From NCBI GenBank assembly GCA_016202875.1, contig JACQNX010000007.1:1-36808 (forward strand): a stretch of 36,808 nt of DNA, read 5' to 3'. The stretch comes from Candidatus Aenigmatarchaeota archaeon. Lineage in GTDB: Archaea; Aenigmatarchaeota; Aenigmatarchaeia; GW2011-AR5. The notes below the pieces were generated by a model. That model was not told where the DNA came from and did not search any database. It was given only the letters and a program-made list of their open reading frames with translations. Shown piece by piece: positions 1-36,808 of the stretch. Numbering within the stretch: position 1 is the stretch's first letter; every line of letters begins with the position of its first letter. The position numbers and the translations under genes are program-made.

Positions 1-1
1 A

Positions 2-868
2 GGTTTGCAATTTCAGGGCATCATTCCTGCGATAGTAATCACATTTGGCATTGCGCTGGGATTTGGCTTGTATTTCCTGCTGCTTGCGCGCACAAGAACA
101 AAAATCAGGGCAGAGACGCGGCAGGTAGAGGGGGAGTTTGCAGAAGCATTGTTCCAATTAGGCAGCCAGGTATCTGGAGGAAGTCCGATAGAAATATCCA
201 TAGAAAGATCCATGGACAGGGTAGAAAATCTCAAGATAAAAGACCTCTTCGCAAAGGCCCTGAAAAACATGAAGATGCTGGGCCATACGTTCCAGCAGGC
301 ATTCTTTGATCCTGAATATGGAGCAATCAGATACTACCCTTCAAAAATGATCAAGTCTGTTATGAAGACAGTTGTGGAATCCACGAAAAAAGGCGTGAAC
401 ACTGCTGCACAGGCCATGCTTTCTGTTTCCCGCTATCTCAAGGGCCTGCACCAGACGCAGGAAGAAGTCAAGGAGGAGCTTAGCGATACGCTCAACTCGC
501 TGAAATTCCAGGCTTACTTCCTTTCTCCCATGATATCTGCTGTGGTAGTGACAATGGCTATAATAATTATACAGATACTGCAGCAGCTCAAGGTGCAGAC
601 TGCAAATCTTGGCACATTGGGAGACCTCGGGAACTTGTTCCGCGGCATTGCCATCACGCCCTTTGAGTTTATCCTCGTTGTAGGCATCTATCTCATAGAA
701 AGCGCCTTCATCCTAGCTATGTTCATAAACCAGATAGAGTCCGGAGACGATGACACAGGCATGAAGCAGGTTGCTGGGAATGCGCTGGTCGTGGGGTACA
801 TCGTGTTCATTATAATATTTTTCTTTACTTTCGCGCTGTTCGCGCCGCTGGTGAGACAGGTTGTGTAG
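2..868 (+). CDS. Archaeal type II secretion / TadC-FlaJ-like membrane protein (T2SSF), C-terminal part; 5' end probably lies outside the window
   Basis: T2SSF-like segment FAEALFQLGSQVSGGSPIEISIERS followed by a paired transmembrane C-terminus; frame is open to the window edge. Confidence 0.75.
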   Translation, partial: GLQFQGIIPAIVITFGIALGFGLYFLLLARTRTKIRAETRQVEGEFAEALFQLGSQVSGGSPIEISIERSMDRVENLKIKDLFAKALKNMKMLGHTFQQAFFDPEYGAIRYYPSKMIKSVMKTVVESTKKGVNTAAQAMLSVSRYLKGLHQTQEEVKEELSDTLNSLKFQAYFLSPMISAVVVTMAIIIIQILQQLKVQTANLGTLGDLGNLFRGIAITPFEFILVVGIYLIESAFILAMFINQIESGDDDTGMKQVAGNALVVGYIVFIIIFFFTFALFAPLVRQVV

Positions 869-951
869 ATTTCCGGTGAGAATGAAAAATTCAATTTTCT
901 GGATTTTTTTATTTTTGATATTGAGGACAGAAAATGCATTATAATAAACAG

Positions 952-960
952 CATTATATA
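952..960 (+). promoter_or_regulatory. TATA-like element (CATTATATA) about 28 nt upstream of the ATG at 984
   Basis: AT-rich box at a distance compatible with a leaderless archaeal transcript. Confidence 0.4.
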
Positions 961-983
961 GACGAATCACTCAAATATAAATC

Positions 984-1331
984 ATGAAAGGCATTACACA
1001 AGAAACAGGACTTCTCCTTGTTATAGGCATTATTATCGGTGCAGTAGTACTCTTTCTGTTTCTTGTGATTCATATAAAATTCACCTCCGAGGAAAACATA
1101 AAGACAACAACAATAACAGGACTGATACTGCCCTTTGCTCTAAGAAAAGGTTTCATGCCATCAAATATTGTGCTGAAAATAACGATGCTTATAGGAACAG
1201 CGCTTGTGTTATATGCACTGTGGGGAGTAATAGATGCTCATGGACAGAAAAATTTTGTAGCAACGCTCTTCAATATAGGCAGCATCATAGGCGGACCAAC
1301 AGTCGGGCCAGGAGGTATTTCAAATGCTTAA
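984..1331 (+). CDS. Small pilin-like membrane protein with N-terminal KG + hydrophobic helix
   Basis: MKGITQETGLLLVIGIIIGAVVLFLFLVIHIKF N-terminus; 115 aa ORF. Confidence 0.65.
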   Translation: MKGITQETGLLLVIGIIIGAVVLFLFLVIHIKFTSEENIKTTTITGLILPFALRKGFMPSNIVLKITMLIGTALVLYALWGVIDAHGQKNFVATLFNIGSIIGGPTVGPGGISNA

Positions 1332-1503
1332 AACAAGAAAGGGCATTGCACTAACGACTGAAACATTAACAATAGTGGTGTTTGCAGTGATAGGTTTTGT
1401 GTTTTTCCTGCTCATCTATGTTACTGTGACATCTGATGCTCCTGGTCCTATAAACACTCTAATAAATAGAATATTGGACTCAATTCTTGGGTTTTTTGCG
1501 TGA
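1324..1503 (+). CDS. 59-aa pilin-like membrane protein (not in supplied ORF track)
   Basis: ATG at 1324 overlaps the preceding stop (1329-1331); translation MLKTRKGIALTTETLTIVVFAVIGFVFFLLIYVTVTSDAPGPINTLINRILDSILGFFA, stop TGA 1501-1503. Confidence 0.65.
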   Translation: MLKTRKGIALTTETLTIVVFAVIGFVFFLLIYVTVTSDAPGPINTLINRILDSILGFFA

Positions 1504-1507
1504 TTGT

Positions 1508-2455
1508 ATGGATCTGGACAACACAATTATAAGGCTCATCCTTGTTGTAATTATTGTTTTTGTTATGTCGACCGCGTACTTGATCGGCTTAGAAAACGCC
1601 AGACCGCCCGCATTTCCCAAGGTCATTGTATTAACAAACATACCCGATGCAGCATCAATACGCATAGACAGACCGCAGGAAACGGAACAGGGCTGGGAAT
1701 GGCCGCACATACAAATGAGCATAGATGTCAAATATTCTACGGAACTCAAAGAGAATCTTGAAGTTGTTCCTATAATGACATTTAATGGAGAAGAGAAGAA
1801 AGCGACAGTAGTAAATGGACAACAGGAAAGTGCGACGTTTCCAATGACAAAAGAAAATCCAGAATTCTCGGGATCTATAAAGGTGGACAATATTGTTACA
1901 AAAGAGGGGCCCATATTTTGCGGAGCTCCTGTTAGTGACATACGTGATTTCAAACCGGGAACAAAATATTTATTCCAGCCGCCTGACGGCAGGCATCCAA
2001 ACTTCACACTGCAACTAATTGATATAAGCAAGGGAAAGGGAGAAAAACTATCAGAAAAGCTGCAATCAAACTGTGGGGAAACATTTGTTATTGAGTGCTA
2101 TAATAGATTGTATCTATTTGATTTATTTCAGATGGATGATGTCTGTAAAAACGGTCTTGTAGAAAGATGTGAAAAATCCATATCGCTTTGCAACAGCACT
2201 ATAACTATAACAGGCAACCGGATAGATTGCAGCAGACAGGAAGCTGATATAACAATTAATTCTGAACTACATACTTTTGACAAAGTTTTTGAAGTCGGCG
2301 AGGTTGTAGGTGTAACGTTTTTCAAAAAGAGCCCTTGTGTAGATCAGTTGGAATCTGTGAAAGAGATGAGACGCAACTGCGGGAGCGATTTTCTTGGGGG
2401 AACTTATTATTTCAAAGATGGCATCCCAAGCCGAGCAGAGAACAAGTGTAGATAG
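1508..2455 (+). CDS. Membrane-anchored extracellular protein with Cys pairs, unknown function
   Basis: Start likely ATG 1508 (MDLDNTIIRLILVVIIVFVMSTAYLIGLENA); N-terminal TM then soluble Cys-containing domain. Confidence 0.7.
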   Translation: MDLDNTIIRLILVVIIVFVMSTAYLIGLENARPPAFPKVIVLTNIPDAASIRIDRPQETEQGWEWPHIQMSIDVKYSTELKENLEVVPIMTFNGEEKKATVVNGQQESATFPMTKENPEFSGSIKVDNIVTKEGPIFCGAPVSDIRDFKPGTKYLFQPPDGRHPNFTLQLIDISKGKGEKLSEKLQSNCGETFVIECYNRLYLFDLFQMDDVCKNGLVERCEKSISLCNSTITITGNRIDCSRQEADITINSELHTFDKVFEVGEVVGVTFFKKSPCVDQLESVKEMRRNCGSDFLGGTYYFKDGIPSRAENKCR

Positions 2456-2506
2456 AGATGCTGTCTAGAATGATGCATTTATTTAGCAGTTTGCATAGTT
2501 ATTAGC

Positions 2507-3367
2507 ATGGGACTTGAGATTAGCCAAGGTGCTGTTGTTTACATACTCCTCATGCTTGCAATCATATTTATTGGCGTGTACTATGTCACCGGCGGCAATT
2601 TTATACAATTCATAAAAGGCGAAAAACTCTTTTCTGCACCGAAGATTTCTATCGTAGGGTTTGCAGATCCATTTGCATCCTGTACTGGAAACAGCTACGT
2701 AGTGAGGTTTGGAGATCCAACTCAACGTGAAAGTGTATTAAGAATAACTTACAGCGATACGCGGGAGCAGGATGTTGAAATCTATCCAGTTCTGGATGTA
2801 GGCAATAATCCGCTCTTGGATGATTCTGAAAATACCATAAAATGTACATTTGACGAGACTTCTGGATACAGCTGCGACAAAAAAGCACTTGTGTTTACAC
2901 TGACGCCGCAAAAAATACAGACATCCAAAACCCTTAACAACAAGAACACCTTTGTACAACTCTACTTTTTCAAAAAGACTTTTGGCATTCGTCAATATCT
3001 GAGTGGGCGAAGCACGAATGACAGGACTACCAGCAACCTGCTCATGACATACAATGATTACTATGTGTTCAACCAAGAGGTGAGATTCAGTGACAAGAGT
3101 TATTACGATACAACGTGCCTGCAGGCGACTTTTTCAGAATTCTGCAAAACTCTGGATAAGTACGATTGCACAAGTAACAGATACAATGAGTACTGTTACC
3201 TCTTTGTTGTTGATGGAGGCGAGCCTGTGTGCAAGTCATGCCCCAGCGAATCAGACTTTTCAAGCTGTGAGAACTATGATAAATATGCATGCACGTCATG
3301 CAAGATTCTGCGTGAAAGATGTACATTACAGTCGGGCACAGGCGGATCTTTCTGCAGAACTCCTTGA
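2507..3367 (+). CDS. Membrane-anchored Cys-rich extracellular protein, unknown function
   Basis: N-terminal TM (GAVVYILLMLAIIFIGVYYV), C-terminal Cys-rich segment (CKSCPSESDFSSCENYDKYACTSCKILRERC). Confidence 0.7.
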   Translation: MGLEISQGAVVYILLMLAIIFIGVYYVTGGNFIQFIKGEKLFSAPKISIVGFADPFASCTGNSYVVRFGDPTQRESVLRITYSDTREQDVEIYPVLDVGNNPLLDDSENTIKCTFDETSGYSCDKKALVFTLTPQKIQTSKTLNNKNTFVQLYFFKKTFGIRQYLSGRSTNDRTTSNLLMTYNDYYVFNQEVRFSDKSYYDTTCLQATFSEFCKTLDKYDCTSNRYNEYCYLFVVDGGEPVCKSCPSESDFSSCENYDKYACTSCKILRERCTLQSGTGGSFCRTP

Positions 3368-3378
3368 GGGAAGTAACT

Positions 3379-3513
3379 ATGGTAGCGCTCAACGTAACGG
3401 CTATGCTTGTATTGATGGTGGTGATTGCTTTGATTTTTTTTATATATTTAGGAGTGGTTGACAACAGTTTTTATTTGATGCTAAAATCATTTTTTGGGTA
3501 TACTGGTGGGTAA
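3379..3513 (+). CDS. 44-aa single-TM protein
   Basis: ATG 3379, MVALNVTAMLVLMVVIALIFFIYLGVVDNSFYLMLKSFFGYTGG; lies tightly between same-strand neighbours (the track shows a longer alternative from 3319). Confidence 0.5.
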   Translation: MVALNVTAMLVLMVVIALIFFIYLGVVDNSFYLMLKSFFGYTGG

Positions 3514-3514
3514 G

Positions 3515-3634
3515 ATGAGGATAGAATACATCATAGTGAGCTTTGTGATCCTTCTCATTATACTGCTCATTGCGCTGGCCATGCTGGGCGGCGCGAAAGA
3601 GGGCCTCACCTTTATACTCAAATGGTTCCAGTGA
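3515..3634 (+). CDS. 39-aa single-TM protein (not in supplied ORF track)
   Basis: ATG 3515, MRIEYIIVSFVILLIILLIALAMLGGAKEGLTFILKWFQ, stop 3632-3634; fits the gap between neighbours. Confidence 0.5.
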   Translation: MRIEYIIVSFVILLIILLIALAMLGGAKEGLTFILKWFQ

Positions 3635-3638
3635 TTGC

Positions 3639-5366
3639 ATGCAGACAATAGAAGAGCTTACTCTTACAGCATTAAGCCTGGTGTTTCTACTACTCGGCGT
3701 TGTGCTTATTGCAAGCATAGTGTTCACGGCATTTAATCCATATGAACAGGTAGCAATAGCAAACACGAGGAAAATGGCTGCAATCATGAATCAGGCATGC
3801 GTTGCAGGCGAAGGAAGCGCTGCAATAGAATTTGACTTTGATCTGCAGCAGAATGTGCCCATAGGATCAAATTTCCTCACAGTCCTGCCCAAGTGGCTGA
3901 TGAGAAACTATGGAGACCCCAATTTTGTGATGTACTATGAATCTTTTCCTCCAGGAGAGGGGATCGGATGGGAAACATATCACCAATTTGACCACAGGCT
4001 CTATATAATTCTTGACAACAGCTTTGATGGCAAGGGAATAGATAGCGAGGTAGATCCATATGTAATGAGAAGGATAGACGAATTCCAAAGACAAAATCCT
4101 GATAAAATTCTCGAAGGTACCGTAGTTGCTAACATAATGCTTAATGACCTATATAAAGGCATAACAACAGAAAAAAAAGACAAAAGCAAAGAGCAGGCAG
4201 AATCTGTTCTGGGGAAGAAAAAAACCATTGAACCTGGTGGAGGCGGTACGGGAGGCGGAGGAGCTTCTGGCGAGCTGTCACCGGAGAAACTATTTTTTGG
4301 TTTTGGTGTTTGGGACAGCAGAAAAAACATCAAAGAAGGCACAACAGAGCGAGAAGACTTTTTATACCAAGAAGATTTTTTCCATTTCAAGAACTACAGA
4401 GGCCTGACGAGTGTGGAAAAAACTTTGATAAAATATGAGTCGTGCGGCCCTAATTCTCTGTGTCTAAAGACAAGGAGTGGCGTATATAGGTTTCCGCTCA
4501 ATAACTGTGCAGGCAAAATAAAAACAGCGCAGCTTGTATATGATGTGAGAAACAGAAAAACTGTTTATGGAGGTGTTATTGCTGCTGCTGTTGTCATTGG
4601 ACTTGCTGGACCAGAGATTGCTGCAGTAGGGAGCAGCATATCGGGTTTCCTCTCCAAATTAGGAAGTGTTTTCAGAATCATACCAGGTAGTGGGGCGCTC
4701 ATCACAGTAGGCAAAGTATCGTTTGTTGTAGATGTTGCATACAAAGGTGCTGAATGGTTTGCAGTGGCAATGCTTGGGTTGAAGACAGGAAATTTGGCAC
4801 TTGCCAGTCCATGTCACATAGATAGCGCACAGGTCTATATTTCATCCTGCACAATTGCTGATATTCCTAACTCTCTTAACTACAAACCGTGCGCAAGCTA
4901 CATAAAGTATCCTATTTTCAATGTCAACAAGGAGACAAAAAAACTTTCAATTGTAAAGAAAGATGGAAATATTATTTACCATTATGAATGCGCAGACAAA
5001 CTTGAGACAAAACCCGACAGAAAATCTATAAATAATGTAGTCAGCAGCGACCCTAACAGCTACAAGAATATAGTCCCAGAAGAAAATAAAGATGGTGCAT
5101 GCCTGCAGGTGAGAATCTTTGAAAGGCCAGAAGGCTTCTGCTGGACGCCTGATCCATCCACAACCGACTTTAATTTGGACAATGACGACACAAAAGGATT
5201 TGCAGACGTGATTAAGTTTACCCCTGTAAGGAATGCAGTTGAATATGTTCCATCCACACAGGACATCTCTCTAAGGCCTACAAGAAGTGAAGATTTGGAA
5301 GGTTTCATGAGCAAGGTTGGGAAAACATTTGGGTGGGGCTGGCCTTTTGCAAATGTAAGACGGTGA
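3639..5366 (+). CDS. Large membrane-anchored extracellular protein of the pilin-like cluster, Gly-rich linker
   Basis: Likely start ATG 3639 (MQTIEELTLTALSLVFLLLGVVLIASIVF); Gly-rich linker GGGGTGGGGASGE; internal hydrophobic segments. Confidence 0.7.
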   Translation: MQTIEELTLTALSLVFLLLGVVLIASIVFTAFNPYEQVAIANTRKMAAIMNQACVAGEGSAAIEFDFDLQQNVPIGSNFLTVLPKWLMRNYGDPNFVMYYESFPPGEGIGWETYHQFDHRLYIILDNSFDGKGIDSEVDPYVMRRIDEFQRQNPDKILEGTVVANIMLNDLYKGITTEKKDKSKEQAESVLGKKKTIEPGGGGTGGGGASGELSPEKLFFGFGVWDSRKNIKEGTTEREDFLYQEDFFHFKNYRGLTSVEKTLIKYESCGPNSLCLKTRSGVYRFPLNNCAGKIKTAQLVYDVRNRKTVYGGVIAAAVVIGLAGPEIAAVGSSISGFLSKLGSVFRIIPGSGALITVGKVSFVVDVAYKGAEWFAVAMLGLKTGNLALASPCHIDSAQVYISSCTIADIPNSLNYKPCASYIKYPIFNVNKETKKLSIVKKDGNIIYHYECADKLETKPDRKSINNVVSSDPNSYKNIVPEENKDGACLQVRIFERPEGFCWTPDPSTTDFNLDNDDTKGFADVIKFTPVRNAVEYVPSTQDISLRPTRSEDLEGFMSKVGKTFGWGWPFANVRR

Positions 5367-5399
5367 TGAATATTTTTCGCTGGTAGAAAATCAAAAGGT

Positions 5400-5801
5400 A
5401 TTGAGCCGCTTCAGTGGACATTTATCAGCATTTTAATAGCACTGCTTTTCATATCGTTTGCTGTGAGCCCTTTGCAGAAATCTGTTGAAGAGGCTGCAAG
5501 GAACAACGAGAAGCTTATTGTGCAGGAACTTGTTACTGCTATAAATCTTGCGCAATCTTCTTACGGCAAGACAGAATACAAGTCTTTTGTCCCTGCGCGT
5601 GGTAGAGACAAATGCACCATTGAGCTCAAAGATGGCATAGTAAAGGTCATTTTCATAGACAGCACTACGAAGAATACTGTATTTGCACACTATCTCTTAA
5701 CTAAAACACCTGTTGAGATAGCAGATAAGAAGACAGAAGTTGATTGCCGTACAGGTTTCATAAAAATTGAGAAAAGAGGAGGACAGGTGATTGTGGGGTG
5801 A
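5400..5801 (+). CDS. Small membrane-anchored protein; start codon unresolved
   Basis: Frame is open from 5370 and reads IFFAGRKSKGIEPLQWTFISILIALLFISFAVSPLQKSVEEAARNN. No ATG in frame upstream of the TM; the track starts at GTG 5463 inside/after the TM. Confidence 0.5.
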   Translation: MEPLQWTFISILIALLFISFAVSPLQKSVEEAARNNEKLIVQELVTAINLAQSSYGKTEYKSFVPARGRDKCTIELKDGIVKVIFIDSTTKNTVFAHYLLTKTPVEIADKKTEVDCRTGFIKIEKRGGQVIVG

Positions 5802-5807
5802 TGGCCA

Positions 5808-6779
5808 TTGAAACTTGATCCTAATGCCGTATTTCTTGCAATATTGCGATATCTACCTGCAATAGTTACCATAGTTGTAGCTGTTGTTTTCATCTATTCT
5901 TTTAGGGTTGTGATAATAACAGGAGAAATTGAAAGAACAAATATAGAAACTGCAGAAAATATTTTTTCTTCCGAGCTGACATATGACAGGGCTGTGTTTG
6001 ATGCAAAAGAAATAGAGAACATGATACAGAAAGCTAACACAGACTTTTATGGTGAAGCTAAGATAAAACAAGAGGGATTGGTAGAGCCAGAACCAAATAT
6101 AGAGCCCGAATGGATAGCGCGGCACTGCCGGATTGCATACAGAGCAGAAATAGAGGACTTGACCACTAAAAAGAAATGGGCATTCGGCTATGTTCCTGAT
6201 TATAGTGAAGCGTATCTGGAATCCAGGCTTATTTATCCTTCTTCCATTCTTCTGCAATCAGAAAAAGGAAGGGGTTATGAAGATGTACATGCTGCACAGC
6301 TTACCTTGACAACAAGGGAAACGTGGCTCAGCAGAATAGGCTGCATGATCGAAGAAGCGTATGAGTTTAGAGAGCCGCGCATAACAGAGGTGCCGTGCCT
6401 ATATGAATCGCGCACAGGCGCTACTGATGCCAGTGGCGTAGCTAGGCCTGGAAAAGCTTTATGTCTTATGGAGATCAGGAAATCCGATGCCAATGGCAAA
6501 CATGTGTGTATTCACAAGCCATCCTTCATATACTCAGGATTTAATGAGGTTGCCGAATGCAGGTACTTTCCCAAAAATATTAATCTTGTTGATTCTTCTT
6601 GGTTTTACGATAAAGACGGTTCAACCAAAAAACTCACTGTTTACCCTGTTGAAGAAACTGTTGGTCAGCTCAATGAGAAGGAATTAAGGGAAAAATGCGA
6701 GTCTTTGGATATAAAATACAAAGCAACTCCGCCTCCTGAAGTAAAAGACGTGAACTCGGTGATACTATGCATAAGATGA
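5808..6779 (+). CDS. Membrane-anchored extracellular protein, unknown function
   Basis: TTG start; N-terminal TM (YLPAIVTIVVAVVFIYSFRVVIITG); soluble domain with several Cys. Confidence 0.65.
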   Translation: MKLDPNAVFLAILRYLPAIVTIVVAVVFIYSFRVVIITGEIERTNIETAENIFSSELTYDRAVFDAKEIENMIQKANTDFYGEAKIKQEGLVEPEPNIEPEWIARHCRIAYRAEIEDLTTKKKWAFGYVPDYSEAYLESRLIYPSSILLQSEKGRGYEDVHAAQLTLTTRETWLSRIGCMIEEAYEFREPRITEVPCLYESRTGATDASGVARPGKALCLMEIRKSDANGKHVCIHKPSFIYSGFNEVAECRYFPKNINLVDSSWFYDKDGSTKKLTVYPVEETVGQLNEKELREKCESLDIKYKATPPPEVKDVNSVILCIR

Positions 6780-8026
6780 AAGGAATGTCAATAAGCGATA
6801 TTATAACCACAGCTCTGCTGCTTGCTATAATAAGCATAATTATCTCTGTTATGCTCTTGGTAAATGTTGTAAATCAATTTTCCTCAGAGCCTGCGGGGTA
6901 TGTAATAGCCTTTGTAAAATACCTTAATGATCCATTTCAGATACTGGAGGCGCTATCACATAAAAATGCAGCAGATAGACAGGTTTTTGAAAAGTCGCTG
7001 GAATCTATTGTAACAGATTCACTGGAAATGGCAAAATCTACTGACCTCCAAACGAGAATAAATGAGTTTATTAAAAATTACAAACTCTCTGTGCTCATTG
7101 TGGAATTAAAAGGGAAAAAAACACTTTTCAAAATATCAAACATAGAGGGTGAAGATATAGAGGCTGTGCGCTGTGGTGATGGTGGCTTTTGTACAGACAA
7201 AGTACAGACAGCAGCAGGAGATTGCCAAGTGGGGAAGGTAAAAATTGATGATGGTGGCGCATGCAAGCCGAACCAGATATGCTGTCAGCTGAATCCGGAA
7301 AAATATGCACAGCAGAAAGAAAGCGAGATATTTAATTCTGGGAACAAACTTAAGGCAGAAAAATTTGATATAGTTTCCTGCGGTCGCAACAATGTAGGCA
7401 TCTGTAATCCGCCTGAATCTAGATTTGATGAGGAAACAGGAAGAATAGACAATTTCCCTTACTGCGGCAATGGTTTTGTGCAAATTGAGGATATAGGAGA
7501 GGCGTGCAAAAAGGCAAACAGTCAAACTCCTATTTGCTGTGCCTTGGCTGAAAGCATTGTATTAGAGAAAGCACGGATCACATCAAGGGCCGAAGTGCCC
7601 TTTCTCTACAAGGGCAAGATTTTGTTCGAGCAAAAAGAATATCAATGCCAGGACAGCAGGACAGAAATCTGCAATGGGGAGTACGCGAGAGGGCTTTGTC
7701 CTGGTCCTGATTATGTAAAGTGTTGCATAACTGATGCAATAAGATGCAAGCGTCCTGATACGAACTATTTCTGTCGCGACAGTGATCATTGCCCTGTAAA
7801 TGGCGGAGACATTATTATAAAGGACAACCAATGTCCTGATCCGGATAAACCTGGACAACAAAGCAATTATGAATGTTGCACAATAGACAAGCCTTACAAT
7901 GAAAATGAAGAGGGCAATAATGCCGGAAAGGTTGCATTCTCTGGCAAGTACGGATCTTGCTATTTAACGGGAATAACGTATACAGATGAGCCTCTTGTCG
8001 GAAAACTGGAGGTTTCAAGCGGATGA
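6767..8026 (+). CDS. Pilin-like N-terminus fused to four Cys-rich modules
   Basis: MHKMKGMSISDIITTALLLAIISIIISVMLL N-terminus; modules ending ICCQL, ICCAL, KCCIT, ECCTI. Confidence 0.7.
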   Translation: MHKMKGMSISDIITTALLLAIISIIISVMLLVNVVNQFSSEPAGYVIAFVKYLNDPFQILEALSHKNAADRQVFEKSLESIVTDSLEMAKSTDLQTRINEFIKNYKLSVLIVELKGKKTLFKISNIEGEDIEAVRCGDGGFCTDKVQTAAGDCQVGKVKIDDGGACKPNQICCQLNPEKYAQQKESEIFNSGNKLKAEKFDIVSCGRNNVGICNPPESRFDEETGRIDNFPYCGNGFVQIEDIGEACKKANSQTPICCALAESIVLEKARITSRAEVPFLYKGKILFEQKEYQCQDSRTEICNGEYARGLCPGPDYVKCCITDAIRCKRPDTNYFCRDSDHCPVNGGDIIIKDNQCPDPDKPGQQSNYECCTIDKPYNENEEGNNAGKVAFSGKYGSCYLTGITYTDEPLVGKLEVSSG

Positions 8027-10620
8027 GAAACAAAAAAGGTGCTGGAACTACAATAGGCGCAGTTCTTATAGTAATCGTGCTATTACTATTTCTCTACGTT
8101 TTTCTTTCTACTGCTCTGACTGCGTCGCAGAAGAAGCTAGAACTCAATCTAAACACAGCAGATTTTTTGAAAGTCAAGAACAGTGTGTCGATAATAAACA
8201 GATCGCTTTCAACAACATGGTTTGTTTCAACAGCGCAGCTGTTGTTCAAAGCAGGTGACGAGTCAGTTGGCTGTGGCTATGATGATTATTTTACACAGGG
8301 CATGGAGATAATAAAGAAAAGCTATTGGTACCAGTATAACGATACTAGCAAATCTAAAGAAACTAACCCTCTGCCATTGAGCGGGAAGAAATATAACATC
8401 GGCACATTTAATGATCTTCGGTATCCGCGCATATGCTACCCAACAGAGCAGCATTTTATTGAATTCTTGAATGAAAAATCTACAGTCTTTAAAGATATTT
8501 TGACAAAACTGCAGGTTAACAACATAGAGTTTGTGCTGGATAAGATTAACATAATTTTTGATGTGAACAGCTTTGAAAATGATAAAATAACTTCTGAGGC
8601 AAGCCAAGAAATAAGGGCAAATCTTGCAAGGAATAATCCTGGCATAATCACAATCACAAAAAATACAAACACTATCTTCACTGCATTCAAAAAAATGCTG
8701 GAGACCGGAAGGAATATTGTTGACAACGCATTTGCCGAGTCTGCCAAAATTGACCCGAGAAAAGATCAGAGGCTAACAAGCCAGCTTCTTTACACGCCAG
8801 CTGATACAGAAACAAAGTATAAAGAGAGGGTGAATAGTCACCTCATAAAAATCTTTTCTGATGCTGTTCCTGTTGACGCAAAAGTCAAGATGCATGTAAA
8901 TTCTGTCAATACAATACAAGTGCGCGCAGGCGATGAGAGCGAGAATGGTTTAGAATTTAGTTTGTCCAAGCAAGGGCTGGTGCTGCATTATGACAACGAA
9001 ATAAGAATAGTGGAAAAATCTGCGCTAGGAAGTATAGCATGCGTCCCTATCAAACAAGAATTTCTTGAGAGAATTCGTATCGAGGTAATGACACGAACAT
9101 GGATCTGGACTGACTTAGATGTCTGGAACAGGGTATCAAGCAATACGATAGCTTACTCAGAAGAGGAAGTAGTAAACCTGATGAGCGCAATGATGCAAAA
9201 GGAAAGCAGCCAGAATGTACGAGAGGTTAGCGATTGTGGGGCTGCTGGACTTATGCAACTCATGCCAGGCACAGCAAAATCTTCTCCGAATGCAATACCT
9301 GTCATATTTGGAGAAGCAAGCTTTACAGACTGCACAGACGAGAATGGAAAAATAAAACAGGAGAGAATTGACTATGCAAAGAGCTTGCGGGCTGCTATAA
9401 ACGGAAAAAGCGACGAGGAAATAAAATCCATTGATGGCAGGCTCGATCCTGTCCAGGGTATAGGAAGAAGTGCAGCTTACATGAACTATCTCCTTTCCCA
9501 ATTTTCTGATTACAGCTCAGACAAAGAAGAGGTGATGAAACTCGCTGTGGCTGCCTACAACACAGGAGAATACGCTGTAAGGGCTGCAATAGACAAGACC
9601 AAGAATATACCTGGATTTAATGTCGAGGAAGTGCAGTATGACCAGATAAAGTGGTTTCTGTCTTCTGAAACAAGGAATCATGTGGAAATCGTCATGCAGC
9701 TATTTGCTTGCTATGAAGGTGGTGGAGTTGCACCAAACCCTATTTATGATTGGCCAACTAATCCTGATACGAGAAGAATTACAAGCTGTTTTGGTAGGAG
9801 AAATGATCCTACTACCGGGGAAGAAGGACAGTTTCATAAGGGCATTGACATAGCCAATGCCAAAGGAACTGCTGTACTTGCTGTGGCTGATGGAACAGCT
9901 ATACAGGTAAATACAGGCTGCACTGAAGGTACTAGAGAATGCGGCGGGGGTTATGGAAATTTCGTAAAAATAGATCACGGCAATTATTTCTCTTTCTATG
10001 CGCATCTAAAAGAAGGTTCAATTGATACTGGTATGGTAAATGTAGGAAACACTGTTACAAAGGGGCAGAAGATAGCTGAGATGGGTAAAACTGGAAAAGC
10101 AACAGGGCCTAATATACATTTTGAAGTCCGTCGGCCTGATGACAGCCGTCTTAACCCCTGCAACTTCATCGATTGCTCTCAATCTACAGGTGATAAATGC
10201 AGAGGTGATATTGATACAACATTACTTGAAGGGCTGTACTACTACCATGACGAACAAAAAAACACATTCACGCCGCGGCCTTTCTCGCTGGAGATGAAGG
10301 TGGAAGATTATTTGAATGTGCTAGACTGTGTGCAGGATGTCCCTCAGGCAGACATATATAAACTATACGTATGGAATTCGCAAAATGATATGGTTTGCTG
10401 CGGCGGGTCGCTGTGGACGTGCAGCGCGAGTCCTGAAGTTCCAAATCTTGGCGATCATGCCCTGCAGGAAGGGGAGAATATAGACAAGAATCGCGGCCAA
10501 CAAGGGGAATTGTGTGCCGAGAAGGTAAATGAGAGGGCGCCAAGAGTAGGCGCTGATGACATAAGAACATTTACTCTTGGCTGTACAGCATCTGGTTTTG
10601 ATGTGGTCGCGGTTTTTTAG
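8023..10620 (+). CDS. Membrane-anchored/pilin-like protein with lytic transglycosylase (SLT) domain and M23-like peptidase domain
   Basis: N-terminus MRNKKGAGTTIGAVLIVIVLLLFLYVFLS. SLT motifs QKESSQ, GAAGLMQLMPGTA, RLDPVQGIGRSAAYM, AVAAYNTGEYAVR. M23 motifs HKGIDIANAKGTAVLAVADG, GGYGNFVKIDHGNYFSFYAHL, GKATGPNIHFEVRRP. Confidence 0.88.
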   Translation: MRNKKGAGTTIGAVLIVIVLLLFLYVFLSTALTASQKKLELNLNTADFLKVKNSVSIINRSLSTTWFVSTAQLLFKAGDESVGCGYDDYFTQGMEIIKKSYWYQYNDTSKSKETNPLPLSGKKYNIGTFNDLRYPRICYPTEQHFIEFLNEKSTVFKDILTKLQVNNIEFVLDKINIIFDVNSFENDKITSEASQEIRANLARNNPGIITITKNTNTIFTAFKKMLETGRNIVDNAFAESAKIDPRKDQRLTSQLLYTPADTETKYKERVNSHLIKIFSDAVPVDAKVKMHVNSVNTIQVRAGDESENGLEFSLSKQGLVLHYDNEIRIVEKSALGSIACVPIKQEFLERIRIEVMTRTWIWTDLDVWNRVSSNTIAYSEEEVVNLMSAMMQKESSQNVREVSDCGAAGLMQLMPGTAKSSPNAIPVIFGEASFTDCTDENGKIKQERIDYAKSLRAAINGKSDEEIKSIDGRLDPVQGIGRSAAYMNYLLSQFSDYSSDKEEVMKLAVAAYNTGEYAVRAAIDKTKNIPGFNVEEVQYDQIKWFLSSETRNHVEIVMQLFACYEGGGVAPNPIYDWPTNPDTRRITSCFGRRNDPTTGEEGQFHKGIDIANAKGTAVLAVADGTAIQVNTGCTEGTRECGGGYGNFVKIDHGNYFSFYAHLKEGSIDTGMVNVGNTVTKGQKIAEMGKTGKATGPNIHFEVRRPDDSRLNPCNFIDCSQSTGDKCRGDIDTTLLEGLYYYHDEQKNTFTPRPFSLEMKVEDYLNVLDCVQDVPQADIYKLYVWNSQNDMVCCGGSLWTCSASPEVPNLGDHALQEGENIDKNRGQQGELCAEKVNERAPRVGADDIRTFTLGCTASGFDVVAVF

Positions 10621-10629
10621 ATCTCCAAT

Positions 10630-10640
10630 ATCTATTTATT
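10630..10640 (+). promoter_or_regulatory. TATA-like element (ATCTATTTATT) about 26 nt upstream of ATG 10662
   Basis: Same CTATTTAT-type core as upstream of 12017. Confidence 0.4.
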
Positions 10641-10661
10641 AAGACGACACAAAAGACAATC

Positions 10662-11018
10662 ATGAAAGGCGTGTCCCTGGCCATAGAAACAATAATTTTC
10701 ATCATCCTTGCTGTCACTGTGCTCAGCGTGCTGCTGCTCTTCCTGACAGGCACAGGCGGACCTGCGCAGGACAGGGTCGCTCTTGAAAGCAACAGAAACA
10801 TCATCTGCGGCGATTACGTAAGGGCTGTGCCATTATGTGATAATGATGGTTCGGGAAGCAAGATAAAAGATCTGAACAAGCTCAAAGATATCTGCATCAA
10901 ACTTGGCGCAGCAAATCCCCAAGGAAAGACGCCTGCTGCGAAGGATCCATGTGGACAGTCAGGTCAGGTAGAAGAATGTTATGCTGCGTGTTGCAGATTG
11001 TTCTGCATCAGAAAGTGA
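10662..11018 (+). CDS. Pilin-like secreted/membrane protein
   Basis: MKGVSLAIETIIFIILAVTVLSVLLLFLTGTGG, Cys-containing C-terminus (ECYAACCRLFC). Confidence 0.65.
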   Translation: MKGVSLAIETIIFIILAVTVLSVLLLFLTGTGGPAQDRVALESNRNIICGDYVRAVPLCDNDGSGSKIKDLNKLKDICIKLGAANPQGKTPAAKDPCGQSGQVEECYAACCRLFCIRK

Positions 11019-11160
11019 TGTTGCCGTAGAAACTGTGCTGTATTTTGTCTCCAAAATCATAACAGCTTAAGAAGATTTCTTCTTGTATAGATCTTAGCAA
11101 TTTCAGGACTTCAAATCATTTCAGCGCAACGTATCGGATGCGGAAGCAACAGAGGTGACA

Positions 11161-11451
11161 ATGATGGCAGGGAACAGAGCAGCTCAGGACGTCGTTTTTG
11201 TCGGCAAAAAACCAGCGATGTCTTATGTGCTGGCAGTGGTGACGCAGTTCACAGAGGGCCAGAGAACAGTGACATTAAAGGCCAGGGGCATGACGATCTC
11301 CAAGGCAGTGGACGTGGCAGAGGTTGTCAGGAACAAATTTATCCAAGACGCAAAAGTCAGCGGCATATCCATAGGAACAGAGGAGCTTGCGGACAAAAAC
11401 AATGAAAAGGTCCATGTGTCAACGATAGAGATAACACTGATGAAGGTGTAA
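11161..11451 (+). CDS. albA: Alba family nucleic-acid-binding chromatin protein
   Basis: Alba-like sequence VVFVGKKPAMSYVLAVVTQFTEGQRTVTLKARGMTISKAVDVAEVVRNKF; GAGGTGA upstream of ATG 11161. Confidence 0.88.
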   Translation: MMAGNRAAQDVVFVGKKPAMSYVLAVVTQFTEGQRTVTLKARGMTISKAVDVAEVVRNKFIQDAKVSGISIGTEELADKNNEKVHVSTIEITLMKV

Positions 11452-11513
11452 GGAATTTTCAGGATAGAGCTGACGGCGGAATTCTCGCTTTTTTCATGCG
11501 GCAAATCAAAAAA

Positions 11514-11523
11514 AGTATTTATA
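11514..11523 (+). promoter_or_regulatory. TATA-like element (AGTATTTATA) upstream of ATG 11556
   Basis: AT-rich box resembling those upstream of 10662 and 12017. Confidence 0.35.
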
Positions 11524-11555
11524 CACAAGGTGGCATAAGTAATAAAGTGAACTCA

Positions 11556-11894
11556 ATGAAAGGGCTTTCTCTTCCTATAAACATGATAGTCATCATTGCC
11601 ATCGCAGTGCTGGTGCTCATTGTTGTGGCTGCGTTCTTTGCATCGCAGACAGGGGCAGGATTTGATACTGTTGCAGTGAACAATGCGTTCAATGAGGGGT
11701 GCGGGCTATTGAGATCTGTGAACTACAACTGCGACCCACTTACTACAGGTTCGATAATAACGAGCTACAAAAGACCAGGTTCTACTGCAACACAAGGGGA
11801 AGATCTTTTGACCGTGTGCGGCCTGAAGGATAAAAATCTGCAAGGCAATGCAAATAAATGCGCGCAAGCATGCGGCTGCAACATTCAGCCTTAA
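11556..11894 (+). CDS. Pilin-like protein
   Basis: Start at ATG 11556: MKGLSLPINMIVIIAIAVLVLIVVAAFFASQ; Cys-containing C-terminus. Confidence 0.65.
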   Translation: MKGLSLPINMIVIIAIAVLVLIVVAAFFASQTGAGFDTVAVNNAFNEGCGLLRSVNYNCDPLTTGSIITSYKRPGSTATQGEDLLTVCGLKDKNLQGNANKCAQACGCNIQP

Positions 11895-11983
11895 AGTCAT
11901 TTTCTGACGTCACTTACTTATCTGATATCGTTACATATGGCATTTCATTTTTTGTGCAGTGACTTTTAGGGGCATGATTTGTT

Positions 11984-11995
11984 TACTATTTATAT
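11984..11995 (+). promoter_or_regulatory. TATA-like element (TACTATTTATAT region) about 27 nt upstream of ATG 12017
   Basis: Position compatible with a leaderless transcript starting at ATG 12017. Confidence 0.4.
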
Positions 11996-12016
11996 CGCAA
12001 AAGTCAAGTGATAAAG

Positions 12017-12433
12017 ATGAGCAAAGGGTTGGAGCTGCCGGTCAGTGTGATAATTGTTATTGCTATTGCTGTGCTGGTTCTTGTTGTTACATCTGCATTT
12101 TTCATCTCGAATTTTGGCAGCGGGACGGCGACCATCGGCCTGGAACAGGCATTTGCTGCAGGCTGCACAAATCTGCGGGCCCTGCACAGCTGCCAGTCCT
12201 CGAGCGTCAATGCAGTGAGAATACCGGGCTATAATCCTGCAGGCTCACAAGGCGGCTGCAACCTGGGATACGTGTGCCGGCAAAAGAGCGCTGCCGATAC
12301 AGTGGCATGCGCAACATTGTGCGGGTGTCAGGCTTTGGAGGGAGAAAGCGGGCAAGGGCTGGCCACCAGCTGCGAGACAGCAGCGCCGCCACCAACAAGC
12401 AATCTACCACCTTCACCACCTCCGCCGCCATAG
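12017..12433 (+). CDS. Pilin-like protein with Pro-rich C-terminal tail
   Basis: MSKGLELPVSVIIVIAIAVLVLVVTSAFFIS; close to the 11556 product in the hydrophobic segment; ends PPPTSNLPPSPPPPP. Confidence 0.65.
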   Translation: MSKGLELPVSVIIVIAIAVLVLVVTSAFFISNFGSGTATIGLEQAFAAGCTNLRALHSCQSSSVNAVRIPGYNPAGSQGGCNLGYVCRQKSAADTVACATLCGCQALEGESGQGLATSCETAAPPPTSNLPPSPPPPP

Positions 12434-12441
12434 CTGCCTCC

Positions 12442-12891
12442 GTGACTATTTTTCAAGAGCTAAGGAAATTGCCAGCAGAACGGCAGAGAGCGATGATTAC
12501 GGGCTTCTACAGTGCGTTTCCGAACGGCGATGCTGTAGGCGAAAGGATTTACCGCATCAACAACATGCCATGGCTCTCTGCTGAAGCGCTCAATGGCAAT
12601 GAAGATGCAGTAAGAAGGCATGTTGCAGAACATATTGAAAGGCTTCAGATGTTCTATGCAGGCGATGCAGGCACAAACACACGTGTTACTCGGATTTATG
12701 CTAAGCTTGCTACTGTGGGTGCTGCTGTGGATGCTGCTTGGGATGCTGCATATGAAACTGTTTCAGACCTGCTAACAGGAAAGAAGAACCCGTGGGACCC
12801 TTTGCTGGATGTATACGAACTTGGATATTTGCTGCGATTTGAGCCTGTCAGAATTCTGACAAGACAAGGGGAATATGAACTGAAACTGTAG
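12442..12891 (+). CDS. Hypothetical protein
   Basis: Protein-like composition (TIFQELRKLPAERQRAMITGFYSAFPNGDAVGERIYRINNMPW...); GTG 12442 is a plausible start, the exact start is uncertain. Confidence 0.5.
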   Translation: MTIFQELRKLPAERQRAMITGFYSAFPNGDAVGERIYRINNMPWLSAEALNGNEDAVRRHVAEHIERLQMFYAGDAGTNTRVTRIYAKLATVGAAVDAAWDAAYETVSDLLTGKKNPWDPLLDVYELGYLLRFEPVRILTRQGEYELKL

Positions 12892-12898
12892 AGCTGGC

Positions 12899-13915
12899 TT
12901 ATCTTATCCATCTTCCAAGAGAGCTCTGGCCGCTGCCGGACTGGATCTTCTTCATGGCGTTTTCCACGCGTTCCTCGGAAAAATCATGCTCATCACACAG
13001 CAGGGCCTTAACGCGGTCTGCGTCTATGGGCTTGAAGGCGATTTTGTAGTGCGTTTTCCTGGGGTTCCTGAAAAACTCGAATATCTCCTCCGGCGCTGCA
13101 GGGAAATCCCATGCAAATTCCTTCAGCGCTTCATGGAGGGTCTTCTTGTCTTTCACGAGCTCTAATGCTTTTTTGGGGCCATAGCCGGGGATGCCGCCGG
13201 GGTTGAAGTCTGTGCCGATGATTATTCCCAGGACAATGAGCTGATCCTGGTTTATGCCCAGCTCTTTCAGGATGTCCTTGAGCACGATCATCTCCGTCTT
13301 TACTTCTATAAATGAATCACCGCGCTTGCGCCTGCCTGTGATAGAGAGATTCCTGACAAGGCGCAATGCCCCGAAAAGAAGGGAATCATAGTCCTGGGTC
13401 GCTACGGCAAAGGCGTCGCCTTCCTTTACCATAACAGAACACAGGGCCTCGCCCTCGCTCTCTGCCTGGACAACAGGAATGCCCAGTGCTTCCAGCAGCT
13501 GCTTGCTATCTGTTATAATCTCTTCTGTGATGGTTGTGGAGCGCTGCGCTGCCTTGCGCGCTGTTTCATAGTCTTTCTTGGCAAGGGCTTCGCGCCATTC
13601 TTTTGCAGCTTCCTCCCTTGCAGAACGACGCTCTTCTACTGTCGCTTTCTTGAACGAAGGGGGCTCGCCGTCAAAAACATAAATAGGCTTGATGCCTGCC
13701 TCAAGAAGCTTTAATGTCCTGTAATATAGGCCTGACAGGTGTGATGTCACCCTGCCCTGGCTGTCCTTGAGGGGCTCGCCGTCTGGCTGGCGTATGATGG
13801 AGAGAAACTGGTATATCCAGTTGAATGCATCTATGGCTATGCGCTTGTCAAAGAGCTCTTCAAGTTCTATGTCCTTTCCAGAGATGAGCTGTGTTAACTG
13901 GATTCCCATATACAT
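12899..13915 (-). CDS. fen: Flap endonuclease 1
   Basis: XPG/FEN1 N and I regions: IAIDAFNWIYQFLS, IKPIYVFDGEPPSFK, GIPVVQAESEGEALC, ATQDYDSLLFGA, GTDFNPGGIPGYGPKKAL; C-terminal PIP-like QSSLGRWI. Start may be the internal M at 13909. Confidence 0.95.
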   Translation of the reverse strand: MYMGIQLTQLISGKDIELEELFDKRIAIDAFNWIYQFLSIIRQPDGEPLKDSQGRVTSHLSGLYYRTLKLLEAGIKPIYVFDGEPPSFKKATVEERRSAREEAAKEWREALAKKDYETARKAAQRSTTITEEIITDSKQLLEALGIPVVQAESEGEALCSVMVKEGDAFAVATQDYDSLLFGALRLVRNLSITGRRKRGDSFIEVKTEMIVLKDILKELGINQDQLIVLGIIIGTDFNPGGIPGYGPKKALELVKDKKTLHEALKEFAWDFPAAPEEIFEFFRNPRKTHYKIAFKPIDADRVKALLCDEHDFSEERVENAMKKIQSGSGQSSLGRWIR

Positions 13916-14017
13916 CCCTTTGAAACTTTTACAAAAGTTTCATCAAAATATTAGTCTGTATCAACCCCAAAGAACATGGGATCTTGCAGACCTTGAAATC
14001 AGATATTTTACCCTTTT

Positions 14018-14044
14018 GCCTCCGGCGAATCGTACCGCCATATT
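14018..14044. repeat. 27-bp direct repeat copy A (GCCTCCGGCGAATCGTACCGCCATATT)
   Basis: Exact match to 14737-14763 by inspection. Confidence 0.85.
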
Positions 14045-14261
14045 TGTATACTCTAAAATATATTTGGAGAAAAAGGATTAAATGCTTTGCAGAACTTATA
14101 CAAAAGCACCGCAAGATAGTTGTGATATTGACATGGCGCAAAGACAAAAGGAGAATCATGATCTAGCCTCTCATTTGAAACTAAAACAAGGAGAAAATGT
14201 CAAGATTATACCCCTTAATCACAAAGACTTTATTGTTGAAATAACGTCAAAGAGCTGGGCC

Positions 14262-14528
14262 TTAAATCAGCGTAACATCCCCTGCTTCCACTGAGGCGAC
14301 ACCTTCTATGCTGCGCAGCTTCTCTTCAATGGCATCGGTGTTTGCTCCCTCTCTGTCGTCAAAAACGAGCAGGACTTCAAGCATCTTCAGGCCAAAGGCT
14401 ATGGGCTTCTCTACAATCTGCTCTGGTTGTAATTGTTTTTCTATTTCTTTCTTGACAACATCAACGTCAACGTCAGGGCTTTCCAGCATGACATTCAAAG
14501 TAAGAGCAACCTGGCCCATAAACTTCAC
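14262..14528 (-). CDS. ef1b: Elongation factor 1-beta (aEF-1beta)
   Basis: Archaeal EF1B-like 88 aa: VEKPIAFGLKMLEVLLVFDDREGANTDAIEEKLRSIEGVASVEAGDVTLI. Confidence 0.92.
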   Translation of the reverse strand: MKFMGQVALTLNVMLESPDVDVDVVKKEIEKQLQPEQIVEKPIAFGLKMLEVLLVFDDREGANTDAIEEKLRSIEGVASVEAGDVTLI

Positions 14529-14571
14529 TCTCTTTTTTCTATTCTCTTATCTATCTCAGCGGCGCTTTTCA

Positions 14572-14727
14572 TTATGGCCCCTCAAAACCGCAGGAACATA
14601 CATAGATGTTGCTCTTTCTTCTGCAGGACTCGCATCTCACAATTTCGTCTTTCAGGCACGCTGGGCACGCGAACTTTGTGAAATTGTCCTCTGACAGAAC
14701 ATTAACATGACAGGATGTGCACTTCAT
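14572..14727 (-). CDS. Small zinc-ribbon protein (neighbour of aEF-1beta)
   Basis: MKCTSCHVNVLSEDNFTKFACPACLKDEIVRCESCRRKSNIYVCSCGFEGP, paired CxxC motifs. Confidence 0.8.
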   Translation of the reverse strand: MKCTSCHVNVLSEDNFTKFACPACLKDEIVRCESCRRKSNIYVCSCGFEGP

Positions 14728-14736
14728 GTACCCTTC

Positions 14737-14763
14737 GCCTCCGGCGAATCGTACCGCCATATT
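14737..14763. repeat. 27-bp direct repeat copy B (GCCTCCGGCGAATCGTACCGCCATATT)
   Basis: Exact match to 14018-14044. Confidence 0.85.
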
Positions 14764-14937
14764 AGTTCCGATGAATTATATATCATTTTATCATCACTCT
14801 TTGTTTTTTGATCGCAATCTTTTTAATGGTTCGTGAACAGTTCATCGCTGTCTTTCTATTGCTCTGCATTATTCAAGACCAAACCCTTAATTAATTTCTC
14901 TCTTCTTTTTAAGTTTGCAATAACACAACATTTGCAT

Positions 14938-15011
14938 GCCCCTGTAGTCTAGCTTGGACAGGACGAGAGGTTGCGGACCTTTTAACGCGGGTTCAAATCC
15001 CGCCGGGGGCA
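14938..15011 (+). tRNA. tRNA, predicted anticodon GCG (Arg)
   Basis: Acceptor GCCCCTG/CGGGGGC, D arm GTC...GAC, anticodon arm AGAGG-TTGCGGA-CCTTT, T arm GCGGG-TTCAAAT-CCCGC, discriminator A; no encoded CCA. Confidence 0.85.
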
Positions 15012-15204
15012 TGAGGTGACGGATGCGCCAAGATGAAGTTTCAGACTAGTAGCAAGGGTTTATCCATGCAAACTTGGCGGCACAACATTTACTAGAAGAA
15101 ATTAGGCAAAGGAAGGCAACCGTAGCCGACACGCAGGTATAAAGTTCAATTTCTAGCTCTGAATGATGCGCTCAAAAATGCTGAAGCCTGAGATGCATTG
15201 ATTC

Positions 15205-16767
15205 TCAGTCATCAGTCATAGGCAGAGTTTTTGCAATTGCCCTGAATTTCTTCGCACGTTCGTAATCTCCTATAGTCTCGGCATATTCGGCTGCTGCTAT
15301 AGCATCCCATTCAAACGCGAAACGGGTGCGCTTTATGCATTCCTCACAAACGCTTTTGAGCAATTCCGAGTCGCCCGATCCTTTTGCAAGATATACAGCC
15401 CAGCTAAACATTCCAGCACCAATATAGTGCTGTGTTCCTCTTTCATAAACAAGCATGGCTCTTCCAGGACTCGTTTTCTTTGCTAATTTGGCTGCGTCTT
15501 CGAATAAGCATACATCTTCACCGAATTTAATTGCTGCTTCAATACCCAACTTTTTCATGACATATTCAATGCCGTCTGCGTATTTGTGGGTGTTTCTGAA
15601 CACCTGAATTGCTCGCTGTATACCAAAATTGTGCTCAGCTAATGCTACAGCTATGTCGATGTTTCCTTTGTTTTCGTGATATCGAATTTCACTTTCATGC
15701 AAATCGTTTATTCTTTCGCGGCTCCATCCTATCCTCTCGGCTAATTTAATAGCACTGCTGTGAAAGCCGCCTTTTTGATAGTATGAGATAGCAACATCAT
15801 ATTTTTCCATTCTTTCTGCAAGTTTGGCAGCTCTAAGAGAGTAGTCGTCAAAACGGTCCAAAGTCCACATCGCTTCTTTATAATACCTATCAGCCTCCAT
15901 CATATTGCCTATTCTTTTGGCCAGCACAGCTGCAACGTCTTTTTTGAATGAAATGTCCAATCCATATTGGAGTATAGCTTCTTCATAACCCTTCTTTTGT
16001 CTATTGATATGTGGCGTTTTAGCAATCAGTTCGTCAGCCTCGTCAAACATTCCAGCTATTTCATATAATTGGACTGCTCGTTCGATATAGCCGTTTTTTA
16101 TAGCCAGTTGCGCAGCCCTAGAAATATTGCCAGCCCTTTCGTAATTTTCAATTGCCTTTTCAACATATCCGCGCTCTTCTGCCAACTGTGCAGCCCTGTC
16201 AAAATTATGCGCAGCTTCATAATTATGGATAGCCTGTGCTGTGTTCCATATATCTTTCTCAGCCAACTGAGCAGCAGCATTTCTCATTTTTGCATGTGAA
16301 TCAATATCAGCAACATCAGCATTCTCATAAAAACGTATTGCACTCGAACGATCTCCATTTTTTATGGCTAGTTCTGCAGCTTCGTGAGCTAATTTAACGG
16401 CATACTTATCTGATTCAAAAAATCCTCCAAGACTATGTGCTTTTGAGTAAATTTTTATTGCACGTTCGTAAAGGTCCATAACTCGCCAAAGTTTCTCCGA
16501 CCTTGAAGCCTGGCGTGCTAAAGTAGCAGCGGCATGTGCGATTTCAGGATAATCTATTGTATAATTTCTATTAACGGGGGACACTTCAAATGCAGATTCG
16601 TACACCCGCATTGCGGCACCAAGGCCGTATAACTCCAGGGTTAATTTAGCTGCTAGATCGAACCTTCCAATTCTTTCGTATTCGGCAATTCTTCTCTCCT
16701 TAGTGAATTCCCTGAATGATTCTATCAAATCCCCAAGCCAGCCACTGCTTTCTTTTTGTTTTCCCAC
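15205..16767 (-). CDS. TPR-like alpha-solenoid repeat protein
   Basis: Repeated units such as AIENYERAGNISRAAQLAIKNGYIERAVQLYEIAGMFDEADELI and AAQLAEERGYVEKAIENYERAG. Confidence 0.75.
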   Translation of the reverse strand: MGKQKESSGWLGDLIESFREFTKERRIAEYERIGRFDLAAKLTLELYGLGAAMRVYESAFEVSPVNRNYTIDYPEIAHAAATLARQASRSEKLWRVMDLYERAIKIYSKAHSLGGFFESDKYAVKLAHEAAELAIKNGDRSSAIRFYENADVADIDSHAKMRNAAAQLAEKDIWNTAQAIHNYEAAHNFDRAAQLAEERGYVEKAIENYERAGNISRAAQLAIKNGYIERAVQLYEIAGMFDEADELIAKTPHINRQKKGYEEAILQYGLDISFKKDVAAVLAKRIGNMMEADRYYKEAMWTLDRFDDYSLRAAKLAERMEKYDVAISYYQKGGFHSSAIKLAERIGWSRERINDLHESEIRYHENKGNIDIAVALAEHNFGIQRAIQVFRNTHKYADGIEYVMKKLGIEAAIKFGEDVCLFEDAAKLAKKTSPGRAMLVYERGTQHYIGAGMFSWAVYLAKGSGDSELLKSVCEECIKRTRFAFEWDAIAAAEYAETIGDYERAKKFRAIAKTLPMTDD

Positions 16768-16881
16768 ATTAATGCACCCTAGCCTTCGAATTCTGTTCCA
16801 TTGCGATTTACAATATTGTGAAATGTTTTAATCTATTAAAACACGCCAAGAATTGGATATTTTCATAAATGGTAAATAAGG

Positions 16882-16922
16882 TGGTTGCATAGCCCGAACA
16901 AACGAGTAATGGAATGCAACCA
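16882..16922. repeat. Inverted repeat TGGTTGCAT / ATGCAACCA, 9-bp perfect arms
   Basis: Arms 16882-16890 and 16914-16922. Confidence 0.7.
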
Positions 16923-17003
16923 ACTATCCGTTCTTTTTTGAGCTAAAACTAGGCTCCTAGCAACGTTTTAATACTTCAGGATCGTTATTCCAGCCGAAAG
17001 TAG

Positions 17004-17058
17004 GCGCCTGTTTTTTCATCCTACGCTCGCCGGGAGCATAGAGCAGAAAAACAGGCGC
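17004..17058 (-). terminator. Long hairpin, candidate terminator or structured 3' UTR/ncRNA downstream of the 17078-18061 gene
   Basis: Perfect 12-bp arms GCGCCTGTTTTT (17004-17015) / AAAAACAGGCGC (17047-17058), with inner stem CTACGCTC/GAGCATAG (one mismatch). Confidence 0.6.
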
Positions 17059-17077
17059 TTGTCTGGAGGGTTAATAT

Positions 17078-18061
17078 TCACTTCTTCTCAGCCAGCTGTA
17101 TAATCTCCTTTAGGCGGTAGCGGGAGAGCCATATCACCACCACAGAGAACAATATCACGAACCAGAAGGACACGAACCTGTCCAGCAAGACTCCGCCTGC
17201 TGCCTGGGATGATGTGAGGCCCAGGAGAATAAGGGCAGAGGATGTGCCGAATTCAAAGAGCCCAAGGCTGCCTGGCAGCCATGGGATTGTCAAAAGCAGC
17301 AGCATAACTGTCCAGATGACAAGAATGGTTACAGGGGAGAGGAATATTCCTATTGCCGTAAAAATTATCCATATCCGCAGCAATTCGAAGAATTTTATCC
17401 CGAAGGACAAGCCCATGCCAGCGGACATAATCTTTTTGTCTTCAAGGACGAGGCGGAACGACTTTTCAAACAGATGCGCATGGAATATTTTATTGACTTT
17501 TTTGAAGTGGCGTATTTTATTCAAAAGCCAATTCAGCAGGCGGGAAAGAACTTTTCTCGAAAGAAAGAGCTTCATGAAGCCTGCTGTGACCAGAATTGTC
17601 AGCAATGTGAATACAAGTAATGGCAGAAATAGCGGATATGGTATTGATGTGCGGAACAATATCAGGATCACAGCTACCAGCAGCGTGGAAGAAATGATGT
17701 CTATTATGGTGTCCATGAGGACAATCGCAGAAGATTTTGCGCTGCCTATCTTTTCCTTTGTCAGATAAATCATGAGGGGCTGGCCGCCTATTTTTGCAAT
17801 GGGTGTTATCAGGCTGACAAAGTTGCCTGTTGTTGTTATGTAAAATGCATCTTTTAGAGACAGGTTTTTGTATTTGGACGACATAATCTTGAAGCGAACG
17901 GCATACAGAAGGAAAATTATTAACTGACATAACACTGCAAAAAATATCAGAGAGAGGTTGCTTGCAAGCACTATGGCAGTGACATCGCCTATGCCGAAGA
18001 GGCTGATTGTCAGCAGCATCACTAAAATGCTGAACAGAAATACGGTAATGCGCTTTCGCAT
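17078..18061 (-). CDS. UPF0104/lysylphosphatidylglycerol synthase TM-region family (flippase-like) membrane protein
   Basis: Polytopic; family-like LKDAFYITTTGNFVSLITPIAKIGGQPLMIYLTKEK, PWLPGSLGLFEFGTSSALILLG. Confidence 0.8.
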   Translation of the reverse strand: MRKRITVFLFSILVMLLTISLFGIGDVTAIVLASNLSLIFFAVLCQLIIFLLYAVRFKIMSSKYKNLSLKDAFYITTTGNFVSLITPIAKIGGQPLMIYLTKEKIGSAKSSAIVLMDTIIDIISSTLLVAVILILFRTSIPYPLFLPLLVFTLLTILVTAGFMKLFLSRKVLSRLLNWLLNKIRHFKKVNKIFHAHLFEKSFRLVLEDKKIMSAGMGLSFGIKFFELLRIWIIFTAIGIFLSPVTILVIWTVMLLLLTIPWLPGSLGLFEFGTSSALILLGLTSSQAAGGVLLDRFVSFWFVILFSVVVIWLSRYRLKEIIQLAEKK

Positions 18062-18155
18062 AGAGTTTTACTGGTGAAGACAAATATTAAAACAATACTC
18101 ATTATAGTTATTGTGAGGCAAGTAAATATACTCCTGACTGATTGGGGTTACAATC

Positions 18156-18908
18156 ATGGCTGTAAAGAACTTCCTGCAAAAACAGAGAAAAAGGCCTGTC
18201 AAAATCTCTGTAATAATTCCCACGCTGAATGAAGAGAAATACCTGGAGACAACCCTGTTTCATATTGCACTACAGAAACCCCATGAAATCATCATAGGCG
18301 ACTCGCGCTCGGCTGACAAGACAACAGAAATAGCAAAAAAATATGGCTGTAAAGTGGTGAGCTGCTCAGCTGGTGCTGCATCCATAGGCAGAAATGCTGC
18401 TGGCAGGGCGGCGAAAGGGGATGTGCTGCTGTTTATTGACGCGGACACTATAGTATTCCCAAACCTCCTCGATATTGTGGACAAGGATTTCAGGAACAGA
18501 GAAACTGCTGGATGGACCTGCAATATTTATGCATTCAGCCCGAAGTGGAAGGAGCATCTCATTTACAATGCGAGCAACAACCTTGTTGAATTCCTGATAA
18601 AATATGCGAAGAAGCCTCATGCTCCCGGCATTGTGATAGCTACGAGTAAAGGCGCATTTGAAAAAGTAGGCGGATTTGACGAGAACCTCAAAGTTATGGA
18701 AGACCACGACTTTGCCATGAAAGTCGGGAAGATAGGCAATTTCATATTTTCCAAAGAAACATGCGTTTATACTTCAACAAGGCGCATGAACAAGTGGGGC
18801 GGGTGGGGGCTTTTCAAAAGATACTCCAAGATTTACCTGACTTATTTTATGAATAAAAAGAAGTTTTATGATAATATTGATAACGTTGAATACCGCCCCA
18901 TACGATGA
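18156..18908 (+). CDS. Glycosyltransferase family 2
   Basis: KISVIIPTLNEEKYLETTL, EIIIGDSRSADKT, VLLFIDADTIVFP, GGFDENLKVMEDHDFAMKV. Confidence 0.88.
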   Translation: MAVKNFLQKQRKRPVKISVIIPTLNEEKYLETTLFHIALQKPHEIIIGDSRSADKTTEIAKKYGCKVVSCSAGAASIGRNAAGRAAKGDVLLFIDADTIVFPNLLDIVDKDFRNRETAGWTCNIYAFSPKWKEHLIYNASNNLVEFLIKYAKKPHAPGIVIATSKGAFEKVGGFDENLKVMEDHDFAMKVGKIGNFIFSKETCVYTSTRRMNKWGGWGLFKRYSKIYLTYFMNKKKFYDNIDNVEYRPIR

Positions 18909-18923
18909 CAGGAGTTTTTTTAT

Positions 18924-19451
18924 GTGACTGACATAGCGCTTCTGCTGCTGCAATCGCTGTGGTTCATTGCCCCGGCTTATGCAGCAAACGGATTTCCGCC
19001 ACTGATGCAGGGCACACGCCCTCTGGATGGCAGAAGAATCTTCAGAAAACAGCGGCTGTTTGGCGACGGCAAGACGTGGGAAGGAACAGTTGGCGGTATC
19101 ATAGTCGGCATGCTTGTTGGTATGCTTCAAATAACGTTCCAATCACAGCTTGGATATCTCGGGCTCGATCTTCCTGTAATGACAATGCCATTGGTTATAG
19201 CGCTCACTATCGGAACCATGGCTGGCGATGTGCTTGGATCTTTCATCAAGAGGAGGCTTGGAATAAAAAGAGGCGGCTCTGCTCCGCTGCTTGACCAGGA
19301 AGGCTTTCTTGTTATGGCATTTGTTTTCGCTGCTCCTGTGTACCAGCTCAATCTGATACTAGTAGCTGTGTTGCTGATTATCACGCCGCCCATACACTGG
19401 CTAACAAATGTAATAGGCTACTACATGAAGTTCAAGAAGACACCTTGGTAG
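18924..19451 (+). CDS. carS: CDP-2,3-bis-(O-geranylgeranyl)-sn-glycerol synthase (CDP-archaeol synthase)
   Basis: IAPAYAANGFPPLMQGTRPLDGRRIFRKQRLFGDGKTWEGTVGGIIVG, GDVLGSFIKRRLGIKRGGSAPLLDQEGFL. Confidence 0.92.
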   Translation: MTDIALLLLQSLWFIAPAYAANGFPPLMQGTRPLDGRRIFRKQRLFGDGKTWEGTVGGIIVGMLVGMLQITFQSQLGYLGLDLPVMTMPLVIALTIGTMAGDVLGSFIKRRLGIKRGGSAPLLDQEGFLVMAFVFAAPVYQLNLILVAVLLIITPPIHWLTNVIGYYMKFKKTPW

Positions 19452-19481
19452 AGAATTTATAAACATTTCTGTTTTCTTATA

Positions 19482-19865
19482 TTGATGGTGGACGATGTTA
19501 AAGCCTATTTTAGAGGATACAGGCAAAGTGATATAGCACGAGAGGTACATGAACCAGAAAACCAGCGTATAGTTGGTTTCGATGCACAAGGCAGAGAAAT
19601 CATTTGCTGGGATACTAACAATGCCTTTGTGGAAAATTGGAGAACAGAACGGGTTTATGATAGTAAAGGAAGTGTTGTTGCGACTAGAGTCTACAGAGGG
19701 CACTTAAGATTTATACGCAGACCTGGTAAACAATCACGTTTTGCTGGTAAGTTTTTGTATCTTGAGTTTTATGATAGGAGTCCTAATGGACCTCGAGTAA
19801 GCAGATTCAAGCCTAATGGCATTCTGGAGCGTGTTGACTATTTCCACAGAAGTATGTATAAATAA
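19482..19865 (+). CDS. Hypothetical protein
   Basis: 127 aa intact ORF between same-strand genes; no family recognised. Confidence 0.55.
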   Translation: MMVDDVKAYFRGYRQSDIAREVHEPENQRIVGFDAQGREIICWDTNNAFVENWRTERVYDSKGSVVATRVYRGHLRFIRRPGKQSRFAGKFLYLEFYDRSPNGPRVSRFKPNGILERVDYFHRSMYK

Positions 19866-19886
19866 GCTTCTTCTCAAAATCAGAAC

Positions 19887-20564
19887 ATGCTGGTAGAACT
19901 GCAGTGCCACAGCGAATATTCAGGAGACACTGTGCTCCCTGTGAAGGATATAATTAGAAAAGCGGATGCTGAACTCGGTGCTATTGCTATCACAGACCAC
20001 AATTCTCTTGGGGGATATCTGGCTGCAAAGAAGATGAAGAAGCGGGTAATACTGATACCAGGCACTGAGATAACATGCTTTTTTGGCCGGCAGAAAGGGC
20101 ACCTCATTGCTTTGGGTGTTGAGTACTTCCCAAAAAAATATTTCAACAGGGCTGGTGTGTTTGATGTCATTGATTACGTGAAAAGCAATGCGGGCATAAC
20201 AATTGTCTCGCACCCTTTCCGCAGTGCTAAATATTCATTCCACCAAAAAGACGTCTGGAAGAAAGCAGAGGCTATTGAGGTTCTTAACGGAAACACTCTC
20301 GCTTTCAGAAACACGCGCGCCTACACGCAGGCAAAAGAGATGAAAAAGCCCATGACATCGGGCAGCGATGCGCATATCCTGAAAGCAGTAGGAAGCTATG
20401 CGTGCGGAATAGAGGCGGAAAGTGTGGACGGAATTTTAACGGCGATCAAAAAAGGGCGTGTCGTGCTGCCGCAGAAATCTACAAATGCACTGGACATAAT
20501 TCTTGGGAGCGCAATACGACGTTCGAAAAAGAAGCTAAGAAAAATAATTGGCAAGCGCATCTAG
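19887..20564 (+). CDS. PHP-domain metal-dependent phosphoesterase
   Basis: MLVELQCHSEYSGD, AIAITDHNSLGGYLAAKK, ILIPGTEIT, GSDAHILKAVG. Confidence 0.85.
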   Translation: MLVELQCHSEYSGDTVLPVKDIIRKADAELGAIAITDHNSLGGYLAAKKMKKRVILIPGTEITCFFGRQKGHLIALGVEYFPKKYFNRAGVFDVIDYVKSNAGITIVSHPFRSAKYSFHQKDVWKKAEAIEVLNGNTLAFRNTRAYTQAKEMKKPMTSGSDAHILKAVGSYACGIEAESVDGILTAIKKGRVVLPQKSTNALDIILGSAIRRSKKKLRKIIGKRI

Positions 20565-21050
20565 GCTGTAAAAGCCGGAATAAGCGAGGAGGAGGCCGAG
20601 AATAATTTTTCCGACAAGCGTTGCGATGAAAAATTTCTTGATATTATACTTAATTGCGCCACAATAGAGGGCAATAATATCATCAGGCAAGGGAGTAGCT
20701 GCGAATATTATGATCAAAAAGAAACCGTAGCGTCCATGGAACCATTGTTTTATTTTTCCTATCCACTTTCTATCACTTTTTTTTCTTTTCCTCTTTTTTG
20801 AAAGCTTCTTTTTCCCGTAAACAATTCCCAGCCCTACGCCATAGGCAGTGAGCTCGCCGATGGCTGAGCCGAATCCTGAGACAATTGCCACCCAAAAAGG
20901 ATCCAGCAGCTTGCCTGCCAGGAAAACGAAGAGGAAAGAGGGCACAGGCAAAAATATGGATGCAGAGCCCATGAGGGAACCTAGAAAAACGCCCAGATAT
21001 CCGAATGCGTGCACAAGGCTCAGAAGAAATTCAAGGACCATTTTTAGCAC
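20535..21050 (-). CDS. VTT-domain (SNARE-associated/DedA-like) membrane protein
   Basis: HAFGYLGVFLGSLMGSASIFLPVPSFLFVFLAG, SGFGSAIGELTAYGVGLG, FAATPLPDDIIALYCGAIKYN. Confidence 0.8.
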   Translation of the reverse strand: MLKMVLEFLLSLVHAFGYLGVFLGSLMGSASIFLPVPSFLFVFLAGKLLDPFWVAIVSGFGSAIGELTAYGVGLGIVYGKKKLSKKRKRKKSDRKWIGKIKQWFHGRYGFFLIIIFAATPLPDDIIALYCGAIKYNIKKFFIATLVGKIILGLLLAYSGFYSLDALANYFS

Positions 21051-21092
21051 CGTTGATAGTATTTATAGATTCTGGCTTTTAAGACATTCTAT

Positions 21093-21677
21093 ATGCTTTC
21101 AGGCAAGAGGCAGAAGTTTACAAATATGGAAAAGACCATAGGCAAAGAACTCTCTTTTCTTAGTGCAAACTCATGGACAGCGCTCTCACTGGTATTCGGG
21201 CTTGTCGCAGCAGTCTTCGTTGCGAATAATGGGTTCATTACAGGAGCCGGAATTTTTCTCATAGCTGCAATGTGCGATGCTGTGGATGGCGCTGTGGCGC
21301 GCTATAGCAAAACAGCGAGCAAGGGAGGTGCTTACCTTGATACCATAGCAGACAGGTATGTAGAATTCTTTATAATTGCCGGGCTGTTCTTTTCAGCGTT
21401 GCCTGATTTTCTCCTCTCTATAAAGTTCTGGCTCCTTTTCTATATGTTTGGCGCGATGATGACAACGTATGCAAAAGCTGCTGCAAAGGAAAAAGGCCTG
21501 ATAAAAGAAGAGATGAGACATGGAATCCTGGAAAGGGCTGAAAGGCTTTCGCTGCTGTTTTTGGGCATACTGCTCGCTGCCTTGAATGTAAGATACCTCA
21601 CTTACATAATTGTCCTGCTCGCTGTGCTGACGAACATCACAGCCTTGCAGAGAATAAGGAAAGCGTTTCAAGGTTAG
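21093..21677 (+). CDS. CDP-alcohol phosphatidyltransferase
   Basis: Signature DGAVARYSKTASKGGAYLDTIADR fits DGxxARx8GxxxDxxxD. Confidence 0.92.
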   Translation: MLSGKRQKFTNMEKTIGKELSFLSANSWTALSLVFGLVAAVFVANNGFITGAGIFLIAAMCDAVDGAVARYSKTASKGGAYLDTIADRYVEFFIIAGLFFSALPDFLLSIKFWLLFYMFGAMMTTYAKAAAKEKGLIKEEMRHGILERAERLSLLFLGILLAALNVRYLTYIIVLLAVLTNITALQRIRKAFQG

Positions 21678-21746
21678 CGATAGATATGACTATATAAAAT
21701 TATCATGTAATTTCTCTTCTGCTACTAATCTGTCGAGACGATTATC

Positions 21747-22397
21747 ATGAAAATGTACGAAGCTACGATAATCATCCCTGCGTACAACGAGGGAAAAAAC
21801 ATACGAGATGTAATACAAAGAGTAAGGAATGTTTCCAGCAAATATCAAATTATAGTGGTGGATGACGGCTCGCAGGACAGGACAGCTGGACTAGCAAGAC
21901 AGGAGAAAGTAAAAGTCATAACACTGGAAAAGAATTCCGGAAAAGCTTTTGCATGCCTTACAGGAAGCAGTCAAGCAGGTTGTGAGAAAATTGTCTTCAT
22001 CGATGCTGACTTGCAGCTCAGCCCAGAAGAGATACCAAAGTTCGTGTCGGCACTGGACATATGCGAGCTTGCAATAGGTGTCAGGGATATGAAAGCAATT
22101 CCCCTGCAACGACGACTGGCAAATATTTTAGCGAGAAAAATGGTATCCCATGGGAGCCAGCAATTACATGATGTATTGTGCGGCTTCAGGGCTGTACGCA
22201 AAAGCGCGCTGAAAAAAATGTCGCTGAAACAGAGGCGCTATGAATTTGAGTCAGAAATGTTGCTTGCTGCTTTGAAAAATCACATGAAAATAAAAGAAGT
22301 TTCTGTGACAGTGAGCTATGAATCGTACAAGGGCATGAGTGTGATAGACAGTTTAAGGGTGCTGTTATACATACTTAAAAATAGGACAGGCAAATAG
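21747..22397 (+). CDS. Glycosyltransferase family 2 (dolichyl-phosphate glycosyltransferase-like)
   Basis: ATIIIPAYNEGKNIRDVI, IIVVDDGSQDRT, IVFIDADLQLSPEEIPKF. Confidence 0.87.
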   Translation: MKMYEATIIIPAYNEGKNIRDVIQRVRNVSSKYQIIVVDDGSQDRTAGLARQEKVKVITLEKNSGKAFACLTGSSQAGCEKIVFIDADLQLSPEEIPKFVSALDICELAIGVRDMKAIPLQRRLANILARKMVSHGSQQLHDVLCGFRAVRKSALKKMSLKQRRYEFESEMLLAALKNHMKIKEVSVTVSYESYKGMSVIDSLRVLLYILKNRTGK

Positions 22398-22404
22398 ACT
22401 ATAG

Positions 22405-22761
22405 GTGATGTTGTTGACATTGAAACAAGTAATAGTCATGAGGGGTGATTTAAAACTAAGCCTGGGAAAAGCTGCTGCCCAAGCTTCTCATGCAAGTGTT
22501 TCTGCAGCCCTCAAAAGCAAGAAGACAGCGCTAAAGAAATGGCAGCTTGAAGGGCAGAAGAAAGTAATACTTAAGGCGAGAAACCTTGAAGAGCTGATAG
22601 CATTAAAAAAGAAATGCGATCGTCTCGGGCTCACTAATTCTATAATCTCAGATGCAGGCCGCACTGAACTCGCTGCCGGGACAATTACAGCGCTGGGTAT
22701 AGGGCCTGATGATGAAAAGAAGATAGACAAAGTCACGGGTTCGCTGCCGCTGTTAAAGTGA
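22405..22761 (+). CDS. pth2: Peptidyl-tRNA hydrolase, Pth2 family
   Basis: KQVIVMRGDLKLSLGKAAAQASHASVSA, ISDAGRTELAAGTITALGIGPDD. Confidence 0.95.
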   Translation: MMLLTLKQVIVMRGDLKLSLGKAAAQASHASVSAALKSKKTALKKWQLEGQKKVILKARNLEELIALKKKCDRLGLTNSIISDAGRTELAAGTITALGIGPDDEKKIDKVTGSLPLLK

Positions 22762-22789
22762 TTAATAGAACCATTGATAGAATATTATA

Positions 22790-23359
22790 ATGGAGAAGCA
22801 AAATAACAGCAATTTCAAGATGTATGTTGTAATGGTGATAGTTTTTCTTTCTGCTGTAATTATCGTCGAAGGGCTAAACAATCTCCCTACTTCTCAAAAC
22901 AAGTATATCTTAGATCCTCTTTACTGCGAGAAGGATGAAGAGTGCAGATTCAAAGAAAGTTGTGGCTGCGGGTGTGAGCCAGAAACTGAAAATATATTTC
23001 AGTCAAATTCCACTTGCACGACTCCGATGTGTGAAATGCAATGCCCGTTGGTATCATATAAAACTGAATGTGAAAATTACTCCTGCATCATAGAAAAAAC
23101 TCCTATGTTACCAATGAAAGTAGGAATTGAAGATGTATCTTCCTCCAGCATTAGGATAATTAATATCGGTTCTCTTCAAATCAACTTAGTCGATAAAGTT
23201 ACAGTTTTTGTAGATGGCGTTGTTAAATCTTGTAAATGGTCAGAAGAAAAAATTTCTAATGGGGAAACAGCTATATGCACTATAGAAGAAGGATGCAAAA
23301 CAGGACAAAAAGTTAGAGTAACAGTGCCATCGGGTGTAGATGAAGCAATCTGTCCTTGA
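22790..23359 (+). CDS. Membrane-anchored Cys-rich extracellular protein
   Basis: N-terminal TM (MYVVMVIVFLSAVIIVEGL) and CEKDEECRFKESCGCGCEPETEN...CTTPMCEMQCPLVSYKTECENYSCIIEK. Confidence 0.65.
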   Translation: MEKQNNSNFKMYVVMVIVFLSAVIIVEGLNNLPTSQNKYILDPLYCEKDEECRFKESCGCGCEPETENIFQSNSTCTTPMCEMQCPLVSYKTECENYSCIIEKTPMLPMKVGIEDVSSSSIRIINIGSLQINLVDKVTVFVDGVVKSCKWSEEKISNGETAICTIEEGCKTGQKVRVTVPSGVDEAICP

Positions 23360-23402
23360 CACTAATTTCTGATTTTAAAACAGTTCAAGATAACATTTAC
23401 TC

Positions 23403-24371
23403 ATGAAGCGTTTCAATAAGATTAGAGGCATCGGAGGACAGGTCCTCAACGAAGAGGATTTTTTTGTCAGGGAAATTCTGACGAGAAAGTTTTCTGCATT
23501 TAAAAGGGGTAAACATGGGGTTGAGAAGATCTCCGGACCTTTTGTTGTCTTGAAGCTCACAAAACGTGGAATGACAACAGAAGAAGCAATAAAAAAGGTC
23601 GCTAGCATTTATGGGATTAAAAAAGACATAGGCTTTGCAGGATTGAAGGACAAGTTCGCAGTTACTGAACAATACATCACAATCAAAAACTTCTCTGGAA
23701 ATAATTTCTGTAACAAAAATATGTCAGTGGAAAAAGTGAGGGTATCGTCCCATCCGATTGGTGCCGGCGATCTGGAAGGCAACAGGTTTGAAATAACATT
23801 GCACGACTGCACGCATATTAAAAACCTTGATGCGCTTCTGATCTCGCTGAAGACTGAGGGGATGCCTAACTATTTTGGCGAGCAGAGGTTTGGGTCGCAT
23901 GGTGACAATCATGTGATAGGCAGATATCTTGTAAAAAGAATGTACACAGACGCTCTACAAATAATCAACAGGCACGAAAGAAAAGTTGACAACATCAAAA
24001 AAATAGAAAAAAGGAGGCTGAAATTTTTTGTCAATGCCTACCAGTCGTTTATATTCAATAAAATGCTTGACATGTATATAGCCAGACATAGAAAGCCATA
24101 CTACAAAGATGTTCCTGTTGTCGGTAGCAAAACAAAAATTTATCATGACATCTTCTCAAGTATTATAAAAGGTATAATGCAAAAAGAACACATAACTACA
24201 AGAAATTTTCGCATTGACGACCTCAAGCTCTCATGCGATGGCAGTAGCAGACAGGCTTTTGTAAAGCTAAAAATAGAACGCATTGATATTGCAGGAAATA
24301 CCGTAAGACTCACATTCACTCTGCCTCCAGGCAGCTACGCTACTGTAATGTTAAGGGAGTTGACAGGATGA
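23403..24371 (+). CDS. truD: tRNA pseudouridine synthase D
   Basis: GIKKDIGFAGLKDKFAVTEQYITIKN, MPNYFGEQRFGSHGDNHVIGRYLVK, FFVNAYQSFIFNKML. Confidence 0.92.
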   Translation: MKRFNKIRGIGGQVLNEEDFFVREILTRKFSAFKRGKHGVEKISGPFVVLKLTKRGMTTEEAIKKVASIYGIKKDIGFAGLKDKFAVTEQYITIKNFSGNNFCNKNMSVEKVRVSSHPIGAGDLEGNRFEITLHDCTHIKNLDALLISLKTEGMPNYFGEQRFGSHGDNHVIGRYLVKRMYTDALQIINRHERKVDNIKKIEKRRLKFFVNAYQSFIFNKMLDMYIARHRKPYYKDVPVVGSKTKIYHDIFSSIIKGIMQKEHITTRNFRIDDLKLSCDGSSRQAFVKLKIERIDIAGNTVRLTFTLPPGSYATVMLRELTG

Positions 24372-25717
24372 AAAAGAAAAACAATAGTGAAAAAATTGTG
24401 CTTGCCTTACTATTTGTTTTTCTTTTAGCTATCAGATTATATCCTGCTTATACCAATGAATACCTCAAAGGCAGCGATTCATGGTATCACCTAGAACGCG
24501 CAAGATCTATGCTTGATGGAGATTTCTTTTATGACAGCAGAAATGCTGGCGGAGCTGTAAGTGCCTACACCCCTTTTTTTCATCTGATCATTATTCCTGT
24601 GCACTTTTTTCCTGATCCAGTGGCAGCTGCGAAATTTTTCGGGCCGCTTCTGGGGTTTCTTGGAGCTGTGGCTTTCTTCATGTTTGCAAGAAAAATTATG
24701 GGGTATAAAGAATCGCTGGTTGCGACATTTGTCTTTGGAACAGCTGTGGAAATAGTCAACACTGCGATGTTTTTGGCTCCTGTGAATCTTGCTTTCATAT
24801 TTATGTTTCTTGCGCTGTTTTTTGCTCTTGATGACGAAAAAAGTGGCGGAAAGTTTTATCTGTCCACTCTATTTGCATCTCTTCTGGCTTTGATGCATCC
24901 GCTGACTTTCATTATGTTTATTATTTTTGCACTTGTTTTTCTGGATCATAAGGTGCTGAAATTTATTTCTATTCCGATCACTGTTTTTGTTTTGTGGATC
25001 GTTTTCTCGGCAGCGATAGTGGCACAGACCTCTATTATCTTGAGCAATCCGCTGCCTCTGGAAAGATATTTCTTTGGGGTGAGTGCACTGGCTTTTGCTT
25101 TTGCTGTCATAGGAATCAGAAAGGCACAGCCCAAGCTCAGTTTGCTCTTTGCGCTCTTGACATCTTATTCATTGCTCGTTGTCTTTTATCCGGATCGTGT
25201 CTTTACATATTCTGTCATAGCAGTGGCTTTGCTGGCGGGTATGGGGTTTGCGGATCTTTATCACAAAATATCACAGCACTATCGGTTCATCTTAATGATC
25301 TTTCTGCTTATATCTGCAATTCCTGTTTTTGATTACGGCTATGCGAAGACAGAAATGAGAGGCGAAGACAAATCAGTACTGGATTGGATAAAGAACAATA
25401 CAGAACAAGATGCAACAATTGCGGCAAGCTGGCAGGTGTCAGGGGCATGGATGCCTTATGCTGCTGAAAGGAAGAATATTCTTGGGGCATTCCAGGAATC
25501 TGTTGCTGATTATCAGGAAAGACGGCGAGACCTTGCCGTGGTCTTCTCGTCCGGCGATAAAGAAAAAATAATAGAAACCATGCGGAAATACAATGCAACT
25601 TACATCTTTGTCAACAAAATGGAAGACGATGCCCTGTACAAGGGCAGCATAAAGAGATTTTCTGACATGTTTACGGAGGTGGATGGAAATGACTATGCGC
25701 ACCTCTATAAAATATGA
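24368..25717 (+). CDS. STT3/AglB-like polytopic glycosyltransferase, divergent
   Basis: LKGSDSWYHLERARSMLDGDFFYD N-terminal loop, polytopic; IAASWQVSGAWMPYAAERKN at the position expected for the WWDYG region. ATG overlaps truD stop. Confidence 0.7.
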   Translation: MKKKNNSEKIVLALLFVFLLAIRLYPAYTNEYLKGSDSWYHLERARSMLDGDFFYDSRNAGGAVSAYTPFFHLIIIPVHFFPDPVAAAKFFGPLLGFLGAVAFFMFARKIMGYKESLVATFVFGTAVEIVNTAMFLAPVNLAFIFMFLALFFALDDEKSGGKFYLSTLFASLLALMHPLTFIMFIIFALVFLDHKVLKFISIPITVFVLWIVFSAAIVAQTSIILSNPLPLERYFFGVSALAFAFAVIGIRKAQPKLSLLFALLTSYSLLVVFYPDRVFTYSVIAVALLAGMGFADLYHKISQHYRFILMIFLLISAIPVFDYGYAKTEMRGEDKSVLDWIKNNTEQDATIAASWQVSGAWMPYAAERKNILGAFQESVADYQERRRDLAVVFSSGDKEKIIETMRKYNATYIFVNKMEDDALYKGSIKRFSDMFTEVDGNDYAHLYKI

Positions 25718-27119
25718 TAAAAAAGTCATAAGTTCCGGCATAAACAAATACGAGACATTGGCAGTTTTCCTGATAGCACTGGCAATATTTTCTCTGCCAA
25801 CTATCTTGCGTTGGACATATTTTGACAATCCAAGCATAATAGGGTTTCCTACGTATCTGCACCAGAGACAGGCATTGGATTTGGATGGCTATGATGAGTT
25901 GAGTTTTGGCGGGCGAGCGTATACATATCCACCGCTCTTCAGCTATGCTATTGCTGGCTTCTCCTTACTGATGCCGATACATATCGGAGGCATGCTGCTT
26001 GTTGCGATCATGGGAGCAGTTTCTGCGGCATTTTTTTATCTTATTGTCCGTGAGCACATCAGCAGGAAGTATGCATTGCTGTCAAGCATACTACTGATTC
26101 TAGTGCCGGGCACAATATACTTCAATGCGCATCTCTCAAGCAGGGCGCCGCCGTTTGCGCTGGGCATGGCTGCTATTTATTTTTTGCTGAGAAAATATAG
26201 TGCCCGAAAGAATCTATCACCATGGTTAGCACACAAAAACATCATTATAGCCGGGATTTTTTTGGGGGTAGCAGCATTGTTTCATCCAGAAACTGCGTTC
26301 TTCTTTGGTCTTGTAGGATTATTCAGAGCAGTGAAGGATAGAAGGATATGTATTTCGCTGCTGCTTGCTGTTGTTATTGCATCTGCTTACTATATTTCTT
26401 TTATTGCAACACACGGCTTTCCTGAATACAGTGCGCTGCATGAAGAATACAGGTCAAGACAGTACAGCTTGGAATCGACACGGGCAGAGACATTCTTTTT
26501 TGAGCTAGCTCCCAATGGCTACCTTAATTTTGCAATAGCAGGGCTCGCTGTTTTTGGGATTGCGAAGAAGAGGCATATGTTTCTTTTTTACTGGCTGGTA
26601 CTTGCAATAGCTTTTGCACTTATCGCAGAGAGGTTTGCTGTGTACCTTGCTGTGCCTGTTGTTTTGCTTGCTCTGTACGCATTGATCATGATGGAAAAGA
26701 AAACATGGTTCAAGACTGCGCTGACATTGGTACTCATTTATGCAATAATGCTGGCTTCTGTAAAAATCTTTTATTTCGCGCAATTTTACCCGACAAAAGA
26801 ACAATACGGCACAATGATTTGGATCAAGCAGAATACGCCGGAAAATGCTACAATTCTCAGCGATTGGCAGTGGGGGCACTGGATCGCTGGTATTGCGGAG
26901 CGCAGAAATTTTGTGGACGGCTATGCAGAGTATGCACCGAATGTCACAGCTAGGATAAATGAACTTGAACAGTTTTACAAGACATGCCAGATTCCTGAAG
27001 GCTACAACATCTCTTACATATATATGGAAAAATGGTTTGCAGCTAGCAAGAACATTACGTGTATGGACAAGTTCCAGCTTGTTCACGAGAACAGCGGCTT
27101 TGCTGTGTATAAAGTGTGA
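25683..27119 (+). CDS. STT3/AglB-like polytopic glycosyltransferase, divergent paralogue
   Basis: Polytopic; ENATILSDWQWGHWIAGIAERRNFVDGYAEYAPN; start may be ATG 25689. Confidence 0.7.
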   Translation: MEMTMRTSIKYDKKVISSGINKYETLAVFLIALAIFSLPTILRWTYFDNPSIIGFPTYLHQRQALDLDGYDELSFGGRAYTYPPLFSYAIAGFSLLMPIHIGGMLLVAIMGAVSAAFFYLIVREHISRKYALLSSILLILVPGTIYFNAHLSSRAPPFALGMAAIYFLLRKYSARKNLSPWLAHKNIIIAGIFLGVAALFHPETAFFFGLVGLFRAVKDRRICISLLLAVVIASAYYISFIATHGFPEYSALHEEYRSRQYSLESTRAETFFFELAPNGYLNFAIAGLAVFGIAKKRHMFLFYWLVLAIAFALIAERFAVYLAVPVVLLALYALIMMEKKTWFKTALTLVLIYAIMLASVKIFYFAQFYPTKEQYGTMIWIKQNTPENATILSDWQWGHWIAGIAERRNFVDGYAEYAPNVTARINELEQFYKTCQIPEGYNISYIYMEKWFAASKNITCMDKFQLVHENSGFAVYKV

Positions 27120-27130
27120 GCATGTTTTGG

Positions 27131-28393
27131 TTATTCAACAACATTTCCTTCGTTCTTGTTCCATTTATTTGTCACGCGCTTGCTGGAAGAACTTTCTGCA
27201 ACAAGCACGACTGCCTGGACAGCAAGCAGAAGCCAGTAATACGGGAATATGAAGAGGTAGGCAACAAGGGTTCGCCATGTGAAGCCGAATCTAGCCATGT
27301 TCAGGAGCAGGTAAAGGAAAGAGAACAGCCACGAGAGAATAATCGCTGACATCAATGCTGTCAGTGCATATGCACCAGTCAAAATATTCACAACAACATC
27401 CGCTATGCCGTAAATGGTGAACCACTTTGCCAGCAATTCTACGGATGCCAAGGAAAGCGGCTGCGAGATAAAATTTCCTACAAACCAGTACACTGCAAAT
27501 GGAATGTACATAAGGGCAAAAGCATACCAGAAGAGATGCATGGGAAATGCATAGTTTCCTATAAAATTCAGGCTGCGCGAGAAAAGAATGTCTGAATGTT
27601 TTTTGGCAACCTGCATAGAGCCGCGCCCCCATCTTATTCTCTGTTTCACAAGGCCGGTCAAACTAGAAGGAGCGGCTGTATGGATCACAGCGCGGGACAT
27701 CACAGCATGGAAACCTGCTTTTCGCAGGCGGATTGTGACATCAATGTCTTCGGTAAGCGTGTCATTGCTAAATCCATGGATTTTTTCCAGCGCAGATTTC
27801 TTGAATGCTGCAAAGCCCGGCGTGACATACGTGGAATTGAGCTTGCTACAGATATGGCGCCAGCCAGAAGAAACAATATAATCTATATCCTGAAACCATG
27901 TGAACAGGCCATTGTACTTCACTCTTATTGCGCCTGAAGATGCTCCTGTTTTCGGATCAGCAAGTGGCTGGACAAGTGCCAAGAGGGATTGTTTTTCTAT
28001 GGATGAATCTGCATCCATGCAAACAACTGTTTCAAACCGTGCTTTTTCAAGTCCGTAATTAAGCGCTTTGGCTTTTCCAGAATGGGGAATTGAGAAGAGC
28101 CTCACGGCTTTGTTTTTTCTGGAGAGTGCTTTTACAATTTCAGCTGTTTCATCAGAAGAGCCATCGTCAATGACGAGAACTTCTTTCTTGCTTGGATAAT
28201 CTGCATTGAGGATGCTCTGGATTGTTGCTGCTATGAAACGTGCTTCATTGTGCGCTGGTATGATTATAGAGACTGGTGGCGTGTACGTACTTTTTCCCAT
28301 TCTTCTTGCTGGCAGCAAAAATATTGCAATAGCTACTATATGCACAGCTGCGAGCGCTGCGAACAGCACTGTTAGGATTAATTCTAAGGACAT
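27131..28393 (-). CDS. Processive-type glycosyltransferase family 2 (membrane)
   Basis: SIIIPAHNEARFIAATI, VLVIDDGSSDETAEIV, CMDADSSIE, TEDIDVTIRL, KQRIRW (QxxRW), C-terminal TMs. Confidence 0.9.
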   Translation of the reverse strand: MSLELILTVLFAALAAVHIVAIAIFLLPARRMGKSTYTPPVSIIIPAHNEARFIAATIQSILNADYPSKKEVLVIDDGSSDETAEIVKALSRKNKAVRLFSIPHSGKAKALNYGLEKARFETVVCMDADSSIEKQSLLALVQPLADPKTGASSGAIRVKYNGLFTWFQDIDYIVSSGWRHICSKLNSTYVTPGFAAFKKSALEKIHGFSNDTLTEDIDVTIRLRKAGFHAVMSRAVIHTAAPSSLTGLVKQRIRWGRGSMQVAKKHSDILFSRSLNFIGNYAFPMHLFWYAFALMYIPFAVYWFVGNFISQPLSLASVELLAKWFTIYGIADVVVNILTGAYALTALMSAIILSWLFSFLYLLLNMARFGFTWRTLVAYLFIFPYYWLLLAVQAVVLVAESSSSKRVTNKWNKNEGNVVE

Positions 28394-28410
28394 GTTTGCA
28401 CCCAGCCGTA

Positions 28411-28427
28411 TGACGCCAGAGGCGTCA
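28411..28427. repeat. Short perfect hairpin TGACGCC-AGA-GGCGTCA
   Basis: 7-bp stem, 3-nt loop, in the 28394-28448 gap. Confidence 0.75.
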
Positions 28428-28448
28428 GTAACTGTTGATTATACTGTC

Positions 28449-29753
28449 TTAACTCTTTTTCATACTTGCATAGGGAAGCAATTGGGGCAATGAAAAATTT
28501 TCATTGCCTGTTTTCTGAATCATAGTCCAGTGCATGGGCTGGCTCCTCAGCACTTTTATAATCCCATGGCATACGCTCAGGGAGACAAGGATTCCTATTG
28601 TGAGGGCAGAGAAAAATACAATTGGGACAGAGTGCAATCTCCTTTCTTTTCCCAGTGCCACAATACCGGCAAATGTGAAGCCGGATGCAAGGATGAAATT
28701 TATGAGCACATCTGAAACAAGGCGCGGGATATTTATGTCAGCAGGATTACCTGTCATGAATGAGAGGGCGCCAAAAAACATGAATGCGACCAGGAAAAAG
28801 GATGAGATATAGCCCAGCATTGTGGCGGACAGCAAGGCGCGCTGCAGCAGAGAGAACTTTCCAAATAATATTGATTTTTTATGACGCAGAAACGCGCTCA
28901 TATTACCATAAGCCCATCTGCGCTGCTGCGTGCGCAGGCCGCGCACATTGTAAGGCACTTCTCCCAGGACCTGAAGATCAGGAAGATAGCATGTCTTGTA
29001 GCCCTGCGTAAGGGCGCGCACAGAAAATTCCACATCTTCTGTAACACTGCCTTCTAGCCAGCTGCCCAGCCTGACAAGGACGTCTTTTCTCACAGCCTCT
29101 GCTGAGCCGAACAACAGCGAGACTCCAGCACGGTTGTTTAACTTTGCGAGGAGATTGTGATATACCATGAGCACTGTGCTTGCGAATTTTGAGGTAGGGC
29201 TCTGCTGCATGTTCATGTAAGCCCATTTGGCCTGGACGCATGCTATCTGTGTGTCTGCAAAAGGCTGGATTATGCGCCTGAGAAAATCTTTTGGAGGGAC
29301 AAAGTCTGAATCAAACACTACTATGATCTCGCCTTTTGCATAACGCAGCATGTTGTTAAGGTTCCCTGCCTTGAAGCCTGCATTTGAGCCGCGCCTTATA
29401 ACTTTTATCCTTCCTCTGTATTGGCGCGCAAATGCATCTATCATTTTTGAAACTTCGGGGTCAGAGCTGTCGTCGCCTATAAGGATTTCATATTTGTTCT
29501 TTGGGTAGTCCATCTGCAGGCATGCTTCTGCACACCGCAGCGCCACAGGCTCGTTGAACGTTGGGATTTGTACTGTAATTTTTGGAAATTTCTTCATCTG
29601 TTTGTTTTTGTAGCTGCGTGCCTTATGGAAAAAGCCGCTTATGCCCAGCAGATAAAAGAATATGGAAAATATAGCAACAGGTATGACAAGCCCGTGAAAT
29701 ATCTGCGTTGATGCATCGTGAACAAATAGCTTGAGCAGCTCCAGTTCTAGCAT
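28449..29753 (-). CDS. Cellulose synthase-like glycosyltransferase family 2 (membrane)
   Basis: ITVQIPTFNEPVALRCAEACLQMDYP, EILIGDDSSD, VVFDSDFVPP, TEDVEFSVRAL, QQRRW, C-terminal TMs. Confidence 0.9.
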   Translation of the reverse strand: MLELELLKLFVHDASTQIFHGLVIPVAIFSIFFYLLGISGFFHKARSYKNKQMKKFPKITVQIPTFNEPVALRCAEACLQMDYPKNKYEILIGDDSSDPEVSKMIDAFARQYRGRIKVIRRGSNAGFKAGNLNNMLRYAKGEIIVVFDSDFVPPKDFLRRIIQPFADTQIACVQAKWAYMNMQQSPTSKFASTVLMVYHNLLAKLNNRAGVSLLFGSAEAVRKDVLVRLGSWLEGSVTEDVEFSVRALTQGYKTCYLPDLQVLGEVPYNVRGLRTQQRRWAYGNMSAFLRHKKSILFGKFSLLQRALLSATMLGYISSFFLVAFMFFGALSFMTGNPADINIPRLVSDVLINFILASGFTFAGIVALGKERRLHSVPIVFFSALTIGILVSLSVCHGIIKVLRSQPMHWTMIQKTGNENFSLPQLLPYASMKKS

Positions 29754-29826
29754 GCTAATAATTATAAAACATTCTTATTAAAAGTTGTTAGTGTTAAGGT
29801 TGTCGAAAGATTGTAAACTTAAGACT

Positions 29827-30330
29827 CTAGATTGGCGAGAGCAGGAAGTTCTGTGAAATGAATGTCAGCAGTGCCAAGGTTACTGCAAGGGCAATGGTTA
29901 TGGTCACAGCCTGTTTCTGTGTTTTATTCATGCCCACCTCAATGCCCACAGCAACAAACACAAGTGACCATATAATCCCTATTAGTTTTACAAAGCCATG
30001 CGGAATCCAGCCAAGCACAAGGGCTGGTGTTGCGGCATAGGTGACAATAAAGAATGCCTTCTTAAAGGACTCTTTGTCAAGTGTCCTGAAAACCATCAAT
30101 GCAAGCAAGGCTGAAGTTATAAAGACGCCTCCTAGTATGGACAAAAAAAATACTGCAATACTCTCAACTATGCCCATAACCAGCTTGACTGTTGTCCAGC
30201 CAGCAGCTATGGTCAGTGCACTTAATGCAGAAAATATCATTCCCAATACAGCAACTTGTGTCAAATCCTGGATAAAATGCGCTTTGTTTTTCTTGAAAAA
30301 GAGGTCAGAGTCTTTTAGTAGTATCTTCAT
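29827..30330 (-). CDS. Yip1-domain-like polytopic membrane protein
   Basis: 167 aa with several TMs; layout LLGGVFITSALLALMVF...KAFFIVTYAATPALVLGWIP typical of YIP1-like proteins. Confidence 0.6.
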   Translation of the reverse strand: MKILLKDSDLFFKKNKAHFIQDLTQVAVLGMIFSALSALTIAAGWTTVKLVMGIVESIAVFFLSILGGVFITSALLALMVFRTLDKESFKKAFFIVTYAATPALVLGWIPHGFVKLIGIIWSLVFVAVGIEVGMNKTQKQAVTITIALAVTLALLTFISQNFLLSPI

Positions 30331-30905
30331 GAACTCACTCCTTTTATGTCACTGATGCTGTTGATATCAAAAACAATGAGCACCAGCTTATCAGCAGCCA
30401 ACGACAAATTTTTCTGGCTTGTGCCCTGCAAGAGCACGGTCTTGTCCTGCAGCGTGATGGAAGTCTCTGTGGCGCCTGTTGCAGGACCCTTGAGCCAGAG
30501 TGTAAGGCCTTTCAGTGCTGGCTCTGGGATGGGCTCGCTTCTGAAATTGTACCATTGAGTCCCATTGTCGGAAATGAAGTAGTAGACATCAATAGTTGTG
30601 CCTTTTCCCTGGGACGCGAAATAGAAAGGAATTTTTGCATTGATGTCTATGAGCACTATGCGGAACATGCCGTTGTCAAGCTCGTCTGTGCCATTGAAGA
30701 CTATGTTAAGATGGCGCTCATTCTGGAAGAGGGTAAAGATCTCGGGCTCGCTCTCCGCTTTCACGAGAATGGATTGCCTGATGTCGTTGTTGAATGTGTA
30801 TATCTGCGTGTGGCCTGGGATGGTGATTTCTGTTATGGGCAGGTCCTGCTGCACGCAGCCTGCGACAAGAACTACAGCAATGAGTGCAAAAAATACATGT
30901 CTCAT
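30327..30905 (-). CDS. Predicted lipoprotein-like secreted protein
   Basis: MRHVFFALIAVVLVAGCVQQ, lipobox VAGC. Confidence 0.7.
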   Translation of the reverse strand: MRHVFFALIAVVLVAGCVQQDLPITEITIPGHTQIYTFNNDIRQSILVKAESEPEIFTLFQNERHLNIVFNGTDELDNGMFRIVLIDINAKIPFYFASQGKGTTIDVYYFISDNGTQWYNFRSEPIPEPALKGLTLWLKGPATGATETSITLQDKTVLLQGTSQKNLSLAADKLVLIVFDINSISDIKGVSS

Positions 30906-31081
30906 TTTTTTTTCACCTTATCCTTGACAACAAATGCCAACAAAATCTCTCCGCCTACTTTTAGGCCAGCTTTTTGCTGTCGCTTAAGATAAATGCCACC
31001 ATTTTCTTCTATTGCATCAGTAACTTCTTCGTCATAATTAAATGCAGTCGCATCTTCTCGCAGTGTTATTTGTAATGGCAT
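30902..31081 (-). CDS. 59-aa hypothetical protein (not in supplied ORF track)
   Basis: ATG at 31081; MPLQITLREDATAFNYDEEVTDAIEENGGIYLKRQQKAGLKVGGEILLAFVVKDKVKKK; TGA overlaps the ATG of the 30905 gene (ATGA). Confidence 0.6.
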   Translation of the reverse strand: MPLQITLREDATAFNYDEEVTDAIEENGGIYLKRQQKAGLKVGGEILLAFVVKDKVKKK

Positions 31082-31125
31082 TATCGTTCTCGTGCAGCAA
31101 AAAATAAATAGGCGATGCCAGAAAC

Positions 31126-31803
31126 TTATTTTCTCGGCCTGCTGCGGGGCCTGCTATAGTGCCAGTAAGCTCCTGCCAGGATTATAATCAGCAGAACAAC
31201 GAGATAGGCAAATGTCATGTTGGTGCTGGGCTGTTCTGGGAAAAGAGGCTGCTGTATTGGCTGGGGCTCTTGAGGTGGTGTTGGTGATGGTGATGGTTGA
31301 GGCGGGACAATCTGCTCTGTTACAACTGTTGCAACAAGCAGGCTTGCTGCTCTGGAATTAAATCCGCCAGGATATGTCCATACGGCAATAAATTCATAGC
31401 CGCCGGTAGCTGCAGGTGCTGTCATTGTGTATGCCAATGTGATAGGCGAAGAGAATGCTTTGCTGAATTTCCAGTGCAAGCCGTTGCGGGTCTTTCCCTG
31501 GTAATCTCTTACCTGGCTGTCAAAAGTGACATCAGAACGGGAATAGCCGGACACTGACCAGTCATTCAGGTTCCAGCCATTTGGCACAAAATCTGCCAAA
31601 TCAAAGGCTGTGAGAGAGCCCTCGGGATTTATTGTGAATGAGACAGTAAAAGCAGAAGACGGATCTACGACAGACGGCATGTTTCTGTCCACGCTTACTG
31701 CGAATGCGGGCGTGCTGAGCAACAGGAATACTGAGATGATGATTATTAGTTTTGCAGCCGCTGCAGACAAATCATCTTGCAATATTTTCGTCTTCATTTT
31801 CAT
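31126..31803 (-). CDS. Secreted surface protein with Pro-rich stalk and C-terminal TM anchor
   Basis: Signal peptide KLIIIISVFLLLSTPAFA; PPQPSPSPTPPQEPQPIQQP; C-terminal AYLVVLLIIILAGAYWHYSRPRSRPRK. Confidence 0.7.
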   Translation of the reverse strand: MKMKTKILQDDLSAAAAKLIIIISVFLLLSTPAFAVSVDRNMPSVVDPSSAFTVSFTINPEGSLTAFDLADFVPNGWNLNDWSVSGYSRSDVTFDSQVRDYQGKTRNGLHWKFSKAFSSPITLAYTMTAPAATGGYEFIAVWTYPGGFNSRAASLLVATVVTEQIVPPQPSPSPTPPQEPQPIQQPLFPEQPSTNMTFAYLVVLLIIILAGAYWHYSRPRSRPRK

Positions 31804-31811
31804 TCTATCAC

Positions 31812-32945
31812 CTACTGTGTTCTGTAATATGAATCTATTAGTCCTATGAGGTCAAAAAAGTTTATTTTGCCCTGATAATACTGGTCAATCTTGTTTATGA
31901 TGTCAAAGAATGTCACCTTCTTTGAGCCTGTGACTGCGTATGCAGAGAAGCTTGTAGTAGTGGACTCAAAGATATAATTTGTTCCGTCAAACTTCAGCTG
32001 CTGCGTAGGCAATGCTACCCACTGCTTCCCTACGAGCTTTTTCAGCGTTGTTGTCTCAGGGGCAATGCCATTTGCAGTGAACCACGTTTTCGGGACCTTG
32101 AACTGGATTTTTGCCTCTGCAATCTTATTGTTGGTGAAGGATGGGACAATTTCAATATACTTGTACACAGAGCCTTCTCCGGATGAAATAGCTACTGTGG
32201 CATCTGCGGGCTTTGTAACTTCTTTTACTGTTATTGTACCGGACAAAATTGTGTCTGCTGCTTTGACTTCTATGTTTGCAACAGGTGTTTGCGTGAAGAC
32301 AAATGACCCAGACTCTCCTGTCTGCAGATTTGAATCAGATGAGCCCGAGCTCTGGACATTGCCGCCAACAGCGCCTGCTCCAGAAGAACCGCCTCCACCG
32401 CCGCCTGTAGCAGTAGATGTACAAGTTCCGATAGAGCCTGCGACATTACAATCCTCGCTTGAGCCGGTACAGGCAGAGTTGCAGCAGTAGCCATCAGAGC
32501 AGAAACCTGATGTGCAGCCGGCTGCGGAGAAGCAGGCAACGCCATTATTGGACGTGTTCATGGTGAGGTTGAATGGGTGCCAGCCAATGCCCCAGGGCTG
32601 GGCAGATGCATTTGTGCCGTTCATTGCTATCACAGTCATGCTGTTCACAAAGAAGGAAACGTTATCGCCGGGATTGCCCGGAACATTAACGATGTAGTAG
32701 CCGGGGCCTTTGTCGCCAATATTTCCTACAGTGAAATTAGTCACATTGGTCACATTGTCGCTGTTCACGCGTGTCTGGACAACTGTGCCATTGGCTGCGA
32801 GAGTGCCGTTGATATAAACGTAGCCGACATACGTAGAACAGCAGCTCTGGGCAGTCACGGCAGACGCAAACATTATTGCCAGCAGGAAAGGCAAAAGTAC
32901 TGCATAAAACATTTTGGATTGCATTTGGTATGAATGTTTACTCAT
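31812..32945 (-). CDS. Secreted PGF-pre-PGF-like domain protein with Cys-rich module and duplicated C-terminal motif
   Basis: Start likely M at 32945 (MSKHSYQMQSKMFYAVLLPFLLAIMFASAVTAQS); ADATVAISSGEGSVYKYIEIVPSFTNNKIAEAKIQFKVPKTW...FESTTTSFSAYAVTG; CTSGFCSDGYCCNSAC. Confidence 0.75.
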   Translation of the reverse strand: MSKHSYQMQSKMFYAVLLPFLLAIMFASAVTAQSCCSTYVGYVYINGTLAANGTVVQTRVNSDNVTNVTNFTVGNIGDKGPGYYIVNVPGNPGDNVSFFVNSMTVIAMNGTNASAQPWGIGWHPFNLTMNTSNNGVACFSAAGCTSGFCSDGYCCNSACTGSSEDCNVAGSIGTCTSTATGGGGGGSSGAGAVGGNVQSSGSSDSNLQTGESGSFVFTQTPVANIEVKAADTILSGTITVKEVTKPADATVAISSGEGSVYKYIEIVPSFTNNKIAEAKIQFKVPKTWFTANGIAPETTTLKKLVGKQWVALPTQQLKFDGTNYIFESTTTSFSAYAVTGSKKVTFFDIINKIDQYYQGKINFFDLIGLIDSYYRTQ

Positions 32946-33006
32946 GCTCTTACCACACCCGATAATTATATCATAAAAGTATAAAAGACAAAATCGTTTC
33001 TGCTGC

Positions 33007-36000
33007 TCACAGCTCAAACCTGTCGGCAACTGTCATATTTATCCAGTATGGCTTGTCATTAGTGTTATTAATGTACTTCAGGTCGCTGCCTGCCCAGTCT
33101 GTGACGTTGAAGGACTTCCAGCCGCTGCTTGTGCCGTCTGTGTTGTAGTAGACAAGGCTGTAGTTTCCATTAAGGCTCAGGTTCAGGATGTACGTGATGT
33201 TCCAGTTCTGCGTGTTCGAGCTGTTGTAGCCCATGGTTGTCAGCACGCCTGTCTGCGGTATGAAAAGCGTGTTCCAGCCCTTGTTCAGGCTCTGCGTGTA
33301 GTTGAAGTTGCTTGTTGTGTTTATGGAGAACCATATTACAGAGGAGCTGGTCATGTTATTTCCTGAGGAGTCAGAGCAGCGCACATATCTTGCATGCACT
33401 CCATCCGCCAGGCTTGTCAATGTGAAGTTGTGAGTTAATGAAGAGCCTGTCATTGTGTTGCTCATGTTTACATAGGCGGTGTCTGAAGTATCGAACTTGC
33501 AGGTCGCTGCCTCGCTTGTGTTGACCAGCAGTGCTACTGATGTAGAGGATTGTGCAGAGCCGGCTGAAGGACCAACAGCCAATACTACAGGCGCTGTCAG
33601 GTCTATTGTAACAAAGGCGGCTGTTGCTCCTGTCGTATTTTCATTACCCGCTGTATCTATGGATGTCACTGTATAATTCCATGTTCCGTCTGTAGGAACA
33701 TCGTTGGAGTACTTAGACACATTACCAACTGTCGCCACCAGCTGCGAGGATGAGCTGACTGCGCTATTCAATGCACGGTAAATGTTATAGCTGCTTGCGT
33801 CAGCTGAAGTTGATTTGGTCCATGTCAAGTTGACTGTTCTTTGCCCAGGCACCTGAACTGCTGCCAATCCTGAAGGCGCATTAGGCGCTGTTGAATCTGC
33901 GATAGTAATCGTAAAGCTTATCACTGCTGATGTTGTCATGTTGTTTGCCGAGCTGTCAGCACACCTCACGTAGTATGCACTTGTTCCATTTGCAAGGTTT
34001 GTTACATTGTGATTATGAGTTGTGGAGCTTGTGTTTCCGAATGTTGTTGAGAGATTTACATAAGCCCTGTCTGTTGTATCGAACTTGCATGTGGCTGTCT
34101 CACTTGTGTTGGCGACAAGTTGCGCAAAATTGACAGTTAATGTTCCACTTGGTCCGCTTGCCAGCACCACAGGCGCTGTTGTATCTATCGTTACAGCAGA
34201 TGCTGTTGCTGCAGAGCCCTCGTTGTTTGAGGTATCCACAGCAGTAACAGTGTAATTCCATGTGCCGTCTGCTGGCACTGTATCAGAGTACTTGGTTACA
34301 TTGCCCAGTGATGCTATAAGCGGCGATGTTGTGGTTACAGCTGAACCATTCGCTCTGTAGACCCTGTACTGGACTGCATCGCTTGAACCGGACCCAGACC
34401 ATGTAAGATTAACTTGCTGAGTCCCAGCTACCTGCACAGCAGTGAGATTGCCAGGAGCGTTTGGTGCGGTGATGTCGCTTGTGATATTAGTGGTAAATGT
34501 AATTACAGATGATGTTGTCATGGCATTGCCTGCTGTGTCCTGGCATCTGACCTGGTAGGTGTAGGTTGTCGAATTCACGAGGCCTGAAACAGTCGCATTG
34601 TGCGCTGTGGCAGCGCCTGTCATGGTGTTGGCCATTGTATAGTATGACTGGTCTGTTGTGTCATAGCGGCAGGTGGCATTCTCGTTTGTTGTGACATTAA
34701 GGCTCACGGATGCTGCAGTAATTGTGCCATTAGGTGATGAATTCACAACTATAGGTACTGTCTGGTCAATTGTGAAGCCGACTGATGAGACGTTGGTATT
34801 GTTGCCTGTGTCGTTGGAGAAGACCTTCAGGGTATTATTTCCAACGCCTGCTGTGAGTGTCTGGTTGCCGCAGTCTGTGATAGATGAGTTTGTGCCATTC
34901 AACTCGCGCACGCACTGCAGAGGGGTGCCTGTTGTGTCAGAGGATGTGAAGTTCAGCGTTATGTTTGTGTAATTGTAAGATGTGTTAAGAGGCGATGTGA
35001 TCGTGACAACTGGGCCCTGGTTGTCGTAGGTGAATCCAATTGACGTCACGCCTGTGTTGTTCAGCGTGTCATTTGCAAATACCTTGACTGTGTTCGCTCC
35101 AACAGCAGCAAGGAATGTTATGTTGCCGCAGCTTGAGAGAGAGAAGTTCACTGTGTTGTTCTGGAACACGCATGTGACTGTTGCATTGTCTGGTGCGACA
35201 AAGTTCAGGGACTGGTTCTGGACATTGGTCGTGATGTTTGTCGGGGAGTTTATTGTGACTACAGGCGCGATCTGATCAACTGTGAATGTGATTGCGGATG
35301 AGACGCCTGTGTTGTTTGTGCTGTCGTTTGCGAAGACTTTGACCGTGTGCGCGCCTATTGCAAGCGATGTCATTGTTGTGTTGGCGCATGAAGCGATCGA
35401 AGTGTTGGTGCCGTCGAGCTGGCGCACGCATGTATCTGTCGCGTTGTCTGTGACAGTGAATATTAGTTGTACAGAGGAATTGACTACTGTAGAGTTGGTA
35501 GGTGCGACCAGGGTGACTGTAGGCGCGATCTGGTCTACTGTGAACGAGATGGAAGAAACATTTGTATTGTTGCCTGTGTCGTTGGAGAAGACCTTGACGG
35601 TGTGGGCGCCTGTTGCGAGCCCTGACAAAGTTTGGTTGGCGCAGCTTGCTATTGTCGTGTTCGTACCGTCGAGCTCGCGGACGCACTGGATAGGCGTGCC
35701 TGTGGTGTCAGAGGACGTGTACGTCAATGCAACGGAGGTGGTATTGATTGTCGTGTTTGTAGGCGATGAGATCGTGACAACTGGCCCCTGGATGTCGTAG
35801 GTGAATGAGATTGACGACACATTCGTGTTGTTGCCTGTGTCGTTGGAGAAGACCTTGACTGTGTTTGCTCCCACTGCGGCGAGGAATGTTATATTTGCGC
35901 AGCTAGCGATGCTGAAGTTCACGCTGTTGTTCTGGACCACGCACTGCAGCGGCGTGCCTGTGGTGTCTGATGAAGTGTAAGTCAGGCTCTGGTTCTGGAC

Positions 36001-36808
36001 GTTTGTCGTGACGTTCGTCGGCGCAGTTATTGCTATCACCGGACCCTGGTTGTCGTAGGTGAATCCAATTGACGTCACGCCTGTATTATTCAGTGTGTCG
36101 TTGGCGAAGACTTTCACTGTGTTCGCGCCAACAGCAGCAAGGAATGTTATGTTGCCGCAGCTTGAGAGGGAGAAGTTCACTGTATTGTTCTGGACAACGC
36201 AAGTTACTGTGCCGTTGTCAGGCGCGACGAAGTTCAGGGACTGGTTCTGCACATTTGTGGTGATGTTTGTCGGGGAGTTTATTGTCACGACTGGAGCGAT
36301 CTGGTCGACTGTGAATGTGATCGTAGAGGATGCGTTCGTGTTGTTGCCTGTGTCATTGGAGAATATCTTGATTGTGTGGGCGCCTATCGCAAGGCCTGTC
36401 ATTGTCGTGTTGGCGCAGCTTGCTATGCTCGTGTTCGTGCCGTCAAGCTGGCGCACGCACTGCAGAGCCGTGCCTGTCGTGTCCGAAGACGTGAATATCA
36501 GCTCGACTGAGGAGTTCACGACTGTGGAGTTTGTAGGAGCTATCAATGTTACCACTGGCCCCTGGATGTCGTAGGTGAATGATTTCTAGTAGCTGCCTGT
36601 TTTTTTCAGCGTATCATTTGCGAAGACTTTCACTGTATTCACTCCCACTGCTGCGAGGAATGTTATGTTGCTGCAGCTTGAGAGCGAGAAGTTCACTGTG
36701 TTGTTCTGGACAACGCAAGTCACTGTGCTGTTGTCAGGCGCGACGAAGTTCAGGGACTGGTTCTGCACATTTGTGGTGATGTTTGTCGGGGAGTTTATTG
36801 TCACGACT
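33007..36808 (-). CDS. Giant repeat surface protein/adhesin (Ig-like and FN3-like repeats); frame continues to window edge but has an in-frame TAG at 36586-36588
   Basis: Downstream part 33007-36555 (1182 aa) and upstream part 36586-36804 are in the same frame and share the same repeat; modules PNAPGNLTAVQVAGTQQVNLTWSGSGSSDAVQYRVYRANGS resemble FN3. Confidence 0.8.
34763..36808 (-). repeat. Tandem intragenic repeats, about 250-263 bp per unit, about eight units including a partial one
   Basis: Recurring GTGAAT...-type boundary near 34763, 35023, 35273, 35531, 35793, 36050, 36302, 36565, with near-identical stretches between units. Confidence 0.85.

Follow-up and report, generated by a model that had tools for sequence, protein, structure and literature searches.

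The window, 36,808 bp in length, spans the whole of contig C61 in the draft genome of an archaeon, an assembly of 815 kb in 85 contigs that is 77.7% complete. At one end of it lies the gene for a large surface protein, followed on the same strand by a cassette of smaller genes, g2 to g7 (Table 1). Because the window is the whole contig, the large gene leaves it and the N-terminus of the protein is absent. Read from position 36807, the frame comprises 1267 codons with a single internal TAG; as this triplet interrupts the outermost repeat, the uninterrupted frame has 1192 codons (1182 amino acids counted from the first GTG). The TAG sits within a 15-nt block unlike the two closest repeat copies, and toward the contig end the repeat again matches another copy almost perfectly. 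It is therefore probably a faulty consensus at an assembly break, and might otherwise be a genuine nonsense mutation. Stop-codon reassignment is not supported, because the relatives' genes are intact under the standard code and an in-frame TAA in the oligosaccharyltransferase gene aglB marks a real gene boundary. A search for the missing N-terminus elsewhere in the genome turned up neither another contig with near-identical repeats nor a match to the N-terminal portion of the corresponding protein in the relative G012.

Table 1. Positions of the giant surface protein gene, its modules and the downstream cassette in the window
Feature	Position	Strand	Remark
Giant surface protein, coding frame (C-terminal portion)	33007..36807	minus	5' end lost at contig end
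Eight tandem Ig-like units (Big_3_3-like)	34753..36807	minus	7-11 sequons and one Cys pair per unit
In-frame TAG in the outermost repeat, by the contig end	36586..36588	minus	probable assembly artefact
Three Cys-pair modules alternating with two FN3-like modules	33313..34752	minus	boundaries approximate
C-terminal GWN domain	33010..33312	minus	conserved in family f1 giants; invariant sequon NNTN
g2, secreted PGF-pre-PGF protein, no membrane helix, two copies of a 17-residue FFDxIxxIDxYY motif at its end	31812..32945	minus	TIGR04213, E 5e-25
g3, signal peptide, Ig-like beta-sandwich ectodomain, Pro-rich linker, C-terminal membrane helix	31126..31803	minus	proposed anchor
g4, small lipoprotein-like protein	30327..30905	minus	kept near the cluster in six relatives
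g5, Yip1-domain membrane protein	29827..30330	minus	also in the G017 cluster
g6, GT2 glycosyltransferase	28449..29753	minus	same position in G017 and G018 (67-72% identity)
g7, GT2 glycosyltransferase	27131..28393	minus	same position in G018 (53% identity)

The earlier note on this DNA had read the protein as a giant with tandem Ig-like units in its N-terminal part and FN3-like modules alternating with Cys-pair modules in its C-terminal part, and this anatomy is borne out. There are eight Ig-like units of 84-88 residues each, the outermost containing the stop, followed by Cys-pair, FN3, Cys-pair, FN3 and Cys-pair modules and then by a separate domain of about 100 residues. The repeat unit quoted in that note is found exactly at 36291..36040 on the minus strand, with eight N-{P}-S/T sites and two cysteines. 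In a Pfam scan, Big_3_3 scores 31.7 bits (cut-off 27), fn3 falls just under its cut-off, and no recognised ligand-binding domain appears; the same holds for three relatives of full length. The 20 cysteines of the open frame are distributed exactly two per Ig or Cys-pair module, with none elsewhere, a pattern that would fit extracellular disulfides. The repeats are under purifying selection: two intact copies differ at 26 codons synonymously and at only 2 non-synonymously, and one of these two is the free middle position of a sequon (DNGT/DNAT).

As for the size, three relatives encode intact giants of 2196-2782 residues, with other repeats and the same C-terminal domain, so the word giant holds for the family, whereas the gene of the window itself is incomplete at the contig end and carries the in-frame TAG. 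The giants of four relatives start with a signal peptide, the part that is missing here with the N-terminus, and possess no membrane helix beyond it. Their middle repeats are entirely different between genomes. In G007, a fourth relative beside the three with intact proteins, the giant gene (L078:6128-14998) is broken into three frames of 1786, 566 and 492 amino acids, by decay or by assembly errors. A search of 59 genomes for the C-terminal domain, for which structure prediction gave a pLDDT of 33.6, returned seven loci, distributed over six relatives that belong to the same family, and one marginal hit outside it. Besides its own genome, the domain is thus present in 6 of the 18 relatives examined from this family, several of which are incomplete. 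The giant is therefore no layer protein common to the whole family, and any comparison with S-layers is to be taken as "works like" rather than "is".

Over its 1182 residues the protein contains 91 N-x-S/T sites, or one every 13 residues, as opposed to 39.9 +/- 4.9 in 2000 composition-preserving shuffles, none of which reached 91. When asparagine and serine or threonine were counted at other spacings of 0-6 residues in both directions, they occurred 29-49 times, whereas N-x-[ST] occurs 91 times with 41 expected. Since only the exact sequon spacing is enriched, richness in Asn and Thr is not the cause; composition is ruled out by these spacing and mirror controls. The excess extends over the Ig part (56 sites, 22.2 expected), the FN3/Cys part (27 and 13.3) and the C-terminal domain (8 and 3.6). 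Each of the eight Ig units, taken singly, has 2.4-2.9 times the expected number, so the signal is not made by repeat copying alone.

The claim of very dense sequons also stood up against the proteome background, the giant being the densest of 204 frames in 217 kb of genome sampled. In the same sample, with classes assigned by a simple hydropathy rule and no trained predictor, soluble proteins have 0.34 sequons per 100 residues, 0.85 times the expected number, and proteins with an N-terminal hydrophobic stretch, taken as secreted, reach about 1.5 times expectation. The relatives' surface proteins show this enrichment too (about 2-3 times expectation, with the mirror pattern at about 1), so sequon density is a habit of the lineage, the window giant ranking among the densest. 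Two genomes in which no AglB was detected (G031 and G038) were compared as well; G031, whose AglB has possibly escaped detection, does encode sequon-enriched surface proteins. Another sequon-dense secreted protein of the window's own genome (contig C40, L045:3439-6897; 5.81 sequons per 100 residues) contains an MG2-like domain as found in alpha-2-macroglobulins. Taken together, the specific enrichment, the contrast between secreted and soluble proteins, the presence of AglB, the relatives' signal peptides and the Cys pairs give good support at the sequence level to the proposal of a heavily glycosylated cell-surface protein, and we regard the giant as a well-supported N-glycoprotein with predicted sites.

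The oligosaccharyltransferase that would modify these sites is encoded outside the window. A PF02516 (AglB/STT3) match with an E-value of 3e-23 was identified on contig C32 (L004:1405-3153), and the gene consists of two adjacent frames, the first ending in TAA and the next starting with ATG in direct succession; the second frame continues on contig C13 (6244-7095). The supposed link of the giant to a nearby "STT3-like" gene is accordingly weak, as the true AglB lies on C32 and C13 and the candidate in the window is ruled out as the oligosaccharyltransferase. The window does contain two adjacent GT-C membrane glycosyltransferase genes (24368-25717 and 25683-27119, plus strand), only remotely related to STT3/Dpy19; the second shows weak matches to AglB ORF2 (1.8e-6) and to TIGR04154 (1e-6). 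The link to GT2 glycosyltransferases fared better, since G018 has both GT2 genes, and G017 the first one, at the same place downstream of the cluster.

The same division of AglB into two genes was detected in at least 15 further genomes of the class (L151, L153-L156, L158-L162, L164-L165, L168-L170), most of which belong to the same taxonomic order; the gene is unexpectedly split in the greater part of that order. ORF1 (390-470 amino acids) matches PF02516 and has the GDPDxD and RF motifs, and ORF2 (320-470 amino acids) has the WWDxG-like motif TYWDPG. When the halves from eight genomes were compared with the AglB of G030, a single chain of 816 residues, they aligned to it in order, ORF1 within residues 22-440 and ORF2 within residues 365-813. 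In two genomes, G007 and G013, the halves are separated by a frame of about 220 codons, which is evidence against a frameshift artefact. No earlier report of a split AglB was found in a literature search that did not cover the 2020 AglB survey (Nikolayev et al.).

Immediately downstream of the giant, g2 is a clear member of the PGF-pre-PGF proteins (88.3 bits against TIGR04213, cut-off 28) but lacks both the PGF-CTERM signal and the membrane helix, which other PGF-pre-PGF proteins checked in the same genome keep. The only archaeosortase A candidate in this 77.7%-complete genome was a sub-threshold hit (22.2 bits, cut-off 75). g2 comes next after the giant at all seven related loci with the C-terminal domain. 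In five genomes (the window's own, G012, G014, G017 and G018) it carries the duplicated tail, has no C-terminal membrane helix and is followed by g3; in three others (G003, G007 and G010) it ends in a Cys-rich linker and a membrane helix, and g3 is absent. These eight genomes are few and share ancestry. Across 30 genomes no confident copy of the tail was found elsewhere, the one marginal hit being in G024 (E 0.08). The linker and helix of the G012 g3 align to the g2 ends of G003, G007 and G010 (2e-26, 2e-23 and 4e-19, respectively). The simplest reading of these alignments is that the anchor has moved between g2 and g3 and that the tail may bridge the two proteins where they are separate.

The g3 ectodomain was modelled as an Ig-like beta-sandwich (pLDDT 91.9); among the fold matches listed, its nearest solved relatives are YcnI, integrin domains and the CLIPPER domain of a fibrillar adhesin. 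A secreted protein with a duplicated short tail and a membrane-anchored beta-sandwich are reminiscent of the cohesin-dockerin system. Family and fold searches do not support that identity: Pfam gives neither a cohesin nor a dockerin match, the tail lacks calcium-loop residues and no cohesin is among the 50 fold matches listed. Elsewhere in the window, an 865-residue protein (8023-10620, plus strand) combines an M23 peptidase (5.8e-25) with an SLT lytic transglycosylase (4.2e-14), murein-cleaving domains in an archaeon, and a 520-residue protein (15205-16767, minus strand) gives weak matches to Clathrin/SNAP/TPR-like alpha-solenoids, all under the Pfam cut-offs.

The S-layer of Sulfolobales is built from SlaA, a large N-glycosylated protein without an anchor of its own, and SlaB, a smaller membrane-anchored partner. 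As known from sequence, the locus described here likewise pairs an anchorless, large, sequon-rich giant with a smaller membrane-anchored partner. It differs in being a three-gene cassette with a tail-bearing intermediate and in its Ig/FN3 modules; no sequence relation to SlaA/SlaB became apparent. The density of sites differs too: in the Sulfolobus acidocaldarius S-layer protein one residue per 30-40 is modified, a figure described as unequalled in Archaea (PMC4287180), and the giant, at one site per 13, would have two to three times that density, its sites being predicted and those of S. acidocaldarius largely confirmed.

We propose, at about even chances, that the giant serves as the principal subunit of a layer or sheath on the surface of a small-genome archaeon, which by its genome size is probably a member of the DPANN, and that it has no anchor of its own and is held by partners. 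The protein would be exported by means of a signal peptide, as seen in the relatives, would fold into a rod whose Ig-like and FN3-like modules are disulfide-bridged, and would be N-glycosylated by AglB at many of its dense sequons outside the membrane; these three steps rest on sequence features and on established knowledge of archaeal N-glycosylation. Gene order and co-occurrence suggest that g2 captures the C-terminal domain of the giant and that g3, in the membrane, binds g2 through the duplicated tail; in genomes without g3, g2 would supply the membrane helix itself. Occupancy of the sites, binding of the C-terminal domain to g2 and of the tail to g3, and the function as a layer are what we infer.

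Judged by the gene cluster, a role as an S-layer-like coat or a sheath is no less fitting than that of the adhesin which the earlier note had put forward, whose argument does not separate the two. A host-contact adhesin would be a long glycosylated stalk that meets a host or partner archaeon with a binding tip located either in the missing N-terminus or in the C-terminal domain, and we consider it possible, at perhaps one chance in three. The Ig/FN3 stalk, the rapid turnover of the middle repeats between relatives, the small genome, which suggests symbiosis, and the resemblance of g3 to the fibrillar adhesin CLIPPER domain, among other Ig-like folds, would all suit it. It also has a precedent in the SPEARE proteins of Nanohaloarchaeota, very long, mostly extracellular, repeat-rich surface proteins of symbiotic small-genome archaea (DPANN) for which a role in host contact has been proposed (PMC6642349). 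The giant shares these general traits, but the Pfam scan found none of the laminin-G, protease or restriction-enzyme domains of SPEARE in it; it also lacks a C-terminal membrane helix, its anchor apparently coming from its neighbours, and the absence of a recognised ligand-binding domain extends to the three full-length relatives. By analogy with SlaA/SlaB we favour a layer over a contact stalk, a distinction that sequence cannot make.

The truncated gene might instead encode the C-terminal half of a secreted protease whose long Ig tail would be glycosylated. Contig C49 encodes an S8 subtilase (L082:2-2002) that has a signal peptide and Ig repeats rich in sequons, and this contig stops inside repeats that are 35% identical to those of the giant and as rich in sequons (6.15 per 100 residues). 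Among the relatives, too, the closest Ig repeats belong to S8 subtilases of the same order and are equally sequon-rich. In those proteins, however, the S8 domain comes first, several of them finish in their own membrane helix, and there is neither a GWN domain nor a g2 or g3 neighbour, whereas the S8 domain is missing from three full-length giants that share the C-terminal domain of the window protein and are likewise followed by g2. At the DNA level, the contig end matches C49 only over a stretch of 27 bp. We therefore consider a joined protease improbable; the protein of the window would rather be a member of the giant family that has acquired protease-type Ig repeats. Least probable is that the gene is nothing special, either a repeat protein whose sequons follow from a composition of 11.8% Asn and 29.4% Ser plus Thr or, given the TAG, a decaying pseudogene. 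The compositional part is refuted by the enrichment of N-x-S/T as the only spacing, and against decay stand the selection on the repeat copies, the position of the TAG inside an anomalous block at the contig end and the presence of AglB in the genome.

Extending the surface-layer reading beyond this genome, we tentatively suggest, at rather less than even chances, that a hyper-N-glycosylated giant wraps the cells of the order, that its anchor is split interchangeably between g2 and g3, and that the catalytic chain of AglB is permanently divided into two separately encoded subunits. The split AglB would make the assembly of oligosaccharyltransferase subunits directly testable. If the predicted sites are occupied, the giant would carry up to one glycan per 13 residues, more than the cited archaeal record (PMC4287180), and the surface would be largely sugar, in uncultivated archaea about whose envelopes hardly anything is known; the cassette provides concrete candidate partners for holding an outer coat on such cells.
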